The notes beneath the pieces are model-generated. The model had not been told where the DNA came from and ran no database searches. It worked only from the letters and a program-made list of their open reading frames with translations. From Sphingobacterium oryzagri (GTDB lineage: Bacteria; Bacteroidota; Bacteroidia; Sphingobacteriales; Sphingobacteriaceae): a DNA stretch of 64,000 bases. Below are positions 1-64,000 of the stretch, one piece after another; position 1 is the stretch's first letter, and each line of letters begins with the position of its first letter. Position numbers and translations under genes: made by a program. The stretch covers positions 2,356,001 through 2,420,000 of the forward strand of contig NZ_CP117880.1 of NCBI RefSeq assembly GCF_028736175.1, given 5' to 3'.

Positions 1-7
1 TGTTATG

Positions 8-961
8 TTACTCTACAACAACACCCATTTTACTAAACTTTTCAATGCGCTCGTTTACTAACGTATCGGCATCTTTCAGGCTAAGTTCCGAAATATCTGC
101 TAGGATTTTAGCTTTTAGATTTTCTGCCGTAATCGTCGGATCCTGGTGTGCGCCACCAATCGGCTCTTCGATAATGCCGTCAATTAAGGCATTTTTCAAC
201 ATATCTTCTGCTGTCAATTTCAACGAGTCGGCAGCCTTTTCTTTCTGATCCCAGCTTCTGTATAAAATAGAAGAGCAAGATTCTGGCGAAATAACGGAGT
301 ACCATGTATTTTGTAACATATATACGCGGTCGCCCACGCCAATGCCCAAGGCACCACCAGAAGCACCTTCACCAATCACCACACAAATTACCGGCACTTT
401 TAATACCGACATTTCGAGCAGGTTGCGAGCGATAGCTTCACCTTGTCCGCGTTCTTCTGCCTCTAAACCAGGGTAAGCACCCATCGTATCTATAAACGTG
501 ACAATCGGCTTGTTAAATTTTTCAGCCATTTTCATCAATCGAAGTGCTTTACGGTAACCTTCCGGATTGGCCATCCCGAAATTACGGAATTGACGCTCTT
601 TCGTATTCTTTCCTTTTTGATGACCGATAACCATTACAGATTGACCGCCGATAGAAGCAATACCGCCGATAATAGCTTTATCATCCTTTACGGTGCGATC
701 ACCGTGTAACTCGATAAACTCTTCGCATAACATCTCGATATAATCAAAAGTCTGCGGGCGGTCAGGGTGACGAGACATCTGTACTTTTTGCCATCCCGAC
801 ATATTTGTATAAATATCTTTCTTCGTTTCTTCAAGCTTTGTCTGTAGTTCATTTACGGTGGCGCTCATGTCTACTTTCGTTTTTTCTTGAACCTGTAATA
901 CCTTTTCTATCTGTGTTTGCAAATCTGCAATAGGCTTTTCAAAATCAAATGTTGTTTGCAT
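8..961 (-). CDS. accA: Acetyl-CoA carboxylase carboxyltransferase subunit alpha
   Basis: AccA forms the carboxyltransferase with AccD and moves CO2 from carboxybiotin to acetyl-CoA, giving malonyl-CoA for fatty acid synthesis. The 317-residue length is normal for the family. The N-terminal coiled coil (about residues 1-60) is followed by the crotonase-like carboxyltransferase core with the Gly-rich stretch [20 protein letters not shown], which lines the acetyl-CoA/biotin site. The stop lies at the left edge, so the gene is complete. accD is not in view. No clear -7 element is seen upstream of the ATG. Assignment is by direct recognition of the family. Confidence 0.97.
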
Positions 962-1224
962 AATTATATGTATCTAGCACATTTCAGCTTGCTAAGTTAA
1001 TTTATTTTTGTGTATTTTAAAACGAAGCACGGCGATTAGTTGATTAAGTTTTTTGTAATCAATAGCTTGCATTCGTCATATGTACGGGCTTTTATGCACT
1101 TTAACGCATCTTAGCCGCTGGAATAGCCGTTCAACGGTGCATGATGCTCAGCTATAGTGCAGCTAATTTATTTTTGACATTGTAACAGCCGCTGAAAAAT
1201 GATATTTTAGCTTGCTTTATCACC

Positions 1225-2109
1225 ATGACGGAAGAGAAAAAAAACACAAACAACTGGCAATTCCTGGCAAAGTTACTGCTCTGGATATTGTTGTATACCT
1301 CTTTTTGGTATTTCGAAGATTTTTATAAATCACATAAATTTTTAGACAACGCATCCAATGCGCTTAACTTATTTTTGACGGCCAGCATCGTCTATTCCAT
1401 TGGTCGCTACATCATTATTACACTGTACAAAAAAAGACATGAGCACCACAGCGTGCGGGGCAACTTTGTTTTGGGCATTAACCGCCTTATGGCGGTACTC
1501 AATACCAGTACCGCAGTGATTGCCATTATGCTGGCCTTGGGTATTGACCCGCGAGAATTTGTGACCAGCTTGACGATTGTCGCGATGGCCATTGCCGTAA
1601 CATTCCGCGAATATATTACAAATATGCTTTCTGGCTTATTTATTATGTTTAACGATCAACTATCGGTCGGCGATCGCGTGAAGATTGGAGAATACCAAGG
1701 GCGGATCGTGGATATTACGTTTTCCAGTTTGCTTATTCAAGATGAAGAAGATGATATTGTTCTGGTGCCCAACAACCTCGTTTTCACGTCACCCATGGTC
1801 AACTTTTCCGCCCATCGATCCAGCTTGTTTTACGTGAGGTTTGAGTTGCCTTTGCAGGCTGCCGTCGAACTGGATCAATTGGAAGATCGTATCCAGAAAA
1901 CACTCCTTAACCATCCGTACCTCAGCGGAGACGACGACTTGCATCTCAAAGTGGTGGAGATCGGAAAAGACTATGTTAAATATAAAATGGAAATGCACGC
2001 CACGAGCAGTAGCAATAAGTTACACCGGCAGCTGGAAAATGAAATTTTGCGCGAAGTGTTGCAGTTTAAACGCGAATACGATCATCCTAAATCGGAGCCT
2101 GATGTATAG
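1225..2109 (+). CDS. Small-conductance mechanosensitive channel (MscS family)
   Basis: This is a 294-residue inner-membrane channel of the MscS type, which relieves turgor on osmotic downshock. Four hydrophobic segments are visible (about residues 15-35, 45-68, 88-110 and 115-140). The last is the pore-lining TM3 and runs into the beta domain with GDRVKIGEYQGRIVDITF and the PNN motif. The C-terminal half is the usual cytoplasmic alpha/beta domain. A weak promoter (TTG, 20 bases, TATTTTAG) ends about 15 bases before the ATG. The gene converges on coaA. It is single-copy here, and substrate selectivity cannot be judged from sequence. Confidence 0.93.
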   Translation: MTEEKKNTNNWQFLAKLLLWILLYTSFWYFEDFYKSHKFLDNASNALNLFLTASIVYSIGRYIIITLYKKRHEHHSVRGNFVLGINRLMAVLNTSTAVIAIMLALGIDPREFVTSLTIVAMAIAVTFREYITNMLSGLFIMFNDQLSVGDRVKIGEYQGRIVDITFSSLLIQDEEDDIVLVPNNLVFTSPMVNFSAHRSSLFYVRFELPLQAAVELDQLEDRIQKTLLNHPYLSGDDDLHLKVVEIGKDYVKYKMEMHATSSSNKLHRQLENEILREVLQFKREYDHPKSEPDV

Positions 2110-2136
2110 CTCATAGCGCTTACAGATTTTTTCCGC

Positions 2137-3084
2137 TTAAATCTTACGTACTTTAATCTGTTTTACGAAGTGGTGTGAGCCTTTTTCCAGGATCAAATCT
2201 GCACGATAGCGTGTCGGTAAAATATTCTCAAGCAGATTAGGACGGTTAATTTCGTTCCAAATATTGGTCGCCATCGCAAGGCTTTCTTGTTCATCCATAC
2301 CGGCATAACGGTGAAAATAAGATTCTGGATTTTGAAAGGAAGTTGCGCGAAGTGATTCAAAGCGATTGACATACCAATCCATGATATCTTTCTCATCGGC
2401 ATCGACATAGATAGCGTAGTCGAAATAATCGGATACGAACACATTGTTTCGTCGAGAAGAATTAACCTGCAATACATTGATGCCCTCCACAATCAAGATA
2501 TCGGGTTTCACCACGTGTTGTTTGTGATCGGCGACGATATCATATTCCAAATGCGAATACACCGGCACCTCAACCGCTTCTACGCCAGATTTCATGGCGG
2601 CCAGAAAGTTGAGTAGCAATTTGGTATCGTAACTTTCTGGAAAGCCTTTACGATTCAAGATATGCCGCGCATTTAAAACCTTGTTCGGATAAAGGAAACC
2701 ATCCGTCGTAACCAGGTCTACCTTCGGTTTTCCGGGCAGCATGGACAACACCTTTTGCAGCACGCGTGCGGTGGTGCTTTTGCCGACAGCGACCGAACCG
2801 GCAATACCTATCACGAACGGAAGACGTTGCGTATTTTTGTTGAGGAATCCGTTTACGACCGCGTGGGCATCTTTTGTTCGTTCGATAAAGATATTGATCA
2901 GGTGTGCTAGCGGGAAGTATATTTCTTCAATCTCTGTAATGGTCAACGGCTCATTCAGCGCATGCAAATGTTCAACATCATCCTGCGTAAGATTGTAGGA
3001 AAAATGTCCGTTTAAAATTTTCCATTCGGCTCTGTCAAATAGCTGAAACGGACTGCTGACCGCACTAGAATTACTTGAAGACAT
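2137..3084 (-). CDS. coaA: Type I pantothenate kinase
   Basis: CoaA phosphorylates pantothenate with ATP, the first and rate-controlling step of CoA synthesis. The 315-residue protein carries the P-loop GSVAVGKS at residues 96-103, followed by the PanK core (TTDGFLYPN, LIVEGINVLQ). Length and motif order match E. coli-type CoaA, the class inhibited by CoA itself. A perfect -7 element (TATATTTG, 3107-3114) lies 22 bases upstream of the ATG. coaD, a later step of the same pathway, occurs in this window at 40.3 kb but in a different operon. Confidence 0.96.
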   Translation of the reverse strand: MSSSNSSAVSSPFQLFDRAEWKILNGHFSYNLTQDDVEHLHALNEPLTITEIEEIYFPLAHLINIFIERTKDAHAVVNGFLNKNTQRLPFVIGIAGSVAVGKSTTARVLQKVLSMLPGKPKVDLVTTDGFLYPNKVLNARHILNRKGFPESYDTKLLLNFLAAMKSGVEAVEVPVYSHLEYDIVADHKQHVVKPDILIVEGINVLQVNSSRRNNVFVSDYFDYAIYVDADEKDIMDWYVNRFESLRATSFQNPESYFHRYAGMDEQESLAMATNIWNEINRPNLLENILPTRYRADLILEKGSHHFVKQIKVRKI

Positions 3085-3106
3085 ACGTTTATATTTAGAA
3101 CGAGCG

Positions 3107-3114
3107 CAAATATA
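3107..3114 (-). promoter_or_regulatory. -7 promoter element of coaA
   Basis: TATATTTG on the minus strand fits the Bacteroidota consensus TANNTTTG. It would place the transcript start about 15-20 bases before the coaA ATG. No good -33 TTG is seen at the expected spacing. Confidence 0.55.
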
Positions 3115-3144
3115 CTATGTATAAGCACATATCTGCGTAACAAT

Positions 3145-3546
3145 TTATATTAAATTACTCTCAATAACAATCGGGCTGTTCAACATTTGATGTACCGGGC
3201 ATTTTTCCGCAATAGTAAGTAAGCGCTGCCGTTGCGCATCGTCTAACTGACCTGATAAGCGAATATGACAGTGCATAAACGTCGTTTTCTGTAAATCGGT
3301 GCGTTGCTGACTCATGGACATAGTAATCTCGACGGATTCCAAATCCCATGATTTTCTGTCAGCATACATCCGCAAAGTCATCGCTTTACAAGTCGCTACT
3401 GAAGACAGTAAATATTCGGTAGGCGAGGGACCTAAATCTGTTCCGCCTACGTCCGTTGGCTCATCCGCCAACAACTGATGTTCGGCTACTTCAATTACTG
3501 TTTTGTAGCGGTCGCGTCCCATGTGTACGCGTATATCTCTTGACAT
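3145..3546 (-). CDS. OsmC family peroxiredoxin-like protein
   Basis: OsmC/Ohr-family proteins reduce organic hydroperoxides with a pair of reactive cysteines. In this 133-residue protein these are Cys53 (ATCKAMT) and Cys116 (EKCPVHQ), in the expected places. The family signature GPSPTEYLLSS precedes the first. It sits 12 bases downstream of mgsA on the same strand and is probably co-transcribed with it. That pairing would join two defences against reactive small metabolites. Whether it is OsmC, Ohr or the YhfA-like branch is not settled; the short N-terminus favours the YhfA-like branch. Confidence 0.9.
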   Translation of the reverse strand: MSRDIRVHMGRDRYKTVIEVAEHQLLADEPTDVGGTDLGPSPTEYLLSSVATCKAMTLRMYADRKSWDLESVEITMSMSQQRTDLQKTTFMHCHIRLSGQLDDAQRQRLLTIAEKCPVHQMLNSPIVIESNLI

Positions 3547-3558
3547 ATAAGTTAAAAA

Positions 3559-3924
3559 CTATAACAAACCTTCAATAATCAAACTCCCGGTGGCCGGATT
3601 GGTCGCTAGCGGCACGTTGTATAAATCAGAAATACGCATCAACATCAAAATATCCGGTTCATGCACATGTTTGCCTAAAGGATCTCTAAAAAAAATGATG
3701 CCATCTACTTTTCCTTCGGCCGTTAGTGCTGCTATCTGCGCATCGCCGCCCATTGGTCCGCTAAGTTTAAGTTCCACTTCCAAGCCTGTCTGCCGGATGT
3801 AGGAGCCCGTTGTTCCGGTGGCGATGATATTGGCTTGGCGTAAATATTCCAAATGATCTTTCACGAAGGCCACCATATCTGCTTTTTTTCCATCGTGCGC
3901 AATAAGGGCTAAGGTTTTTTTCAT
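3559..3924 (-). CDS. mgsA: Methylglyoxal synthase
   Basis: MgsA converts dihydroxyacetone phosphate to methylglyoxal and phosphate, a bypass used when sugar phosphates build up and phosphate is short. The 121-residue protein has the N-terminal AHDGKK motif (residues 9-14), the catalytic GPMGGD (56-61, Asp61) and the phosphate/proton-relay region with His88 (HVHEPD). It lacks the C-terminal extension of the 150-residue E. coli enzyme, as is usual in this phylum. It lies 20 bases after spmAB and 12 before the osmC-like gene, so an spmAB-mgsA-osmC operon is likely. Confidence 0.95.
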   Translation of the reverse strand: MKKTLALIAHDGKKADMVAFVKDHLEYLRQANIIATGTTGSYIRQTGLEVELKLSGPMGGDAQIAALTAEGKVDGIIFFRDPLGKHVHEPDILMLMRISDLYNVPLATNPATGSLIIEGLL

Positions 3925-3944
3925 TGTTATTGAGGTTTTAATAG

Positions 3945-5177
3945 TTATCCAAAAAATATATAGGCTAAAATGATCGCAGCGATCAAGCCAACAACATCGG
4001 CAATTAATCCGCAGGTCAATGCATAACGCGTATTTTTAATACCAACAGAACCAAAGTATACGGCCAATACGTAGAACGTAGTTTCAGACGATCCTTGAAT
4101 AATGCTGGCCAGGCGGCCTTGAAAAGAATCTACACCATAGGTTTGCATGACATCCACCATTAAACCGCGGGCACCGCCACCGCTCAACGTTTTCATCAAG
4201 CCTACTGGCAATGCAGGAACAAAGCGTGTATCCATGCCGAGCGACGAAAATATGAACGCAATACCATTAACGATGTAATCCATGCAACCAGTCGCACGAA
4301 ATGCGGCGATAGCAACCAAAATAGCTATTAAAAAAGGGATGATCATCACGGCAGTGGAAAATCCTTCTTTAGCGCCGTCGATAAATGCATCATACACATT
4401 GATCTTTTTGATTGCGCCAAATACAATAAACAGCATGATGATAGAAAAAATAAGTAAACCACCGATAAGCCCGGTAATTTTTTCAATCTGCTCGGGCGGC
4501 AGTCCGCTTAAACCAAAATATAGTAAGCACATTAAACCCAGAAAGAATCCAAGAAATAACAGAACGGGCAAATTGAAAAGGTTAATTTTTTGGTAAATAG
4601 CTACCGCGATCATGCCTGATACGAAGGAAATGAAAGTCCCGATCAAAGCGGGAATAAAAATATCTGCAGGATTGGCTGCACCACTCGCCATCCGAAGTGC
4701 AATGACTGACGTCGGAATCAACGTAATGCCCGCTGTATTCAACACCAGGAACATAATCTGCGCATTGGTCGCGGTATCTTTTGCCGGATTTAGTTCTTGC
4801 AGTTCTTTCATTGCTTTAAGACCAACGGGTGTCGCTGCATTGTCTAATCCTAACATATTGGCCGAAAAGTTCATGATGATCGATCCATTTGCCGGATGGT
4901 TTTTCGGAACTCCTGGGAATAATTTACTGAAAAACGGATTGACTCCCTTCGCAAAAAGCGTAATCATGCCCGCCTGCTCGCCAACTTTCATAATGCCCAG
5001 CCAAAAGGTCATGATTCCTACCAGACCGAGTGAAAGCTCGGCGCCCGTTTTTGCACTGTCAAAAAGACTATTGATCAATAAGGTAAATATTTCAGTATCG
5101 CCAAGGAATATCAATTTTATCAAGGCAACCACAAAAGCGATCACAAAAAAGGCTATCCAAACGTAATTTAATGCCAT
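3945..5177 (-). CDS. Fused SpmA-SpmB nucleoside-recognition (Gate-domain) membrane protein
   Basis: The 410-residue polytopic membrane protein joins two Gate/nucleoside-recognition domains. The first half (GAELSLGLVGIMTFWLGIMK, then NMLGLDNAATPVGLKAM) matches SpmA. The second half (EGFSTAVMIIPFLIAILVAI, ending in the GSSETTFYVLAVYFGSVGIK motif) matches SpmB. Firmicutes encode these as two spore-maturation genes. In non-sporulating Bacteroidota the fusion is common and its role is unknown, perhaps solute transport. It leads the probable operon with mgsA and the osmC-like gene. The name should not be read as evidence of sporulation. Confidence 0.9.
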   Translation of the reverse strand: MALNYVWIAFFVIAFVVALIKLIFLGDTEIFTLLINSLFDSAKTGAELSLGLVGIMTFWLGIMKVGEQAGMITLFAKGVNPFFSKLFPGVPKNHPANGSIIMNFSANMLGLDNAATPVGLKAMKELQELNPAKDTATNAQIMFLVLNTAGITLIPTSVIALRMASGAANPADIFIPALIGTFISFVSGMIAVAIYQKINLFNLPVLLFLGFFLGLMCLLYFGLSGLPPEQIEKITGLIGGLLIFSIIMLFIVFGAIKKINVYDAFIDGAKEGFSTAVMIIPFLIAILVAIAAFRATGCMDYIVNGIAFIFSSLGMDTRFVPALPVGLMKTLSGGGARGLMVDVMQTYGVDSFQGRLASIIQGSSETTFYVLAVYFGSVGIKNTRYALTCGLIADVVGLIAAIILAYIFFG

Positions 5178-5232
5178 AAAAACAGTTTACGTCGTAAATG
5201 TAAGGTTTATGCTGCAAAAGCGGCCTTAAAGA

Positions 5233-6282
5233 TTAATTTTTTAGGAAATTCCATACCGATCGATCTTTGTCGTTTCGCTTGTCCCGAATTAAATCTTTGA
5301 CAATTCGGTTCAACAAATCCTCATGATCGCTGACCAGCTTATCGGCCAATGCGGTAATTTTTTGGATGTTGCTCAACGTTGCCGCATCCATTGATGGATC
5401 GATCGATGAGAGGTTATTGGGTTCTATGCGTATGTAATTTTCGCTCTTGTCAACCGAATGAAAGAGCTGTTTAAGATAATAATCAGTGCTTTCAGCAGAA
5501 CTGCTGCTCATAATATCGACCAGCGCCGGGCCAATCGAGATGGCGCGCTTCTTTTTAAAATCTTCGTAATCATACGATATTTTTGATAGGCCTGTGCCCA
5601 GAGAAAGTATCCAAACATCATCTATTTTATACGTGTTGTAGCTTTTGATCACTTCCAATAATGCTGATAGCGAAGGGTTGTGAGAAAACACCCCACCATC
5701 AACCAGCGGATAGCGCGTTTTTGCCAATGAAAATACCTCGGCTACCGAGAAATACGTAGGCGCTGCTGAAGTTGCTCTGCATACATCGCGAATGTAAAAA
5801 TCGCGTGAATCGCCATGCGAGATTGCCTTTTGCTGCCTAAACAAATGATTCTTGCGAAGTTCGATGTTATAGGCTGTGATGATACAGGGTTTTAGTAGCT
5901 CACTCAGCTTCCGGTCGCCAAAATACGCAGCCAATATTTTTTCCAGCACGGTGTTATCATAGAGTTCACTTAGCAAACCAAAGCGGCTTAAAAAACGGCG
6001 CCATGGCTTAGCCGCGAAGATCTCGCTGCCGTGTTCTAAATAAATAGCTAAGGCTTCTTTTGCGCCATACTTTTGCTTTCCGGAACCATCGTCGGCAGGA
6101 CATAGCAAGATGGAAAGCAATATACCGCCCGTGCTGGTTCCCGCAAAAAAATCGAAATAATCGGTTAGATGAGCATCTGGATCTTTGGTTGCTTCGCGGA
6201 TTTTTTCTTCCAGCGCAACTAAAAACATACCGGGAATAATACCCCGGATTCCACCGCCATCGATCGAAAGGATTCTTTTCAT
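5233..6282 (-). CDS. Patatin-like phospholipase
   Basis: Patatins are Ser-Asp dyad lipid acyl hydrolases. The 349-residue protein begins directly with the oxyanion-hole motif DGGGIRG (residues 8-14). The nucleophile elbow GTSTGG follows (48-53, Ser50), and the catalytic Asp is in DGG (195-197). No signal peptide is present, so it acts in the cytoplasm or at the inner membrane face. Its form resembles CapV-type effectors, but no nucleotidyltransferase, Cap2/Cap3 or other defence gene is adjacent, so a housekeeping lipase is the safer call. It is transcribed alone between spmAB and a GNAT gene, with an 11-bp hairpin upstream (6332-6357). Confidence 0.93.
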   Translation of the reverse strand: MKRILSIDGGGIRGIIPGMFLVALEEKIREATKDPDAHLTDYFDFFAGTSTGGILLSILLCPADDGSGKQKYGAKEALAIYLEHGSEIFAAKPWRRFLSRFGLLSELYDNTVLEKILAAYFGDRKLSELLKPCIITAYNIELRKNHLFRQQKAISHGDSRDFYIRDVCRATSAAPTYFSVAEVFSLAKTRYPLVDGGVFSHNPSLSALLEVIKSYNTYKIDDVWILSLGTGLSKISYDYEDFKKKRAISIGPALVDIMSSSSAESTDYYLKQLFHSVDKSENYIRIEPNNLSSIDPSMDAATLSNIQKITALADKLVSDHEDLLNRIVKDLIRDKRNDKDRSVWNFLKN

Positions 6283-6331
6283 TGTATGTTGGGTTTGCAG
6301 ATGGACTAATTTAGGGAAAATGAACGAAATG

Positions 6332-6357
6332 TGCTTACGTTTTATGAAACGTAAGCA
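6332..6357. repeat. Perfect 11-bp inverted repeat between GNAT and patatin genes
   Basis: TGCTTACGTTT at 6332-6342 pairs with AAACGTAAGCA at 6347-6357 around a four-base loop. It lies after the end of the GNAT gene and before the patatin start, both on the minus strand. The minus-strand downstream tract is only moderately T-rich (CATTTCGTTCATTTT). It could be the GNAT terminator or an operator for the patatin gene. Confidence 0.6.
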
Positions 6358-6407
6358 TCACAAAGTTTCACGTTAAATTAATCGCATAGTAAAGCTTGAT
6401 ACAACTA

Positions 6408-6932
6408 CTAGATAATTAATTTTTTCATCATAATGTCAACCTGTTTATCACTACCAAGTTGAAAACTATGCTTGTCAAATGCTTGAAAGCCGTTTTTTTC
6501 GTAAAATCTGATGGCCTTTTCATTCTTTTCCCAAACGGCTAGCCATACATAATGTTTAGCTGTAGATTTAGCCTGCTGCAAGGCTTTTTCGAACAACGCT
6601 TGCCCGATTCGATTGCCTTGATGACTGCTTTTTACGTATATTCTTTCAATTTCCAAAGCATCTTCGTCTTGCAACTCGGTTTGCTCGGCGGACCAATTGA
6701 GTTTTAGATATCCCACAGGAACATGATCCCAGTAAGCGATAAAAAACTGCGAACATAGCGTATTAACTTCTTCAGTAACCCGCGATTCACTAAAATGCTC
6801 TTCTAAGTATTGCTGCATATCTGCTTCCGAATTGCTTGCTGCAAAGGTTTCGTAAAATGTTTCCCGGCCTAATCGCTGAATAAGGGCGATATCCTGTTGC
6901 GTGGCTGCTCTGATGTCGGCTGATAATGTCAT
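6408..6932 (-). CDS. GNAT family N-acetyltransferase
   Basis: The 174-residue protein has the GNAT fold with the acetyl-CoA binding motif A region IERIYVKSSHQGNRIGQALF (R/Q-x-x-G-x-G/A as QGNRIGQA) and the C-terminal NEKAIRFYEKNGF motif. The acceptor substrate cannot be told; small amines and protein N-termini are both known for the family. It is divergent from the MocR regulator at 7020, with only 87 bases between starts, so it is a good candidate for regulation by that protein. A perfect -7 element (TATTTTTG, minus strand, 6972-6979) precedes it. Confidence 0.9.
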   Translation of the reverse strand: MTLSADIRAATQQDIALIQRLGRETFYETFAASNSEADMQQYLEEHFSESRVTEEVNTLCSQFFIAYWDHVPVGYLKLNWSAEQTELQDEDALEIERIYVKSSHQGNRIGQALFEKALQQAKSTAKHYVWLAVWEKNEKAIRFYEKNGFQAFDKHSFQLGSDKQVDIMMKKLII

Positions 6933-6971
6933 AAAGTGGAATTAATGTTCTTTTTAACGTTTTGTTTCCAG

Positions 6972-6979
6972 CAAAAATA
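6972..6979 (-). promoter_or_regulatory. -7 promoter element of the GNAT gene
   Basis: TATTTTTG on the minus strand fits TANNTTTG exactly and lies about 40 bases before the GNAT ATG, inside the short region shared with the divergent MocR gene. Confidence 0.5.
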
Positions 6980-7019
6980 ATGCGATATTGGCTTTCTGTG
7001 GTGATCCAATAACAATAAT

Positions 7020-8507
7020 ATGGGTAGTCCATTTAGACATGAACCATTTGGCGAATTTGTAGCAGATAGTAGGAGTGACCGCGCTATATATTTACAGTTG
7101 GCAGATTTCATTTTGAAACAGATAACAACAGGTAATATGCAGGCCGGTCAGCGTTTGCCCAGCACGCGCGTTGCTGCCAATGCGCTCCACATAAATCGAC
7201 TGACGATTGCTCGCGCATATGATGCGTTACAGATCGAAGGCTGGTTGACGAGCGCTGTAGGCAAAGGAACATTCGTTGCGCAACACATTCCAACAACTAC
7301 AGCGATCAAGCTCCATCATAAACGGCCCGGATCCGCGCTGTTGCAGTCGGGGTTCGCGGTACAGCAAAAATCATATCCAAACAAGGTGAAGGACTTCGTT
7401 TCTCCGCTGCTGCACTTGGATGATGGCTATCCCGATCCAAGGCTGGCCCCGCTATCGGAATTTTACCGCGCATACCGCAACGAACTCTCGCGCGGTGGAT
7501 TGTATAATAAGTTTGGAAGTTACGGCAATCCTGCCGGGCCGTCAAGATACCGATCGGCATTGTCTGCTTATTTAAACCAGTCGCGCAATTTGAAAACAAG
7601 CATGGAAAATATTCTTTCGGTGCGGGGCACGCTGATGGGCATTAATTTGGTGTGCACGGCGTTGATCGCGCCCGGCGAAATTGTCGTTTCTGGCGTCCCA
7701 GGCTGGACGAGGGCCGAGCATAATTTTCTCCAAGTAGGCGCAAAACATATCGGCATTTCGGTCGATGAACATGGTTTGGTGGTAGATGAGCTCGCTGCAA
7801 TTTGTAAAAGGCAGCGTGTGCGTATGGTTTACGTTACGCCACACCATCATTATCCAACAACAGTTTCATTACGCATTGATCGTCGATTACAATTATTAGA
7901 ACTCGCCAATACTTATGGCTTTATCATATTTGAAGATGATTACGACTTCGACTTTCACTACCGAAGCCGGCCGCTGTTGCCTTTAGCGAGTGCAGACGAT
8001 CGCGGCATGGTTATATATGGCGGCTCTTTTAGCAAAAGTTTTTCGCCGGCTTTTCGCATGGGCTATCTGGCAGCGCCTCAAAACGTGATTGAACATTTGG
8101 CGCAAACGCGTATTTTGCTGGATCGTCAGGGCGATCATGTGTTGGACAATGCGATGGCGTCGCTGTTAGATGATGGCACGATTTCGCGCTACCTGAGGCG
8201 AACATTACCCGTTTATACGTCGCGTAGAGATCATTTTGCCAAACTGTTGGAATCGGAGTTAGCTGATTTCCTGACGTTTTCTTTGCCAGCGGGCGGAATG
8301 AGTATCTGGGCGCAATTTGACCGGCGTATCAATACCGTTTCTTTAGCAAAAAAAGCGATGGAAAAGGGGCTTTACATAGGAGATGGAGAGGCACATCGAT
8401 ACCCGAACTTCGACGCTAATGCTATTCGTTTAGGTTTCGCATCGTGCACGGATGCCGAGCAGCAACAAAGTGTGGATATACTACGGCAGGTTTTACAGAA
8501 GTTGTGA
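7020..8507 (+). CDS. PLP-dependent MocR/PdxR-type transcriptional regulator (GntR HTH plus aminotransferase domain)
   Basis: The 495-residue protein combines an N-terminal GntR-type winged helix (about residues 18-85: IYLQLADFILKQI, RLPSTRVAANAL) with a class I aminotransferase-like domain. The PLP-binding lysine lies in GGSFSKSFSPAFRMGY, and the region IIFEDDYDFDFHYR is typical of MocR proteins. These regulators sense PLP or an amino-acid adduct, and many control pyridoxal synthesis or transport genes. No pdxS/pdxT or transporter is adjacent here. The only divergent partner is the GNAT gene, so its target may be that enzyme. Autoregulation from the shared region is usual in the family. Confidence 0.94.
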   Translation: MGSPFRHEPFGEFVADSRSDRAIYLQLADFILKQITTGNMQAGQRLPSTRVAANALHINRLTIARAYDALQIEGWLTSAVGKGTFVAQHIPTTTAIKLHHKRPGSALLQSGFAVQQKSYPNKVKDFVSPLLHLDDGYPDPRLAPLSEFYRAYRNELSRGGLYNKFGSYGNPAGPSRYRSALSAYLNQSRNLKTSMENILSVRGTLMGINLVCTALIAPGEIVVSGVPGWTRAEHNFLQVGAKHIGISVDEHGLVVDELAAICKRQRVRMVYVTPHHHYPTTVSLRIDRRLQLLELANTYGFIIFEDDYDFDFHYRSRPLLPLASADDRGMVIYGGSFSKSFSPAFRMGYLAAPQNVIEHLAQTRILLDRQGDHVLDNAMASLLDDGTISRYLRRTLPVYTSRRDHFAKLLESELADFLTFSLPAGGMSIWAQFDRRINTVSLAKKAMEKGLYIGDGEAHRYPNFDANAIRLGFASCTDAEQQQSVDILRQVLQKL

Positions 8508-8543
8508 TAAACTGATTGTTATTAGTTGCAATTGCAGGTTAGC

Positions 8544-8780
8544 TTACTTCAAATACATTGCCTCTTTATGCTGCAGCACAGCTTTTATCGTCGGCGTACC
8601 GTTTTTGAGGAGGGCTTCATGATGTGGCGCTGCTATAATCACTTTATGACTGCGACCATTGGCTTCCAAAAAAAACAACGCACCGTTGGTCGCATTTTTT
8701 TCATCGATCAGTAAGGTGTATTTTTCTGCGGGCAGTTCCATTAACTGCAGTTTACTGAAAAGTTTAATAAGTTGTTCCAT
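8544..8780 (-). CDS. Conserved small protein of unknown function
   Basis: I do not recognise this 78-residue protein. The ATG at 8780 was chosen (N-terminus MEQLIKLFSKLQ) because it starts one base after the stop of the universal stress gene, whereas the upstream in-frame ATG at 8804 would overlap that gene. The sequence looks like a small soluble alpha/beta protein, with charged helices at the N-terminus and strands later (KYTLLIDEKN, ALFFLEANG), and no Cys or membrane segment. It is almost certainly co-transcribed with the Usp gene. Confidence 0.6.
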   Translation of the reverse strand: MEQLIKLFSKLQLMELPAEKYTLLIDEKNATNGALFFLEANGRSHKVIIAAPHHEALLKNGTPTIKAVLQHKEAMYLK

Positions 8781-8781
8781 A

Positions 8782-9642
8782 TTAAAAAGTACCGGGATCT
8801 TCACCTTCCTGTAAAACCAGTGTTGCCGTATTGGTATGGATGCGTAAACGATTACTGATGCTGGATGTAAAGATACGTTCTAAAAAGTTTCTGTTACGTT
8901 TGACCACACAAAGCAAATCGACACGATGCTCTTCCATATATAAGTTAACGGTATTTTCAATAGACTCTTTGAAATCCAGAAAAACGAACTCCAACGAATG
9001 GTTTTCGAATTTTTTACGCCAGCGTTCGGCAACACCGATGCTATCAGCATTATATTCCTTGTGTACATATACGCATTTGACATGTACGGCAAACGGTTTG
9101 GTCAGGTTTAAGATTTCTGCAAGGGCAAGCTCATCATTTTCGCGGAACAAGGTTGTAAATACAATCTCTTTGATGCCGCTATATTTGGCTTCTTTGGGCA
9201 CCGATAACACGGGTATTTTAACGCCGCGAATCACGCCCAATGTATTTGAACCAAATATTTTGTCGATAAAACCCTGGGCTCGATTGGTGCCCATAATCAC
9301 CAGATTGATTCCCTCGCGCTGAATGATCTCTTCGGCATTATACACGACAGTACCCTCTTCAAAAAGAAAATTTACAGGCACATCGCCTAAACCCGCCTGA
9401 TCAGCCATCGTTCGTAACTGCAACGAATGGCTTTTAAAATTTTCAAACTGTTGCAGTTCGTAGTTTTCGTATACCTCCGGAACAATTTCCGGCTGGCCCG
9501 CATGGGAAGCCGTTAAAACAGGTTGCATATACGTATGCAACACATAAAGCTCCGCATGAAGTTCCTTGGCCAGATGCAGCGCGTAGTGAAAGGCATTGCT
9601 GGCCGCATCGGAAAAGTCTGTTGGAAATAAGATCTTCCTCAT
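8782..9642 (-). CDS. Universal stress protein with two Usp domains
   Basis: This 286-residue cytoplasmic protein is a tandem UspA dimer in one chain. The first domain (about 1-145) starts MRKILFPTDFSDAASNAFHY and carries the ATP-binding loop GTNRAQGFIDKIFGSNT, a G-2x-G-9x-G(S/T)-like pattern. The second domain (about 150-280) is more diverged and its loop (VVKRNRNFLERIFTSSISNR) keeps only part of the pattern. Such proteins bind ATP or AMP and respond to starvation and oxygen stress. It is followed immediately by the small gene at 8544 and divergent from the ECF sigma gene at 9859. Confidence 0.94.
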   Translation of the reverse strand: MRKILFPTDFSDAASNAFHYALHLAKELHAELYVLHTYMQPVLTASHAGQPEIVPEVYENYELQQFENFKSHSLQLRTMADQAGLGDVPVNFLFEEGTVVYNAEEIIQREGINLVIMGTNRAQGFIDKIFGSNTLGVIRGVKIPVLSVPKEAKYSGIKEIVFTTLFRENDELALAEILNLTKPFAVHVKCVYVHKEYNADSIGVAERWRKKFENHSLEFVFLDFKESIENTVNLYMEEHRVDLLCVVKRNRNFLERIFTSSISNRLRIHTNTATLVLQEGEDPGTF

Positions 9643-9858
9643 AATACTGCAATTTTTATGGTAGCAATTTACGTTATTTTTTGCAGCAAAACAACGTCCG
9701 GCAGGAGCTGCATTTTTTTTGTATACGCTGTAGCAAATTACCGGCTACACACGTTTAAACGGATATAAGTATGAAAATGGTGTATGGAATATTTAGTGCC
9801 CTGTTCAAATAATAGCAGAATAATTGATTAAATTGGCATATTGGAACAGAAAGCTTAA

Positions 9859-10470
9859 ATGAAGAGTATTCGGCAATACTGGAAAAAGAATAATCCGTTG
9901 TCCTTACGCGAGGCGCTGGAGGATTGTGTTTTGGGAAAAACCGAACGCGGAAAATCGTTCCTTTATAAAAAGTATTATGGTTATGTCATGGCGGTTGTAC
10001 TTCGGTATATTTCTACAGAAATGGAGGCCGAGGAAGCTACGAACGAAAGCTTTGTTAAAGTGTTTCGAAAGCTAGCGGGGTTTGAACGTCATGAAGAAGA
10101 CGAGATACTGGAAAAAACCTTCCGCGCCTGGCTCGCCAGAATTGCCGTCAATACCTCAATAGACTTGTTAAGGAGCCGTAAGCCCGTCCATTTTCTTGAA
10201 GACACAGCAGATGAAGACATTAAGCAACACGCGGTCGTGATGACCGATCGTTTAGGTGTGGAAGACATCATGAAACTTTTAAATAGAATACCCGACATAC
10301 AACGCTCTATTTTCAATCTTTTTGAGATTGAAGGGTATTCGCATGAAGAGATCGGGGAGATGCTCGACATTCCGGAGAGCACATCGAGAACTTACCTTAC
10401 ACGCGCCAAACAACGGTTGCGAAAATTGTATATCGAAGAGTTTACGGTTTCACATAATTTACATTCTTAA
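9859..10470 (+). CDS. ECF-type RNA polymerase sigma factor
   Basis: This 203-residue sigma-70-family protein has region 2 at about residues 25-98 (EEATNESFVKVFRKL, then FRAWLARIAVNTSIDLLR) and region 4 at about 140-195 (LNRIPDIQRSIFNLFEIEGY, HEEIGEMLDIPESTSRT). Regions 1 and 3 are absent, as in ECF factors. It is encoded 11 bases upstream of a protein with a cytoplasmic N-terminus and one membrane anchor, which is probably its anti-sigma factor. This is not the SusC-linked type, which has a FecR-type anti-sigma. Its promoter target cannot be read from the window. Confidence 0.94.
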   Translation: MKSIRQYWKKNNPLSLREALEDCVLGKTERGKSFLYKKYYGYVMAVVLRYISTEMEAEEATNESFVKVFRKLAGFERHEEDEILEKTFRAWLARIAVNTSIDLLRSRKPVHFLEDTADEDIKQHAVVMTDRLGVEDIMKLLNRIPDIQRSIFNLFEIEGYSHEEIGEMLDIPESTSRTYLTRAKQRLRKLYIEEFTVSHNLHS

Positions 10471-10481
10471 TTGCTAGCGAG

Positions 10482-11819
10482 ATGGAAGATCAACACAAAA
10501 AGGAGCTAATAGCGATTATAAAAGAACAGTTGAAAGCAGCTGACGAGCGCCCTTATCGGGAAGGCGCATGGGAAGCTTATAAAGCAACTTATGAAACCAA
10601 AAGTGTAAAGAAAATCTTGTCGCCTTACTGGGCTGCGGCAGCAGCGCTGGCGTTGGCGGGCTTTGCCGCTGTATTTTTATATAGAAATATCGACACCGAA
10701 GCGGTAAAAATTGCGCAAAAGCCGGCTACCGAACGTACAATTAGCGACAGTGCGCCATCGACGGATGCCGAGCAGCAGCGCGATAGCGATGAGCTGCAAA
10801 CCGATGCGTTAACACCGGCATTGCCATCTTTTGAATCGGTACAAGCATGGAGCGCGATCACGACCGATAAGGAAAGTAGCGAAGGGCATAGCACCACACT
10901 GGCGGCCGTGCTTGCGCCGCAAGCATTCCAGCTCGCCAACGGCTTGTCTGTTATACAAAAAGAAACGCTTTCTCCGAAGATATTCGATATCGCTACGCCG
11001 GTTATCACCGCTGAGGAGGAAACGTTTGCTAGCAGCGACCTTGGTCCGGCGTTTTCCATGGCGCAACAAGCCAATCCGCATCTTGCGCAACAACAGGAAG
11101 CGGGTAAAGATATGGCGCCAAAGCGTTTTAAAATTGCTAATAAATTTGAGTTGGGCGCGTTTTTGAGCCCAACGACTACGGATCAAGGATTTGATGTCGG
11201 CGGCGGATTAATGCTGGCCTACAAATTGTCGAATAAATTGGCTTTGCGCACGGGCGCAGCCTTTAATCAGTATGAAGTTGGTATGCTGGCCTCCGAAATG
11301 GGGCCTGGTCTCGCAAACGGCGTTTCCGATTATCCGGCAGAGCCTATGAATATGGTTTCAAAAGATGTTCCTTATCGCGCAGCAAATCTGCTATTGCCTA
11401 ATTTAAATGCTGTATCCGGCAAAGTGCAGACGCTCGATATTCCGTTGGAACTTAAATACAGTATGGGCAAGCAGTTTTATGCTACAGGCGGGGTTTCTTA
11501 CGCTGTTGTGTTATCGCAAGAACGGTTTAACCATTTTACGGAGTTTACGGATGCGGCTACTTTTTCTAGCGCATCAGACTCGGGACAACCCACCACGCCG
11601 GCGTCTTCACCTGTGGAAACATCGTCAAAAAGTGCAGAAAATAATATCAATCCAAATGGATTTGGTGGCTTTATGAACTTTTCCATCGGGCGGAAGACAA
11701 AGTTGACCAGGTTTATGAATATTTCGGTAGAGCCTTACATCAAAATACCAGTTGGTCAGTTTAGACGTGCCGATATGGATTATACCAATGGCGGCTTACG
11801 CGTTATTACGAATTTTTAA
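10482..11819 (+). CDS. Putative anti-sigma partner: cytoplasmic region, one TM helix, linker and C-terminal beta-barrel domain
   Basis: The 445-residue protein starts with a charged cytoplasmic stretch of about 45 residues (MEDQHKKELIAIIKEQLKAA). One uncleaved hydrophobic helix follows at about 49-66, then a low-complexity periplasmic linker rich in Ser, Thr, Ala and Glu to about residue 210. From about residue 220 to the end it has the alternating pattern of a PorT-like beta-barrel (LGAFLSPTTTDQGFDVGGGL, LRTGAAFNQYEVG) and ends in TNF, an outer-membrane-type C-terminal aromatic. The position right after the sigma gene suggests that the N-terminus holds the sigma factor. The protein may span both membranes, which is inferred. 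Confidence 0.75.
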   Translation: MEDQHKKELIAIIKEQLKAADERPYREGAWEAYKATYETKSVKKILSPYWAAAAALALAGFAAVFLYRNIDTEAVKIAQKPATERTISDSAPSTDAEQQRDSDELQTDALTPALPSFESVQAWSAITTDKESSEGHSTTLAAVLAPQAFQLANGLSVIQKETLSPKIFDIATPVITAEEETFASSDLGPAFSMAQQANPHLAQQQEAGKDMAPKRFKIANKFELGAFLSPTTTDQGFDVGGGLMLAYKLSNKLALRTGAAFNQYEVGMLASEMGPGLANGVSDYPAEPMNMVSKDVPYRAANLLLPNLNAVSGKVQTLDIPLELKYSMGKQFYATGGVSYAVVLSQERFNHFTEFTDAATFSSASDSGQPTTPASSPVETSSKSAENNINPNGFGGFMNFSIGRKTKLTRFMNISVEPYIKIPVGQFRRADMDYTNGGLRVITNF

Positions 11820-11834
11820 TTGCATAACTGCTGT

Positions 11835-11881
11835 AAAAAAGTAAGCACCGTATAATCAAATCATGCGGTGCTTACTTTTTT
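11835..11881. terminator. Bidirectional terminator
   Basis: A 16-base arm at 11835-11850 (AAAAAAGTAAGCACCG) pairs perfectly with 11866-11881. It is flanked by A and T runs and sits between two convergent genes, so it can stop both transcripts. Confidence 0.85.
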
Positions 11882-11882
11882 T

Positions 11883-12494
11883 CTATAATTGATCTACGCG
11901 AACCCAACCCATTCCGGCCGCAATAGCTCCTTGCACACCGGGATCGCCATCTTCAAAAACCAAGCAAGCAGCAGGCGCGACGTGTAGCTGTTCTGCCGCC
12001 AACAAGAACGGTTCGGGCGATGGTTTTCCTGCTGGCGTGTCGCCGGCGCAGACTAAGGTTTCAAATTTACCATGCAAGTTGATTACCTCCAGGGTGATCT
12101 CGAGCGTGCCACGTGAACCACCGGAAACCAAACCTATGCGCTTCTTTCCCACATTGGCCAACAAGTGCGCATGCACAAAATCTACCGGTACTGTTTGGCG
12201 AATAAATTGCTCAATAAAAATGGTGGATTTGCGTTTAGCGAAAGCCAGCGTATCGATTTCTTTGTCGTAGCGCAACGCTATTTCGGCGGCTACGTCAATC
12301 GTTGGCCAGCCTGCAAGTTCATCCACAATAGCGTCATCCAACGCAATTGCGTATTCGGCCGCTGTAGCGACATATGCCGCTTTGTGCGCATGCATATTAT
12401 CGGCAAGTGTGCCGTCTACATCGTATAAAAGCGCTTCATAAGGTTCAGACAGTTGCTGTAGTTGCGCAAATTTTTGTTGAGATTCTACATTCAT
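11883..12494 (-). CDS. HAD-superfamily phosphatase (beta-phosphoglucomutase-like)
   Basis: This 203-residue HAD hydrolase has motif I DVDGTLADN (nucleophile and acid Asp), a helical cap, motif II in VSGGSRG, a conserved Lys near GKPSPEPFL, and motif IV in VFEDGDPGVQGA. The family cleaves sugar phosphates or phosphonates; the substrate is not evident. The ATG at 12494 (MNVESQQKF) was preferred to the upstream ATG at 12551, because the latter lies inside the proline dehydrogenase terminator. A perfect -7 element (TATTTTTG, minus strand, 12499-12506) ends four bases before this ATG, so the mRNA may be leaderless. Confidence 0.9.
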   Translation of the reverse strand: MNVESQQKFAQLQQLSEPYEALLYDVDGTLADNMHAHKAAYVATAAEYAIALDDAIVDELAGWPTIDVAAEIALRYDKEIDTLAFAKRKSTIFIEQFIRQTVPVDFVHAHLLANVGKKRIGLVSGGSRGTLEITLEVINLHGKFETLVCAGDTPAGKPSPEPFLLAAEQLHVAPAACLVFEDGDPGVQGAIAAGMGWVRVDQL

Positions 12495-12498
12495 GGCA

Positions 12499-12506
12499 CA
12501 AAAATA
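12499..12506 (-). promoter_or_regulatory. -7 promoter element of the HAD phosphatase gene
   Basis: TATTTTTG on the minus strand matches TANNTTTG. It is followed by exactly four bases and then the ATG, which places the transcript start at or next to the start codon. Confidence 0.55.
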
Positions 12507-12530
12507 AACAAGCGAAGCCCAAAAAAGAAA

Positions 12531-12568
12531 CCGCCATCTCCATTTTTGCAAGGAGATGGCGGTTAAAA
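12531..12568 (-). terminator. Terminator of the proline dehydrogenase gene
   Basis: An 11-bp perfect stem (CCGCCATCTCC at 12531-12541 with GGAGATGGCGG at 12552-12562) is followed on the minus strand by a T-rich tract. It separates the proline dehydrogenase transcript from the HAD gene. Confidence 0.85.
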
Positions 12569-12593
12569 AGCTTGTGATAGCTCTATTCTCTTA

Positions 12594-13787
12594 TTACCGT
12601 GTACGTTTTCTACGGGCTTTCTCTTTCATCAGTAAATTAAGTTCTCGCCCCGTTTGGCCGCCAACGGATGTGTTTTCCTGTGCACGACGAAATAGATACG
12701 GCATAACCGCTTTCACCGGCCCATAAGGCATATATTTTGCAACCTGGAAACCGGCAGCAGATAAATTAAACGAGAGGTTGTCTGACATGCCCAACAATTG
12801 CGCAAAATACACGTGGTCATTTTTTGGTGAAATACCGCGGTTCAACATTTCCTCAGCGAGCAAGCGCGAGCTTTCTTCGTTGTGCGTGCCTGCCATCAAT
12901 CCAATACGATTGATATGATCCAGACAAAAGTAAATAGCGGCGTTATAATCTGCGTCTGACGCTTGCTTGTCAACTTGTATAGGCGAGGCATATCCTTTTT
13001 CCGCAGCGCGTTCGCGTTCGATTTCCATATATGCGCCCCGTACAATCTTGGCGCCTAGAAAGAAATTTTGCGTTTGTGCATAGGCAAAGTCAGCTTTTAA
13101 CGAAGCAAGCTTATCGCTTCGGTAAAGTTGGTAGGTATTATAAACGATAGCCTCTTCTTTGTTATATTTTTCCATCATCTCCCGGGCGAAATCGTCAATC
13201 GTATCTTGTATCCAAGAATGCTCTGCATCTACAAGTACTTTAATCTTTGCTTCGTAACATGCGCGGCAGATACGATCAATACGCTCGTAGACTTTATCAA
13301 ATTCAGCGCGCTCTTCTTCGGTGAGTTTTTGCTTGGCGTCCAACTTTGCAAACAGATCGAAACGCCCCAAGCCCGTCGGCTTAAACACACAAAAAGAAAT
13401 ATGGCTGTTGGCTTTGGCGTAGGCCACCGTGCGTAGAATTTCAGCACAGGTATCGTCAAAACTTTTTTCAGACTCTTCACCTTCCACGGAATAATCCAAA
13501 ATGGTTGTTACACCGCCCTGGCCAAGCTCTGCGATAGCGGGCGCACAACCTTCGATGGATTCGCCGCCACAGAATTGCTTATAAATGGTATTCCGGATGA
13601 TACCCTGGATCGGTAAGCCTATGTTTAAGGCAAACGTGGTGATCGGTGTGCCTACTTTTATCAAGGCATTGTTGGCCACCATTTTGAAAAGCCAATAAGC
13701 TTTTTCCAAATCCTTATCACTCTTGTTACGAAAAGCTACTTCTGTATTGTTGAAATCCAGTTTTACCTCGCTATTGGCAGATATCAT
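12594..13787 (-). CDS. Proline dehydrogenase
   Basis: The FAD enzyme oxidises proline to pyrroline-5-carboxylate and passes electrons to quinone. This 397-residue monofunctional protein shows the PRODH barrel: TTILDYSVEGE, FVCFKPTGLGR-like strand (SFCVFKPTGLGRFDLFAK), LVDAEHSW, KIVRGAYMEIER, and the C-terminal YMPYG..PYLFRRAQENTSV motif, whose arginines bind the proline carboxylate. There is no fused P5C dehydrogenase or DNA-binding domain, unlike PutA. A perfect -7 element (TAATTTTG, minus strand, 13807-13814) lies 19 bases upstream, and the gene has its own terminator. Confidence 0.95.
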   Translation of the reverse strand: MISANSEVKLDFNNTEVAFRNKSDKDLEKAYWLFKMVANNALIKVGTPITTFALNIGLPIQGIIRNTIYKQFCGGESIEGCAPAIAELGQGGVTTILDYSVEGEESEKSFDDTCAEILRTVAYAKANSHISFCVFKPTGLGRFDLFAKLDAKQKLTEEERAEFDKVYERIDRICRACYEAKIKVLVDAEHSWIQDTIDDFAREMMEKYNKEEAIVYNTYQLYRSDKLASLKADFAYAQTQNFFLGAKIVRGAYMEIERERAAEKGYASPIQVDKQASDADYNAAIYFCLDHINRIGLMAGTHNEESSRLLAEEMLNRGISPKNDHVYFAQLLGMSDNLSFNLSAAGFQVAKYMPYGPVKAVMPYLFRRAQENTSVGGQTGRELNLLMKEKARRKRTR

Positions 13788-13806
13788 ATGTATAAAAATT
13801 AATGGC

Positions 13807-13814
13807 CAAAATTA
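13807..13814 (-). promoter_or_regulatory. -7 promoter element of the proline dehydrogenase gene
   Basis: TAATTTTG on the minus strand fits TANNTTTG and ends 19 bases before the ATG. No -33 TTG is seen at the right spacing. Confidence 0.5.
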
Positions 13815-13874
13815 AATATTTATTTTGAATAGCCTTATATTTACATGCTGCTAAAAGCGCATTTATTTAAAATT

Positions 13875-14081
13875 ATGCAAACGTTTTCATTAAAGGGAGA
13901 ATATATCCAGATGATCCAGCTGTTGAAGGTCATGAATTGGGTGGAACATGGTGCGATGGCACAATTCGTGGTCGAAGAAGGACTCGTGAAATATAACGGA
14001 GAAATCGATTACCGAAAGCGATTAAAAGTTAAAAAGGGCGATGTCGTGGAATTTGATGGACAGCAAGTGAATATAATTTAA
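13875..14081 (+). CDS. S4-domain RNA-binding protein (YbcJ/RlbA type)
   Basis: This small protein of 68 residues is essentially one S4 RNA-binding domain (YIQMIQLLKVMNWVEHGAMA, then VKYNGEIDYRKRLKVKKGD). The ATG at 13875 gives the usual N-terminus for this family, so the upstream ATG at 13845 was rejected. YbcJ-like proteins probably bind structured RNA, perhaps ribosomal. The gene is 12 bases from aroB and is likely the first gene of S4-aroB-thuA. Confidence 0.88.
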   Translation: MQTFSLKGEYIQMIQLLKVMNWVEHGAMAQFVVEEGLVKYNGEIDYRKRLKVKKGDVVEFDGQQVNII

Positions 14082-14093
14082 TACATTTATTGC

Positions 14094-15164
14094 ATGATAA
14101 CGCAACTACCTAGCTTAGGCTACACTGTATATTTTGAGCAAACGCTCGCATCATTAGAAACTTTTATCGCTTCCCGTCAATATTCCCAAATTCTGATCCT
14201 GGTAGACAGGAATACAAACGATCATTGTTTGCCCGTGTTGCAAAACGCACTGCCCAATTTAACAGATTACGACATCATTGAAGTAGATCCGGGCGAAGAG
14301 AATAAGAATATCGATTTTTGTATCGGCGTTTGGAAAACGATGCTCGACTTTGGTGCAGATCGCAAAGCCTTGATGATTAATCTGGGCGGCGGTGTGGTGA
14401 CCGATATGGGGGGCTTTGCGGCCTCTACATATAAGCGCGGAATAGATTTCGTCCAGATACCGACTACGCTGCTGGCGCAAGTCGATGCTTCTGTCGGCGG
14501 TAAAACGGGCATCGATCTCGATAACGTCAAAAATATTATCGGCACCTTTACACAGCCACAAGCTGTATTTATCAGTTCGCAGTTTTTGAAGTCCCTGGAC
14601 GATAGGCAGATGCGATCTGGCTTTGCAGAGGTTATCAAACATGGATTGATTTTCGACAACGATTTATTTGCGAAAACCGGCACCGTCCATCTGGAACAAG
14701 ATGATCTTGACGAGCTTATTTTTCAATCGGTGAGCATAAAAAACCAGGTGATCATGCAAGATCCTACGGAAAAGGGCTTACGTAAAATACTCAATTTTGG
14801 ACATACCATTGGTCACGCTATCGAAGGGTATTCTATGCTACACGATACGGTGCCGTTGCTACACGGTGAGGCTATCGCTGTTGGGATGATCTGCGAAGCA
14901 TATTTATCGCACAAGATAAATGGCCTTGATGAGACTTCTCTTCAGGAAATTATTGCGCGCTTCGACCAGTTTTTCGATCGTTATCCTATTTCCTCCGGTA
15001 TGTATCCGGAATTGTTGCTTCTGATGCAAAATGACAAGAAAAATGAGTCGAAGAAAGTTGGTTTTGCCTTGCTTTCCGCGATTGGAATATGCGATTTTGA
15101 CTTATTTGCATCGGAAGATTTGATCATCGAAAGCTTAGATTTTTACAAAAACTTAACCTCATGA
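14094..15164 (+). CDS. aroB: 3-dehydroquinate synthase
   Basis: AroB closes DAHP to 3-dehydroquinate, step two of the shikimate route to aromatic amino acids, with NAD as a bound cofactor and a divalent metal. The 356-residue protein shows the NAD-binding GGGVVTDMGGFAASTYKRG, the metal and substrate region SVGGKTGIDL, the Glu of GFAEVIKHG, and the metal histidines in NFGHTIGHAIE and LLHGEAIAVGM. It overlaps thuA by four bases (ATGA), a sign of translational coupling. Confidence 0.97.
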   Translation: MITQLPSLGYTVYFEQTLASLETFIASRQYSQILILVDRNTNDHCLPVLQNALPNLTDYDIIEVDPGEENKNIDFCIGVWKTMLDFGADRKALMINLGGGVVTDMGGFAASTYKRGIDFVQIPTTLLAQVDASVGGKTGIDLDNVKNIIGTFTQPQAVFISSQFLKSLDDRQMRSGFAEVIKHGLIFDNDLFAKTGTVHLEQDDLDELIFQSVSIKNQVIMQDPTEKGLRKILNFGHTIGHAIEGYSMLHDTVPLLHGEAIAVGMICEAYLSHKINGLDETSLQEIIARFDQFFDRYPISSGMYPELLLLMQNDKKNESKKVGFALLSAIGICDFDLFASEDLIIESLDFYKNLTS

Positions 15165-15877
15165 ACTACCTGAAACTTCTCGCGGTTTTGCTGCTAACGG
15201 TACCCGGATTATCTGCCTATAGTCAAAAGAAGGTATTAATCTTTTCGAAGACCACCGGGTTTCGTCACGAAAGCATACCAAAAGGGGTGAAGACGGTAAC
15301 GCAATTATTAGAAGCTGAACAAATAAAGACCGTGCATACGGAAAATGCCGCTTACTTTTGCAGCGATAGTTTGGCAAAATTTGATGCTGTTTTGTTTTTG
15401 AGTACCACCGGAGATATTTTTAATGCCGAACAAAAATCTGCTTTTCAGTCATTTATCCGATCTGGAAAAGGTTTTATCGGTATACATGCTGCCACCGATA
15501 CCGAACATAACTGGCCCTGGTATGGACAGTTGGTGGGCGGCTATTTTGCGAGTCATCCAGCGGTGCAAAATGCAAAAATCGACGTAGTCGATAATAAACA
15601 TCCGTCAACCGCGCAACTGCCGGCGGTGTGGTGGCACAAAGATGAATGGTATGATTTTAAAAATGTGCAGCCTGGTTTGCATATTTTGATGACGCTTGAT
15701 GAAAAGAGTTATGCCGACGGGAAGATGGGGAAGTTCCATCCGATAGCTTGGTTTCAAACGTTTGATGGCGGTCGCATGTTTTACACCGGTCTTGGACATA
15801 CCGATGCGGCTTATGATGTTGCGGCATTCCAGCAGCATATCGTGGGTGGTGTAAAATATGTTTTACAAGTCGACTAA
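15161..15877 (+). CDS. ThuA-like domain protein, secreted
   Basis: The 238-residue protein has an N-terminal signal peptide (about residues 1-21, ending near LSAYSQ) and then a ThuA-like glutamine-amidotransferase-fold domain. Visible markers are VLIFSKTTGFRHESI, FIGIHAATDTEHNWPWYGQL, HKDEWYDF, PIAWFQTFDGGRMFYTGLGH. ThuA proteins are linked to trehalose or other disaccharide use, and in Bacteroidota secreted forms are frequent and poorly defined. It overlaps aroB by four bases, although the metabolic link is not obvious. Confidence 0.9.
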   Translation: MNYLKLLAVLLLTVPGLSAYSQKKVLIFSKTTGFRHESIPKGVKTVTQLLEAEQIKTVHTENAAYFCSDSLAKFDAVLFLSTTGDIFNAEQKSAFQSFIRSGKGFIGIHAATDTEHNWPWYGQLVGGYFASHPAVQNAKIDVVDNKHPSTAQLPAVWWHKDEWYDFKNVQPGLHILMTLDEKSYADGKMGKFHPIAWFQTFDGGRMFYTGLGHTDAAYDVAAFQQHIVGGVKYVLQVD

Positions 15878-16397
15878 ATGCGTTATAGCAAAGGTTTTTC
15901 TAAAGGGCTCTATATGTAATTCGAGTAATCGCTGCTAGTTCATAGCTTTACAGCCAAATTTTATCCATCAACATGCCACTATGGCTGTGGTCGTACTTCC
16001 TTTTAAACAACACATCACTAGGAAGATGCCATCCATACACTATTTAAAAAAATAGATCAATTCGTAAAAAAATTCCGTTAAGCCCAGCTAATTTATTGGA
16101 AATCGTGTAAATAAAGATTGCTACACATCACCAATACATTAGCAAATGGACCTTATAGAAGTCATATCTTTGTAGCAAAAAATGTGATTTCTCGCTTTCG
16201 ACGCCGGCGGAGTCGTATGTCGCAGTTGTCACTTGTCAGCACTTCTTAATACCTCTTTTCTGTGCATAAAAAGTATTTAAAAACGTCGGTTTTTATACAG
16301 CCGATCTCTCGCACAAATAGTCTCCTATAAACAAATTGCAACGCAAGGCCAGGCTATATAAGATGAAAACGTTAAAGAAACTGCCAAAAGCGGCCTG
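15878..16397. other. 520-base region without a recognisable gene
   Basis: The region lies between thuA (plus strand, ending) and the AraC-type gene (minus strand, ending). I see no open frame with protein-like character. A perfect -7 element, TATCTTTG, is at 16165-16172 on the plus strand, but no gene follows it. The base composition is AT-rich, as in other spacers. Confidence 0.6.
16165..16172 (+). promoter_or_regulatory. Orphan -7-like element
   Basis: TATCTTTG fits TANNTTTG and is followed by TAGC, a context often seen at real Bacteroidota promoters. There is no plus-strand gene for 1.3 kb, so it would drive a non-coding RNA or an antisense transcript of the AraC gene, or be chance. Confidence 0.3.
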
Positions 16398-17300
16398 TTA
16401 AATCCCTGTGCTACGATATTCGATGGGTGTTTTGCCTGTTTTTTGTTTGAAAAGGCGGGTGAAATGCTGTTGATATTTAAAACCCAGTTCGAATGAAATT
16501 TCGTTAATAGACCTGTTGGAGTCAAACATCCTAAATTTCGCTTCGTCAATTAGCCGGGATTGTATGTAGTCTAGCGCTGTATTTCCCGTTTCTTTTTTGA
16601 TTAAATCACCAAAATAATTTGGTGATAAATGCAGTTGATCTGCACACCAGGATACCGTCGGCAAACCTATTTTTTGAGCTTTATCTGACTGGAAGTAATC
16701 TTGCATAAGACTTTCAAACCTGACAAGTATATCCTTATGGACGACGCTCCGCGTAATAAATTGCCGATCGTAAAAGCGCATGCAATAATTGAGGAGCACC
16801 TCGATGTTAGAAACGATCAATGTCTTACTATGCTTATCCATATTTTGTTCTATTTCGGCACGTATCTTTTCCAGACACTCGATAATAGTTGCCCGTTCTT
16901 TTTTGGAAAGATGTAAAGCCTCGTTCACTTCGTAGGAAAAAAAGTTGTAGTCTTTGATTGTCTTCGCTAAGGAGCTGCCAGCGATCAGGTCTGGATGAAA
17001 TAGCAATGCATATCCAGAAGGTCTAAGCGCTACGCCTTTGCTATCTATACCATAGAGTTGCCCTGGCGATACAAATACCAGCGTACCATCGTCGTAATCA
17101 TAGGGCTGACAACCGTAAATAATGTCGCCGCAGCGGATATTCTTTAAAAAAATGGCGTAAAGCCCCATATAGCGCCGAAAATATTGTATTGCCGGTATCT
17201 CGTCAAATCGGATTACGCTTACTAAGGGGTGCAGCGTTTCGATATCTCCCAGTTGGTGATATTCCCGAATACTATCGATTCGCTCGATCTGTTTTTCCAT
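16398..17300 (-). CDS. AraC family transcriptional regulator
   Basis: The 300-residue protein has an N-terminal cupin-like sensor region (about 1-150) and a C-terminal AraC double HTH (about 200-300: LPTVSWCADQLHLSPNYFGD, then FKYQQHFTRLFKQKTGKTPI). The start at 17300 (MEKQIERID) was preferred to 17318 for two reasons. An SD-like AAGGAG precedes it at the right distance, and a -7 element (TAATTTTG, 17320-17327) would put the transcript start inside the longer version. It is divergent from the acetyltransferase at 17504, its probable target. Confidence 0.92.
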   Translation of the reverse strand: MEKQIERIDSIREYHQLGDIETLHPLVSVIRFDEIPAIQYFRRYMGLYAIFLKNIRCGDIIYGCQPYDYDDGTLVFVSPGQLYGIDSKGVALRPSGYALLFHPDLIAGSSLAKTIKDYNFFSYEVNEALHLSKKERATIIECLEKIRAEIEQNMDKHSKTLIVSNIEVLLNYCMRFYDRQFITRSVVHKDILVRFESLMQDYFQSDKAQKIGLPTVSWCADQLHLSPNYFGDLIKKETGNTALDYIQSRLIDEAKFRMFDSNRSINEISFELGFKYQQHFTRLFKQKTGKTPIEYRSTGI

Positions 17301-17319
17301 AAAATCATCTCCTTCCATA

Positions 17320-17327
17320 CAAAATTA
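17320..17327 (-). promoter_or_regulatory. -7 promoter element of the AraC-type gene
   Basis: TAATTTTG on the minus strand fits TANNTTTG and decides for the downstream start codon at 17300. Confidence 0.5.
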
Positions 17328-17503
17328 CAAAACCGAGATCGTGTTTGCGCACTAGTCCGTCAAAACCAGTAAAAGTGGTAAATGAATAGCTATCCTGTAT
17401 AAAGAAGAAAAATAGATTTTTGGGATATTTGTAGTATTCGCGCAGCTTAGGTTTAGACAAGCGATAGACATAAGGCGAACTAGAAATATAAAAGACACAA
17501 AGT

Positions 17504-18085
17504 ATGCATCAAACTATTTTTCAACGGCTGGAAGCCGGCCAAACGATACCGGCAGGCGACCCGGAAGCGGCAAGTCTACTTACCGCAGCTTACGCTACGA
17601 AACAATTATTAGTACGTATGAATAATTCGGCAGATCCGTCCGAAATAAGAGATTTACTGGGAGAAATCACCGGTAGTGCAATCGACGAAACGGTGTTCGT
17701 TTTTTCGCCGCTATATATCAATTACGGAAAGCACACCCGCATTGGAAAACGGGTGTTTATCAACTTCGATTGCGTGTTTTTAGACTTAGGTGGTATAACC
17801 ATTGAAGACGATGTGCTGATCGCACCTAAAGTAAGTTTGTTGACAGAAGGGCATCCATTAACGCCAGCAGATCGCGGAGCTTTGCAGGTGAAGCCAATCG
17901 TCATCAAACGAAATGCGTGGATCGGTGCAAATGCTACAATATTACCAGGTGTAACCATTGGTGCACACGCCGTCGTTGCGGCCGGAGCGGTCGTTTCTGC
18001 TGATGTTCCCGACTATGCGGTCGTTGCTGGTATTCCTGCGAAAATAGTAAAGACGATTGCGCCCGCGCCGCCATCAGCACCATAG
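17504..18085 (+). CDS. Hexapeptide-repeat O-acetyltransferase (maltose/galactoside acetyltransferase type)
   Basis: The 193-residue protein has an N-terminal cap (about 1-55) and a left-handed beta-helix made of isoleucine-patch hexapeptides (about 60-185: INYGKHTRIGKRVFINFDCV, ITIEDDVLIAPKVSLLTEGH, AWIGANATILPGVTIGAHAV). The histidine of LLTEGH is the usual catalytic base of LbH_MAT/GAT enzymes. It acetylates sugars from acetyl-CoA, in the cytoplasm. The position opposite the AraC gene suggests induction by that regulator. A terminator-like hairpin follows at 18328. Confidence 0.92.
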   Translation: MHQTIFQRLEAGQTIPAGDPEAASLLTAAYATKQLLVRMNNSADPSEIRDLLGEITGSAIDETVFVFSPLYINYGKHTRIGKRVFINFDCVFLDLGGITIEDDVLIAPKVSLLTEGHPLTPADRGALQVKPIVIKRNAWIGANATILPGVTIGAHAVVAAGAVVSADVPDYAVVAGIPAKIVKTIAPAPPSAP

Positions 18086-18327
18086 CAACGCGGGGCAACT
18101 CGACTTTATTCCTCGCGATAAGTTGCCAAGATTTTTCGTAGAAACGTTGAAATAAGGCATCAATCAATTGGTTAATAGCATACGAGGTAGAAGATAAAGC
18201 AGCATTCCGTGCCGATCTTTTTCAGCCAAAGTATACTAACCTGCCGAGAATGTACTGCGCAAGGCTTAGATCGTTTGCGAAAAGTTTATTTTAAAAATAC
18301 GGAGATAGCAGCAACTGCAACGCTATT

Positions 18328-18358
18328 AGGCTAGACCTGAAACGGTTTAGCCTTTTTG
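18328..18358 (+). terminator. Rho-independent terminator
   Basis: AGGCTAGACC (18328-18337) pairs with GGTTTAGCCT (18344-18353) with one G-U pair and is followed by TTTTGTTTTT. It probably ends the acetyltransferase transcript, 240 bases downstream of that stop codon. Confidence 0.7.
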
Positions 18359-18390
18359 TTTTTAAAAAGATGTCGAAATATTTGTTTTTC

Positions 18391-18402
18391 GGAAACGTTT
18401 GC
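18391..18402. promoter_or_regulatory. LacI-type operator-like palindrome upstream of susC
   Basis: GGAAACGTTTGC has the AAACGTTT core with a central CG, as in LacI/GalR-family operators. The same core occurs twice upstream of the GH2 gene at 50 kb. Confidence 0.45.
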
Positions 18403-18679
18403 GTAAATTAGATGTGAAGAGCAGACGGCTAACCTGTTCCTATTATAAACTTATTTTTTCCAAACAATGTGACATTAAACAATGTAGCTATGACGTAACG
18501 TATACGTACTATCGACAGATACGTGTCTTCCCGATTTTTAAGTAAACCTTATGCAATTAACAGACTAACTAAACGATAAACTTATGACATAAAAAAATTA
18601 CACTACATGACGTGCACCATCAGTGCATAACCTATTCTAATCAAGTAAACTATAATTGTAAACCTTTTTTGCTAACACC

Positions 18680-21600
18680 ATGAAAAAAATCACCAATTTT
18701 TCTGGCAGGGAATCTTTGTACCCTAAAAAACCGATAAAACAGGCTCTTTGGATATCCAGCGCGCTGCTTTTAATCGGTAACTACGCGCTCGCGGCTAACC
18801 ACGCTAACCTGGTTAACACAAAGCAAAACAATAGTATTGAACGTTATCAAGAAAAGACTATCCGCGGAACGGTGGTCGATGCCAGCACGAAAACAGTATT
18901 AGCCGGCGTAACCCTAAAAGTTGTAGGAAAAACGGCCGCCACCTCAACTAATGAGAACGGTGTTTTTGAAATTCGTGCGGCTGTGAATGACATTATTGAG
19001 ATTAATTACATTGGTTACCAAATGACGCGCATCACGGTGCAGGAAGGCAGCAACAACCTCACGATTGATTTGCAAGCCGATAACAGCAACCTGGAGGAGG
19101 TGTTGGTTACGGGGTATGGTACACAGCGGAAAAAGGATCTCACCGGCGCGGTAGCTGTTGTCAATGTGGAGCAACTGAAAACGCAACCTGCGGCATCCGC
19201 TGTGGAAGCTTTACAAGGACGCGCAACTGGTGTGCAAATTGTGAATGACGGGGCGCCAGGTTCTACACCACAAATCAAAATTCGCGGTTACAGTACCATT
19301 AACAATAACGAGCCGTTGTACATCATCGACGGTGTGCCGTTTGAGGGGAAACTTAGCTGGCTAAACCAAAATGATATCGAAACTATGCAGGTGTTAAAAG
19401 ATGCTTCTGCGGCTTCGATTTACGGATCGCGTGCGAATAACGGGGTTGTCATCATCACAACAAAAACCGGTAAAGAAGGTAAACCACAAATTAACTTCGA
19501 CTCGTACGTGGGCTTGCAAACGCCGCGCTACAATACCTTTCCGAAAATGATGAGTCCGCAGCAAGTTTATGATCTGAACAACCAGCTGGACGGCACCAAC
19601 CTTAGCTTGCCTGATTATTTACTTACAGGAGCCAAAGGACGCGAAGATGTGAGTAATATGACACCAGCTGATTACGACATGTCGAGATACAATTACTCGC
19701 GTGATCCAAACACATTTTACCAGATTACGAAGGCGAATAAAGCAGGCACCGATTGGTTTCGGGAGTTATCGCAAAACGCGCCAACGCAAAGTTACCAGTT
19801 AAGTGCTACAGGTGGTGGTGAAAATGCTACGTATGCCGTTTCTCTTGGTCATTTAAAACAAAAGGGCGCAATTATCCATAGCGGGTTTGAACGTTTTAAT
19901 GTGCGATCAAACACCATGTTTAAAGCATTTAACGGCAAGTTGCGCATAGGGGAAAATATGCAATATGGTTACACCAATGGGTTTGGTGTCGGCGTAAATC
20001 CCAATACGGCTGGAGGATATATGGAAGAGGGCAGTATTTTGGGATTTGCCTTTCGTATACAAAACATCATCCCTGTTTATGACGAAGGCGGCAATTTTGC
20101 TGGCTCCAAAGGCGGCTGGGGAAATGGACAAAATCCGGTCGCGATGGCTTACCGCGGTAAGGACGACGTCAATAAGAGTAATTTATTTTTCGGAAATGCT
20201 TTTGCAGAATACGACCTGTTGGACGGTTTAACTTTCCGAAGCAGCTTTGGTATTAAATATGAAAATTACTACGGAACCGATATAACTTATCCAAATCCGG
20301 AGTTTTCGGAAGGTTCATTTAATAACAGTCTCCGCGAATACGCTGGTTATAATACCGAGTGGACGTGGACAAACACGTTAAACTGGAGAAAAGTAATCGA
20401 TAAACACAATATCAACGTTATGGCAGGTACGGAGGCGATTGATAACCGTACACGTGACCTTTCTGCCAATAGAAATGGCTTTTTCCTGCTAAGTAGCTTA
20501 GATTATTTTTACCTCAATGCTGGAACGACAAACTTCGGCAATACCGGAACCGGAACGCTTGGTGCCTTGTTTTCCATCTTTGGTAAGGTAGACTATAGCT
20601 TTGATGAACGCTATATTTTAAGTGCAACGGTGCGTCGTGACGGTTCGTCAAATTTTGGGGAGAATAATCAATATGGTGTGTTTCCCGGTATCAGCGGTGC
20701 CTGGCGTTTATCTAGCGAAGAATTCTTGAAACCCGTCACCTGGATCAACGACTTGAAATTACGCGTGGGTTATGGTATAACTGGTAATCAACGTATTCCA
20801 GCGTTACAGTTTATGAATCGCTACACGTCTATCATCAACGAGTCGTCTTATCCAATTAACGGACCAGTGAGTACGGGTATTTGGCAGCGCGCTTATGCCA
20901 ATCCTGACGTCAAGTGGGAACAAGTAAACGCGCTCAATCTTGGTATAGACTTTACATTATTTAACGGCGACTTCGATGGTGCGGTTGATTATTATGACAA
21001 ACGGACGAAAGATATGTTGTTTCGCGTGCCGCTGCCAGCTGTGGCCGTTGGTCGTGCCGATGCGCCATATGTCAACGTGGGCAACATGAGCAATAAAGGA
21101 GTGGAGCTTGCACTTGGCTACCACTACGGCTACCGTCAAGCAAGCGATTTTAAATTGGATTTAGCCGGAACGATCTCGCGCAACGTAAACCGCGTAGAAT
21201 CGTTAGCGCCATCCGTGTCTTCGCAGATATACGGAAACTTTAGAAGCATGCAGACAACCATCTTAAAACCAGGTGAACAGTTTGGCGCTTTTTACGGTTA
21301 TCAAGTCGCCGGTATTTACCAAAGCGATGCTGATGTAGCCAATTCACCATCTTATGCTGATGCTCGTCCGGGCGGATTGAAGTTTGCAGATATTAATGGT
21401 GACGGCAATATCAACGACGCTGATAGAACGGTGATCGGATCGCCGCACCCAGACTTTATCTACTCCTTAGCCATCAATACGGCCTACAAAAATTTCGATT
21501 TTTCCATGTTTTTCTATGGCTCGCAAGGAAACCAAGTATATGATGCTACACGCTACTATACTGATTTCAGCGTGTTCTCCGGACAAAAAAGCGTACGTTT

Positions 21601-21955
21601 ACTCGACGCCTGGAGTCCAACGAATACGGGCAGTGAAACGCCATCGCCAACCTTAAATGCTTCAGCATTTGAGTATGCCTCATCATCCTATTACGTGCAA
21701 GATGCGAGTTTTCTAAAATTGCGCACCATGCAGCTCGGCTATAATTTACCGGTGAAGAATATGTTTGGCGACAATACGTCGGTGAGTAGGCTGCGCGTGT
21801 ATCTGGGTGTAAACAACGTTTTTACGATCACCAAATACGATGGTCTTGATCCTGAAGTTACGGCTACACCAAGTGACTACCCAGCTTTGGGCGTTGACTT
21901 TGGCACGTATCCGCAAGCCCGTCAATATACCTTCGGTGTGAGTTTAGGTTTTTAA
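18680..21955 (+). CDS. SusC/RagA family TonB-linked outer membrane transporter
   Basis: This 1091-residue outer-membrane protein imports oligosaccharides or peptides using TonB. It has an N-terminal signal region (about 20-45), a CarboxypepD_reg-like domain (about 62-140: IRGTVVDASTKTVLAGVTLK), and the plug domain (about 143-260: EEVLVTGYGTQRKKDLTGAV, IRGYSTINNNEPLYIIDGVP). A long 22-strand barrel ends in TFGVSLGF. No STN/FecR-sensing domain is present, so it is not of the sigma/anti-sigma-regulated type. SusD follows after 19 bases. There is no glycosidase beside it, so the substrate is open. Confidence 0.96.
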   Translation: MKKITNFSGRESLYPKKPIKQALWISSALLLIGNYALAANHANLVNTKQNNSIERYQEKTIRGTVVDASTKTVLAGVTLKVVGKTAATSTNENGVFEIRAAVNDIIEINYIGYQMTRITVQEGSNNLTIDLQADNSNLEEVLVTGYGTQRKKDLTGAVAVVNVEQLKTQPAASAVEALQGRATGVQIVNDGAPGSTPQIKIRGYSTINNNEPLYIIDGVPFEGKLSWLNQNDIETMQVLKDASAASIYGSRANNGVVIITTKTGKEGKPQINFDSYVGLQTPRYNTFPKMMSPQQVYDLNNQLDGTNLSLPDYLLTGAKGREDVSNMTPADYDMSRYNYSRDPNTFYQITKANKAGTDWFRELSQNAPTQSYQLSATGGGENATYAVSLGHLKQKGAIIHSGFERFNVRSNTMFKAFNGKLRIGENMQYGYTNGFGVGVNPNTAGGYMEEGSILGFAFRIQNIIPVYDEGGNFAGSKGGWGNGQNPVAMAYRGKDDVNKSNLFFGNAFAEYDLLDGLTFRSSFGIKYENYYGTDITYPNPEFSEGSFNNSLREYAGYNTEWTWTNTLNWRKVIDKHNINVMAGTEAIDNRTRDLSANRNGFFLLSSLDYFYLNAGTTNFGNTGTGTLGALFSIFGKVDYSFDERYILSATVRRDGSSNFGENNQYGVFPGISGAWRLSSEEFLKPVTWINDLKLRVGYGITGNQRIPALQFMNRYTSIINESSYPINGPVSTGIWQRAYANPDVKWEQVNALNLGIDFTLFNGDFDGAVDYYDKRTKDMLFRVPLPAVAVGRADAPYVNVGNMSNKGVELALGYHYGYRQASDFKLDLAGTISRNVNRVESLAPSVSSQIYGNFRSMQTTILKPGEQFGAFYGYQVAGIYQSDADVANSPSYADARPGGLKFADINGDGNINDADRTVIGSPHPDFIYSLAINTAYKNFDFSMFFYGSQGNQVYDATRYYTDFSVFSGQKSVRLLDAWSPTNTGSETPSPTLNASAFEYASSSYYVQDASFLKLRTMQLGYNLPVKNMFGDNTSVSRLRVYLGVNNVFTITKYDGLDPEVTATPSDYPALGVDFGTYPQARQYTFGVSLGF

Positions 21956-21974
21956 CAGTTAAAAGATTATTGTC

Positions 21975-23690
21975 ATGAAAAATAATGCACTATATATTAC
22001 ATTACTATGCTCAGGACTACTTTTTGCGAGTTGTGGTAAAGATTTTCTGAACAAAAATCCGCAAGGCGAATTGAGCGAAGATCAGGTGACAAACAGTGAT
22101 GGCGTTGAAGCTAGTTTGTTGGGCGCTTATGGTATTTTGAACGGAAACGTCAGCGGTACCTGGGGCAATTACTCCTCGGCGCCAAGCCAGTGGTTGTTTG
22201 GCGAAGTGGCGGCCGATAATGCACATAAAGGGTCGGAAGAAACCGATCAGCCAAATATGAACCTTATTGAATTATTGCGTCCAAATCCGGCCAATGATAA
22301 CTTATCGCAGATGTGGCAGGTTTATTATGAAGGTGTGTTGCGTTGTAACAGCACGATCAACCTTTTACGCAAAGATCAAGAAGGGCCAAGAACCATTTCG
22401 GCAGCACGCGCCACCGAAATCGAAGCAGAATCGAAGATGTTGCGCGCACATTATTATTTCTTTCTATGGCGCGTTTTTCAAAATATCCCCTGGGTAGATG
22501 AAACTACAACGTTGGAAGAAGCGAAGGTGAAGGCCAATAACGAGAATATTTATCCGAATATCATTGCCGATCTCCAATTTGCGGTTACAAACCTGCCGGA
22601 AGCAAAAATTAAAGGCGAAAAAGGTCGTATGGATCGTTGGATCGCCAAAGCTTATCTCGGAAAGGTGTATCTGTATGAGAAGCAATATGGATTGGCCTTG
22701 CCGCTGTTCAAAGAAGTGATTGGCAGCAAGGATATTACAACCATGCCTTTTGAGAATAACTTTAATGTAGAAACCGAAGACGGACCGGAAGCACTGTTTG
22801 TATCGAAGCACGCGATTAATCCAAACGGAACTGGCGACAATGCAAATGTAGGTGATATGTTAGGTGGTTTATATGGCACATCGCCCGTAGGATGTTGTGG
22901 TTTTTACCAACCATCTATTGATTTGGTAAACGCTTACCGCGTCACGGCAGCAGGTTTGCCTTATCTCGACGGTAGCTACCGCAACAATCCGTATCGATCA
23001 GATATGGGATTGACTGGCGCTGCAAAGACAAACTATCAATTGGATTACAGTCTACGTGTTGATCCCCGATTGGATTACACGGTTGGTCGACGCGGCGTTC
23101 CGTATCTTGATTACGGTGTGATGCCGGGCGATGCCTGGATTCGTATGGCAACGTATGCAGGTCCGTTTGTAGGCATCAAAACGATGATTTATCAAAGTCA
23201 ATTTGCTTCGTTTGCCGTTCCGGGTGAAGCGTATATCACCGCGCTCGATGTCAACATTATGCGCTTAGCGGACGTTATTTTGATGGCTGCTGAATGTTCG
23301 GTCGAGTTGGGTAACCTCAATGAAGCCTTGGGTTACGTAAATGCGATTCGTCGGCGTGCAGCAAACTTGCCGCACAAACAAGTCAACGGTACCGACGTGG
23401 CTAATTACGTCGTGGCGCCTTATCCTTCTTTTCCAGATGCGACTTACGCGCGCAATGCGGTGCGCATGGAGCGGCGCTTAGAACTGGCGTTGGAAGGACA
23501 TCGCTTCTTTGATCTCGTTCGTTGGGGAGTAGCTAAACAGGTTATCGAAAGCTATTCATCTTTTGAGGGCGGAATATTACCCGCTTTTAGCGGTGTGATT
23601 TTTAACACACACAACGCCTATTTTCCCATACCGCAGATTGAAATCGATAGAAGCGGTGGCGCTTTAACGCAGAATACGGGATACAATTAA
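21975..23690 (+). CDS. SusD/RagB family nutrient-binding lipoprotein
   Basis: The 571-residue surface lipoprotein caps its SusC partner and hands over substrate. The lipobox LFASC puts the acylated Cys at residue 20. Family markers are LRAHYYFFLWRVFQNIPWVD, WIAKAYLGKVYLYEKQY, NEALGYVNAIRRRAA and the C-terminal ERRLELALEGHRFFDLVRWG. Length is normal. It is co-transcribed with susC and followed by a long hairpin terminator. The glycan or peptide bound cannot be inferred from the sequence alone. Confidence 0.96.
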   Translation: MKNNALYITLLCSGLLFASCGKDFLNKNPQGELSEDQVTNSDGVEASLLGAYGILNGNVSGTWGNYSSAPSQWLFGEVAADNAHKGSEETDQPNMNLIELLRPNPANDNLSQMWQVYYEGVLRCNSTINLLRKDQEGPRTISAARATEIEAESKMLRAHYYFFLWRVFQNIPWVDETTTLEEAKVKANNENIYPNIIADLQFAVTNLPEAKIKGEKGRMDRWIAKAYLGKVYLYEKQYGLALPLFKEVIGSKDITTMPFENNFNVETEDGPEALFVSKHAINPNGTGDNANVGDMLGGLYGTSPVGCCGFYQPSIDLVNAYRVTAAGLPYLDGSYRNNPYRSDMGLTGAAKTNYQLDYSLRVDPRLDYTVGRRGVPYLDYGVMPGDAWIRMATYAGPFVGIKTMIYQSQFASFAVPGEAYITALDVNIMRLADVILMAAECSVELGNLNEALGYVNAIRRRAANLPHKQVNGTDVANYVVAPYPSFPDATYARNAVRMERRLELALEGHRFFDLVRWGVAKQVIESYSSFEGGILPAFSGVIFNTHNAYFPIPQIEIDRSGGALTQNTGYN

Positions 23691-23710
23691 TAGCGATTTA
23701 CTAACACCTT

Positions 23711-23766
23711 ATTGCTCTTGGCCGTTGTTGTACTAGTTTGGCAACGGTCGAGGGCAATTTTCTGTT
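23711..23766 (+). terminator. Terminator after susCD
   Basis: A 17-base arm at 23711-23727 pairs with 23742-23758 with a few wobbles and is followed by TTTTCTG. It closes the susC-susD transcript. Confidence 0.7.
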
Positions 23767-23837
23767 TCCGGGTAGCTGTTATACAATTGTTATAACTATT
23801 AAATCAATTTTTCTGGTGCTTTTTGTATGTTTACGCT

Positions 23838-25148
23838 ATGAAAAGAATCTTCGCGTTTTTAGGGCTCGTTTTTGCCATGCTTAACGTCTACGCACAGCAA
23901 ATGGACACGAATCCGATACGACGTGAACTTGAATTCTCTCCTGTTTTAAACAAGCACTTTTACGGCTTCTGTTTATATGATTTAGACAGTAATCGCTTTG
24001 TGACGGGGATTAATGAAAGTAAGCTTTTCACGCCGGCCTCAAACGCCAAAACGTTTACCTTATTTGCTGCGCTAAAACATCTGGGGGATTCTATCCCTGG
24101 ATTACAGTATATTGAGCGTGGTGATTCCCTTATTTTTTGGGGTACAGGCGATCCGACATTTCTCCATAATAGATTAGATAGCCGAAAAGTATACGATTTT
24201 CTGAAATCCAGCAACAAAAAGCTTTTCTACGCCGAGGAAGATATCATAGAAGAGCCTTTTTATAGAAAAGGTTGGGCTATAGAAGATTACGAAGAATATT
24301 ATCAGCCAGAGATTAGTAGTTTCCCGATTTACGGAAATGTCGTGACACTACGCGAGCATGACGGCAGGTTATGCGCCAGCCCTTCTTTTTTTCAGGGTGC
24401 TTTATTAACGACAAGCAATAGTTCGTCTGGAACATATACGGTGAGTCGCGAATTTGATCGGAATAGCTTCCGGGTAAACCGAGCATATCCGCCACGTAAC
24501 TATATTAATGAGAAGCCTTTTCGCTATTCAGCTGAACTTTTTGTGCAGCTTCTGGTAGACACATTACACCGGCCTGTAAAACGTATCCGTTTCCAGCGTC
24601 CGCCGCTTAGTAAAACTATTTATTCCGCCAGCACGCAAGCTATACTACGCGAAATGATGTTACCTAGTGATAATTTTTTGGCCGAACAATTTCATATGCT
24701 TATCGCGCAAAAGTTATATGGGCAATTTGATACCGGACGATTGCGTAAAGAGCTGACAAAAAACTTCTTCGGTTACTTTACCGATAATATTGATTTATAT
24801 GACGCAAGTGGTTTATCGAGTTACAATAAGGTGACACCGCGCAGCATGGTAGAAGTGCTTTTACTGGTCTACGCGCAGGTTGCCGACAAAGAAGCATTAC
24901 ATCGTCTTTTTCCTACTGGTGGCGTAGACGGAACGTTAAAACGAGCCTACAGCCTGGATAATGGCGAAGCATTTGTATGGGCAAAAACGGGCACGATAAA
25001 CGCTGTGCACAATCAAAGTGGCTTTATACGCACGCGGAGTGGTCGTAACCTGGCCTTTGCTTTTTTGAATACTAATTTTTTGGGCGACGCAGCGCCCGTG
25101 CGAAAGGAAATGGTGCGTATCATGACTTTTATTCGACAACATTACTAA
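23838..25148 (+). CDS. PBP4-type D-alanyl-D-alanine carboxypeptidase/endopeptidase
   Basis: The 436-residue periplasmic protein trims or cuts peptidoglycan peptides. It has a signal peptide (MKRIFAFLGLVFAMLNVYAQ) and the three serine-penicillin-recognising motifs: SxxK as SNAK (residues 68-71), SxN as SYN in GLSSYNKVTP, and KTG in AKTGTINAVHNQSG. This order and spacing is that of DacB/PBP4 (S13 peptidases), here slightly shorter than E. coli DacB. The ATG at 23838 gives a clean signal peptide, so the ATG at 23823 was rejected. A near -7 element (TATGTTTA) ends four bases before it. Confidence 0.93.
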   Translation: MKRIFAFLGLVFAMLNVYAQQMDTNPIRRELEFSPVLNKHFYGFCLYDLDSNRFVTGINESKLFTPASNAKTFTLFAALKHLGDSIPGLQYIERGDSLIFWGTGDPTFLHNRLDSRKVYDFLKSSNKKLFYAEEDIIEEPFYRKGWAIEDYEEYYQPEISSFPIYGNVVTLREHDGRLCASPSFFQGALLTTSNSSSGTYTVSREFDRNSFRVNRAYPPRNYINEKPFRYSAELFVQLLVDTLHRPVKRIRFQRPPLSKTIYSASTQAILREMMLPSDNFLAEQFHMLIAQKLYGQFDTGRLRKELTKNFFGYFTDNIDLYDASGLSSYNKVTPRSMVEVLLLVYAQVADKEALHRLFPTGGVDGTLKRAYSLDNGEAFVWAKTGTINAVHNQSGFIRTRSGRNLAFAFLNTNFLGDAAPVRKEMVRIMTFIRQHY

Positions 25149-25227
25149 CAAAAAAAAGTGCCTATTGACCAGCATGTGCAATTGGCTTTTATATATTTAA
25201 CGAACATTGCTATATTCGCTATACTTT

Positions 25228-26535
25228 ATGGCTGTCATCCCGAAAAACGACAAACGCTTAATTCGCTCTTGGTCCATGTACGACTGGGCAAATTCTGCTT
25301 ATAATTTAGTTATTACCTCAACAATATTTCCGGCTTATTACACAGCTATTACCGCGACTGAAGAACGCGGTGACGTTGTCTCTTTTTTCGGATTCGAGGT
25401 CATTAATACGGCATTATCTAATTTTAGTTTGGCTGTCGCCTACTTGATTATGGCGGTTACTTTGCCGTTTATCTCGTCATATGCCGATGTGAAAGGCAAA
25501 AAGAAGCCTATCATGATGGCTTTCACCTATCTCGGTGCAGTGGCTTGTATGGGGCTATTCTTTTTCCGTATCGAAACCCTCGAACTCGGTATCATTCTTT
25601 TTGCGCTTGCCGCAATGGGCTATATCGGCGGTGTGTTGTTCAACAATTCGTACTTACCCGAAATTGCATCGCCTGATCAGCAAGACCGCGTTAGTGCACA
25701 AGGTTTTGCGTATGGTTATGTAGGTTGCGTGACCTTACAGCTCATCTGCTTACTCTTTATATTAAAGCCTGATTGGTTTGGTATCACCGATCCATCTTTT
25801 GGACCGCGTTTATCCTTTTTGCTGGTAGGTTTGTGGTGGGCCGGTTTCGCTACCATTCCATTTAAGGCATTGCCAGGGAACCAAAAAGTAATGACTGGGC
25901 CATCTAGAAAACTGTTTAAAACCGTGATTTTAGAGTTTCGTATTATTTTGCGGAAAATAGGACGTATGGAGCGTATCAAACGTTTTTTACCGGCTTATTT
26001 CTTTTATGCGGCCGGGGTGCAAACCGTTATGATTGTCGCCGCTGCATTTGGCGCCAAAGAGCTGCACATGGAAAGTTCGAAGCTTATTATCACTATTTTA
26101 CTTATTCAGCTCGTCGCTATTTTGGGGGCACTCATCATGTCCAAGCTTTCCGAAAGATTTGGAAATATCAATATATTGATCGTTGTCGTGCTGGTATGGA
26201 TTGGTATTTGCTTCTCTGCATTCTTTATTCATTCAGAAATGCAGTTTTACATTTTAGCATGTGTTGTGGGACTGGTTATGGGCGGTATACAGTCACTTTC
26301 CAGATCAACTTATTCCAAGTTCTTACCGGAAAACACCAGAGATACCACCTCATTTTTCAGTTTTTATGACGTAACCGAAAAAGTCGCTATCGTAATGGGC
26401 TTACTGTCCTTTGGTTTTATTGAGCAAATCAGTCACAATATTCGGTATTCCGCTCTTTCGCTGTCGGTATTTTTTATAGTAGGCTGTTTGTTGCTGTTTC
26501 GCCTGCTTCGTTTCAATAAAGTTATGACCGCATGA
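25228..26535 (+). CDS. MFS transporter, UMF1/Atg22-like
   Basis: The 435-residue inner-membrane protein of about 12 helices belongs to the UMF1 (Atg22-like) branch of the major facilitator superfamily. This is shown by the N-terminal SWSMYDWANSAYNLVITSTI and the interior GGIQSLSRSTYSKFLPENTR. Atg22 exports amino acids from the yeast vacuole; the bacterial substrates are unknown. The ATG at 25228 matches the usual start. Its stop overlaps the start of the lutA-like gene by four bases (ATGA), so the two are translationally coupled. Confidence 0.92.
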   Translation: MAVIPKNDKRLIRSWSMYDWANSAYNLVITSTIFPAYYTAITATEERGDVVSFFGFEVINTALSNFSLAVAYLIMAVTLPFISSYADVKGKKKPIMMAFTYLGAVACMGLFFFRIETLELGIILFALAAMGYIGGVLFNNSYLPEIASPDQQDRVSAQGFAYGYVGCVTLQLICLLFILKPDWFGITDPSFGPRLSFLLVGLWWAGFATIPFKALPGNQKVMTGPSRKLFKTVILEFRIILRKIGRMERIKRFLPAYFFYAAGVQTVMIVAAAFGAKELHMESSKLIITILLIQLVAILGALIMSKLSERFGNINILIVVVLVWIGICFSAFFIHSEMQFYILACVVGLVMGGIQSLSRSTYSKFLPENTRDTTSFFSFYDVTEKVAIVMGLLSFGFIEQISHNIRYSALSLSVFFIVGCLLLFRLLRFNKVMTA

Positions 26536-27260
26536 GGGTAGAATTATTTGTTCCCTGCGTTATCGACCAGGTATATCCCGAAACCGCCTTCAACAGTATA
26601 AAATTGTTACAGAAAGCAGGTTGTGAGGTGCATTACAACCCCAATCAAACCTGCTGCGGCCAACCCGCCTACAACGCCGGGTTTTGGGATGAAGCCAAAA
26701 AAATAGGCTTGAAGTTTTTGGATGATTTCGCTGACGATTGCTACGTCGTCGCGCCATCTGCATCATGCACGAGCATGATCAAAAATGGCTATGACGATTT
26801 GTTTACCAATTCAACATCCCATAATCGTTGTCGTAATCTGCAAAGTAATATTTACGAACTCAGTGATTTTTTGGTAAATGTGCTTAAAAAGGAGTATTTT
26901 GGAGCAGAGTTGGTAGGCTCCGCGGTGTATCACGATTCTTGCACATCGTTGCGCACCTGCAACGTGCATAATGAGCCTCGGAAGCTCTTGCAACAGGTTG
27001 GTGGGCTTGAGTTGCTCGATGTCGCCCAGCCAGAAAGCTGTTGCGGATTTGAGCCGTCTTTTACGGTTAAGTTTGCTGGTATATCAACCGCAATGGCCGA
27101 GCAAAATATCCAGCAGGCGGTAGCAGCAAAGGCAGATTACATCATCTCTACCGATAGCACCTGCTTGCTGCAATTGCAAGCATATATCGATAAACATCAA
27201 CTACCGATCAAGACAAAACATATAGCCGATGTGCTGACATCTGGCTGGGCAAATATTTAA
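26532..27260 (+). CDS. LutA-like (Fe-S)-binding oxidoreductase subunit with two CCG domains
   Basis: This 242-residue protein carries the paired cysteine-rich CCG motifs of the LutA/GlpC/HdrB type: NQTCCGQPAYNAG in the first half and ESCCGFEPSFTVK in the second, each with upstream single cysteines (FVPCVIDQVYPE, HDSCTSLRTCN). LutA works with LutB and LutC in lactate oxidation to pyruvate. Here lutB and lutC are not adjacent. The gene is coupled to an MFS transporter, and a Tat-exported sugar-isomerase-like protein follows. The name LutA is a family label; the electron partner is unknown. Confidence 0.9.
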   Translation: MRVELFVPCVIDQVYPETAFNSIKLLQKAGCEVHYNPNQTCCGQPAYNAGFWDEAKKIGLKFLDDFADDCYVVAPSASCTSMIKNGYDDLFTNSTSHNRCRNLQSNIYELSDFLVNVLKKEYFGAELVGSAVYHDSCTSLRTCNVHNEPRKLLQQVGGLELLDVAQPESCCGFEPSFTVKFAGISTAMAEQNIQQAVAAKADYIISTDSTCLLQLQAYIDKHQLPIKTKHIADVLTSGWANI

Positions 27261-27277
27261 TACAAAAGCTAACATCT

Positions 27278-28162
27278 ATGAACTCAAGAAGAACCTTTTT
27301 AAGAAACCTAGGTCTCGCTACGGCTGGCTTAGCAATGGCGCCATCGCTCGATGTGTTTGCGGCCAAAAAATCATGGTTTGACATTTCGCTTGCCGAATGG
27401 TCTTTGCACAAAACACTGTTTAAAGGCGATTTAAAGAATATCGATTTTCCAGAGCTCGCTGCTAAAAAATTTGGAATCTACGGCGTAGAATACGTCAATC
27501 AGTTTTTTAAAGACAAAGCCAAGGATATGACTTATCTGAAGGACCTTAATGGCCGAGCGAAGGATAACGGCGTGACCAACGTATTAATTATGATCGACGG
27601 GGAAGGAAATTTGGGCGATGAGGACAACAGCAAACGCAAACAGGCCATTGAAAATCATTACAAGTGGATTGATGCCGCTGCTTTTTTAGGCTGTAAATCT
27701 ATCCGCGTAAACGCTGCCGGCAAAGGTACACCCGAAGAAGTAAAAGCGCATGTCGTCGAAAGCTTAAGCACACTAGCCGATTACGGTAAACAAGCTAAAA
27801 TAAATGTCATTGTCGAAAATCATGGTGGCATATCGTCACATGGTGATTGGCTTGCCGATGTATTAAAAACCGTAGGAAAGAAAAATTGCGGCAGTTTGCC
27901 TGATTTTGGTAATTTCTATGAGTATGATCGTTACCAAGGCGTACAAGATTTGATGCCTTACGCAAAAGGGGTGAGTGCTAAAACGCATGATTTTGACGCG
28001 CAAGGCAACGAAACACAAATCGATTATGCGCGTATGCTGAAGATTGTGAAAGCCGCAGGTTTTAAGGGGTTCGTCGGTATAGAATATGAAGGATCTTCCT
28101 TGTCGGAAGAAGAAGGCATATTGGCGACAAAAAAACTACTAGAGCGTTTTAAAACCGTATAG
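27278..28162 (+). CDS. Sugar phosphate isomerase/epimerase-like TIM-barrel protein, Tat-exported
   Basis: The 294-residue protein starts with a twin-arginine signal (SRRTFLRNLGLATAGLAMAP; arginines 4 and 5), so it is exported folded, probably with a bound metal. The rest is an AP-endonuclease-2-type TIM barrel (xylose isomerase-like): SLAEWSLH at the first strand, VIVENHGGISSHGDW, SLPDFGNFYEYDRYQG, VGIEYEGS. The Glu, Asp and His residues in these strands are those that bind metal in this superfamily. The substrate is unknown. It follows the lutA-like gene by 17 bases. Confidence 0.9.
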   Translation: MNSRRTFLRNLGLATAGLAMAPSLDVFAAKKSWFDISLAEWSLHKTLFKGDLKNIDFPELAAKKFGIYGVEYVNQFFKDKAKDMTYLKDLNGRAKDNGVTNVLIMIDGEGNLGDEDNSKRKQAIENHYKWIDAAAFLGCKSIRVNAAGKGTPEEVKAHVVESLSTLADYGKQAKINVIVENHGGISSHGDWLADVLKTVGKKNCGSLPDFGNFYEYDRYQGVQDLMPYAKGVSAKTHDFDAQGNETQIDYARMLKIVKAAGFKGFVGIEYEGSSLSEEEGILATKKLLERFKTV

Positions 28163-28175
28163 TACATTCTTTTAC

Positions 28176-29066
28176 ATGAAGTTTTTCTTTATACGACTGC
28201 TTTTAGTTCCCGTCCTTTCTGCTTATTTAGCAAATACCGCTGGTGCACAAGTAAATTTTCACCACATGGATCGCTGGCAAGATAGCTTGCTACGTCTGGG
28301 AAAAGACATGTTTACAAAGCAAGGCGAGGCAGAGCGTATCGAGAAAAACTTCAGTTTTGTGAAAACCTTAGTTTCTGCGTTAAAAGAGCGGCACTCGTTT
28401 TTGTATAAGTTTCAAAAACTGAATATGATCTCGCTCATCGAGTCGCCCGATCAGCAATTTCGGATTTTCTCCTGGAATATCCCGTTAAATGATGGCTCAT
28501 TTCTGTATTATGGCGCCATACAAACGAAAACCAAATCAGGCGAACTTCAATTAGTCCCCTTATTGGATAAAACGTTTGAGATCAAAAAGCCGGAAAGCAT
28601 GGTACTGCTACCCAACAACTGGTATGGTGCCCAATATTATGACATCGTCTCTTTGGGTGATAGTTATGCGCTGTTAGGTTGGAAAGGACATAATCCGCTA
28701 TTTTCTCAGAAAGTAATCGAAATATTACAATATAAAGAAGGACAGTACCGTATGGGAAAAGCCGTTTTCGCTGACGATCCTCAGCTTGTAAGAAAAATTT
28801 TCAATTTTACCCGAGAAGCAACGATGTACCTCCGCTATGAAGCAGAGAATAGTAGGATCGTATTTGATCATATTGTCCCCGCAGATAGCAGTCTAATAGG
28901 TAAATACCAGTATTATGGTCCCGATTTGAGCCACGATGCTTATAGTATTAACGCCGGAATACTGACGTTGGAAAGGAATGTGCTTTTTAAAAATATAGGT
29001 AGGGGTGACGAACCCGTAAATAATACACCGGGTAAGGCAATAAAAGGTAAAAAGAGCGGTTTATAA
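28176..29066 (+). CDS. Secreted conserved protein of unknown function
   Basis: I do not recognise a named domain in this 296-residue protein. The first about 24 residues form a signal peptide (ends near TAGAQ). The mature part is mixed alpha/beta with many aromatic residues (NWYGAQYYDIVSLGDSYALL, GWKGHN), which suggests a globular periplasmic or surface protein. It follows the TIM-barrel gene by 13 bases and probably ends the operon MFS-lutA-isomerase-this gene. Confidence 0.75.
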   Translation: MKFFFIRLLLVPVLSAYLANTAGAQVNFHHMDRWQDSLLRLGKDMFTKQGEAERIEKNFSFVKTLVSALKERHSFLYKFQKLNMISLIESPDQQFRIFSWNIPLNDGSFLYYGAIQTKTKSGELQLVPLLDKTFEIKKPESMVLLPNNWYGAQYYDIVSLGDSYALLGWKGHNPLFSQKVIEILQYKEGQYRMGKAVFADDPQLVRKIFNFTREATMYLRYEAENSRIVFDHIVPADSSLIGKYQYYGPDLSHDAYSINAGILTLERNVLFKNIGRGDEPVNNTPGKAIKGKKSGL

Positions 29067-29184
29067 AAAGGCGGATATATAATAATATTTCGCTTTTTTT
29101 GTTTTCTTTGTAGCAAAGCGTGATCTGTTGAAAAGGTCATGGCCTGAAATATGAATCTTCAGCAAAATACTATAACTTAAAAAT

Positions 29185-30765
29185 ATGAATCAACAACAAG
29201 ATGAAGTCCTGATCAGCCACCTTGCCAAACAAGGATTGGATGATAAAATGGTGATGGGACATCCGGCAAGCTTATTCGTGCTATTTTTTACGGAGATGTG
29301 GGAGCGGTTTAGCTATTACGGTATGCGTGCCTTATTAACCGTATTTTTGATTACAGAAATAGCCAAAGGCGGTTGGGGCTGGTCAAATGGAGACGCAATG
29401 ACGCTGTATGCATGGTATACAGGATTGGTTTATCTTACACCGTTGATCGGCGGACTGATAGCCGATAAATTAACCGGTTATAGAAAAGCCATCACCTTAG
29501 GAGCGCTGATTATGACGCTAGGTCACTTATCAATGGCTTTTGAAAGTACACATTCTAATTTTTTCTTCTTCGGACTCGTATTGATGATATTAGGTAACGG
29601 CTTATTTAAACCGAATATTTCTTCGATGGTTGGTCGTTTATATCCAGATACAAGCGCGAAAAAAGATGCAGGTTACACCATTTTCTATATGGGAATTAAT
29701 GCAGGTGCATTTTTAGGCATGTTATTATGTGGTTACATAGGCGAGAAAGTAGGTTGGCATTACGGCTTTGGTTTAGCTGGCGTATTTATGTTTTTTGGTA
29801 TGTTACAGTTTTATTTTGGACAGAAAATATTTGGAGTGATAGGCGAAAGTCCTAAAAACAAGCTTCTTACAAATGTCAAAGTTGAAGACGACGCAGATAC
29901 CATTCTACCAGCAAAAGTAGTGAGCGACCGTTTAATTGTTGTCGGCGTTTTGATGTTTGCAAGTTTGTTTTTCTTTTTCGCTTTTGAGCAGGCCGGAGGG
30001 TCGATGACGATCTTTGCAAAAGACTACACACAACGGGTTTTAAGCGGTAGCTTTGGCGAAATTTTTAAATGGATAGATGCGGCATTAACCGTATTTCCAA
30101 TCCTAATTGTAACCGGCGTATTAGTGAGTTTAGCGAAAAAAATAGTTGGAAAATATCCGTTAACCATCTTATTTACGGCTATATCGTTCGCTATTATTTG
30201 GGGCTTAGGTTTCTGGAAAGTGTATAGAGAATTTAGTGCTGAACAAACGGAGGTTACCGTCTCATGGTTTCAAATTTTAAATTCATTTTTCATTATTACA
30301 TTAGCGTCGTCATTTAGTAAAATCTGGGAAAAGGTTTGGAATCCGTCAGGACCTGTTAAGTTTGCCATGGGTCTACTCTTAGTCGGCGTTGGCTTTGTAA
30401 TTCTTGCATTTGGCGCTAGCACCATTCCGCAGGGTGCAAAAACAGCTTCTGTTAGCATGATCTGGCTTATTGTGGCTTATTTCTTTCATACATCAGGCGA
30501 GCTATGCTTATCTCCGGTAGGCTTATCATACGTTTCCAAACTTTCGCCAAAGAAGCTGGCTGGTCTTTTATTTGGTTTATGGTTTACAGCCTCTGCGATA
30601 GCAAATTTTATTGCTGGAATGACTGGTTCGTATATTGATAAGATATCACAAACCTACTCCATGTCTATTTTCTTCTATATCATTGCAGCGATTCCAATAG
30701 CGGCAGCGCTTTTATTGCTTTTATTTAACCCCGTACTAAAGAAAATGATGCACGGTATCAATTAA
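29185..30765 (+). CDS. POT family proton-coupled di/tripeptide transporter (copy 1 of 3)
   Basis: This 526-residue inner-membrane protein of the PTR2/POT branch of the MFS takes up di- and tripeptides with protons. The diagnostic ExxER motif is E37-M-W-E40-R41 in FFTEMWERFSYYGMR. The PTR2 signature is FYMGINAGAFLGMLLCGYIG. A further conserved Glu is in ELCLSPVGLSYVSKLSP. Copies 2 and 3 follow head to tail. The end LKKMMHGIN is shared with them. It has its own downstream terminator, so the three need not be co-expressed. Confidence 0.95.
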   Translation: MNQQQDEVLISHLAKQGLDDKMVMGHPASLFVLFFTEMWERFSYYGMRALLTVFLITEIAKGGWGWSNGDAMTLYAWYTGLVYLTPLIGGLIADKLTGYRKAITLGALIMTLGHLSMAFESTHSNFFFFGLVLMILGNGLFKPNISSMVGRLYPDTSAKKDAGYTIFYMGINAGAFLGMLLCGYIGEKVGWHYGFGLAGVFMFFGMLQFYFGQKIFGVIGESPKNKLLTNVKVEDDADTILPAKVVSDRLIVVGVLMFASLFFFFAFEQAGGSMTIFAKDYTQRVLSGSFGEIFKWIDAALTVFPILIVTGVLVSLAKKIVGKYPLTILFTAISFAIIWGLGFWKVYREFSAEQTEVTVSWFQILNSFFIITLASSFSKIWEKVWNPSGPVKFAMGLLLVGVGFVILAFGASTIPQGAKTASVSMIWLIVAYFFHTSGELCLSPVGLSYVSKLSPKKLAGLLFGLWFTASAIANFIAGMTGSYIDKISQTYSMSIFFYIIAAIPIAAALLLLLFNPVLKKMMHGIN

Positions 30766-30786
30766 ACGCTTCAAAAAAATTAGATA

Positions 30787-30820
30787 AAAATGCTCGTAAA
30801 CTTGTTACGAGCATTTTTTG
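30787..30820 (+). terminator. Terminator after peptide transporter copy 1
   Basis: AAAATGCTCGTAA at 30787-30799 pairs with TTACGAGCATTTT at 30805-30817, followed by a T run. Confidence 0.85.
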
Positions 30821-30852
30821 TTTGCATAGACAATTATTTTAATTGATTTGTT

Positions 30853-30860
30853 TATTTTTG
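30853..30860 (+). promoter_or_regulatory. -7 promoter element of peptide transporter copy 2
   Basis: TATTTTTG fits TANNTTTG and lies 18 bases before the ATG at 30879. It shows that copy 2 has its own promoter. Confidence 0.55.
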
Positions 30861-30878
30861 GCGTCTAATCATTAGCGT

Positions 30879-32648
30879 ATGACAGAGAATTCTTCGTTAA
30901 CACTCGATAACCACACGGGTGAAGAACGAGTATTAGGACATCCGGCAGGACTGTTTGTTCTTTTTTTTACCGAAATGTGGGAGCGCTTTTCCTTTTACGG
31001 AATGCGTGTACTATTAATCCAATTTTTAACTGCATCTGTCTTAGGAAGTAATCCCGGTTGGGGTTGGACCGCCGAGCAGGCTGGTGCGTTGTATGGTACC
31101 TACGCCATGCTCCTGTATATCACGCCGATATTTGGCGGTGTTATCGCCGATAAATTTATTGGATCGCGTGCTGCCGTTATTATTGGTGCGGCCATTATGA
31201 CATTAGGTCATGCTTCGATGGCTTTTGATTCGCCAATCATGTTTTTTATCGGATTAGGCGGCTTGGTAATTGGTACAGGCTTTTTTAAGCCCAACATGCC
31301 GGCTATCCTAGGAGAAATGTACAAGCTTTTTCCTGCAAAAAAAGATGGCGCTTACACGATTTTTTATATGGGCGTAAACGCCGGTGCATTCTTCGGTATG
31401 ATGCTCTGCGGTTACTTAGCAGAAACCGTAGGTTGGCATTGGGGCTTTGGTCTGGCAGGCATTTTTATGCTGCTCGGCACCTTCCAATTTTGGCTTGCTA
31501 GTCCGTTATTAGGCCGATTAGGCATACTCGATAAGAAAAGTTCAGTTGATAGTGAGGCGGTAAAAAGCAACTTGGAAGAAGGGGAGACCAAACACAACAA
31601 ATATACAAAAGTCGATGTCGTATTGATGATTGTTGTGGGCATTGTGGGGCTGATTTACGCTTTTAACGATCCGCTTTCCAAAAACAATGTGCTTGATGTT
31701 TTTGCTTTTCTGGATACCGAAAGTTTTCGTGGGCAAAATATCATGGTGGTTGGGGCATTGGTTTTATTCCTGTTGCTCATTGTATTACGTATACAACGTT
31801 ATGCTAAAGTGGTACGCGATCGTATGTATGGCGTCATCCTCTTAGGCTTTTTCTTGATTTTCTTCTTTATGAGTTTTGAGCAGGGCGCGACCTCGTTAGT
31901 GCTTGTCGCTCGGGATTATGTCGATAGAGAGTTGACAGGAAACAGCCTGTTGGCCTTTAATGTTATTAACACGCTGCTTACGATCGTTCCGTTAATCATT
32001 ATTTCCTGGGTATTGATTAAACTGGCATTAGCTACCTGGACCAAAATTGCCTGGTCGAATATCATTCTTTTTACGTGTTTTCTACTGATTTGGGGAGCAG
32101 CTATCTGGATGCTTTACAATGAGTTTACGGCAGAGAAGTCGGCTATTAAAGTGTCTTGGTTTTCGATATTAAACTCCTTTTTTATTATTGCATTAGCCTC
32201 GTCGGTATCTAAGATTTGGGAATCGAAGTTTAATCCTACCGCCGCTATGAAATATGGATTTGGCCTTATTCTGGTGGCCATCGGTTTCTTGATTTTGGGT
32301 GTTGGCGCGTTAGGTGCTGGTGATGGCGTGAAGATCTCCATGGTATTTTTGGTGTTAACTTATCTTTTCCATACGCTTGGTGAGCTTTTCATTTCACCGG
32401 TGGGCTTATCATACGTTTCCAAGCTAGTACCGGCGCGTATGCTGGCCTTCATGTTTGGTATGTGGTATTTAGCTATTGCCATCGCACAGAAGCTCGCAGC
32501 CATACTTGGTGGGCAGGTCGAGACGATTCAACAAGATTACTCCTTGAGTCATTTCTTCTTTTTATTTACCATTATTCCCGCCGCAGCAGGTCTTTTGGTG
32601 ATGGTCTTAAATCCCATCATTAAAAAGCTGATGCATGGTGTCAAATAA
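30879..32648 (+). CDS. POT family proton-coupled peptide transporter (copy 2 of 3)
   Basis: The 589-residue paralogue of the neighbouring transporter has the ExxER motif at E32-M-W-E35-R36 and the PTR2 signature FYMGVNAGAFFGMMLCGYLA. It is longer than its neighbours because of a loop and extra hydrophobic segments in the middle (about residues 225-310), which are typical of the longer bacterial POT group with two additional helices. The C-terminus KKLMHGVK matches the other copies. It has its own -7 element and terminator. Confidence 0.95.
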   Translation: MTENSSLTLDNHTGEERVLGHPAGLFVLFFTEMWERFSFYGMRVLLIQFLTASVLGSNPGWGWTAEQAGALYGTYAMLLYITPIFGGVIADKFIGSRAAVIIGAAIMTLGHASMAFDSPIMFFIGLGGLVIGTGFFKPNMPAILGEMYKLFPAKKDGAYTIFYMGVNAGAFFGMMLCGYLAETVGWHWGFGLAGIFMLLGTFQFWLASPLLGRLGILDKKSSVDSEAVKSNLEEGETKHNKYTKVDVVLMIVVGIVGLIYAFNDPLSKNNVLDVFAFLDTESFRGQNIMVVGALVLFLLLIVLRIQRYAKVVRDRMYGVILLGFFLIFFFMSFEQGATSLVLVARDYVDRELTGNSLLAFNVINTLLTIVPLIIISWVLIKLALATWTKIAWSNIILFTCFLLIWGAAIWMLYNEFTAEKSAIKVSWFSILNSFFIIALASSVSKIWESKFNPTAAMKYGFGLILVAIGFLILGVGALGAGDGVKISMVFLVLTYLFHTLGELFISPVGLSYVSKLVPARMLAFMFGMWYLAIAIAQKLAAILGGQVETIQQDYSLSHFFFLFTIIPAAAGLLVMVLNPIIKKLMHGVK

Positions 32649-32658
32649 ATGATTATCC

Positions 32659-32705
32659 ACGAAGCGCATTCAAGAGTATGATCTGCGCTTCGTTGCTCTT
32701 TTTAA
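32659..32705 (+). terminator. Terminator after peptide transporter copy 2
   Basis: ACGAAGCGCA at 32659-32668 pairs perfectly with TGCGCTTCGT at 32684-32693, followed by TGCTCTTTTT. Confidence 0.8.
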
Positions 32706-32717
32706 TAAATTAATGTA

Positions 32718-34202
32718 ATGTCAAAACAAGTTACACTCGATCAGATCCAAAACTTCGAAGGAAAATACCCAAAACAATTGTGGTACCTCTTTCTGGTTGA
32801 AATGTGGGAACGCTTCTGTTTTTACGGGATGCGTGGCGTGCTCGCAATTTTCATGGTTGATCAACTTCTTCTTTCAGAAAAAGATGCCAACTTAAAATAT
32901 GGCGCTATACAAGCTTTTGTGTATGCCTTTACATTTGTGGGCGGTATTTTTGCAGATAAGATACTTGGGTTCAAGCGTTCACTAACGTTTGGAGCCATCT
33001 TAATGATTTTAGGAAATGGATTGATTGCTATCGATCCACATCAATTTTTCTATTTTGGTATTGCGCTAACCATTATTGGCACGGGCTTTTTCAAACCCAA
33101 CATTTCTTCCATGGTAGGCGATCTGTATAAAGCCGATGATCCGCGTCGGGATGCTGGTTTTGGTATTTTTTATTCCGGTATCAATGTTGGTGCGCTGTTA
33201 GGCGGTGCACTTTGTGTCTGGCTGGGAAAAGAGCATTCGTGGAATCTCGCATTCCTCGCTGCTGCTGTTGTCATGCTTATCGGCATCATTATTTTTTTAG
33301 TGACGAAAAAACACTTAGGACCAATAGGCGATAGTCCGATCGCCAGTTTGCCTAAAACAGCTAAAACAACACGTGAAGTTTTGGTTTATGCAGGGGCGCT
33401 GATCTGTATTCCGTTAATCTTTATTATGGTAAACAATACCCGCTACACCGATATGTTTATGTATACCATTGGTCCGTTGGCGCTGCTGTATTTCTTTTAC
33501 CAGATCGTTCGGGAGAAAGCGTCAAAAGTGCGCCAAAAGCTCATTGCCGCTTTGGTCTTGATTTTATTCTCCATTTTGTTCTTCGCCATCTTCGAACAAG
33601 CCGGTGGTTCTTTGGCACTATTTGCTAATAAAAATCTACACAGCAACCTTTTGTTTTTTAATATCGACCCCAATGTGGTAAATAATGGCGCCAATTCGTT
33701 ATTTGTTATCGTTTTTAGTCCACTTTTAGGACTTCTGTGGCTTGCTCTAGCTAAAAAACGGTTGGAGCCTAATACGGTAATTAAGTTTGGTCTTGGTTTT
33801 TTATTTTTAGCGGTAGGCTATTACATCTTCTTCGGTACACGCTTTTTTGCTGATGAGTCAGGAAAAACATCGTTGGGCGTCTTTACACTAGCATACCTTG
33901 CCGTTACTATCGGCGAGCTGTGCTTGTCACCGATCGGCTTATCGATGATCACGAAATTATCGCCGCGCCATTTGGGCGGCATGATGATGGGGCTTTGGTT
34001 TTTGGCAAGTGCTTATGGCCAATATGTGGCCGGCCTTTTAGGCGCGGGTATGTCGTCACCTGATGAGCAAGCGTCGTTGTTAGATAAATTGATTGGCTAC
34101 ACGGCCGGCTATCAGCAATTGGCTATTTACTCCTTGGTGGCTGGTATCATTATGATTGCCCTATCACCATTGATTAAACGGCTGATGCACGGCGTAAATT
34201 AA
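32718..34202 (+). CDS. POT family proton-coupled peptide transporter (copy 3 of 3)
   Basis: The 494-residue protein is the shortest of the three. It has ExxER at E28-M-W-E31-R32 (LVEMWERFCFYGMR), the PTR2 motif FYSGINVGALLGGALCVWLG, and ELCLSPIGLSMITKLSP. The N-terminal 20 residues differ wholly from copies 1 and 2, and the ninth to tenth helix region is diverged, so this copy probably split earlier. The GINVG form in place of GINAGAF may change substrate preference, which is inferred. It has its own terminator. Confidence 0.95.
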   Translation: MSKQVTLDQIQNFEGKYPKQLWYLFLVEMWERFCFYGMRGVLAIFMVDQLLLSEKDANLKYGAIQAFVYAFTFVGGIFADKILGFKRSLTFGAILMILGNGLIAIDPHQFFYFGIALTIIGTGFFKPNISSMVGDLYKADDPRRDAGFGIFYSGINVGALLGGALCVWLGKEHSWNLAFLAAAVVMLIGIIIFLVTKKHLGPIGDSPIASLPKTAKTTREVLVYAGALICIPLIFIMVNNTRYTDMFMYTIGPLALLYFFYQIVREKASKVRQKLIAALVLILFSILFFAIFEQAGGSLALFANKNLHSNLLFFNIDPNVVNNGANSLFVIVFSPLLGLLWLALAKKRLEPNTVIKFGLGFLFLAVGYYIFFGTRFFADESGKTSLGVFTLAYLAVTIGELCLSPIGLSMITKLSPRHLGGMMMGLWFLASAYGQYVAGLLGAGMSSPDEQASLLDKLIGYTAGYQQLAIYSLVAGIIMIALSPLIKRLMHGVN

Positions 34203-34221
34203 GCATTTTTAACACGATTTT

Positions 34222-34267
34222 TAAGGCGCTTTCTCAAACGAACCACGAGAAGCGCCTTACTTTTTTG
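34222..34267 (+). terminator. Terminator after peptide transporter copy 3
   Basis: TAAGGCGCTT at 34222-34231 pairs with AAGCGCCTTA at 34250-34259, extended by CTC/GAG, and is followed by CTTTTTTG. Confidence 0.8.
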
Positions 34268-34297
34268 TATCTTTAGTCAATTTAAATCTTGATAGGC

Positions 34298-35023
34298 GTG
34301 GCCGATAGTTTAGTCATAATTCCGACGTATAATGAAAAGGAAAATATAGAGAAGATTATTCGTAAAGTTTTCTCGCTTTCCGTACCGTTTGATATTTTAA
34401 TTGTAGATGATGGATCGCCGGACGGAACCGGTAACATCGTCAAGGCGCTGCAAAACGAATTTGGCGGTCAGCTATTTATTGAAGAGCGTAGTGGTAAGTT
34501 AGGCTTGGGAACAGCTTATATACACGGTTTTAAGTGGGCGCTAGCTCGTCAATACGATTATATTTTTGAGATGGATGCCGACTTTAGCCATAACCCGGAT
34601 GATCTTATTCGCTTGCGTGAAGCTTGTCTTCGCGGTGCAGATATGGCCATTGGCTCGCGTTATGTACAGGGCGTTAATGTGGTCAACTGGCCAATGAGTC
34701 GCGTGCTAATGTCTTATTTTGCGTCGGTATACGTGCGGCTTATTATGCGTATTGATGTGCAGGATGCAACGGCCGGTTTCGTTTGCTTTTCGCGTAAGGT
34801 GCTGGAGAAGATTCCGCTAGATAAAATCAAGTTTGTAGGCTATGCTTTCCAGATAGAAATGAAGTTTAAAGCTATTCAGTACGGTTTCAAGGTCGTGGAA
34901 GTTCCCATTATTTTTACCGACCGTACGGAGGGCGTTTCCAAGATGAGTACGCGGATCTTCCGAGAGGCTTTCTTTGGTGTTATCCAGCTAAAAATGGAGA
35001 GTTGGTTTAAAAAGTACAATTAA
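34298..35023 (+). CDS. Polyprenol monophosphomannose synthase-like glycosyltransferase (GT2)
   Basis: The 241-residue GT2 enzyme lacks the C-terminal membrane helices of longer DPM-like enzymes. It probably transfers mannose from GDP-mannose to a polyprenyl phosphate at the inner face of the membrane. Markers are SLVIIPTYNEKENI, IVDDGSPDGTG, GLGTAYIHGF, the metal-binding EMDADFSHNPDD and the acceptor-site region GSRYVQG..NWP. The start is a GTG at 34298 (MADSLVIIPT); no ATG lies in frame upstream, only a TTG at 34289. A near -7 element (TATCTTTA) lies about 25 bases before it. Confidence 0.92.
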   Translation: MADSLVIIPTYNEKENIEKIIRKVFSLSVPFDILIVDDGSPDGTGNIVKALQNEFGGQLFIEERSGKLGLGTAYIHGFKWALARQYDYIFEMDADFSHNPDDLIRLREACLRGADMAIGSRYVQGVNVVNWPMSRVLMSYFASVYVRLIMRIDVQDATAGFVCFSRKVLEKIPLDKIKFVGYAFQIEMKFKAIQYGFKVVEVPIIFTDRTEGVSKMSTRIFREAFFGVIQLKMESWFKKYN

Positions 35024-35048
35024 ATATCCCAGATTACGTTAAATACAC

Positions 35049-36074
35049 ATGATGAATGAACATCTTGACCCCAATCCAGAACGATTAAATCCGATAGATA
35101 AAGATCTCGAAAGAGCTTTGCGACCGCAAGCTTTTGAAGATTTTACTGGTCAGGAAAAGATTCTTGAAAACCTCTCCATTTTTGTTAGAGCAGCCAAACT
35201 GCGTGGAGAAGCGTTAGACCATGTTTTATTGCATGGCCCTCCGGGACTGGGAAAAACGACGCTTTCTAATATTATCGCCAATGAAATGGGCGTTAATATC
35301 AAGATTACATCTGGTCCGGTATTAGACAAACCCGGCGATTTGGCGGGTTTGTTGACCAATCTCGAAGAAGGCGACGTGTTGTTTATCGATGAGATTCATC
35401 GCTTAAGTCCTCTCGTCGAAGAATACTTGTATTCGGCCATGGAGGACTTTAAGATCGATATTACGCTGGAAACAGGGCCGAATGCGCGCTCCGTGCAAAT
35501 TTCGTTAAATCCGTTTACACTTATCGGCGCGACCACACGATCGGGTCTACTCACAGCACCGCTTCGCGCACGTTTTGGTATTAATGCAAGACTGCAATAC
35601 TACGATGCTAAATTGCTCACAACGATTGTTTTACGATCGTCTACCATACTGAACACGCCGATCAGCGATGAGGGCGCTTACGAAATAGCACGCCGTAGTC
35701 GCGGTACACCGCGTATCGCTAATGCCTTACTGCGACGCACGCGTGATTTTGCACAGATCAAGGGCAATGGATCGGTAGACCGAAGTATCGCACAATATGC
35801 ACTAAACGCGCTGAATGTCGATGAAAACGGGCTGGACGAGATGGATAATCGGATCTTGACGACCATTATCGATAAATTTAAAGGAGGCCCTGTAGGACTT
35901 AAAACCATCGCTACGGCGGTGGGCGAAGATGAGGGAACAATTGAAGAAGTCTATGAACCTTTTTTGATACAAGAAGGTTATCTTATGCGTACATCGCGCG
36001 GCAGAGAATGTACCGAGGCGGCTTACAAACATTTAGGACGAATTAGCTTGACTAAAGGAAATACATTATTTTAA
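35049..36074 (+). CDS. ruvB: Holliday junction branch migration helicase RuvB
   Basis: RuvB is the AAA+ motor that drives branch migration of Holliday junctions together with RuvA. The 341-residue protein has Walker A GPPGLGKT (residues 63-70), Walker B with DEIH (114-117), sensor 1 in LIGATTRSG, the arginine finger region APLRARFG and the C-terminal winged helix with [14 protein letters not shown]. Length and motif order are normal. It lies 25 bases downstream of the glycosyltransferase. ruvA and ruvC are not in the window. Confidence 0.98.
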
Positions 36075-36116
36075 CGCTATCGCTATACGAAAATAACACG
36101 ATCAACCCACCTACCT

Positions 36117-36917
36117 ATGCAGCTACGTACTATTTTTACCTATGGCCTCGGCATCGGCTTATTCTTTCTGGTTTCGACGGCAAAAGGCCAGTTAAATTGT
36201 CCACCAACCGGCAAAATCGAAAACAATGGGCGGTTTAATATCACACTTGGTACGGGGCCGACTTTGCTTTTCAGTGATATCAATAACGGACGAAACATGG
36301 GAGTAGCGGGGGTGTTAAAGGTTGAATACCAAATCTATAAAGGTATTTTTGCGGGGTTGGAAGCACAAGTTGGTGTGTTGAATAGTTATGGCAAAAACTA
36401 TGACAACGAAAGTCTGGCGATCGATTATGTAAACCGCGACCCGAGATTTGTCAAAAATTACATGCTCAGCGGTAATGTGAATGTTACTGTATACCCCGGT
36501 TTGTTCTTTGTCGATGAAAGCAGAGACTTTAGGACGCCTTCCATTTCCAGTCTTATCGGTCGTGGGTTGTATCTCGGATTCGCATTTGGCGGAATCATCA
36601 ATCAATACGACGAGCTATATCGCGACTTTGATAATCCGTATACGGATGGAGAGTTTGAGCGCGATCAAAATGGCGAATTGCGCTACCGAACGCCAACGAG
36701 AGATTACCTATGGCCAATCGCCAATGTTGGTTTGGCGTTGCCTTTAAATAAATATTCCAGTTACAGCGGCCGCTATTGGAGTCTCGTGTTCAATATACAG
36801 CAGGCTTTTTCTACTGGCGACCAGCTTGATGGTTATCGTACGGGTAGAACAACCGAAGGTTCTTACAGCAAAGATTCTTACAACTTTAGCTATTTGGCGC
36901 TAAAGTATACGTTTTAG
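36117..36917 (+). CDS. Outer membrane beta-barrel protein of unknown function
   Basis: The 266-residue protein has a signal peptide (about 1-25, ending in KGQ). The alternating hydrophobic/polar strands with many aromatic residues (FNITLGTGPTLLFSDINNGR, FAGLEAQVGVLNSY) are typical of small 8- to 10-strand barrels, and it ends in YLALKYTF with the terminal Phe that BAM recognises. I do not recognise a specific family beyond that. The last 18 bases overlap, tail to tail, the end of the HEAT-like gene on the other strand. Confidence 0.8.
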   Translation: MQLRTIFTYGLGIGLFFLVSTAKGQLNCPPTGKIENNGRFNITLGTGPTLLFSDINNGRNMGVAGVLKVEYQIYKGIFAGLEAQVGVLNSYGKNYDNESLAIDYVNRDPRFVKNYMLSGNVNVTVYPGLFFVDESRDFRTPSISSLIGRGLYLGFAFGGIINQYDELYRDFDNPYTDGEFERDQNGELRYRTPTRDYLWPIANVGLALPLNKYSSYSGRYWSLVFNIQQAFSTGDQLDGYRTGRTTEGSYSKDSYNFSYLALKYTF

Positions 36918-37457
36918 AATACGCTTCGCTCGGCTCGCTAATGCGGGCGTCGGATTTCTCAATAAATAAGTTATTTGCGCAGCAAGTTCCTCTTTGATCC
37001 AGTCGTATTTGGCGCTGAGGTGGTGTAGTATATCCAAACAATTCACGCATACGGCAACCGGACAATCCTCGGCTATTATCCAGTCAAAACACCGTGCTAT
37101 CCATATTTCTTCTTGCTCACTTGTTGATTGGACGATATTATTGGACATTTTTGATACGCTCATGCCAATTTTCGTAAAACTCCGAATACAGCTCCAGTTG
37201 TGCAGCCCCGGCAAACGCTCCATAAACTCGTCATAAATCGGGACGATACAAGCCGGCGTTTTCAAAAAAGTATGTTCCAATAGCCATGCCGCGCGAAAGG
37301 CAATCTGGTGGTCTTTGTGATAAGCATATGCCAGTAAAAGCTTAACGGATAAGCCCTGCTGCTCAACAAAATTTAAGTCAAATATTTTAGCTTCGTAGGC
37401 GCGAATTCCTGTTTTCAAAAAAGCAAGGTGCTTTTTTTCCTCGTGCTTACTCGCCAT
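36900..37457 (-). CDS. HEAT/ARM-repeat-like protein of unknown function
   Basis: The 185-residue protein is all-helical in appearance, with repeated amphipathic helix pairs (FRAAWLLEHTFLK, PVAVCVNCLDILHHLSAKYD, RAKRILKRIL) that resemble HEAT or armadillo repeats. The ATG at 37457 (MASKHEEKKHLAFLK) was chosen. It overlaps the helicase stop codon by 11 bases on the same strand, so translation is likely coupled. Related genes sit after a RecD-like helicase in other Bacteroidota, as I recall, but no function is known to me. It may act as a scaffold. Confidence 0.75.
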   Translation of the reverse strand: MASKHEEKKHLAFLKTGIRAYEAKIFDLNFVEQQGLSVKLLLAYAYHKDHQIAFRAAWLLEHTFLKTPACIVPIYDEFMERLPGLHNWSCIRSFTKIGMSVSKMSNNIVQSTSEQEEIWIARCFDWIIAEDCPVAVCVNCLDILHHLSAKYDWIKEELAAQITYLLRNPTPALASRAKRILKRIL

Positions 37458-38871
37458 AAAATTTAGGATTAAAATTGACCAGAAATAATTGTTGTGTGGC
37501 ACGTGTTATGGCGGTATACAGCCAACGTAGAAACTCCGTATTGAGCATATCATCATTCAAATAACCCTGATCTACAAATACACAAGGCCATTGTCCACCT
37601 TGTGCTTTATGACAGGTAATCGCATATGCGAACTTGATTTGCAGGGCATTATAATATGGATCTTTTTTGATCGCTTCCATACGATCTTTTTTAAAGGAAA
37701 TATCGGCATAATCTTTCGCGATCGATGTATAGAGTGCCTGTTGTTGTTCATAAGGCAGATTTGGTGAATCGACATGCAAGCTATCCAGCAATACCCGGCA
37801 CTGCACGGGCTCCAGTTCGTCGTCGTCCATAAACTCCAAAGCGATGTCGGCAAAACGAAAACCGTGCTGCTCATGTACATTGGTCACCTTTCTCACTTTT
37901 GCAAGGTCGCCATTTGCAATAAAGTCAGTATTCTTTTCATCGTGCTGCTGCAACCAATGGTAATTATTACGTACCACCATAACGAGATCTCCGCCGGTAA
38001 TTTCTTCGTCTCGAAAAAGGATCTGATTACGAATATGCTGATTATATAGATTAGCCGATCGGTTGGAACGGCAGATTACAATAGCATTTTCAATAGAAAA
38101 CTTATCATAGCTATAATGCAACCCTTCGATAAGTCGATCACCGTTCATCCGAAAGATATCGGCAAATCCTTTGGTATGAAACTGCGGAAAAGGCAAGCTC
38201 TCTTGTTGCCGTTCCAGATCAATGTCATCGCGCACTTTGGTGGCGTTAAAAAGAATACCCGATGTTTTCTGTTGCCGCACAACTTCCCGAAGCTCGTAAT
38301 GAAAGGTTTGCAAATGATAATTGGCCGTAATATGCTCCGGATCTAGCGCCGGACTTTCCAGCATGCCCACTGGGGGAAGCTGTGCCGTATCGCCCACAAA
38401 CATGAGTGTACAATTTTTGCCCGATTGTACGTAACGAATTAGATCATCTAATAAACTTTTGGAAAAAAACTGCAAGCCATCATCCGAGATCATGGATGCT
38501 TCGTCTATGATAAATAAGGTTTGCTCGTGCAAGTTTTCAGCAAGTACAAAATCAAGTTCTATTGTCGATGCGCTTTTCTTCCGATAGATCTTCTTATGGA
38601 TGGTCAACGCCTTTCTCCCAGAATAGTGAGACATCACTTTTGCTGCGCGACCAGTAGGCGCTAAAAGCACCACACGCTTATTAAGCTGCGGAAGCACGTT
38701 AACTAGTGCACTGATGATCGTCGTTTTACCGGTACCGGCATAGCCCTTGAGCAAAAAGCAAGTAGCGGGATGAAAAGTGGTCAGAAATTCTTCCAATAAA
38801 GCAAACGCATGCCGTTGTTGGTCGGTAGGCGACCAGGCAAACTGTTTGATCAACAGGTTTTGGATATGCAT
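37447..38871 (-). CDS. RecD-like AAA superfamily 1 DNA helicase
   Basis: This 474-residue SF1B helicase has motif I (Walker A) KGYAGTGKTTIISAL, motif II in LFIIDEASMISDD, motif III in MFVGDTAQLPPVG, motif V/VI near YAITCHKAQGGQWPCVFVDQ and TAITRATQQLFLV. It resembles the helicase core of RecD2 and Dda without the long N-terminal extension of RecD2. It probably unwinds DNA 5' to 3' in repair or conjugal functions; no RecB/RecC partner is present. The ATG at 38871 was taken, because the upstream codons in frame are only GTG and TTG. It is divergent from the DUF3822 gene. Confidence 0.92.
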   Translation of the reverse strand: MHIQNLLIKQFAWSPTDQQRHAFALLEEFLTTFHPATCFLLKGYAGTGKTTIISALVNVLPQLNKRVVLLAPTGRAAKVMSHYSGRKALTIHKKIYRKKSASTIELDFVLAENLHEQTLFIIDEASMISDDGLQFFSKSLLDDLIRYVQSGKNCTLMFVGDTAQLPPVGMLESPALDPEHITANYHLQTFHYELREVVRQQKTSGILFNATKVRDDIDLERQQESLPFPQFHTKGFADIFRMNGDRLIEGLHYSYDKFSIENAIVICRSNRSANLYNQHIRNQILFRDEEITGGDLVMVVRNNYHWLQQHDEKNTDFIANGDLAKVRKVTNVHEQHGFRFADIALEFMDDDELEPVQCRVLLDSLHVDSPNLPYEQQQALYTSIAKDYADISFKKDRMEAIKKDPYYNALQIKFAYAITCHKAQGGQWPCVFVDQGYLNDDMLNTEFLRWLYTAITRATQQLFLVNFNPKFYGE

Positions 38872-38891
38872 CACCAAAGTTATTCAAAAGG

Positions 38892-38922
38892 TTGGTCAAA
38901 TCAATTGTAAAAGCTAATTTTG
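38892..38922 (+). promoter_or_regulatory. Promoter of the DUF3822-rsmD-coaD operon
   Basis: TTG at 38892-38894 and TAATTTTG at 38915-38922 are 20 bases apart, matching the Bacteroidota -33/-7 pattern. Transcription from here would begin near 38928 and favours the ATG at 38956. Confidence 0.65.
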
Positions 38923-38955
38923 TTATCTATAGGAATTTTATCGCCATACAATTAC

Positions 38956-39753
38956 ATGAAGTACACGTCAAACAATTTTCATCTACATTATATCCCGCAA
39001 TACCGCCTGCTCATTCAGTCGGATTTTTTGGAAGATACCTTACTGGTATTGGATGAATCAAATGAAATTCAAGCGTTATATTCCTATCCATCCAATAATC
39101 CCGATACCGAAGCGGCAAAATTACTGGGTTTGCCTTTTCAGGATGTAACGATCAGTTTGCCGTTGCAAAGCTTGGTGTTTGTTCCCACGGAAGTATACAA
39201 TAGTCGTGATATCGAGCATTACCAAGACTTTATGATCGATGAAAATAAGACGCGCACACAGACGTTTCATATCGAACAGCTTGGCATCACGGCGCTTTAC
39301 CAGTATGATTTGCTTTTGCGTAACCGTTGGGCAACCTTATTTCCGGCCGCGCGCTTGTTAAGCGATTCGCAGGTTATGCTATCCTCGCTGGCGACAGACC
39401 TTCCTGCGCAAGGAACTATTTTGGGTCTGCATGTCAAAGATAAACAAGTCGAACTCTTTGTGTTTAGCGCCGGCACACTCCAGCTTTACAATATTTTCGA
39501 CATCGAAACCCAAGACGATTTACAATATTTTATACTGCATGCCTGCAACACATTAGATATCGCTGCGCGCTTTGATAAGGTGATCCTTTCCGGAATAGAC
39601 AGCACGCATAATTTTGCCCATGTTGCCGGGCAATATACCGATTTAGCGGAGTTTTTCACACCTAAAACTACGGTGCATACTGCTGATGAGACTGTTGAAG
39701 CCAAAATCTCCTCGTTTAACCTGTTAGCCGATTATCCAACATGCGTATCATAG
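38956..39753 (+). CDS. DUF3822 family protein
   Basis: The 265-residue protein belongs to DUF3822, a Bacteroidota-specific family. As I recall, a Bacteroides member was solved and showed an actin-like ATPase fold, but the function is unknown. Visible features are the N-terminal NNFHLHYIPQYRLLIQSDFL and the later DDLQYFILHACNTL. The start at 38956 fits the promoter at 38892-38922. The longer version from a TTG at 38920 would begin within the -7 box. It overlaps rsmD by 13 bases, so it is coupled to rRNA methylation and CoA synthesis genes, a gene order widely kept in the phylum. Confidence 0.9.
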   Translation: MKYTSNNFHLHYIPQYRLLIQSDFLEDTLLVLDESNEIQALYSYPSNNPDTEAAKLLGLPFQDVTISLPLQSLVFVPTEVYNSRDIEHYQDFMIDENKTRTQTFHIEQLGITALYQYDLLLRNRWATLFPAARLLSDSQVMLSSLATDLPAQGTILGLHVKDKQVELFVFSAGTLQLYNIFDIETQDDLQYFILHACNTLDIAARFDKVILSGIDSTHNFAHVAGQYTDLAEFFTPKTTVHTADETVEAKISSFNLLADYPTCVS

Positions 39754-40292
39754 CAGGACAATTTGGCGGACTTCGGCTTAATCCGCCCAGCAACCTTCCG
39801 GTAAGGCCCACGACAGATATTGCCAAAGAAGCGTTGTTTAATATTTTGGAAAACAAGCTGACATTTGACACCTGTAACTGTCTTGATCTGTTTACCGGCA
39901 CCGGGAATATTAGTTTTGAATTGGCTTCACGCGGTGCAAATGCTGTGGATGCAATTGATATTCATTTCAAATGCCTGCAATATATTAAGGAAACAACCGC
40001 TAAGCTAAAGACGGATGTTATCACCACTCGCAAGGCTGATGTTTTAAAATATATCGCGAGCTGCAAGAAAAGCTATGATTTTATCTTTGCGGATCCACCG
40101 TATGACCTTGCTGCATTGCCGCAATTGGCCAATTTGATTTTAGAGAAAGGTTTGTTAAGCGCCGACGGTTTACTGGTTGTCGAGCACCCGTCTACGCGCA
40201 AGATGGATGAGTCTTCGTGCTATCTGGAAACTCGAAAATACGGATATTCGTCCTTTAGTTTTTACCAATCTACGCCAAATCAAACGTTATGA
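39741..40292 (+). CDS. rsmD: 16S rRNA (guanine(966)-N(2))-methyltransferase RsmD
   Basis: RsmD methylates G966 in the 30S decoding region using SAM. The 183-residue protein has the SAM-binding motif I DLFTGTGNISFELASRG and the catalytic DPPY at residues 118-121 (FADPPYDL), typical of N2-guanine methylases of this type. The N-terminal MRIIAGQFGGLRLNPP is family-typical. It overlaps DUF3822 by 13 bases and coaD by four. Confidence 0.95.
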   Translation: MRIIAGQFGGLRLNPPSNLPVRPTTDIAKEALFNILENKLTFDTCNCLDLFTGTGNISFELASRGANAVDAIDIHFKCLQYIKETTAKLKTDVITTRKADVLKYIASCKKSYDFIFADPPYDLAALPQLANLILEKGLLSADGLLVVEHPSTRKMDESSCYLETRKYGYSSFSFYQSTPNQTL

Positions 40293-40759
40293 AGAAGATA
40301 GCTGTTTTCGCCGGTTCTTTTGATCCGTTTACCCGCGCACACGAAGATCTCGTTCGCCGCGGATTACACCTGTTTGACGAGATCATCATCGCCATAGGTG
40401 TAAATAGTGCCAAAAAGGGGTTGATGCCTTTTGACGATCGTGAAGCCGGCATCGCCGAGTTATTTAAACAAGAGGATCGGGTCGTGGTGCGGCAGTTTAC
40501 CGGACTTACCGTTTCGTTTTGCACAGCGGTTGGTGCGCGCTATATGCTTCGCGGGCTACGCAATGGTAACGATTTCGAATTTGAAAACGCTATTGCACAA
40601 AATAATTTGCTGCTAGCGCCAGCCATCGAAACCTACTTTCTACTGGCGAAGTCTGGTTTGGGACATATTTCTTCGACGATCGTTCGGGATATATTTATCA
40701 ACGAAGGTGATGTCAGTGGGCTGGTTCCCTATGAGATCCTCTCTTTGATGAAAAAATAG
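40289..40759 (+). CDS. coaD: Phosphopantetheine adenylyltransferase
   Basis: CoaD joins ATP and 4'-phosphopantetheine to give dephospho-CoA, the fourth step of CoA synthesis. The 156-residue protein has the family N-terminus AVFAGSFDPFT and the C-terminal ISSTIVRD (the ISSTxxR motif). The T/HxGH nucleotide-binding motif reads T15-R16-A17-H18, with Ala in place of the near-invariant Gly; codon 17 is GCA. The rest of the protein is normal (YMLRGLRNGNDFEFENAIAQ), so activity is likely retained. Translation is coupled to rsmD by a four-base overlap. Confidence 0.95.
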   Translation: MKKIAVFAGSFDPFTRAHEDLVRRGLHLFDEIIIAIGVNSAKKGLMPFDDREAGIAELFKQEDRVVVRQFTGLTVSFCTAVGARYMLRGLRNGNDFEFENAIAQNNLLLAPAIETYFLLAKSGLGHISSTIVRDIFINEGDVSGLVPYEILSLMKK

Positions 40760-40788
40760 ATAACGCTCTAAAAGTGAGTAAAAGCGGT

Positions 40789-42093
40789 CTAGGTGCGACC
40801 TACTTTTACTTTTTTACCTTTTATCTTTTGATCCTTTGCAAGCTTGATGAGCTGAAGCGCGATGGAGCGTCTAACCGCAACAAAAGATTCTTTTTCTTTA
40901 ACCTCTATCAGTCCAACATCCTCTTTTTCCACATCGGGAAGATTTAATAGAAAGCCTACGATATCGACTTTATTGATTTTATCTTTCTTGCCACCTGTAA
41001 TGTATAATGTCGCAAAAGGCGAGTTGGGTGGCATAGGATAATCTTCCTCCAATTCTACGATTGTACTGTCAGCCGAAACGTAAGGATAATCTTCCTCTGG
41101 TTTCAGGATAACAAATACTTCGCCTTTGGCTTGCATACGCGCCGTCCGTCCATTACGATGGATAAAAGCATCTTCTTTATAAGGCAGTTGATAGTGAATA
41201 ATACAATCTACTTCCGGGATATCCAGTCCGCGTGCCGCCAGATCGGTCGTTATCAGTATCCTGTTGGAGTTGTTGCGAAATTTAAGTAACGCCAATTCGC
41301 GATCACTTTGTTCCAGACCACCATGAAAAAGATCGTGAATCACTTCGCGATCGTTCAACAAATCGCTGATGTGATCTACTGCTTCGCGATGATTACAAAA
41401 GATAATTGTCTTCTTGTCGCCGTTCAAGCACAGTAGCTTAAAAAGTACCTTCAATTTATGCTGTGCCGGTGCGATCACTTTTTTTATAACTAATTGTGGC
41501 GCAGAGGGCTTGTCGCTCGAAAAATCAACCGCAACATGATCGGTTACACCGGTGAAGTCCGGTATGTCCTCCATTTTGGTTGCCGATGTCAATACCCGAT
41601 GCTGCAAGTTTGTCAGCTTTTCAATGATGTAGACCATTTGTCCGTGAAAACCAAATTCCAGAGATTTGTCAAACTCGTCCAAAATCAACGTTTGAATATC
41701 AGCAGGAGCGATATGACCGCGCTCCAAATGGTAGGTTACGCGCCCGGGTGTGCCAATCAGTATTGCTGGTGCTTCGCGTAGTTTGTTGCGTTCTACTTTG
41801 GTATCGTTACCGCCGTATACACAAGTGACTTTAAAACCGGTATATACTTTTCTGACCACTTGTTCGATCTGCAAAGCAAGTTCGCGTGTAGGTACTAATA
41901 TTAAGGCCTGCGTGCGATTTGCTTGTTCGCTCAAGTGTTTGCCAATCAGAAGCGTAAAAGCCAGCGTTTTCCCCGTTCCGGTAGGCGAGTGTAAAATAAA
42001 GTCTTTTGACGGGTCGTATTGGTCAAGAACGGCCTGCTGCATGTCGTTTAATTCCGAAATTTGCAAGCGTTGTAAAATGTGCTGAAGCTCCAT
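40789..42093 (-). CDS. DEAD-box RNA helicase, DbpA-like
   Basis: The 434-residue SF2 RNA helicase has motif I SPTGTGKT (36-43), Ia PTRELALQ, Ib GTPGR, motif II DEFD (139-142, in place of DEAD), motif III SAT (170-172), IVa and V TDLAARGLD, and VI HRNGRTAR. The C-terminal about 80 residues form a DbpA-type RNA-binding domain (KVDIVGFLLNLPDVEKEDVG), which in E. coli binds 23S rRNA helix 92. A role in 50S assembly is therefore likely. The minus-strand -7 element TACTTTTG (42098-42105) ends four bases before the ATG, so the transcript may be leaderless. Confidence 0.94.
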   Translation of the reverse strand: MELQHILQRLQISELNDMQQAVLDQYDPSKDFILHSPTGTGKTLAFTLLIGKHLSEQANRTQALILVPTRELALQIEQVVRKVYTGFKVTCVYGGNDTKVERNKLREAPAILIGTPGRVTYHLERGHIAPADIQTLILDEFDKSLEFGFHGQMVYIIEKLTNLQHRVLTSATKMEDIPDFTGVTDHVAVDFSSDKPSAPQLVIKKVIAPAQHKLKVLFKLLCLNGDKKTIIFCNHREAVDHISDLLNDREVIHDLFHGGLEQSDRELALLKFRNNSNRILITTDLAARGLDIPEVDCIIHYQLPYKEDAFIHRNGRTARMQAKGEVFVILKPEEDYPYVSADSTIVELEEDYPMPPNSPFATLYITGGKKDKINKVDIVGFLLNLPDVEKEDVGLIEVKEKESFVAVRRSIALQLIKLAKDQKIKGKKVKVGRT

Positions 42094-42097
42094 CTGA

Positions 42098-42105
42098 CAA
42101 AAGTA
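42098..42105 (-). promoter_or_regulatory. -7 promoter element of the DEAD-box helicase gene
   Basis: TACTTTTG on the minus strand fits TANNTTTG exactly, followed by four bases and the ATG. Another near element (TAATTTTA) lies about 10 bases further upstream. Confidence 0.55.
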
Positions 42106-42150
42106 CTAAAATTATACTGGAGATTGGGTTTTCATTGTGACTCGTGTTTG

Positions 42151-42212
42151 TGATGACGTTTACTCCGTCATCGCAATGACGGTAAGGCGCTTACTTCGTC
42201 ATCGCGATGATG
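42151..42212. repeat. REP-like palindrome, unit C
   Basis: CGTCATCGCAATGACGG and CGTCATCGCGATGATG face each other across AAGGCGCTTACTT. The core from CATCGCAATGACGG through AAGGCGCTTACT to CGTCATCGCGATGA is nearly identical to that in the unit at 42328-42410. Confidence 0.75.
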
Positions 42213-42253
42213 ATACGCCCTACGTAAAAAACATCGATATCGAACACTTCGTT

Positions 42254-42280
42254 ATCGCGATGAGGCACGAAGAAGCGATC
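42254..42280. repeat. REP-like half unit, unit B
   Basis: ATCGCGATGAGGCACGAAGAAGCGATC repeats one arm of the palindrome at 42328-42410 with few differences. The opposite arm is absent. Confidence 0.65.
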
Positions 42281-42327
42281 TTTGGAATTTTTGGGTTTAA
42301 TAGGTTGATTGTAAGTTGTCGCATTAA

Positions 42328-42410
42328 GATTACTTCTTCGTCGTGCCTCCTCATCGCAATGACGGCAAGGCGCTTACTCCGTCATCGCGATGAGGTACGA
42401 AGAAGCGATC
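42328..42410. repeat. REP-like palindrome, unit A
   Basis: This is an imperfect palindrome of about 83 bases. The left arm reads CTTCTTCGTCGTGCCTCCTC then ATCGCAATGACGG; the right arm is its inverse (CCGTCATCGCGATGAGG then TACGAAGAAG). The centre is CAAGGCGCTTACT. Its arms carry the sequences seen in units B and C. Confidence 0.8.
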
Positions 42411-42456
42411 TTCTAATTACGCATGTGAAAAGAAGTGTCGGATGGATGATATCAAG

Positions 42457-42759
42457 CTACCAGCGTATAACATCTTTTTTGTACAAATCCTCCCAGAGCC
42501 GATTCATTTCATTTATTAACCTTTCTTTTTGCGCCCGATTTCCTGCTTTTATTCGTTTTTCTTCATCTATAGCTTCTTCAATGCGCGGGAAATTTCTGTA
42601 GTATACGAGCTTGAACTAGTTGTATCTTTTGGAAAAAGATGTCAGGTATTTATGGTGAACATGTTCATACATCCGTATTTGCAAATCGGATGTGACGCCG
42701 GTATACAAAGTTGTGTTGTTGAAATTTGTAGTGATATAGACAGTTCCATCAAATGACAT
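42457..42759 (-). pseudogene. GIY-YIG endonuclease domain gene, interrupted by one in-frame stop codon
   Basis: Read on the minus strand from the ATG at 42759, codons 1-47 give the N-terminal GIY-YIG half: MSFDGTVYITTNF, with TLYTGVTSDLQIRMYEHVHH as the YIG-like and following Arg/His region. Codon 48 is TAG (42616-42618). The same frame then continues for 52 codons with FKLVYYRNFPRIEEAI, EEKRIKAGNRAQKERLINEM and W..DLYKKDVIRW, ending in TAG at 42457-42459. The frame is otherwise intact, and the full length of 100 residues is right for the small single-domain GIY-YIG (YhbQ/UvrC-N type) proteins frequent in Bacteroidota. REP-like palindromes lie directly downstream. Either a recent nonsense mutation or a readthrough or sequence error explains the stop. 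Confidence 0.85.
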
Positions 42760-42878
42760 AAACATACAATAAGCTAATATACAATGGTACAACTTTTATC
42801 GTTATCTTAAATAGTATAAAAAAAAATCAAACTGATAAACCTCAGTTAATTAAAGTAATTAAGACTCCGTACAACGCA

Positions 42879-42911
42879 AAAAAGCGTCTACTTATATAGC
42901 AGACGCCTTTT
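42879..42911 (-). terminator. Terminator of the outer membrane protein gene
   Basis: GCGTCT at 42884-42889 pairs with AGACGC at 42901-42906, and flanking A and T runs extend the hairpin. It lies just past the stop codon of the gene ending at 42931. Confidence 0.65.
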
Positions 42912-42930
42912 AGGTATGTTTTAAAAGCGA

Positions 42931-43515
42931 TTAAAAGTAAAACTGTACGCCTAAACTAGGCGCTAACGAGTTTGCGTCTAAACCGAATGAATTTGTTGTA
43001 AGGTCGGTTGCTTTATCTTTGTAAGAGTCAAAATACAAACCACGAACTTTCAATTCGATACCCACTTTGCTTGTCGGGAAAAACGCAAAACCGGGTGCTA
43101 ATTCCACACCATATCGTTGGAATTTACGCTCTGTTTCAATGCCAGCAGCTTCGTTTGTTCTGTTACCCCATTGCATAGGAACAGATAATTGAGAAAAGAA
43201 TTTAAATTGACCTTCACCGATATAGTTTCTAACGAAAGGCGACACCTGGAAAGCACTTGTTTCGACTGTTGATGAACCATTTTCAGCTTTTCCCCAATTA
43301 TAGCCGATACCTGTACCCACAGCCCAGTTATCGCTTACAAAGTAACCAACAGTAGGATTGATAGAGAATGCGTTATTTTTTACATCCGTATCTTTTTCTT
43401 TCGAAGTTTCAAAACCTACTTGACCTCCCAAAATAAATTTACCTTTTTCTGTTTGCGCTTGTGAAGCTAATGTTAATGCGGTAACTGCGGTTAATGTTAA
43501 GAATAATTTTTTCAT
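42931..43515 (-). CDS. Outer membrane beta-barrel protein (OmpX/PorT-like)
   Basis: The 194-residue protein has a clear signal peptide (MKKLFLTLTAVTALTLASQA) and a small beta-barrel with about eight alternating strands (FILGGQVGFETSK, NWAVGTGIGYNWG, FQVSPFVRNYI), ending SLGVQFYF with the terminal Phe. The ATG at 43515 was chosen because it starts the signal peptide. A sigma-54-like element lies 60-75 bases upstream (43575-43590). Function is unknown; such abundant barrels are often structural or immune-evasion proteins. Confidence 0.88.
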   Translation of the reverse strand: MKKLFLTLTAVTALTLASQAQTEKGKFILGGQVGFETSKEKDTDVKNNAFSINPTVGYFVSDNWAVGTGIGYNWGKAENGSSTVETSAFQVSPFVRNYIGEGQFKFFSQLSVPMQWGNRTNEAAGIETERKFQRYGVELAPGFAFFPTSKVGIELKVRGLYFDSYKDKATDLTTNSFGLDANSLAPSLGVQFYF

Positions 43516-43574
43516 GATACTTGAAATTAAATTTGTTTTAAATATTTGACTATTCGTCATATGTGTTCAGTAAG

Positions 43575-43590
43575 TTCAATACTTGTGCCA
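43575..43590 (-). promoter_or_regulatory. Sigma-54-like -24/-12 element upstream of the outer membrane protein gene
   Basis: On the minus strand TGGCAC, five bases, then TTGAA gives the sigma-54 layout with an exact -24 box; the -12 box has GA where GC is usual. Transcription would start near 43565, about 50 bases before the ATG. Confidence 0.4.
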
Positions 43591-43951
43591 ATGAATTTAC
43601 TGTTTGTCATTACATTGTTTGTTTATGCAACTACTTGTTTTTCAAGTCGATTTCAATCGTAAGTAACTGGCTAAAAAGCCATTCTGTACAACCGCTAGTC
43701 TTAATAATAATTCACAATTAACTATCTGTTAGCTTATTATAAAGTAATCGTGAAATTTTGTCTGCAAATGGCAGTATGCGCGGAGTAATGGCAGAAGTAA
43801 CGGGATATTTTGGCAGTAGTAGAATTAAACTCACAGGCTAGTCCTTGCACAGATGAAGATAGGAGTAAGGCTTTCGTGTTATTTTATGGCTAACGCTTAT
43901 GGCAAAACGTTAATTTCTAGATGTTGGTTAAATAACAAACGGCTGTTAACG

Positions 43952-43981
43952 AAGAAAGCCCGGAAAAAACCGGGCTTTCTT
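43952..43981 (-). terminator. Terminator of grpE-dnaJ
   Basis: AAGAAAGCCCGG at 43952-43963 pairs perfectly with CCGGGCTTTCTT at 43970-43981 around a six-base loop, 20 bases past the dnaJ stop. Confidence 0.8.
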
Positions 43982-44001
43982 ACATGTATCAAAATAGAAA
44001 T

Positions 44002-45150
44002 TTATTCGAAATATTCTTTGATGCGTTCAAAGAACGACTTTTCACTTTTACCAGGTTGCGGCTTAAAGTTGGCCGAGTCCTTGAGTTTCTCCAACAATGA
44101 ACGCTCCTCTGGTGATACGGCTTTTGGTGTCCAGACATTGACGTACACCAATTGGTCGCCTTTGTGGTAAGAATTAACTTCAGGCACACCTTTTCCTTTC
44201 AAACGAAGGATTTTTCCTCCTTGCGTGCCTGGATCGATCTTAATTTTCGCTTTTCCATCGATCGTCGGAATCTCTACACTCGTTCCTAGCGCTGCATCTG
44301 CAAAGTTGATGTATAAATCATAGATGATATTGATGCCATCACGTTTCAATGTCTCGTGTTGTATTTCTTCGATCAGAATAATCAAATCGCCGGGAACGCC
44401 GCCGCGTGGAGCCGCATTACCTTTGCCGCTCATAGATAGTTGCATTCCTTCGCTAACACCTGCCGGAATATTAATCGCGATCGTTTCTTCGCCGCGTTCC
44501 AATCCTTCGCCTTTACAGGTAGTACATTTTGATGTAATTTCAACACCTTCACCGTTACAAGTAGGACAGGTACTGGTAGTTTGCATCTGACCGAGGATCG
44601 TATTGGTTACACGACGTACAGAACCCGCGCCACCACAAGTTTTACACGTATGATAAGCCGATTTATCTTTTGCTCCTGTGCCGCCGCACGTATGACAATG
44701 TACTTGTTTATTTACTTTTACCTTTTTCTCAACGCCTTTAGCAATTTCTTCTAAGGTCAATTTAACTTTGATACGCAGGTTAGAACCGCGCTGCACACGT
44801 CTGCCGCCGCCGCTGCGCGCGCCACCGCCGAAGAAACTCTCGAATGGACTTCCTCCGCCAAATATATCTCCAAATTGACTAAAGATGTCATCCATGTTCA
44901 TGCCACCGCCGCCAAATCCAGAAGCGGAGTTGCCGGAATGACCAAACTGGTCGTAACGCTGACGTTTTTCAGGATTGCTCAATATTTCGTAAGCTTCTGC
45001 GGCTTCCTTAAATTTTTCTTCCGCCTCTTTATCATCCGGATTTTTATCCGGGTGAAATTTGATGGCTAACTTGCGGTATGCCGATTTAATTTCAGAAGCG
45101 TCTGCAGATTTTGCAACGCCCAATACATCATAATAATCTCTCTTCGCCAT
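44002..45150 (-). CDS. dnaJ: Chaperone protein DnaJ
   Basis: DnaJ stimulates the DnaK ATPase and delivers unfolded clients. The 382-residue protein has the J domain (residues 1-70, HPD in IKFHPDKNP), a Gly/Phe-rich linker, four CxxCxGxG zinc motifs ([32 protein letters not shown]) and the C-terminal substrate-binding part. It is four bases downstream of grpE. dnaK is not in view, as is common in this phylum, where it lies elsewhere. Confidence 0.98.
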
Positions 45151-45154
45151 TTTC

Positions 45155-45703
45155 TTATTGCCCTATTACCACTTTTGCAAAACGAACCACCTTATCATTT
45201 AAGAAGTATCCTTTTTCTACGACGTCAATCACCTTATTCTTCCAATCTGCCGAAGGCGATGGGATAGCCGTGATGGCTTCTTGAAATTCCGGATCAAAAG
45301 GTTTGCCGATGATATCTTCCATTTCTTTTAAACCTTCTTGCGTTAAGGTCTTGCGGAATTTTTGGTTAACCAGGTCGATACCTTGTTTTACGGACTCTAC
45401 TTCCTGTGCCGTTTGCATCGCTGTCAAGGCACGATCGAAATCGTCCAAAACAGGTAATAATTTGTTTAAAACATCTTTGCTAGCCGATTGAATAAGTTCA
45501 ACGCGCTCTTTCGATGTTCTTTTTTTATAGTTATCAAATTCAGCAAACAAGCGTGCATATTTGTCATTCGCCGTCGCTAAATCATGTCTTAATTTATCTT
45601 CCTCACTCAACGGCGCTGCATTTTCTGTCGATTCATCCGTTGTTGATTGATCAAAATTCTCTACGTTTTCGTCCTGAATATTGTTTTCCTGTTCGTTCAT
45701 CAT
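45155..45703 (-). CDS. grpE: Nucleotide exchange factor GrpE
   Basis: GrpE releases ADP from DnaK. The 182-residue protein has an acidic disordered N-terminus, a long helix (about 60-110: [20 protein letters not shown]) and the C-terminal beta domain with [10 protein letters not shown] and [23 protein letters not shown]. The start is at the first of two adjacent ATG codons (45703/45700). The longer in-frame version from 45745 would run through the putative promoter and is rejected. A sigma-54-like element and TGTCAG repeats lie upstream. Confidence 0.96.
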
Positions 45704-45741
45704 ATCTAAATAGTGTAGCTCTTGATATACCCAAATGCCCT

Positions 45742-45758
45742 GCACAATAATACTGCCA
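45742..45758 (-). promoter_or_regulatory. Sigma-54-like -24/-12 element upstream of grpE
   Basis: On the minus strand TGGCAG, five bases, then TTGTG gives the sigma-54 layout with one change in the -24 box and T in place of C at the -12 GC. It would start transcription near 45732, about 30 bases before the grpE start. Confidence 0.4.
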
Positions 45759-45768
45759 TGACATAGAA

Positions 45769-45839
45769 AACCGACACCCTGTCAGTCTATCCGAAAATAA
45801 ACTACCAAAATGTCGGTTCACTGATGATCTGTCAGTCTC
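45769..45839. promoter_or_regulatory. Repeated TGTCAG and AACCGACA boxes upstream of grpE
   Basis: CTGTCAGTCT occurs twice in direct repeat (45779-45788 and 45829-45838), and AACCGACA (45769-45776) faces TGTCGGTT (45811-45818). The spacing places them 25-95 bases upstream of the -24 box, where activator sites would be. The activator is unknown. Confidence 0.5.
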
Positions 45840-45845
45840 GTTATC

Positions 45846-46526
45846 TTAAATCTCTACTTGGTCATACAAAGCCGTATCAGCGGTTTTGATAATACGTGCA
45901 GGCATATTTTTTATAATTTGATAATCGTGCGTGGCCATCAAAACAGCCGTTCCAGATGCCGCAATATCGCGCAGCAATAACACGATTTCTTCTGACGTGG
46001 CCGGGTCGAGGTTACCCGTCGGCTCATCGGCCAAAATGATTTCGGGGTTATTGAGCAACGCACGAGCGATAACGACACGTTGCTGCTCACCACCCGAAAG
46101 TTCGTGTGGCATCTTCCGCAATTTAGACCGTAATCCCACTTTTTCCAGCACATCAAGCATGCGGTTTTCAATGAGTCCACGTTCGGTCCAACCGGTAGCA
46201 CGCAGCGCAAATTCCAAATTTTTCTCTACCGTACGGTCATTTAACAGGTGGAAATCCTGGAAAACGATACCCAGCTTGCGACGCAAAAATGGCACATCAT
46301 TCTCGTGTAACTTGCGTAAATCAAAGCCCGCCACCATACCTTCACCATTACCGATATAAAGGTCGCCATAGATAATTTTAAGCAAACTACTTTTACCCGT
46401 ACCTGACTGACCGATTAAATAGATGAATTCACCTTGATTGATATTGAGGTTTACGTGAGAAAGCACCAAATGCTTTTGTTGATAAATATCTACGTTTTTT
46501 AATTTTATAACTGTATTCTCTATCAT
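45846..46526 (-). CDS. ftsE: Cell division ATP-binding protein FtsE
   Basis: FtsE is the ATPase of the FtsEX complex, which activates peptidoglycan hydrolases at the septum. The 226-residue ABC ATPase shows Walker A GQSGTGKSS, Q-loop, signature LSGGEQQR, Walker B IILADEPTGNLDP and the H-loop (MATHDY). Its closest relative by look is FtsE rather than LolD (VFQDFHLLNDRTVEKNLEFA). ftsX is not adjacent, which is usual in Bacteroidota. It follows the small gene at 46535 by eight bases. Confidence 0.93.
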   Translation of the reverse strand: MIENTVIKLKNVDIYQQKHLVLSHVNLNINQGEFIYLIGQSGTGKSSLLKIIYGDLYIGNGEGMVAGFDLRKLHENDVPFLRRKLGIVFQDFHLLNDRTVEKNLEFALRATGWTERGLIENRMLDVLEKVGLRSKLRKMPHELSGGEQQRVVIARALLNNPEIILADEPTGNLDPATSEEIVLLLRDIAASGTAVLMATHDYQIIKNMPARIIKTADTALYDQVEI

Positions 46527-46534
46527 ATTATCTT

Positions 46535-46738
46535 TTAAACATCGATTTTCTTAATTTGCCCGAACGGCATGTCTTGAACTACCTGCATGATGTAAGCCGC
46601 TTTGTCGGCTAAACCTATTTTTTCCAACGACTTATCCGGTCGGTCAACCCTAAAATATGCCAGCAAGGTAAATGCTTCATCCCGCAATTGCACATAGTCG
46701 GGGATTTTTGCCACACCCTTTACTTTAATAACATACAT
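46535..46738 (-). CDS. Small conserved protein of unknown function upstream of ftsE
   Basis: The 67-residue protein (MYVIKVKGVAKIPDYVQLRD start, ending GQIKKIDV) is soluble and rich in alternating charged and hydrophobic residues. I do not recognise a domain. The exact eight-base spacing to ftsE implies co-transcription. A perfect -7 element (TAACTTTG, minus strand, 46743-46750) ends exactly four bases before the ATG, so the two-gene transcript may be leaderless. Confidence 0.75.
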   Translation of the reverse strand: MYVIKVKGVAKIPDYVQLRDEAFTLLAYFRVDRPDKSLEKIGLADKAAYIMQVVQDMPFGQIKKIDV

Positions 46739-46742
46739 ATAA

Positions 46743-46750
46743 CAAAGTTA
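46743..46750 (-). promoter_or_regulatory. -7 promoter element of the 46535-ftsE transcript
   Basis: TAACTTTG on the minus strand fits TANNTTTG, followed by TTAT and the ATG. Confidence 0.6.
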
Positions 46751-46786
46751 GAATTTTTTATCAAACCAACAGCTCTCTGACACAAT

Positions 46787-47806
46787 TTACCCGGCAGACT
46801 GGCTAAACAGAAAGTCTAACACGTTTACGCCATCCGCATAATCGCTTAAAGCGGGACATTGGCTGCCACCTAAAGGAAACGTCGGAATGCCTGTCGCTAT
46901 TGTGTCGGAAGAAACAATACACTGTATCTTTTCCGCCTGTGCGGCAAGCTCGCTGGCGAGCGCCTTCTTATCCGTATACGTTTCATAAAAAACCACAGCA
47001 AGGGGAGAAGCCAGGCGATCGTCTTCTTTTAAAAGCAAAAAGCCGTTGTCCAGATGCTTTTCACCATTAATAAGATAAATAGACTTGTTATAATCGTAGT
47101 TGTTGCCGTATTTAAAATGGTCGCGCACGACCTGAAACGGTTCGATCGCTTCGAAAAAACGTGCTATTTCAAAATCTTCGGGTATATAAAGCTTCGAAAC
47201 CGAGCGGCAGCCTAACCCAAAGTAATCAAAAATGTCATAGCCGAGCGCATGGAGCTCTTCAGCAGACTCTCCGCCATGTAAAACGGCGACAGAATTTCTA
47301 TTTTTTCGGATGATATGCGGCTTTTGGCCGAAATAATGCTCGAAGTAACGCGAACTGTTGTCGCTTCCTGTCGCGATAATCATATCATAATTGGTCAAAC
47401 GATCGACAATCGTCACGCGATCGGCAAACGCAGGTGCTAGCGCAACAAGCGCATCGACCACAAACTTGGTCAATCCCGCATCATCCGATGATACTTTTAT
47501 CGTTGCCCGATAGCCGGCAAGCAGCACCGACAAGATATCGTGAAAGCCAACCAACGGAATGTTGCCCGCTAAGATCAACCCAACTATCTGCTCGTCATCA
47601 ATATCGGGGTATGGCGCCAGCCAGGATTCCAGTTTGGGCAATGTCAAGTTTGTCGCAATGGCTTCGATCTGCTTCCGCGTATTGGCTTCGGTAAACCACC
47701 GGTTTTTAACAGCGGCATAAGCAATCGCTGCAGCCAACTGCTCGTCGTTAGCGCGCAGGTACTGTCCAAGTGCAACAAAGGCTTCAATTCGTTGTTTCTT
47801 TGTCAA
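46787..47806 (-). CDS. Acyl-CoA reductase (LuxC-like)
   Basis: The 339-residue protein belongs to the LuxC family (aldehyde dehydrogenase fold), which reduces acyl-CoA to the aldehyde. Markers are VGLILAGNIPLVGFHDILSV, VRDHFKYGNNYDYNKSIYLI, and the FGLGCRSVSKLYIP stretch, whose Cys is the candidate nucleophile. The start codon is TTG at 47806 (MTKKQRIEAF); a TAG lies two codons upstream and no ATG is closer. A ferredoxin is encoded divergently 140 bases away, an arrangement seen across the phylum, and could supply electrons or share a pathway. Confidence 0.9.
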   Translation of the reverse strand: MTKKQRIEAFVALGQYLRANDEQLAAAIAYAAVKNRWFTEANTRKQIEAIATNLTLPKLESWLAPYPDIDDEQIVGLILAGNIPLVGFHDILSVLLAGYRATIKVSSDDAGLTKFVVDALVALAPAFADRVTIVDRLTNYDMIIATGSDNSSRYFEHYFGQKPHIIRKNRNSVAVLHGGESAEELHALGYDIFDYFGLGCRSVSKLYIPEDFEIARFFEAIEPFQVVRDHFKYGNNYDYNKSIYLINGEKHLDNGFLLLKEDDRLASPLAVVFYETYTDKKALASELAAQAEKIQCIVSSDTIATGIPTFPLGGSQCPALSDYADGVNVLDFLFSQSAG

Positions 47807-47874
47807 AATCTATTAATTTAGAATCGTTCTCTTATTTTTTTCAAGTATCTTTGTGTCTCTTAAGAAATAACTAC

Positions 47875-47882
47875 TAACTTTG
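47875..47882 (+). promoter_or_regulatory. -7 promoter element of the ferredoxin gene
   Basis: TAACTTTG fits TANNTTTG and has TTTG 21 bases upstream (47850-47853). The latter belongs to another perfect match, TATCTTTG at 47846-47853, so two start sites are possible. Confidence 0.55.
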
Positions 47883-47945
47883 TATAGTATTAAGCTTGAG
47901 AGACGAGACAAAATTAGTTTATTTATTATAATTGTGAGGTTATAA

Positions 47946-48296
47946 ATGGCAATTAAAATTACAGACGAATGTATAAATTGTGGGGCATGCGAACCAGAAT
48001 GCCCGAACAACGCAATATATGATGCTGGTGTGAGCTGGAAGTTTTCTGAAGGAACGGCTTTAGACGGAGTGATCGACTTTGGTGACGGGGTAACGTTAGA
48101 CGCGAGTGCGCCACAAGATGCTATATCTGATGAAGTATACTATATTGTGTCAGATAAATGCACCGAGTGTGTGGGCTTTCATGACGAGCCACAATGTGCT
48201 GCCGTTTGTCCGGTTGATTGTTGTGTGGACGATGAAGAGGTCGTTGAGTCTGAAGAAGAACTATTGGCGAAAAAGGCTTGGTTACACGCCGAGTAA
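47946..48296 (+). CDS. 4Fe-4S dicluster ferredoxin
   Basis: The 116-residue protein has two clusters. The first is CINCGACEPECPNNAIY near the N-terminus (CxxCxxCxxxC). The second is CTECVGFHDEPQCAAVCPV (CxxC with an eight-residue spacer before CxxxCP), the longer-loop type of Alvin-like ferredoxins. A long acidic C-terminus follows. It is encoded divergently from the acyl-CoA reductase. A terminator follows at 48317. Confidence 0.94.
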   Translation: MAIKITDECINCGACEPECPNNAIYDAGVSWKFSEGTALDGVIDFGDGVTLDASAPQDAISDEVYYIVSDKCTECVGFHDEPQCAAVCPVDCCVDDEEVVESEEELLAKKAWLHAE

Positions 48297-48316
48297 ATTT
48301 CAAAAAATATAAAGCA

Positions 48317-48346
48317 AAGCACGGCCTCTAAGCCGTGCTTTTTTGT
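48317..48346 (+). terminator. Terminator of the ferredoxin gene
   Basis: AAGCACGGC at 48317-48325 pairs with GCCGTGCTT at 48332-48340 and is followed by TTTTG. Confidence 0.85.
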
Positions 48347-48374
48347 TTTATCACGTTTTTAATACGGTATAGAA

Positions 48375-48405
48375 TTTGGTATAAAGGCCAATTTTTATAT
48401 TTTTG
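48375..48405 (+). promoter_or_regulatory. Promoter of the dicarboxylate symporter gene
   Basis: TTTG at 48375-48378 and TATTTTTG at 48398-48405 are 19 bases apart, the textbook Bacteroidota spacing. It is the best promoter match in the window. Confidence 0.75.
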
Positions 48406-48434
48406 TTTCTTTAGAAACACATATACAAGACTAA

Positions 48435-49874
48435 ATGCTAAAAAAACAAGTTGGTTTAATAACCATTTTTACTGTTTCGATCGCCATTATCTTAACCTTA
48501 ATTTACGAATTCAATTGGTTTGCTATAAATCCAAACTTTATGATGGGCGTTCGCTGGGTTGTTGCCGCAGTTTTAACCTTAAATGCCCTTTTTAGAAAAA
48601 ATTTAACCACGTGGATCTTAACTTGCCTGGTTTTAGGCGTGTTTCTCGGACTGGATTTCCCTGATTTGGCACGCTCCATGCAGCCACTGTCGCAAGGCTT
48701 TATCAAGTTGGTGAAAACCATTGTCGGCCCAATTTTATTCGCCACATTGGTGTTTGGAATCGCCGGACATTCAGATCTGAAATCTGTAGGCCGGATGGCC
48801 TGGAAATCCATGCTTTATTTCGTATCTGCGACCACCTGTGCGATATTCATTGGTTTGATTGTTATCAACCTGACCAAAGCAGGCGTGGGCGTTGATGTGT
48901 CTAATATGCCGCACGAATCGTTGCCCACAACAAGTACCGTGGCCGATGCTGATCAAAATGCGCTTAAACACATTGCGCCAGAAGTGCATGGCGTTTATAA
49001 ATTTAATACGTTTATTCGTGACATGTTTCCCGAAAATATCGTGAAGGCTGTGTACGAAAACAAGGTGTTGCAGATTGTGATCTTTGGTGTCATATTTGGT
49101 ATAGCCCTTGCGCTTGTCGAAGAAAAAAAGCGGAAACCCTTGGTCGATTTTACGGAAAGTTTATCCGAAGCGATGTTTAAGTTTACCAATATCGTTATGC
49201 TGTTTGCACCGATTGGCGTGGGAGCCGCTATGGCTTATACGGTCGGTCATCTAGGCATCGATATTCTGAAAAATCTCTTCATGCTGCTAGCAAGCTTGTA
49301 TATTGCCTTGATTTTGTTTTTATCATGTGTCCTGTTTCCAGTCGCGCTGTTTCTGAAAATACCGGTCAAACGGTTTATCAGCGCGATTAAAGAGCCGGTA
49401 TCCATTGCTTTCGCGACGACTAGCTCGGACGCAGCCTTGCCAAAAGCGATGAGCGCGATGGAGAAATTTGGCGTGCCGCGTAAGATCGTTTCTTTTGTGA
49501 TACCGACAGGCTATAGCTTTAACTTGGATGGAACCTCGTTATATCTGTCGTTGGCCTCTATTTTCGTGGCCCAGGCGGCAGGCATTCCGCTAACCATCGG
49601 TCAGCAATTGCTGATTGCTTTTACATTGATGGTCACCTCTAAAGGTGTGGCGGCCGTTCCGCGCGCATCGCTGATCGTTTTGATCGCTACGGCCGACCAA
49701 TTTGGCTTGCCGACTTTTGTAATTGCCGCGATTTTAGGTATCGATGAGTTAATGGATATGGCACGTACATCGGTCAATGTGATCGGAAATTGTTTGGCGA
49801 CTGTTGTCGTAGCAAAATGGGAAGGTGAGTTTGATGAAGAAGCTCCTTTTCGAGAGGATGTTCCCGAAGCCTAA
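48435..49874 (+). CDS. Dicarboxylate/amino acid:cation symporter (DAACS family)
   Basis: This 479-residue membrane protein of the GltP/DctA/GltT type imports glutamate, aspartate or C4-dicarboxylates with protons or sodium. The re-entrant loop signatures are seen: FATTSSDAALPKAMSAME (hairpin 1, serine-rich), FSFNLDGTSLYLS-like PTGYSFNLDGTSLYLSLASI, and TSKGVAAVPRASLIVL. The conserved TM8 motif is DELMDMARTSVNVIGN. The N-terminus has two extra hydrophobic segments before the usual first helix. Cation and substrate cannot be decided. Confidence 0.95.
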   Translation: MLKKQVGLITIFTVSIAIILTLIYEFNWFAINPNFMMGVRWVVAAVLTLNALFRKNLTTWILTCLVLGVFLGLDFPDLARSMQPLSQGFIKLVKTIVGPILFATLVFGIAGHSDLKSVGRMAWKSMLYFVSATTCAIFIGLIVINLTKAGVGVDVSNMPHESLPTTSTVADADQNALKHIAPEVHGVYKFNTFIRDMFPENIVKAVYENKVLQIVIFGVIFGIALALVEEKKRKPLVDFTESLSEAMFKFTNIVMLFAPIGVGAAMAYTVGHLGIDILKNLFMLLASLYIALILFLSCVLFPVALFLKIPVKRFISAIKEPVSIAFATTSSDAALPKAMSAMEKFGVPRKIVSFVIPTGYSFNLDGTSLYLSLASIFVAQAAGIPLTIGQQLLIAFTLMVTSKGVAAVPRASLIVLIATADQFGLPTFVIAAILGIDELMDMARTSVNVIGNCLATVVVAKWEGEFDEEAPFREDVPEA

Positions 49875-49897
49875 CAAAGTCTTAAAAAAGTAATAAG

Positions 49898-49923
49898 AAG
49901 AGCCCCAGAGGCTCTTTTTTTTG
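49898..49923 (+). terminator. Terminator of the symporter gene
   Basis: AAGAGCC at 49898-49904 pairs with GGCTCTT at 49910-49916, followed by a long T run. Confidence 0.8.
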
Positions 49924-49984
49924 TGTCTTTTTGTTCGCTAAGCATGCAAGTACGTTGTAAACGATTACACCAAATCCACTTTAC

Positions 49985-50018
49985 GAAAACGTTTAAGTAA
50001 ATTGTGCAAACGTTTGTT
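49985..50018. promoter_or_regulatory. Two LacI-type operator-like palindromes upstream of the GH2 gene
   Basis: AAACGTTT occurs at 49987-49994 and 50008-50015, 21 bases apart centre to centre, which is two helical turns. The second is within GCAAACGTTTGT. Both precede the GH2 start at 50071 by 55-85 bases. A third copy precedes susC. Confidence 0.5.
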
Positions 50019-50070
50019 AACTGCCGTATAAGTATATAATGTATATCTTGCTAACGCAGTTACAAAACCA

Positions 50071-52179
50071 ATGAACACGATGAATCTGACGTTTTTTATC
50101 CCGCTGGTGGTGAGCGGACTCTTGTCGACCGCGCGTATGAGCTTTGCTCAGTCGCGAACCGACCAATCGTTTAACGAAGGCTGGCAATATTTTAAGGCTA
50201 ATAACAGTACATTTTTCACGCAATTTGAAAACGGTGAAAAATTTCGGTTGTCGCAAGGTCAATGGACGAGCCCCGAGATTTGGGAAGCGGTGACGTTGCC
50301 GCATACCTACAATCGCGATGATATGCAGTTGGATCGTAATTTTTTTGAAGGAAAAGCCATTTACCGCAAAACATTTGCGGTAGAAGCCGATCAACAAAAG
50401 CGACGTACATTTTTAAAGTTTGAAGGTGTAGGCGCGGTGGCCCAACTATACATCAACGACAACTACATTGGCGAGCACAAGGGTGGTTACTCCATGTTTG
50501 TGTTTGAGATATCCAATTCGTTAAATTATGCTTCGGAGAATACGGTAACTGTGATCACCGATAATACGGCTAGAAAGGATATTATTCCCACTAACCAATT
50601 CTTGTTTCCCGTTTATGGTGGCATCTATCGGCCGGTGCATCTTATCACGACGAACAAAACCGGCTTTGTAGTCGCAGACCAGGCTGCGCCAGGCATTTTT
50701 ATTCGGCAAAAAGAGGTATCTGCCACAAGCGCCCGGATCTCAATCGATGCCAAGCTGGAAACAACCGAAAAAACAGTGCAGCGCGCCGTTTTGCAACTTG
50801 AGTTGCGCGATTATGAAAACAAGCTGGTGACCACACAACGACGACCGATCGATATCTCGCCCCAAGGTGTGACTTATGTGACGGAAGAGATTCACGTCGA
50901 AAATCCGCATTTGTGGGACGGCGTGCGCGATCCTTATCTCTATGCGGTAAGCGCCAAAGTGATCGTAGACGGTAAAGAAATGGACGTTGTAACGCAGCCC
51001 CTGGGCATACGCAGCATCAAAGTCGTCGGCGGTGACGCCGTTTACCTCAACGGAAAGAAATACCCGATGTATGGCGTTTGTCGACATCAAGATCGCTGGG
51101 GTTTCGGTTCGGCGTTAAGCTTTGCGCAACATAAAGAAGATTTCGCGTTGATGAAAGAGATGGGCGTGACCACCATCCGGCTTGCACATTATCAACAATC
51201 GCCAGAAGTGTATGCGCTGGCTGATACATTAGGTTTTCTGACTTGGGCGGAAGTGCCCTTTGTAAATCGGGTATCGTATTACGAGCAAGACAACGCTCGG
51301 CAACAAATGACCGAACTCGTAAAACAAAATTTCAATCATCCGTCGATCTATATTTGGGGGGTACACAATGAGGTATATGCCAAGACGGCAGACGAACAGG
51401 TGCCGGTGCTATCGCGCCAACTGAATGATATTGCAAAAACACTTGATCCAGATCGCTATACCGTATCGGTAACGGGCTATAACGTGGTCGACCGACAGGA
51501 AAATTTAAATACGGACGTGCAGGGAATTAACCATTATTTTGGCTGGTATGGCGGTGCGATCGGCGATTTGGAACCTTGGGCAAAGAAAGTACAACAAGAA
51601 TTTCCAGGTTACAAGATCATCCTTTCCGAATATGGCGCTGATGGCAATATTGACATTGGTCAAGAAGAGCTGAGCAAACCGCGCGATGTGGTCAGCGGAA
51701 AGTCCTTTCCAGAAAATTATCAAACAGAAACGCATATCCAACAATGGGCCGCCATAGAACGTAACCCGATTATTGTGGCTTCTTATGTTTGGAATATGTT
51801 TGAATTTGCCGTTCCGGCATGGAATCGCGGCGGCGTTAATGCGCGAAACTTAAAAGGATTGGTCACTTTTGATCGTCAGCGAAAGAAAGATTCGTTCTAT
51901 TGGTACAAAGCCAATTGGAATCCTGAACCAATGCTGTATCTGGCCAATCGACGCGATAACGTTCGGAGTAAGCAGACGACTAAAGTCCAACTCTTCTCTA
52001 ATTTATCCGACATCACCGTCACCGTTAATGGAAAAAAATACAAAGCCAAGCAGGGTGTCAACGACAAACATTGGGTGGTAAATGATGTAGCGCTAAATCC
52101 TGGTGAAAACCAAATTATCGCCTCAGGAAGAAAAGGTGATCAAGAACTGCGTGATGAAATGCAATGGACATTAAACTAA
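50071..52179 (+). CDS. Glycoside hydrolase family 2 protein (beta-galactosidase-like)
   Basis: The 702-residue enzyme has a signal peptide (about 1-26), the GH2 jelly-roll (about 35-195), an immunoglobulin-like domain (about 205-315) and the catalytic TIM barrel. The acid/base Glu434 lies in WGVHNEVY, the nucleophile Glu520 in ILSEYGADG. It is of the shorter type that hydrolyses terminal beta-galactosides, but GH2 also includes mannosidases and glucuronidases, so specificity is open. The GH29 gene follows after 30 bases, suggesting joint removal of galactose and fucose from one glycan. Confidence 0.9.
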   Translation: MNTMNLTFFIPLVVSGLLSTARMSFAQSRTDQSFNEGWQYFKANNSTFFTQFENGEKFRLSQGQWTSPEIWEAVTLPHTYNRDDMQLDRNFFEGKAIYRKTFAVEADQQKRRTFLKFEGVGAVAQLYINDNYIGEHKGGYSMFVFEISNSLNYASENTVTVITDNTARKDIIPTNQFLFPVYGGIYRPVHLITTNKTGFVVADQAAPGIFIRQKEVSATSARISIDAKLETTEKTVQRAVLQLELRDYENKLVTTQRRPIDISPQGVTYVTEEIHVENPHLWDGVRDPYLYAVSAKVIVDGKEMDVVTQPLGIRSIKVVGGDAVYLNGKKYPMYGVCRHQDRWGFGSALSFAQHKEDFALMKEMGVTTIRLAHYQQSPEVYALADTLGFLTWAEVPFVNRVSYYEQDNARQQMTELVKQNFNHPSIYIWGVHNEVYAKTADEQVPVLSRQLNDIAKTLDPDRYTVSVTGYNVVDRQENLNTDVQGINHYFGWYGGAIGDLEPWAKKVQQEFPGYKIILSEYGADGNIDIGQEELSKPRDVVSGKSFPENYQTETHIQQWAAIERNPIIVASYVWNMFEFAVPAWNRGGVNARNLKGLVTFDRQRKKDSFYWYKANWNPEPMLYLANRRDNVRSKQTTKVQLFSNLSDITVTVNGKKYKAKQGVNDKHWVVNDVALNPGENQIIASGRKGDQELRDEMQWTLN

Positions 52180-52209
52180 GATTACTTAATATAACTAAAT
52201 GGATAAGCA

Positions 52210-53709
52210 ATGAATAAATATATCCTGTGTGCGGTTCTTATTGGGCTTTACACCGCGCAACTTCCTGTAGCTGGCCAGTGGACTGGTAAGAAAGAGAAGC
52301 CTACTGAAACGAAAGAATTGCAGTACGGACCGATAACACCAGCGCATCGCACGGATGATGCGATGGAACGTTTTCGCCGTTATGGATTAGGCCAGTTTAT
52401 TCATTGGGGCTTGTACGCTATCCCCGGCAACGAATGGGAAGGCGTTAGTGCGCGCGGCGGCGCAGCGGCTTCGGAATGGATACGCGCCTGGCGCGGTCCA
52501 ACGGCACCAAAAGACTGGATAAAAACATACGATAATCTCTACAAACAGTTCAATCCTAAGGATTTTGACGCCAAGCGTTGGGCAAAACAAGCGAAAGCAA
52601 TGGGTGCCAAATATGTTATTTTCACGACAAAACATCATGACGGCTTCGCTATGTGGCCGTCGAAATTCACCGAATACAATATTAGCCACACACCATATAA
52701 GAAAGATATTGTTAAAGAAGTCGTTGATGCTTATGAGGCTGAAGGTATTGATGTGTTCCTGTATTTTTCGGTCTTAGAATGGAATAACCCCAATTATATG
52801 AGTGGCGAACCTAAAACTGCAGAGGAAAAAAAGCGTTTCGCTAAATTTTTAGCATATACACGCAATCAGCTACTGGAACTGTTGGAAAATTACCCGACGA
52901 TCAAAGGTTTTTGGTTTGACGGCACCTGGGATCGCTCATGGATCCAAGCGGCCGAATTCACCTACAACCTCGAAAAGGAGTTGCGTAGCAAACATCCCGG
53001 ACTGATTATCGGTTCGCGTTTTCGGAACGATGAATATGGCAAACGACATTTTGATAGCAATGGACAGCTGCTTGGCGACTACGAGCAGGGCTGGGAACGA
53101 AAGTTGCCAGCAGAATACAGTTGGTTGGATGGAAATGATTGGGATGCTGTGATGACGATTCCACCAAATGGTTGGGGCTATATGAAAGACTGGTCAGGAC
53201 TTTATACCAAAGACAGTTATGATCTTTTGGATATGCTCCTGCATTGCGTTTCAATGAACGGCAATTTTGTCTTAAATTTTGGTCCTGATGCTGCGGGAAA
53301 CATGCATCCGCAAGAAGATAAGATAGCCGCCGAGATCGGCGACTGGTTAACTGTAAATCAAGAAGCGGTTTACGATGCTACACACATTGATCTGCCGGTA
53401 AGCCAATATGGCTATTACACAGCGAAGGAAGAGTTTCTTTATCTCACGGTGTTTAACAAGCCTGTAAACAACAGGATACGTATTGCTATACAAAAGAATG
53501 CTTCAGCGGTTCCGGTATCCGCAGCACTGTTAATCGCAAATACAGCATTGCCACTCACTCATTCAGATATTGGCTTGGATCGCGATAAGAACACCTATTA
53601 TGACATCCAGCTTCCGGCCACATTTTCAACGGATAAACCTTTTGTTATCAAAATGAAGATGGGGGCGCCAAAAGCAAAAGCGGACAAATTGATGGATGCA
53701 AAAATGTAA
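52210..53709 (+). CDS. Alpha-L-fucosidase (glycoside hydrolase family 29)
   Basis: This 499-residue exo-enzyme releases alpha-L-fucose. It has a signal peptide (ending near AGQ, about residue 23), the GH29 barrel signature FIHWGLYAIPGNEWEG, the fucose-binding HHD motif (142-144 in KHHDGFAMWPSK) and the nucleophile Asp237 in GFWFDGTWD. A C-terminal sandwich domain is shorter than usual. It follows GH2 by 30 bases and shares its promoter region. Confidence 0.94.
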   Translation: MNKYILCAVLIGLYTAQLPVAGQWTGKKEKPTETKELQYGPITPAHRTDDAMERFRRYGLGQFIHWGLYAIPGNEWEGVSARGGAAASEWIRAWRGPTAPKDWIKTYDNLYKQFNPKDFDAKRWAKQAKAMGAKYVIFTTKHHDGFAMWPSKFTEYNISHTPYKKDIVKEVVDAYEAEGIDVFLYFSVLEWNNPNYMSGEPKTAEEKKRFAKFLAYTRNQLLELLENYPTIKGFWFDGTWDRSWIQAAEFTYNLEKELRSKHPGLIIGSRFRNDEYGKRHFDSNGQLLGDYEQGWERKLPAEYSWLDGNDWDAVMTIPPNGWGYMKDWSGLYTKDSYDLLDMLLHCVSMNGNFVLNFGPDAAGNMHPQEDKIAAEIGDWLTVNQEAVYDATHIDLPVSQYGYYTAKEEFLYLTVFNKPVNNRIRIAIQKNASAVPVSAALLIANTALPLTHSDIGLDRDKNTYYDIQLPATFSTDKPFVIKMKMGAPKAKADKLMDAKM

Positions 53710-53732
53710 CGTTATCAGTAAGTTCCTGCATA

Positions 53733-53768
53733 AAAAAAAGCGTTTCTAGAAGGAAATGCTTTTTTTTG
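53733..53768. terminator. Bidirectional terminator between GH29 and the decarboxylase gene
   Basis: AAAAAAGC with the following TTTC pairs with GGAAA and GCTTTTTT with a G-U pair. Runs of A and T at both ends suit both converging genes. Confidence 0.65.
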
Positions 53769-53785
53769 TATCATCAGGTCGACAA

Positions 53786-55177
53786 CTATTGGTATCCCAA
53801 TAATTTCATTACCTGTTTAGAATTTTGTTCTTCACCGAATACTTCGTAGTTAAACGTTTCATCGCGATTGCGACGTACCAACACATGTTTCGGCGATGGG
53901 AGTAAACAATGGTGTATACCGCCATATCCGCTCAGCACATCCTGATAAGCTCCCGTGTGGAAAAATCCAAGATATTGCACTTTACGTGTTTTCGGCATAA
54001 ATACCGAGTTCATATGCGCTTCCTGATTGTAATAATCTTGACCATCGCACGTGATACCACCCAGATTTACACGTTCATACTCTGAATCCCAGTTGTTTAT
54101 AGGTAACAAAATGTATTTTTGGTTTAACGCCCAAACGTCTGGAAGGTTGGTGATAAATGATCCATCGATCATAAACCACTTCTCCCGGTCGTTTTGTTGT
54201 TTACGCCCCAAAACCTTATACAATATCCCCGAAGCTTCCGCAACCGTATACTTTCCAAATTCGGTAATAATATCCGGCTCCATCACTTCATGGTGTGCAC
54301 AGATTTGCTTGATACGGTTAACAATTTCATTGACCATATATTCATAATCGAAATCATGCACCAATGAATCTTTGAATGGCATGCCACCACCGATATCAAG
54401 CGTATCCAAATCCGGATTTATCTTTTTGAACTTGCAATACAACGTGACATATTTTTCCAGTTCATTCCAGTAGTAAGGCGTATCCGAAATACCAGAATTG
54501 ATAAAGAAATGCAACAGCTTGACCTTGAAATTTGGATTATCGACAATCTTATTGTTGTAAAAATCGATCACATCTTCCTGGCGAATGCCTAACCGAGAGG
54601 TGTAGAATTGCGAATCTGGCTGTTCTTCAGAAGCAATGCGCACACCTAAAGCACAAGGCGTTTCCAATTCAATTTCATCATCATAGAGGTTGAACTCCTC
54701 TTTGTTGTCCAATACCGGAATGATGTTTTTATAGCCATCATGGATCATATCGATGATGTATTGCTTGTATTGATAAGTTTTGAAACCGTTACAAATTACC
54801 GTAATATCTTTATTAACGGTGCCTTGTCGCTCCAACGAATCAATCATCGGCATATCAAAGGCAGAAGAAGTCTCCAAATGGATATCATTTTTTAACGCTT
54901 CTTCAACAATGTGTTTGAAATGCGACGATTTGGTACAATAACAATATTTATAAGAACCGCGGTAGTTGTGTTTCAAGATCGCTGTTTGAAACAATATCTT
55001 CGCTTGTTGAATCTTTTTGCTGACAATAGGTAGGTAGGTAAAACGCAAGGGGGTGCCATACGTCTCTATCATCTCCATCAAATTCAAATCGTGGAAGTAC
55101 AATTCGTCGTCGATGATTTCGAATCCGTCTTGCGGAAAACCAACACTTAAGTCAAGAAATTCCTGATAGCTCTGCAT
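53786..55177 (-). CDS. Arginine decarboxylase, PLP-dependent (alanine-racemase-fold type)
   Basis: The enzyme makes agmatine from arginine for polyamine synthesis. The 463-residue protein has a fold-III PLP barrel: the Schiff-base lysine is K83 in YCYCTKSSHF, with the GIG-like phosphate loop TLDIGGGMPF and the C-terminal FFHTGAYQDVLSGYGGIHH. It resembles the Bacteroidota biosynthetic arginine decarboxylase, shorter than E. coli SpeA. It is divergent from argS, with 109 bases between, so arginine supply, decarboxylation and charging are regulated from one region. A perfect -7 element (TATCTTTG, minus strand) is 16 bases before its ATG. Confidence 0.93.
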   Translation of the reverse strand: MQSYQEFLDLSVGFPQDGFEIIDDELYFHDLNLMEMIETYGTPLRFTYLPIVSKKIQQAKILFQTAILKHNYRGSYKYCYCTKSSHFKHIVEEALKNDIHLETSSAFDMPMIDSLERQGTVNKDITVICNGFKTYQYKQYIIDMIHDGYKNIIPVLDNKEEFNLYDDEIELETPCALGVRIASEEQPDSQFYTSRLGIRQEDVIDFYNNKIVDNPNFKVKLLHFFINSGISDTPYYWNELEKYVTLYCKFKKINPDLDTLDIGGGMPFKDSLVHDFDYEYMVNEIVNRIKQICAHHEVMEPDIITEFGKYTVAEASGILYKVLGRKQQNDREKWFMIDGSFITNLPDVWALNQKYILLPINNWDSEYERVNLGGITCDGQDYYNQEAHMNSVFMPKTRKVQYLGFFHTGAYQDVLSGYGGIHHCLLPSPKHVLVRRNRDETFNYEVFGEEQNSKQVMKLLGYQ

Positions 55178-55193
55178 TTTTTATTATTTTTGG

Positions 55194-55201
55194 CAAAGAT
55201 A
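55194..55201 (-). promoter_or_regulatory. -7 promoter element of the arginine decarboxylase gene
   Basis: TATCTTTG on the minus strand fits TANNTTTG, giving a leader of about 10-12 bases. Confidence 0.6.
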
Positions 55202-55286
55202 TACTTTCGGTATGAATACCTCGCTATAACGCTTGATATTTTTCCAATTCATTATCAGAAAGTTATAAAAATTACGAAATAATTAC

Positions 55287-57071
55287 ATGGCTTATTCTAT
55301 TCAACAGACGTTAATAACACAGACCGTTCGCGCCGTTAAAGACCTTTACGGCGCTGATCTACCCGATTCACAAGTTACTTTACAAGAAACCCGAAAGGAA
55401 TTTGAAGGACATATTACGATCGTGATATTCCCAGTTACTCGCTTTTCTAAAAAGTCACCTGAACAAACCGGCGCAGACATCGGTGATTGGCTGCAGGCAA
55501 ATCTGCAAGAGATCGCTGGCTACAACGTTATTAAAGGATTTTTAAATATAAGCCTGTCCGACGAATACTGGATATCGCTTGTTAACAACAGCTTAATCAA
55601 GCCTGAGTTTGGAAGGTTTGCAGCCAACGGCAAAAAATTGATGGTGGAATACAGCTCGCCAAATACTAATAAGCCGCTTCACTTAGGACATATCCGCAAC
55701 AACCTGCTCGGATTTTCGGTTGCCGAAATCTTAAAAGCTTATGGCTACGACGTGGTGAAAGCCAACCTGGTAAACGACCGCGGTATACATATCTGTAAAT
55801 CGATGTTGGCCTGGCAGCTTTTTGGAAACGGCGAAACGCCGGCCAACACCGGCCTGAAAGGCGATCATTTGGTCGGTAAATATTATGTTGTCTTCGATAA
55901 AGCTTACAAAAAGGAAATCGAAGCGTTAAGAGAAGCGGGGCAGACAGAAGAAGAAGCAAAGAAAAATGCACCACTGATTAAGCAAGCCCAACTCATGTTG
56001 CAGCAGTGGGAAGCGGGTGATGATGACGTAATCAACCTGTGGAAAACCATGAACGGATGGGTTTACGACGGTTTTGAAAAGACATATAAGCAGCTTGGCG
56101 TTGATTTTGACAAGTATTATTACGAATCCAATACCTACCTTTTAGGTAAAGATATTATACAAGAAGGCTTAACGAGCGGCGTGTTTTTCCAAAAAGAAGA
56201 TAAATCTGTATGGATTGACCTGACTGACGAAGGACTCGACCAAAAATTGGTACTTCGCGGTGATGGCACATCCGTTTACATCACGCAAGATCTTGGTACA
56301 GCACAACTGAAATATGATGAATTTCAGATGGATGAATCCATCTATGTGGTCGGCAATGAGCAAGACTATCACTTTAAAGTGCTTTTCCTGATCTTAAAAA
56401 AACTTGGAAAAACCTGGGCCGACGGACTTTTCCATTTATCTTATGGTATGGTCGATCTTCCTTCCGGCAAAATGAAATCAAGAGAAGGTACGGTAGTCGA
56501 TGCTGATGATTTGATGGCTGAAATGGTCGAAACGGCCAAAGAGCGCACAGAAGAATTGGGTAAAACTGCTGGCTTGTCGGAAGATGAAAAAGCCGCATTG
56601 TATTACACTATCGGGATGGGCGCCTTGAAATACTTCTTACTGAAAGTAGATCCGAAAAAACGCCTGTTGTTCGATCCGAATGAGTCGGTTGATTTCCAGG
56701 GGCACACCGGTCCATTTATTCAGTATACGCATGCCCGCATCAAATCAGTATTGCGTAAAGCGGAATTTGAGGTGACAGCGGCTGCGACCATTCCAGCGCA
56801 ACTATCGGCTTATGAGCAAGATCTTATTCAGGTTTTGAGCAGCTATCCACAGATTATTGAAGCCGCTGCCAGCGAATTTTCGCCTGCGCAAATGGCAAAT
56901 TATGTATACGAAGTAGCAAAAACCTACAATAAATTTTACCACGAGGAGACCATTTTAAAAGCCGAAGATCAAGATGTGAAGACTTTCCGTCTACATCTTT
57001 CTGCAGTCGCTGCACGCATCATTGCCGAAAGCATGGGCTTATTGGGCATCCAGGTTCCAGAAAGAATGTAA
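55287..57071 (+). CDS. argS: Arginyl-tRNA synthetase
   Basis: ArgS charges tRNA-Arg. This class I synthetase of 594 residues has an N-terminal Add-1 domain (about 1-115), the HIGH motif as HLGH in KPLHLGHIRNN, the KMSKS-type loop as GKMKSR in LPSGKMKSREGTVV, and the C-terminal DALR anticodon domain with the stretch ending LGIQVPERM. Length is normal. Its stop codon is followed after one base by the next gene. Confidence 0.97.
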   Translation: MAYSIQQTLITQTVRAVKDLYGADLPDSQVTLQETRKEFEGHITIVIFPVTRFSKKSPEQTGADIGDWLQANLQEIAGYNVIKGFLNISLSDEYWISLVNNSLIKPEFGRFAANGKKLMVEYSSPNTNKPLHLGHIRNNLLGFSVAEILKAYGYDVVKANLVNDRGIHICKSMLAWQLFGNGETPANTGLKGDHLVGKYYVVFDKAYKKEIEALREAGQTEEEAKKNAPLIKQAQLMLQQWEAGDDDVINLWKTMNGWVYDGFEKTYKQLGVDFDKYYYESNTYLLGKDIIQEGLTSGVFFQKEDKSVWIDLTDEGLDQKLVLRGDGTSVYITQDLGTAQLKYDEFQMDESIYVVGNEQDYHFKVLFLILKKLGKTWADGLFHLSYGMVDLPSGKMKSREGTVVDADDLMAEMVETAKERTEELGKTAGLSEDEKAALYYTIGMGALKYFLLKVDPKKRLLFDPNESVDFQGHTGPFIQYTHARIKSVLRKAEFEVTAAATIPAQLSAYEQDLIQVLSSYPQIIEAAASEFSPAQMANYVYEVAKTYNKFYHEETILKAEDQDVKTFRLHLSAVAARIIAESMGLLGIQVPERM

Positions 57072-57072
57072 T

Positions 57073-58152
57073 ATGAAGAAATACAAAGTAGGACTCATTG
57101 GTTTTTCTATTGGCGGACAAGTTTTTCATGCGCCATTTATTGTCGGCAATCCGGCCTTGGAACTCTACAAGGTTACCGCTCGGCGAGCCGAACAAAAGCA
57201 ATTGCTGCAAGATCGCTATCCGCAAGCCATCGCAGTAGAAAGCGCAGATGATATTATTGCTGATGAGGCAGTAGATATTGTAGTCGTTGCGACTTCAAAC
57301 GATGTACATTATACGTTAGCCAAGCAAGCGCTCGAAGCGGGCAAGCATGTTGTGGTCGAGAAGCCGTTTACCAACACGACGGCCGAAGCTGATGAGCTTA
57401 TCGCCATAGCTCAAGAAAAAGGTTTGTTGCTCACCGTGCATCATAATGCGCGATTTCATTCAGACTTTAAAACGGTTAAAAAAGTTGTTGATAGCGGCGT
57501 TTTAGGGCCTTTGGTAAACTATGAAGCGCGCTACGATCGTTTCCGTAATTTTCTGCGGGAGGGCGCTTGGCGCGAAGAAGATTTGCCGGGTTCAGGCATT
57601 CATTACGACCTTGGCGCGCACTTGCTCGATCAGGCGTTGCAGCTTTTCGGTGCACCAACCTGGATCTTTGCCGATCTGCGAAGACAACGTGAGGGCGCGA
57701 AGGCGGTAGACGATTTTGAGTTTATCTTAAATTATCCCAAACTAAAGGTTTCCTTAAAAGGACAAATGCTGGCAAAAGAGGCTACTGCACGGTATGCTTT
57801 GTATGGCTGGAACGGTTCGTTTGTCAAACCAGGCACCGATCCGCAAGAAGAATTGCTTCGTGCGGGTGTTTTTCCGCATGAGCATGAAAATTGGGGCGCA
57901 GAAGACGAAAGTACGTACGGTCGCTTAGCGATTTTGAAAGCTGGGGAAGATGTAAACGAACGCGTGACTAGTGAATTGGGTAGCGGTCCAGATTTTTATC
58001 AAAGTGTTGTTAGCAGTCTAAACGATGGTACGAAGCCTGCTGTTACCGCAGAACAAGCGCGCGATGTTATTCGGCTATTAGAAGCTGCAGAACAATCCTG
58101 GAAAGAACAATGTGCTATTCCACTAGCTGTGGATACGTTAATAGCTTATTAA
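57073..58152 (+). CDS. Gfo/Idh/MocA family oxidoreductase
   Basis: The 359-residue protein has an N-terminal Rossmann domain (LIGFSIGGQVFHAPFI, then VVATSNDVHYTLAKQALEAG) with the EKP motif (HVVVEKPFTNT), and the C-terminal alpha/beta domain with GSGIHYDLGAHLLDQALQLF, in which H and D are catalytic. It resembles YceM/YdgJ-type scyllo-inositol or sugar dehydrogenases. The ATG at 57073 is one base after the argS stop, so it is transcribed with argS. The substrate is unknown. Confidence 0.92.
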   Translation: MKKYKVGLIGFSIGGQVFHAPFIVGNPALELYKVTARRAEQKQLLQDRYPQAIAVESADDIIADEAVDIVVVATSNDVHYTLAKQALEAGKHVVVEKPFTNTTAEADELIAIAQEKGLLLTVHHNARFHSDFKTVKKVVDSGVLGPLVNYEARYDRFRNFLREGAWREEDLPGSGIHYDLGAHLLDQALQLFGAPTWIFADLRRQREGAKAVDDFEFILNYPKLKVSLKGQMLAKEATARYALYGWNGSFVKPGTDPQEELLRAGVFPHEHENWGAEDESTYGRLAILKAGEDVNERVTSELGSGPDFYQSVVSSLNDGTKPAVTAEQARDVIRLLEAAEQSWKEQCAIPLAVDTLIAY

Positions 58153-59346
58153 ATGGCGTATGATGCCTTAATTATTGGTGGCGGCGCTTGCGGACTGATG
58201 TGTGCCGTGCAAGCGGGTTTGTTGGGCAAACGCACGCTTGTGCTGGAAAAAAATGACAAAGTCGGCGCGAAGATTTTGATTTCTGGCGGTGGGCGCTGCA
58301 ATTTTACCAACCTGCATACCTCGATTACTAATTTTGTCTCGGAACATCCAGACTTTTTACATCAGGCTTTTGCGCAGTGGAAGGTGGATGATACCGTCAA
58401 TTTTTTTAAGGATCACGGCGGCATTATTGGTGAAGAGAAAACTTTGGGACAGTTATTTCCACGCTCGAACAAAGCCAAGGATATTGTCGCTGTATTTACC
58501 AAGTTGATGTACGAAACTCAGCAAGATCTTTGGTTGCATACCGAGGTAAAAGCGGTGGAGCAGGATGCTAACGGCTACGCGGTGCATGTTGTTCGCTCGG
58601 GCAAGGAAACGGTCTTGCATAGTAAGAAAGTCGTTTTCGCTTCAGGCGGCTTGCCCGTAGCCAAGTTGGGCGCATCCGATTTTGCGCTGCGCACAGCGCG
58701 TAATTTTGGGTTGCAGGTGGTTGATACCGCGCCAGCTTTGGTGCCCTTGACTATTACCGGAAAAGATGCTTCCTGGTATGCATCGCTTGCTGGAAATGCC
58801 ATCTTTTCGCGCGTTTACAATGCGAAGATATCCTTTGAGGAAAATATTCTGTTTACACATTGGGGATTAAGCGGACCGGCCATTCTGCAGCTTTCTTCGT
58901 ATTGGAAGGCTGGCGAATCGTTTACCATTGATTTGCTGCCTAAATTTTCATTGGATGAGCTGATCAAAAATGAACGCGCACAAGGAGGGAAGCGTACCAT
59001 TGGCCAGTTGTTACAACTCCATTTTACACGTAAAATGGTCGACGCTTTGGGCAAGTTCTTACCGATAGATCTTAAAGTAGCGTCGCTAAGTAAAGCTGAT
59101 GCCAAATTGGTGATCGACAGTATTCACCGCTTTTCTGTAAAGCCTGCCGGCGATAAAGGTTATGATAAGGCAGAGGTGATGCGTGGTGGTGTGGCGACTA
59201 CAGCGCTAAACCCGAAAACATTAGAAAGTAAAGCGCAAGCTGGTCTGTATTTCGGTGGCGAGGCGGTTGATATCACGGGCTGGCTGGGCGGCTACAATTT
59301 TCAATGGGCGTGGGCATCGGGCTTTTTAATTGCACAAGATTTATAG
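58153..59346 (+). CDS. HI0933-family FAD-dependent oxidoreductase (YhiN/BaiN-like)
   Basis: The 397-residue flavoprotein begins at the base after the previous stop codon. The FAD dinucleotide motif is GGGACGLMCAVQAGLLGKRT, followed by the family mark GAKILISGGGRCNFTN and, near the C-terminus, LYFGGEAVDITGWLGGYNFQ. In gut Clostridia a homologue acts in bile-acid reduction (BaiN), and E. coli YhiN is poorly defined. Here it forms a tail of the argS transcript; its true substrate is unknown. Confidence 0.92.
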   Translation: MAYDALIIGGGACGLMCAVQAGLLGKRTLVLEKNDKVGAKILISGGGRCNFTNLHTSITNFVSEHPDFLHQAFAQWKVDDTVNFFKDHGGIIGEEKTLGQLFPRSNKAKDIVAVFTKLMYETQQDLWLHTEVKAVEQDANGYAVHVVRSGKETVLHSKKVVFASGGLPVAKLGASDFALRTARNFGLQVVDTAPALVPLTITGKDASWYASLAGNAIFSRVYNAKISFEENILFTHWGLSGPAILQLSSYWKAGESFTIDLLPKFSLDELIKNERAQGGKRTIGQLLQLHFTRKMVDALGKFLPIDLKVASLSKADAKLVIDSIHRFSVKPAGDKGYDKAEVMRGGVATTALNPKTLESKAQAGLYFGGEAVDITGWLGGYNFQWAWASGFLIAQDL

Positions 59347-59447
59347 ATAACTACCTATTTAGTGTATTTATCGGTAGGTATTTGTTCGGTTTATGGCGCT
59401 TCCACTACAATTATAGACAGACAAGGAAACAATTTACCGAAAAATAG

Positions 59448-59455
59448 TACCTTTG
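59448..59455 (+). promoter_or_regulatory. -7 promoter element of rnpB
   Basis: TACCTTTG fits TANNTTTG and would start transcription near the 5' end of the RNase P RNA. Confidence 0.6.
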
Positions 59456-59460
59456 CTGCG

Positions 59461-59847
59461 AAGAAGCAAACCGGTTCTATCGCTGTCTCCGTTTGCGAGA
59501 AAGAGGAAAGTCCGGGCAACATAGAGCAACACGCTTCCTAACGGGAAGGCTTCCTTCGCAGGAAGACAGCAAGTGCCACAGAAAAAATACCGCCTATTTT
59601 CGAATAGGTAAGGGTGAAAACGTGAGGTAAGAGCTCACGGTATTGTATGGCAACATGCATTACGGTAAACCTCGTGTGTTGAAAAACCAAATAGGTTACG
59701 AAATTCGAGGGCTGCTCGCCTTCTGTCGCCTTGGCGGCGTTCGTAATGGGTAGGTTGATGGAGCTTGTATGCGAATGCAAGCCTAGATAAATGATAGAAA
59801 TCCTGCAAAGGATACAGAACCCGGCTTACAAGGTTTGCTTCTTTTTT
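59461..59847 (+). ncRNA. rnpB: RNase P RNA component
   Basis: The sequence carries the conserved RNase P marks in the correct order: GAGGAAAGTCCGGGC (P4/CR-I, near 59501), AGGGTGAAA...GAGGTAAGAGCTCACGG in the mid-region (near 59610-59640), and the CR-V segment GATAGAAATCCTGCAAAGG followed by ACAGAACCCGGCTTACA (near 59793-59830). The 5' end AAGAAGCAAACC (59461-59472) pairs perfectly with GGTTTGCTTCTT (59832-59843) to form P1, and TTTTTT follows, so P1 also works as terminator. Length of about 385 bases suits a class A RNA. It is a trans-acting ribozyme that cuts tRNA 5' leaders with RnpA protein. Confidence 0.95.
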
Positions 59848-59900
59848 GTAAATGATTCCATTATTTACTATTTTGTTTACTATTACCAAGATACATATAT

Positions 59901-61280
59901 ATGACAACAATCCTGATTATCGACGATGAGCGGCCAATAAGAAGTTCGCTGCGTGATATATTAGAATACGAAGATTACAAGGTTCTGGACGTAGATAACG
60001 GGCTTGAAGGATTAGAAGTACTGAAGAAAGAGAAAATTGATTTGGTACTTTGTGATATCAAGATGAACAAGATGGACGGTATGGAAGTCTTGACGGCTTC
60101 GCAGGAGATTACCGATGTTCCTTTCATCATGATTTCCGGTCACGGAACGATTGAAACGGCCGTAGAAGCGGCGAGGAGAGGTGCTTACGATTTTCTCGAG
60201 AAACCGTTGGATCTTAACCGTTTGTTGATTACCGTTAGAAATGCTCTGGAAAAAGGTACCTTGGTGAAAGAAACGAAGGTATTAAAGAAAAAGGTTTCTA
60301 AAACGAAGGAAATTCTAGGTGCTTCATCCGGCATTAGCCTGATTAAGGAAACCATAGAACGTGTAGCACCGACCGATGCTCGCGTGTTGATCACCGGAGA
60401 AAACGGATCGGGAAAAGAATTAGTCGCGCGATGGTTGCACGAGAAATCCAACCGCTCAAGCTCACCGCTTGTCGAAGTAAACTGTGCGGCAATTCCGTCA
60501 GAACTTATTGAATCAGAATTATTCGGTCATGAAAAAGGTTCATTTACCTCGGCGGTGAAACAGCGTATCGGTAAATTCGAACAAGCCAACAGCGGAACGT
60601 TATTTCTGGATGAGATTGGCGATATGAGTCTTTCAGCCCAGGCCAAGGTGCTACGCGCGTTGCAGGAAAATAAAATTACCCGCGTGGGTGGCGAAAAAGA
60701 GTTAGACGTAAACGTGCGCGTTATTGCAGCGACAAATAAAGATCTGCTCAAAGAGATCGATGCTGGTAATTTCCGTATGGACCTTTATCACCGTTTGAGT
60801 GTTATCCTCATCCATGTGCCATCGTTAAATGAACGTTCGGATGATATTCCAATCATTGCCTCGAGTTTTTGTGAAGAAATCTGTGGCGACTACAATATGC
60901 CGATCAAAGAAATCACCCCGCAGGCTATGCAAGCACTTCAAGCTCTGCCTTGGACGGGAAATATCCGCGAGCTACGCAACATGATTGAACGTTTAGTGAT
61001 TTTGAGCGACAAGAAAATTACCGATCGCGATGTGAGTTTATACGCAAACCCTTCAAATGCGGGTATACAGGCACAACATGATGCCAAACAGGGCAATGCA
61101 TTTAATTTCGATCAATTTGAGTCCTTCCAAGACTTTAAAGATCACGCCGAAAAAGAGTACATTAATTTCAAATTGGACAAGAATGCATGGAACGTTTCGA
61201 AAACAGCCGACGAGATCGGCATTCAACGAAGCCACTTGTACCACAAAATTGAAAAATTCGGTTTAAAACGCGTAGAATAA
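59901..61280 (+). CDS. NtrC-type sigma-54-dependent response regulator
   Basis: The 459-residue protein has three parts. An N-terminal receiver has phospho-acceptor D52 (LVLCDIKMNKMDG), T-containing ISGHGT and K101. The AAA+ domain has Walker A GENGSGKE (166-173), Walker B-like LFLDEIGDM, and the sigma-54 loop GSFTSA (213-218) instead of the canonical GAFTGA. A Fis-type HTH lies at the C-terminus (NVSKTADEIGIQRSHLYHKI). No histidine kinase is adjacent, so it is an orphan regulator here. Its targets are unknown; two sigma-54-like promoters in this window are candidates. Confidence 0.95.
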   Translation: MTTILIIDDERPIRSSLRDILEYEDYKVLDVDNGLEGLEVLKKEKIDLVLCDIKMNKMDGMEVLTASQEITDVPFIMISGHGTIETAVEAARRGAYDFLEKPLDLNRLLITVRNALEKGTLVKETKVLKKKVSKTKEILGASSGISLIKETIERVAPTDARVLITGENGSGKELVARWLHEKSNRSSSPLVEVNCAAIPSELIESELFGHEKGSFTSAVKQRIGKFEQANSGTLFLDEIGDMSLSAQAKVLRALQENKITRVGGEKELDVNVRVIAATNKDLLKEIDAGNFRMDLYHRLSVILIHVPSLNERSDDIPIIASSFCEEICGDYNMPIKEITPQAMQALQALPWTGNIRELRNMIERLVILSDKKITDRDVSLYANPSNAGIQAQHDAKQGNAFNFDQFESFQDFKDHAEKEYINFKLDKNAWNVSKTADEIGIQRSHLYHKIEKFGLKRVE

Positions 61281-61281
61281 C

Positions 61282-61310
61282 AAAAAAGGCTGCAATTTGC
61301 AGCCTTTTTT
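61282..61310. terminator. Bidirectional terminator after the NtrC-type gene
   Basis: AAAAAAGGCTGCA at 61282-61294 pairs perfectly with TGCAGCCTTTTTT at 61298-61310 around a three-base loop, between convergent genes. Confidence 0.85.
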
Positions 61311-61312
61311 AT

Positions 61313-61501
61313 TTAGTCATTAAATTTCCGTTTCTGTCGGCGGTACAAAACCACGATAACGACGATTAAAAGTATTACGCCAACAATAATAGCTGCTGTC
61401 GGCGACGTTTCATGAGAGGTCGCCGAGGCTATATGCTTAGGGCTTGCTTGTATAGCAAGTGATAAATAACTAAATAAAACTAAAAACCCCACTTTTCTCA
61501 T
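61313..61501 (-). CDS. Small membrane protein of unknown function
   Basis: The 62-residue protein has an N-terminal signal peptide (about 1-18, VGFLVLFSYLSLAIQAS) and one C-terminal transmembrane helix (about 37-53, AAIIVGVILLIVVIVVLY) followed by the basic tail RRQKRKFND. This is an exported single-pass protein with its tail in the cytoplasm. Family unknown to me. An AT-rich inverted repeat (61530-61557) lies upstream. Confidence 0.65.
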   Translation of the reverse strand: MRKVGFLVLFSYLSLAIQASPKHIASATSHETSPTAAIIVGVILLIVVIVVLYRRQKRKFND

Positions 61502-61529
61502 AACTGTATGCTTTAAAATTTATAATCGA

Positions 61530-61557
61530 ATTAATATAATGAATTATTTATATTAAT
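61530..61557. repeat. AT-rich inverted repeat
   Basis: ATTAATATAA at 61530-61539 pairs with TTATATTAAT at 61548-61557. It lies upstream of the small membrane protein gene and may be an operator, or simply AT-rich chance. Confidence 0.4.
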
Positions 61558-61655
61558 ACAATAAACGATTATCAAAATCCGCGCCTAATTTTAAAAAAAG
61601 TATTAAAATTGCATTAAAATATTTCTTTGTAACCATTCAATTACCAAAACAGCTA

Positions 61656-62498
61656 TTACTCAACGTTTACAGGGCTTTGCAGCAGTTCTTGTGCTTCCAT
61701 TAATACATGAGCCGCTTGTTCTTTGCTAAGGTCTACGTGTTGCAAAAATTTAGGTATTTGAATCAAGTCGCGAACCAAAATACAGGCATGTTTGAGCAAC
61801 ACGGCTTTTTCAGCGGCGCTCAATGTCGTCAGGCAAGTGATAGGATACAGGCCATTGTCGTCAACGCGCAATTTAATGCTTTTATCAGCTGGATAATCCC
61901 AGGATAGCAAGTTAAGCTGGTAATATTCGCCAAAGCTTTTCGCATCGCTTGTAAAATAAGCATTGGTGACCAGCCATCCCTTAGTGAACATGTGCTCACG
62001 ACCGAAAAAACGAAAAGGAAGCGCGGAGATATCCTTCAGGCGCGACATAAAATACATCGGTGTTGTCACTGAAATTTTCGCATCCACATCATTTCGAAAT
62101 TTACATTCAATCGCCAGCAGGTCGTTTGCCTTTGCAGCAACAACATCCACCTCGTGCGTTACCGCATGACCTCGAATGGTTTGGCTCGTCAGCGTTTCGT
62201 AACCATCATCGGCAAAAAGCTTGGCAATCCAACGCTCGAAGTAAAAGCCTTCCGGACCAAGTTCGCGCAACGCTTTTTTTAGCGAATACCGCGCTGCGTA
62301 AACCTCTCGCTGTTTTTTTAAGCAATCAAAGGCTAATTCATACAGTTCGCGGGTACTGATACCATCGTAAAGCTGTGCTTGTATCGCACGATAAACCCCG
62401 TCTACCTGTTCTTTTGTAGCGCCAGACCGGGACAACGAATGGCGTAGACTATCGGGATTAAACGGTACCAGCTCACCGGAATATTTTTTCACTCTCAT
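61656..62498 (-). CDS. ATP-cone domain fused to a PD-(D/E)XK (Mrr-like) nuclease domain
   Basis: In this 280-residue protein, residues 1-85 form an ATP-cone (KYSGELVPFNPDSLRHSLSR, then YSLKKALRELGPEGF), the nucleotide-sensing module of ribonucleotide reductases and NrdR. Residues about 86-200 look like a restriction endonuclease-type core: FERWIAKLF, then E116-V-D118 and E131-C-K133 as the PD-(D/E)XK metal site. The C-terminal about 80 residues are helical and of unknown role. No methylase or specificity subunit is near, so it is not a standard restriction system. The likely role is nucleotide-controlled cleavage of nucleic acid; this is inferred. Confidence 0.82.
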   Translation of the reverse strand: MRVKKYSGELVPFNPDSLRHSLSRSGATKEQVDGVYRAIQAQLYDGISTRELYELAFDCLKKQREVYAARYSLKKALRELGPEGFYFERWIAKLFADDGYETLTSQTIRGHAVTHEVDVVAAKANDLLAIECKFRNDVDAKISVTTPMYFMSRLKDISALPFRFFGREHMFTKGWLVTNAYFTSDAKSFGEYYQLNLLSWDYPADKSIKLRVDDNGLYPITCLTTLSAAEKAVLLKHACILVRDLIQIPKFLQHVDLSKEQAAHVLMEAQELLQSPVNVE

Positions 62499-62597
62499 CT
62501 CAAAAACTAGTATTGTTGATCTACAAAAAAAGTTAAATTTTGTCTATCGCACAAAACATTTTGTTTCTACAGACTGTTATCAATTAAAACAAACGCT

Positions 62598-62900
62598 ATG
62601 AGTATTTTAGATTTAGTTATCAATAAGGTAAAAGAAAGAATCGACGAAGCCTGTGAGCATGGCGAGATACCGCAATCCGAGCGTGTACTTTCGGTAGTGG
62701 CTGGGGGTTTTATTGTAGGATTTAGTGCAAAGCGTATATTAAAAAGCCCGTTAACGGCTATCAGCGGATTGACGTTGGGGAGTGCGCTTGTTGTACGCGG
62801 TGTAACGGGCAAATGTGCGGTAAAAGGTGCGGTAGAAGCCAAAAAGCACGTGAATGAAGAGGATGTAACGATCGTCGAACACCGTTATTTTGTAAAATAA
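62598..62900 (+). CDS. Small membrane protein, DUF2892/YgaP-like
   Basis: The 100-residue protein has two hydrophobic segments (about 31-50 and 52-68: SVVAGGFIVGFSAKRILKSP and TAISGLTLGSALVVRGVTGK), which match the two-helix module of YgaP-like proteins that ends in GVTGxC. The cysteine of GKCAVKG is in the usual place. The N-terminal helix is polar. Function is unknown. A terminator follows at 62929. Confidence 0.75.
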   Translation: MSILDLVINKVKERIDEACEHGEIPQSERVLSVVAGGFIVGFSAKRILKSPLTAISGLTLGSALVVRGVTGKCAVKGAVEAKKHVNEEDVTIVEHRYFVK

Positions 62901-62928
62901 ATAATAAGTTAGCTGTATTATTAATGGC

Positions 62929-62960
62929 AAAGCCGATCCGCACGTGGATTGGCTTTTTTA
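62929..62960 (+). terminator. Terminator of the DUF2892-like gene
   Basis: AAAGCCGATCC at 62929-62939 pairs with GGATTGGCTTT at 62946-62956 with one G-U pair, followed by TTTT. Confidence 0.75.
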
Positions 62961-63024
62961 TGTGCTATTGTTAAATGACGTACAGCAAATCCACAATATT
63001 TAGTAGTTTTAATCAAAAAAGCGC

Positions 63025-63708
63025 ATGAAGAAACTGGTCGTGTTTACGGGAGCAGGCATTTCGGCCGAGAGCGGGCTGCAAACATTTCGCGGAGCAGATG
63101 GACTCTGGGAAGGCTATCGTGTGGAGGATGTAGCCACGCCGCAAGCTTGGAGAGCCGATCAAGCACGTGTACTCCATTTTTACAACATCAGGCGGCAACA
63201 ATGTATCGCCGCATCTCCCAATGCAGCACATCACGCCTTGAAAGCTTTGGAAGAATTTTACGATGTACATATCATCACCCAAAATATCGATGACTTGCAT
63301 GAGCGTGCCGGGAGCACTAGGGTTTTGCACCTGCATGGTGAAATCCGTAAAGCGCAATCGAGTTTAAATCCACGTTTCGTATATAACATGGCTGGCGATA
63401 CGTTAAACATCGGCGACACATGCGAACTCGGATCTCAATTACGCCCACACGTCGTTTGGTTCGGTGAAGCTGTTCCCAATCTGGAACACGCTGCATCTAT
63501 CACACAAGCGGCTGATATTTTTGTTGTAATCGGTTCTTCGCTGCAAGTCTACCCGGCAGCAAATTTGCTTTATGAAACGCACCGGGACTGCACAGTCTAT
63601 TTGATTGATCCGGAGGCTGATGTGATGCGCTTGGATTCGTCGATTATTAGGATTGCAAAACCCGCAACAACGGGAGTGGAGCTTTTACGTAAAATATTAG
63701 CCGAATAA
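63025..63708 (+). CDS. NAD-dependent protein deacylase, sirtuin family (SIRT5-like)
   Basis: The 227-residue sirtuin removes acyl groups from lysines with NAD. NAD-binding TGAGISAESGLQTFRGADGL is at the start, QNID at 86-89 and the catalytic His104 in HLHGEI. Y53 and R56 form the YxxR pair that favours succinyl and malonyl groups. The four zinc cysteines of E. coli CobB are missing: the segment 110-140 holds only C133. The module is therefore probably zinc-free, as in some Bacteroidota homologues. It is monocistronic. Confidence 0.93.
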   Translation: MKKLVVFTGAGISAESGLQTFRGADGLWEGYRVEDVATPQAWRADQARVLHFYNIRRQQCIAASPNAAHHALKALEEFYDVHIITQNIDDLHERAGSTRVLHLHGEIRKAQSSLNPRFVYNMAGDTLNIGDTCELGSQLRPHVVWFGEAVPNLEHAASITQAADIFVVIGSSLQVYPAANLLYETHRDCTVYLIDPEADVMRLDSSIIRIAKPATTGVELLRKILAE

Positions 63709-63852
63709 TATTCTTTTATCATTCATATATAGTTATTAATGAATTACTTAAGTTGTATATTTGGAATATATAATGCAGTTAAAAATAAATCCATAACGTA
63801 TCTAAGCTTCTTATGACCGAATAAAATTCGTAATTTGATGTATATGAAATAC

Positions 63853-63884
63853 AAAACCCTGATAATGAAATTTATCAGGGTTTT
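63853..63884. terminator. Bidirectional terminator near the right edge
   Basis: AAAACCCTGATA at 63853-63864 pairs perfectly with TATCAGGGTTTT at 63873-63884. It lies between the sirtuin gene and the partial minus-strand gene. Confidence 0.75.
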
Positions 63885-63909
63885 ATATAAATGATCAGTA
63901 GATGTAAAT

Positions 63910-64000
63910 TTAGGACTCATAGCGTGAAAATGCAGCGAAAAATGACTGCCTCATCACAGCAAACTGATCGACCACTGTTTTAATGAACGTCTCATCAATC
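63910..64000 (-). CDS. C-terminal end of an unidentified protein, cut by the window edge
   Basis: The minus-strand frame ending with TAA at 63910-63912 reads 29 codons from the edge, beginning IDETFIKTVVDQFA and ending AAFSRYES. It is open throughout, amphipathic-helical and followed by a good terminator. Too little is visible to name it. Confidence 0.45.
   Translation of the reverse strand, partial: IDETFIKTVVDQFAVMRQSFFAAFSRYES

Follow-up and report, generated by a model that had tools for sequence, protein, structure and literature searches.

How the chaperone genes grpE and dnaJ are switched on in Sphingobacterium oryzagri was addressed in a window of 64,000 nucleotides (bases 2356001-2420000 of the single-contig 5.17-Mb genome). 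Elsewhere, grpE, dnaJ, dnaK, and groESL are under the control of HrcA/CIRCE (CIRCE being TTAGCACTC-N9-GAGTGCTAA) and sigma-32, and the original prediction had proposed for this locus a sigma-54 promoter together with an enhancer-binding activator. The controlled genes are thus the same as in those two schemes, whereas the conserved element here is of the -24/-12 type, and no CIRCE was found by reading positions 45690-45850.

Promoter element, palindromic boxes and RNA hairpin upstream of grpE

The grpE gene (45155-45703, minus strand; Pfam GrpE, 2.4e-41) is directly followed by dnaJ (44002-45150, minus strand; Pfam DnaJ, DnaJ_C, and DnaJ_CXXCXGXG), and upstream lies a gene encoding an ABC-transporter ATPase, FtsE-like by reading (45846-46526, minus strand; Pfam ABC_tran, 6.6e-33). 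Between the ATPase gene and grpE are arranged, in this order, box 3, box 2, box 1, the element TGGCA-GTATTA-TTG, and the predicted transcription start. The -24/-12 layout ahead of grpE (TGGCAG-TATTA-TTGTG) was found as claimed by direct reading of the minus strand, with TGGCA at 45758-45754, six bases, and TTG at 45747-45745, and the element (45745-45758) has matches across the class. In TGGCAGTATTATTG, the GG at -25/-24 is located inside TGGCA, 10 bp ahead of the -13/-12 dinucleotide, as in sigma-54 promoters, and both TGGCA and TTG were invariant in 25 distinct genus sequences, which were chosen for having them. Based on the spacing from this element, transcription of grpE is predicted to start at about 45732, 13 bases past the element and 29 nt ahead of the first in-frame ATG (45703; the second at 45700).

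The canonical -13/-12 dinucleotide of sigma-54 promoters is GC (consensus TGGCAC-N5-TTGC), whereas GT occurs at this grpE promoter, and the base following TTG, where left free, was A in 25, T in three, and C in one of 29 distinct class sites. The available text of PMC12316311 quotes the sigma-54 consensus along with mapped sigma-54 promoters that deviate from it. Given such deviating promoters and the GT found here, the grpE promoter is described, with high confidence, as sigma-54-like rather than as proven.

Three palindromic boxes of the form CTGACA-N3-TGTCRG, two of them imperfect, were identified further upstream on the minus strand. Box 1 (CTGACAGGGTGTCGG, 45771-45785, centre about -46) has no mismatch to CTGACANNNTGTCRG, and 14 bp (the gap) separate its 12-base core from TGGCA. 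Box 2 (CCGACATTTTGGTAG, 45802-45816, centre about -77) is a weaker, imperfect palindrome with two mismatches, and box 3 (CTGACAGATCATCAG, 45821-45835, centre about -96) is likewise imperfect with two mismatches. The two CTGTCAGTCT direct boxes of the original prediction are indeed present on the plus strand (45779-45788 and 45829-45838), but they are halves of the palindromes at 45771-45785 and 45821-45835, and plain direct repeats were therefore rejected. The palindromes are located upstream of the promoter and in phase with its element, consistent with sites of an enhancer-binding activator, for which they are the presumed targets.

The predicted inverted pair AACCGACA (45769-45776) and TGTCGGTT (45811-45818) was also recovered, with the correction that it doubles as a strong terminator-like RNA hairpin. 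Folding and RNAalifold placed this hairpin, with the AACCGACA/TGTCGGTT stem followed by a U-rich run, in the stretch 45755-45845 (minus strand), with a folding energy of -31.2 kcal/mol (z -4.47; not reached in any of 200 shuffles). RNAalifold on the 25 genus sequences yielded 16 pairs, six of them with two-sided changes, although these sequences are related and the changes are not independent events. The hairpin probably terminates transcription of the upstream ABC-ATPase gene, and its DNA overlaps boxes 1 and 2; a simple terminator scan, whose loop limit was 8 bases, found none. In the groES upstream regions of other genomes (L277-L309), a terminator-like repeat after secG (TGTCAG-NN-TGTCA...TGACA, followed by a T run) was observed by eye to hold box copies in several families, representing the same double use.

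Occurrence, spacing and genes of the composite site

TGGCA-N6-TTG alone is not rare (two in the window vs 3.03 expected), whereas the composite of box and element is. When the 142 bp upstream of grpE were shuffled 20000 times with dinucleotides preserved, there were 81 occurrences of the element, 56 of the box, and none of the composite. The gap-14 composite had one perfect match in the 5.17-Mb genome, namely the grpE site. Allowing up to three mismatches gave 44 matches vs 31 for the reversed pattern, and thus weak matches in this genome are mostly noise. The sole one-mismatch match was located 44 bases ahead of htpG, and among the 16 of 44 matches inspected no further chaperone genes were read behind the sites beyond grpE and htpG. 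With none in shuffles, one perfect genomic match, and no match in the reversed class controls described below, a chance origin of the composite was rejected. The other TGGCA-N6-TTG in the window (TTGGCACAAGTATTGAA, 43577-43590, minus strand) is directly ahead of an ORF (43560-42931, minus strand) that reads like an outer-membrane beta-barrel protein, with no box beside it.

The original prediction had also suggested looking for the layout at the other chaperone genes of the same genome, which held in part: htpG carries it with the one mismatch, and groES has a sigma-54-like element (TGGCATAATTGGTGA) but lacks a clear box at the distance seen elsewhere; no dnaK, lon, or clpB locus was identified in this genome.

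Within the genus, the composite was present in all 17 grpE loci read (own included), with a gap of 13 or 14 bp. Box 2 was located 31-32 bp above box 1 in 37 of 40 genus loci scanned (25 distinct sequences), and box 3 was 19-21 bp above box 2, or 30 bp in a subset, in the same loci; the three loci without the box 2/box 3 layout (L238, L239, and L243) had been retrieved on account of other matches. When one mismatch was tolerated at a gap of 14, 24 of the 30 genus genomes gave a match, and four of the six misses have a gap of 13, the other two being G018 and G224. The layout upstream of grpE in a further Sphingobacterium record (L319) was identical in arrangement.

Beyond the genus, 12 of 13 grpE loci of other families had a box recognisable by eye, with small departures, at a gap of 13 in 11 cases and 14 in one (L026 being the locus without a recognisable one). 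The pattern TGNCANNTTGTC-N13-TGGCA-N6-TTG matched 50 times, in 41 of the 198 class genomes, and never when reversed. When the gap was left free from 3 to 33, TGNCA-N3-TGTC/TGGCA-N6-TTGA yielded 99 matches in 76 of the 198 class genomes, again with none for the reversed control, spread over 48 of 120 genera and 38 of 66 families (own count); these sites are not independent, as related genomes are included. The perfect TTGA composite was absent from 122 of the 198 genomes, and since the patterns are strict, the genome counts are a lower bound. Only gaps of 12 (8 sites), 13 (68), 14 (12), 21 (2), 22 (2), 23 (2), and 24 (5) were observed among the 99, forming two classes, 12-14 (88 sites) vs 21-24 (11 sites), one helical turn apart. 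Moreover, G is rare at the variable position of the first half-site (1% of 187 gap-13 sites), which would keep this half-site distinct from the TGGCA of the -24 element.

For 89 of the 99 sites the surroundings were read (nine were not fetched, and L113, a duplicate of L112, was left out), and 87 of these 89 were ahead of protein-quality-control genes, namely grpE (31), lon (15), htpG (13), dnaK (13), trxA (8), hsp20 (4), groES (2), and clpP (1), some of which were identified from roughly 500 bases of downstream sequence and one of which (L156) was assigned by eye. The other two had no gene found behind the site (L115) or ended with the contig (L152). A separate scan of named genomes detected at least 120 stretches; among the 80 matches listed, 78 precede such genes (grpE 32, htpG 21, dnaK 9, trxA 8, hsp20 5, clpB 2, and lon 1, part of the rows being assigned by eye), and the remaining two (L335 and L380) end too soon for gene assignment. 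These 80 comprised 77 Bacteroidota, one Chlorobi, and two without a taxon in the title. A -24/-12 element ahead of chaperone and protease genes, in a layout conserved in relatives, is therefore found here as at the SM4-like promoters of Bacteroidota. The groES gene was identified in 19 of the 40 class regions retrieved as well as in this genome, and these 20 rows, read by eye, often showed a related form, with TGGCA-N6 followed by a -12 other than TTG and with TTGTC half-sites at several distances.

Candidate activators and alternative readings

The genome encodes one RpoN, carrying the RpoN box motif ARRTVAKYR, and four strong Sigma54_activat (PF00158) proteins. Two of the four are receiver proteins adjoining histidine kinases, and the others are designated type A and type B. 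The sigma-54 reading of the grpE promoter is supported by this gene complement, by the conservation of element and boxes in genus and class, by the recurrence of the layout at other chaperone and protease genes, and by the start sites with a -24/-12 motif of orthologous genes in Flavobacterium psychrophilum (available text of PMC9723704).

Type A (G000:C1:521624-522880; 419 aa) consists of AAA+ and HTH domains (HTH_8, 6.6e-13) without a receiver, and its neighbourhood, with gene names by reading, is miaB-typeA-lptE-TPR-secG-groES-groEL. A type A match at E <=1e-80 was detected in 192 of the 198 class genomes, and RpoN in 187 of 198. From 70 loci, 55 type A proteins were obtained, and their HTH core ELGISERTLYRKI hardly varied, with RTMYRK or RTLFRK in four rows and DLGIS in a few. 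The match of type A to the PspF-type NCBIfam entry TIGR02974 was below the cut-off, and the AlphaFold model (mean pLDDT 57.5) was left unused.

Type B (59901-61280, plus strand) harbors a receiver, an AAA+ domain with a GSFTSA loop, and a C-terminal Fis-type HTH (HTH_8, 5.8e-7); GAFTSA/GSFTSA instead of GAFTGA characterizes its family, to which the activators near grpE-dnaJ in other families also belong. In ten grpE regions picked for a PF00158 match near grpE (L252-L261), type B was located within about 5 kb of grpE-dnaJ and had no HTH, and the order grpE-dnaJ-ABC-ABC-ppx-type B, with names by reading, was conserved in nine of the ten (L255 is without ppx). HTH-bearing type B proteins occur in some other families. 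The box is unchanged where type B has no HTH, so type A is the better candidate for reading it, and the type B HTH was rejected as the general box reader, being missing in families that retain the box.

Taken from the DNA alone, the reading we regard as probable is that grpE-dnaJ has a sigma-54 promoter opened by an enhancer-family activator on the boxes, with type A as the likeliest reader. RNA polymerase with sigma-54 would occupy TGGCA-N6-TTG and wait, the activator would bind the palindromic boxes along one helix face, with box 1 at about -46 abutting the polymerase and further boxes at -77 and -96, and its AAA+ ATPase would then open the polymerase complex. That type A may be the reader is suggested by its linkage to groESL, the conservation of its HTH, which parallels that of the box, and its distribution. 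With the box in strict phase just upstream of the -24 element, or another helical turn away, the bound protein would be expected to contact the polymerase directly, and so rigid a phasing this close to the promoter would be uncommon in sigma-54 activation. As the composite stands ahead of grpE, dnaK, groES, htpG, lon, clpB, clpP, hsp20, and trxA, the likeliest function of the system is that of a protein-stress (heat-shock) switch; heat as its signal is inferred from the gene set.

Several observations count against this explanation, namely the GT at -12 here and the GA in most relatives instead of GC, the 122 of 198 genomes without a perfect site, and the groES of this genome without a clear box. 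Boxes at -46 are, besides, close for an enhancer. Furthermore, clean co-occurrence of type A and box was not found across the 198 class genomes. G122 (three sites in the TTGA scan, four in the gap-13 scan) and G072 (one site), both drafts, had no type A match at 1e-80, and G128, G144, G158, and G189, which are 65-85% complete, had sites and no RpoN match. Conversely, G048, a strongly reduced 0.49-Mb genome, has RpoN and a single, type A-like Sigma54_activat protein, and no gap-13 composite within three mismatches was found in it.

The same exceptions G122 and G072, the closeness of the box to the polymerase, and the HTH-free type B proteins near grpE-dnaJ in the ten selected regions would fit a sigma-54 promoter at which a different protein (a repressor or helper) occupies the palindrome, with the ATPase supplied by an activator free of a DNA-binding domain, such as type B in the majority of sampled families. 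This alternative is considered unlikely, given that strict phase with the promoter suggests direct polymerase contact, not simple blocking. Less likely still is that type B reads the boxes in this genus via its own HTH; the HTH of the own type B and the extra genus boxes at -77 and -96 are in its favor, whereas the same box occurs in families whose type B has none, and the HTH conserved throughout is that of type A. As to a primary-sigma promoter, the original prediction was right that a perfect TANNTTTG is absent, and although TATTATTG, one base off and overlapping the -12 region, could serve as the -7 box with the conserved elements as repressor sites, this reading is very improbable and was rejected, since the TA of TATTATTG is not conserved among relatives, whereas TGGCA keeps a fixed distance to TTG, and start sites of orthologous genes carry the -24/-12 motif (available text of PMC9723704).

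Returning to the sigma-54 promoter with boxes read by an activator, a more tentative and rather doubtful extension is a phylum-wide split activator, in which type A (DNA-reading) and type B (a receiver protein, often without a DNA-binding domain) would cooperate, and the DNA-bound unit would contact the sigma-54 polymerase from a single helical face, near -46 or an additional turn upstream, without looping from a distance.

Relation to known systems

In F. psychrophilum, SM4 (sigma-54) starts have been mapped at groES-groEL, lon, dnaK, grpE-dnaJ, htpG, clpB, and other genes (Guerin et al. 2021, PMC9723704), and three possible activators were mentioned and none assigned in the available text. 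The likeness to SM4 is the -24/-12 motif at orthologous chaperone and protease genes, and the difference is that the main text of that study, as far as available, names no upstream palindrome, spacing rule, or assigned activator. Similarly, aRpoNDB (Carrera-Reyna et al. 2025, PMC12316311) reports predicted sigma-54 promoters, enriched in Bacteroidota, at the genes of GroEL, GroES, GrpE, DnaJ, DnaK, and IbpA, with a 2009 publication as its reference for GrpE and GroES; in its available text these are promoter predictions from a class matrix, with no operator or activator assigned to those genes. The groEL, groES, and grpE genes are essential in B. fragilis (PMC4072883), no mention of sigma-54 was found in the available part of that source, and nothing on this phylum was found in that of PMC3162934.

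Because the F. psychrophilum starts and the predictions for the phylum are in print, this class of promoter was already known at these genes. As far as the literature was searched, the phased palindrome, the GA variant at -12, and the candidate activators are new, being absent from the open-licence literature, with subscription journals thinly covered. Chaperone switching in this phylum is poorly described, as starts and promoter predictions were found in the same literature and no operator or assigned activator, and with a defined box, its spacing rule, and two candidate activators, chaperone control becomes directly testable.

PspF-type enhancer-binding proteins consist of AAA+ and a Fis-type HTH without an N-terminal sensor, and PspF is held in check by another protein. 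Type A likewise combines AAA+ and a Fis-type HTH without such a sensor, and would therefore probably be restrained by another protein; that chaperone clients titrate this restraint is a conjecture modelled on PspF and sigma-32. In contrast to PspF, the AAA+ domain and the HTH of type A are separated by a long segment, its gene adjoins groESL, and its presumed boxes are far nearer the promoter. Within this long intervening stretch, residues 278-300 or so of type A (P0001) form the conserved segment FSERDILYKVLFDMKKD, at which a regulator might dock.

What the first reader, a model, noticed from the sequence alone, without database searches (positions are those of the whole stretch)
61656..62498. 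ATP-cone fused to a PD-(D/E)XK nuclease
ATP-cones normally report dATP/ATP levels in ribonucleotide reductase and NrdR. Here the cone is joined to an Mrr-like nuclease core with E116xD118 and E131xK133. A nuclease gated by nucleotide state could respond to phage-altered dNTP pools or to replication stress. The protein stands alone without a methylase, so self-DNA must be protected by regulation, not by modification.
Basis: partly seen in the sequence, partly recalled or inferred. Interest (0 to 1): 0.6.

Follow-up and report, generated by a model that had tools for sequence, protein, structure and literature searches.

The report
Nucleotide-sensor domain fused to a nuclease
A common Sphingobacterium gene joins the small ATP-sensing domain of ribonucleotide reductases to a DNA/RNA-cutting domain; its relatives usually sit beside an RNA-degrading enzyme, and some in nucleotide-recycling and stress gene clusters, so it looks more like an energy- or stress-controlled nuclease than a phage-defence enzyme, though nobody seems to have tested it.

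Summary
[quoted passage not shown] AlphaFold2 gives mean pLDDT 94. The nuclease half matches the solved archaeal protein AF1548 (Z 22.3) and the cone matches RNR and NrdR cones (Z about 9). E88, E116, D118, E131 and K133 are invariant in 164 homologues.

The phage-defence reading is not supported: no phage or viral homologues, no defence island, and a genus-core gene of Sphingobacterium always paired with a divergent YgaP-like membrane gene.

Relatives point elsewhere. In 395 Bacteroidota genomes, 42 of 43 close members of one beta-CASP RNase-like subfamily lie directly 3' of a cone-nuclease. Some loci add AMP-phosphorylase-like enzyme, PRPP synthetase, phosphoketolase, acetate kinase, Usp proteins and metal pumps. 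Like-named genes are microoxia-induced in Bradyrhizobium (published).

Best model: an adenine-nucleotide-gated nuclease for stress-time nucleic-acid turnover. Gating, its direction and the substrate are inferred. The window copy lacks the partner gene and the outer-site lysine, so dATP sensing is doubtful there. The fusion is already in databases; the operonic context appears unreported.

The parts
61656..62498 (-). CDS, 280 aa: ATP-cone + Mrr-type PD-(D/E)XK nuclease + AF1548-like C-terminal domain
62265..62498 (-). ATP-cone domain, residues 1-78; K5 (= E. coli NrdR K53) kept, V11 and S17 at the NrdR E59 and K65 positions
   Evidence: Pfam; fold match to RNR and NrdR cones; residue counts; NrdR residue roles from PMC9110341 and PMC12176259
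61908..62249 (-). Mrr_cat PD-(D/E)XK nuclease core, residues 84-197
   Evidence: Pfam; 1Y88 AF1548 Z 22.3; phmmer E 8.5e-24
62235..62237 (-). codon of E88, first helix of the nuclease core, invariant 164/164
62145..62153 (-). codons of E116-x-D118, invariant 164/164 (D118 aligns with predicted catalytic D38 of AF1548)
62100..62108 (-). codons of E131-x-K133, invariant 164/164 (align with predicted catalytic E51 and K53 of AF1548)
61680..61847 (-). AF1548-like C-terminal helical domain, residues 218-273
   Evidence: PF22357; covered by the 1Y88 fold match
62499..62597 (.). 99-bp intergenic region between the two divergent genes (shared upstream region)
62598..62900 (+). divergent small YgaP-like (PF11127) membrane protein, 100 aa; present beside the nuclease in 30 of 30 same-genus loci (29 immediately adjacent)
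63025..63708 (+). Sir2-family NAD-dependent deacylase, next gene in some of the genus loci

Best explanation
It is a metal-dependent PD-(D/E)XK nuclease of the AF1548 type. An N-terminal ATP-cone reports the adenine-nucleotide state of the cell and switches the nuclease. The most likely role is controlled degradation of nucleic acid (RNA or DNA) when energy or redox state falls, so that nucleotides and pentose can be recovered; ATP in the cone would then hold the enzyme off in well-fed cells. Many relatives add a co-transcribed beta-CASP metallo-RNase-like enzyme. A minority add AMP-phosphorylase-like enzyme, PRPP synthetase, phosphoketolase and acetate kinase, which together would turn nucleotides into pentose phosphate, acetyl phosphate and ATP. 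The Sphingobacterium copy is a stand-alone, genus-core version of the same enzyme. Shown: the domain architecture, conserved catalytic residues, the predicted fold, and the conserved neighbour genes. Inferred: co-transcription, nucleotide binding, gating and its direction, the substrate, and the metabolic purpose.
For: Two-domain architecture with a confident model (mean pLDDT 94, pTM 0.89). The nuclease half matches 1Y88 at Z 22.3 over 183 residues; the cone matches E. coli RNR at Z 9.0 (1.6 A over 70 residues) and NrdR 9gex at Z 8.7. Active-site residues are 164/164. Of 43 close MBL/beta-CASP genes in 395 Bacteroidota genomes, 42 lie directly 3' of a cone-nuclease on the same strand, with gaps of -4 to 52 bp in 41 of them; an MBL of this operon carries Beta-Casp and the RMMBL RNA-specificity domain. 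The PRK04350 AMP-phosphorylase-like family is over cut-off in only 2 of the 395 genomes, and both copies are in the cone-nuclease operon. Criblamydia and Pontibacter plasmid loci carry the longer pathway. Catabolic genes occur within 8 kb in 14 of 81 loci outside the window's clade. In B. diazoefficiens the MBL, PRPP synthetase and thymidine phosphorylase genes bll3115-3117 and a phosphoketolase are induced in microoxia (PMC6515984). An ATP-cone is also fused to a glucoamylase-like enzyme right beside the cone-nuclease in one genus.
Against: The window's own genome has no MBL partner at E <= 1e-50 and no PRK04350 enzyme (best hit 5.7e-9). Its clade is solitary in 49 of 49 scorable cases, so the operon argument is by homology at about 31-45% identity. 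The full pathway accompanies only a minority of relatives. Comparison of individual catabolic genes between the two clades was not significant (Fisher p 0.19-1). The cone's outer-site lysine is Ser17 in the window copy and the E59 position is Val11. No nucleotide binding, nuclease activity or expression has been measured. The Bradyrhizobium genes are matched to this module by name, not by sequence here.
Confidence: 0.4

Rival explanations
1. Housekeeping DNA-processing or repair nuclease whose activity is tuned to replication or nucleotide state (like NucS/EndoMS or Hjc-type enzymes), with the cone tying it to dATP/ATP.
For: Genus-core, fixed context and strong conservation in Sphingobacterium. 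Hjc-family Pfam hit over cut-off. Fold neighbours include NucS/EndoMS and AspBHI at Z about 10-11.
Against: No repair or replication gene is a conserved neighbour. The repeated neighbours are RNase-like and stress genes. PD-(D/E)XK fold similarity does not give the substrate.
Confidence: 0.2
2. Phage-defence nuclease triggered by phage-altered dNTP pools.
For: The design (sensor domain plus PD-(D/E)XK) resembles Can2 and Card1, which are among the fold matches. Distribution is patchy in the family (10 of 25 genera) and some copies are on plasmids.
Against: No PADLOC family matches well (best 3.3e-5 to the nuclease part of a CARF protein). Neighbour scans show only single hits to generic families. 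No homologue in phage records and none confirmed in viral contigs. Genus-core in Sphingobacterium. The outer-site lysine used for the dATP site in NrdR is lost in the window copy.
Confidence: 0.12
3. Part of a metal (copper) and low-oxygen stress island: the nuclease and its partners clear damaged nucleic acid and feed PRPP and pentose synthesis while copper-sensitive steps are blocked.
For: P-type ATPase genes lie within 8 kb in 21 of 81 loci outside the window's clade. Sphingobacterium second copies sit beside copper-type ATPases, some with archaeal-type GAPDH, class I FBA and PRPP synthetase. Copper inhibits Prs and lowers PRPP in S. aureus (PMC10249872).
Against: No P-type ATPase is near the window's clade (0 of 23). 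The link may be only that such islands collect many stress genes.
Confidence: 0.13
4. The cone no longer senses nucleotides in this clade and serves only as an oligomerisation module for a constitutive nuclease.
For: Val11 and Ser17 replace two nucleotide contacts of NrdR. Position 17 is Ser or Ala in 32 of 50 clade members, whereas it is Lys in 111 of 114 others.
Against: The cone is nearly as conserved as the nuclease within the clade (mean column identity 0.715 versus 0.747). K5, G8, F13, T49 and Y53 stay conserved.
Confidence: 0.15

Closest known systems
AF1548 of Archaeoglobus fulgidus (PDB 1Y88), predicted restriction-type endonuclease
   Same: Nuclease core and C-terminal domain align over residues 81-273, E 8.5e-24, Z 22.3; the three catalytic residues predicted in PMC1821046 (D38, E51, K53) match D118, E131, K133
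   Different: The crystallised AF1548 chain starts at the nuclease and has no ATP-cone; no functional test of it was found
NrdR repressor and RNR ATP-cones
   Same: Cone fold (Z about 9, 1.6-2.1 A) and inner-site lysine
   Different: Output domain is a nuclease, not a Zn-ribbon or a reductase; R/E/K contact residues are replaced (Y6, V11, S17)
Can2, Card1 and related CARF nucleases
   Same: Small-nucleotide sensor domain in front of a PD-(D/E)XK nuclease; fold matches at Z 9-10 for the nuclease
   Different: Sensor is an ATP-cone, not CARF; no CRISPR context was seen at the loci examined
Mrr-type and modification-dependent restriction enzymes (AspBHI, MspJI)
   Same: Mrr_cat Pfam match and fold of the core (AspBHI Z 11.4)
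   Different: No DNA-reading domain recognised; genus-core; no R-M partner
Archaeal pentose bisphosphate (NMP) pathway: AMP phosphorylase and downstream enzymes
   Same: Some relatives sit with a PRK04350/TIGR02645 enzyme close to AMP phosphorylase (506 bits, cut-off 535) and with PRPP synthetase
   Different: Formally below the AMP phosphorylase cut-off; R15P isomerase and Rubisco are not annotated in the plasmid operons; nuclease not part of the described pathway (PMC9700705)

Membership tests
ATP-cone domain (PF03477) | Profile match over the curated cut-off and cone fold | tested here: met
   32.9 bits vs 25.8; VIA-align Z 9.0 to E. coli RNR, 8.7 to NrdR
ATP-cone domain (PF03477) | Nucleotide-contact residues (NrdR V48, K50, R51, E56, K62 in S. 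coelicolor) | tested here: inconclusive
   V3 and K5 kept; Y6, V11, S17 differ in the window copy; relatives keep K at 17 in 111/114
ATP-cone domain (PF03477) | Binds ATP/dATP | not testable with these tools
   needs a binding assay
AF1548-like PD-(D/E)XK nuclease | Fold and catalytic D...E-x-K | tested here: met
   Z 22.3 to 1Y88; D118, E131, K133 plus E88 and E116 164/164
AF1548-like PD-(D/E)XK nuclease | Nuclease activity | not testable with these tools
   not measured for any member in the papers found
Mrr / Type IV restriction system | Mrr catalytic domain | tested here: met
   PF04471 35.4 bits vs 21
Mrr / Type IV restriction system | DNA-modification reading domain | tested here: not met
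   no such domain in the Pfam scan; the other domains are the ATP-cone and the AF1548-like C-terminus
Known anti-phage defence systems (PADLOC) | Match to a defence family model and a defence-gene neighbourhood | tested here: not met
   only weak nuclease-part matches; neighbours hit only single generic families
Can2/Card1-type CARF nucleases | CARF sensor domain and type III CRISPR association | tested here: not met
   sensor is an ATP-cone; no CRISPR neighbours seen in the neighbour scans
RNR / NrdR | Reductase or Zn-ribbon output domain | tested here: not met
   output is Mrr_cat

The most novel reading that the evidence does not exclude
ATP-cones work as energy gates on catabolic enzymes. 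Here one gates the first, nucleic-acid-cutting step of a bacterial pathway (cone-nuclease, beta-CASP RNase, AMP-phosphorylase-like enzyme, PRPP synthetase, phosphoketolase, acetate kinase) that turns RNA or DNA into ATP and pentose during hypoxia or metal stress. A neighbouring cone-glucoamylase fusion would gate glucan use in the same way.
Probability: 0.22. Interest if true: 0.8.

Novelty: new variant of a known kind. Interest (0 to 1): 0.5.

Why it matters
ATP-cones have been studied almost only in ribonucleotide reductases and NrdR. A widespread nuclease with an intact active site under such a sensor would be a new way to tie nucleic-acid turnover to cell energy state. The tight link with one beta-CASP subfamily makes the idea directly testable in culturable Flavobacterium and Sphingobacterium. 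It would also warn against reading every sensor-nuclease fusion as phage defence.

Tried and rejected
Phage or mobile origin: no hit in phage records, none confirmed in viral contigs, two plasmids only. Defence island: PADLOC on the protein, on 116 neighbour proteins and on 52 window proteins gave only single hits to generic families. Literature: no open-access paper combined ATP-cone with Mrr and nuclease; AF1548 was found only as a structural-genomics orphan. Comparing single catabolic neighbours between clades gave non-significant Fisher tests, so I do not claim pathway enrichment from that test. The ATP-cone paper of Aravind, Wolf and Koonin (2000) may list nuclease fusions; I could not read it here.

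Full report
What is there. The ORF at 61656-62498 (minus strand) is intact, 280 aa, with an ATG that close homologues share as the N-terminus. Pfam finds an ATP-cone at residues 1-78, the Mrr catalytic domain at 84-197 and, below its cut-off, an AF1548-like C-terminal domain at 218-273. The nuclease and C-terminal part match the solved Archaeoglobus protein AF1548, E 8.5e-24. An AlphaFold2 model from 48 aligned sequences has mean pLDDT 94 and pTM 0.89. Its best fold match is AF1548 (Z 22.3, 183 residues). Its cone matches E. coli RNR (Z 9.0, 1.6 A over 70 residues) and E. coli NrdR (Z 8.7, 1.8 A over 76).

Is the active site kept? In 164 non-identical homologues E88, E116, D118, E131 and K133 are invariant. 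D118, E131 and K133 correspond to the catalytic residues D38, E51 and K53 that were predicted for AF1548 in PMC1821046. This speaks for a working metal-dependent nuclease, though none has been assayed in the papers found.

Is the cone kept? In NrdR of S. coelicolor, V48, K50, R51 and E56 are inner-site residues and K62 contacts the outer nucleotide (PMC9110341; E. coli numbering V51, K53, E59, K65 in PMC12176259). The fold alignment starts residue 1 at E. coli NrdR 49, which puts V3, K5, Y6, V11 and S17 at these sites; this mapping is my inference from the alignments. K5 is present in 156 of 164 homologues. Position 17 is Lys in 111 of 114 sequences outside the window's clade, but Ser or Ala in 32 of 50 sequences inside it, the window included. 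The window protein may therefore bind one adenine nucleotide rather than an ATP/dATP pair. It is the only cone found in its genome; the single RNR large subunit found there has none.

Distribution. The host is a Sphingobacterium by the company of its relatives. The gene is in 33 of 35 same-genus genomes, in 47 of 151 genomes and 10 of 25 genera of the family, and in 75 of 395 genomes and 35 of 170 genera of the phylum. A chlamydial plasmid carries it too. No phage record does and no viral contig was confirmed. A tree of the 164 proteins puts the window in a monophyletic clade of 50 (support 1.0), defined by at least 50% identity to it, which includes Sphingobacterium, Parapedobacter and Weeksellaceae members.

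Context, and the main new result. In the window's clade the gene stands alone: 0 of 49 scorable members have the partner described below. In Sphingobacterium it is paired head-to-head with a small YgaP-like membrane protein (30 of 30 loci, 29 immediately adjacent). Outside this clade, 69 of 111 scorable members are followed on the same strand by an MBL/beta-CASP protein, and the one examined has the RNA-specificity domain. In the phylum sample, MBL genes with at least 52% identity to the query number 43, and 42 of these lie directly 3' of a cone-nuclease; 41 gaps are between -4 and 52 bp. The more distant MBL paralogues checked are not adjacent. This subfamily is thus nearly specific to the cone-nuclease, which is strong evidence for a functional link.

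Wider neighbourhood. Plasmids of Criblamydia and Pontibacter add an AMP-phosphorylase-like enzyme and PRPP synthetase, and the former also phosphoketolase, glucan phosphorylase and acetate kinase. The AMP-phosphorylase-like family is over its cut-off in only two of the 395 genomes, and both copies lie in the cone-nuclease operon. Such catabolic genes are within 8 kb in 14 of 81 loci outside the window's clade, and P-type metal or cation ATPases in 21 of 81; neither occurs in the 23 loci of the window's clade, though no single catabolic gene differs significantly. MBL, PRPP synthetase and phosphorylase genes also occur in proteobacterial plasmid islands without the cone-nuclease. In Bradyrhizobium diazoefficiens genes with these names (bll3115-3117) and a phosphoketolase rise at both RNA and protein level at 0.5% oxygen (PMC6515984). 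In one genus an ATP-cone is fused to a glucoamylase-like enzyme encoded next to the cone-nuclease.

Interpretation. A sensor-gated nuclease is the best reading of the architecture, by analogy with cones in RNR and with Can2/Card1. The neighbours favour nucleic-acid turnover and recovery of nucleotides under energy, oxygen or metal stress over phage defence. I put this at 0.4 because the window copy lacks the partners, the gating is untested and the substrate is unknown. A repair role (0.2), a non-sensing cone (0.15), a copper-island role (0.13) and defence (0.12) remain open.

Novelty. The fusion is not new to databases: NCBI names the plasmid copies 'ATP cone domain-containing protein', and the AF1548 structure dates from 2004. 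What seems unreported, within the open-access papers searched, is the strict operonic link to a beta-CASP enzyme, the stress and nucleotide-salvage setting, and the cone-glucoamylase fusion. I file it as a new variant of a known kind.

Noticed in passing
L158:9851-11386 (also L159:9817-11352): An ATP-cone (residues 6-70) fused to a putative glucoamylase (PF10091), encoded just downstream of the cone-nuclease; conserved at 82-91% identity in several genomes of one genus. Probably a local duplication of the neighbour's cone.
   Followed up: partly
L198, L199, L200: AMP-phosphorylase-like + PRPP synthetase modules (L198 also with MBL, a likely phosphoketolase and archaeal-type GAPDH) on plasmids with metal pumps; in Legionella anisa next to an alternate F1F0 ATPase operon.
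   Followed up: partly
hits H32 and H33: Martelella lutilitoris and 'Dysgonomonadaceae bacterium zrk40' plasmid records, both from a cold seep, have the same length, 166,348 bases; likely the same plasmid and a contamination.
   Followed up: no
L160:8148-9365: A 405-aa protein with two ATP-cones followed by an AAA-type kinase domain, as in 2-phosphoglycerate-kinase-like proteins.
   Followed up: no
L076: A contig labelled Bifidobacterium breve MAG carries a typical Flavobacterium gene order around the cone-nuclease, so it is probably misbinned.
   Followed up: no
window 62499-62900: The divergent YgaP-like membrane gene beside the nuclease is conserved in all 30 Sphingobacterium loci; its role is unexplained.
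   Followed up: partly
L032, L037, L038, L042, L043: Several Sphingobacterium genomes have a second, 31-42% identical cone-nuclease in islands with copper-type ATPases, some also with class I aldolase and archaeal-type GAPDH.
   Followed up: partly
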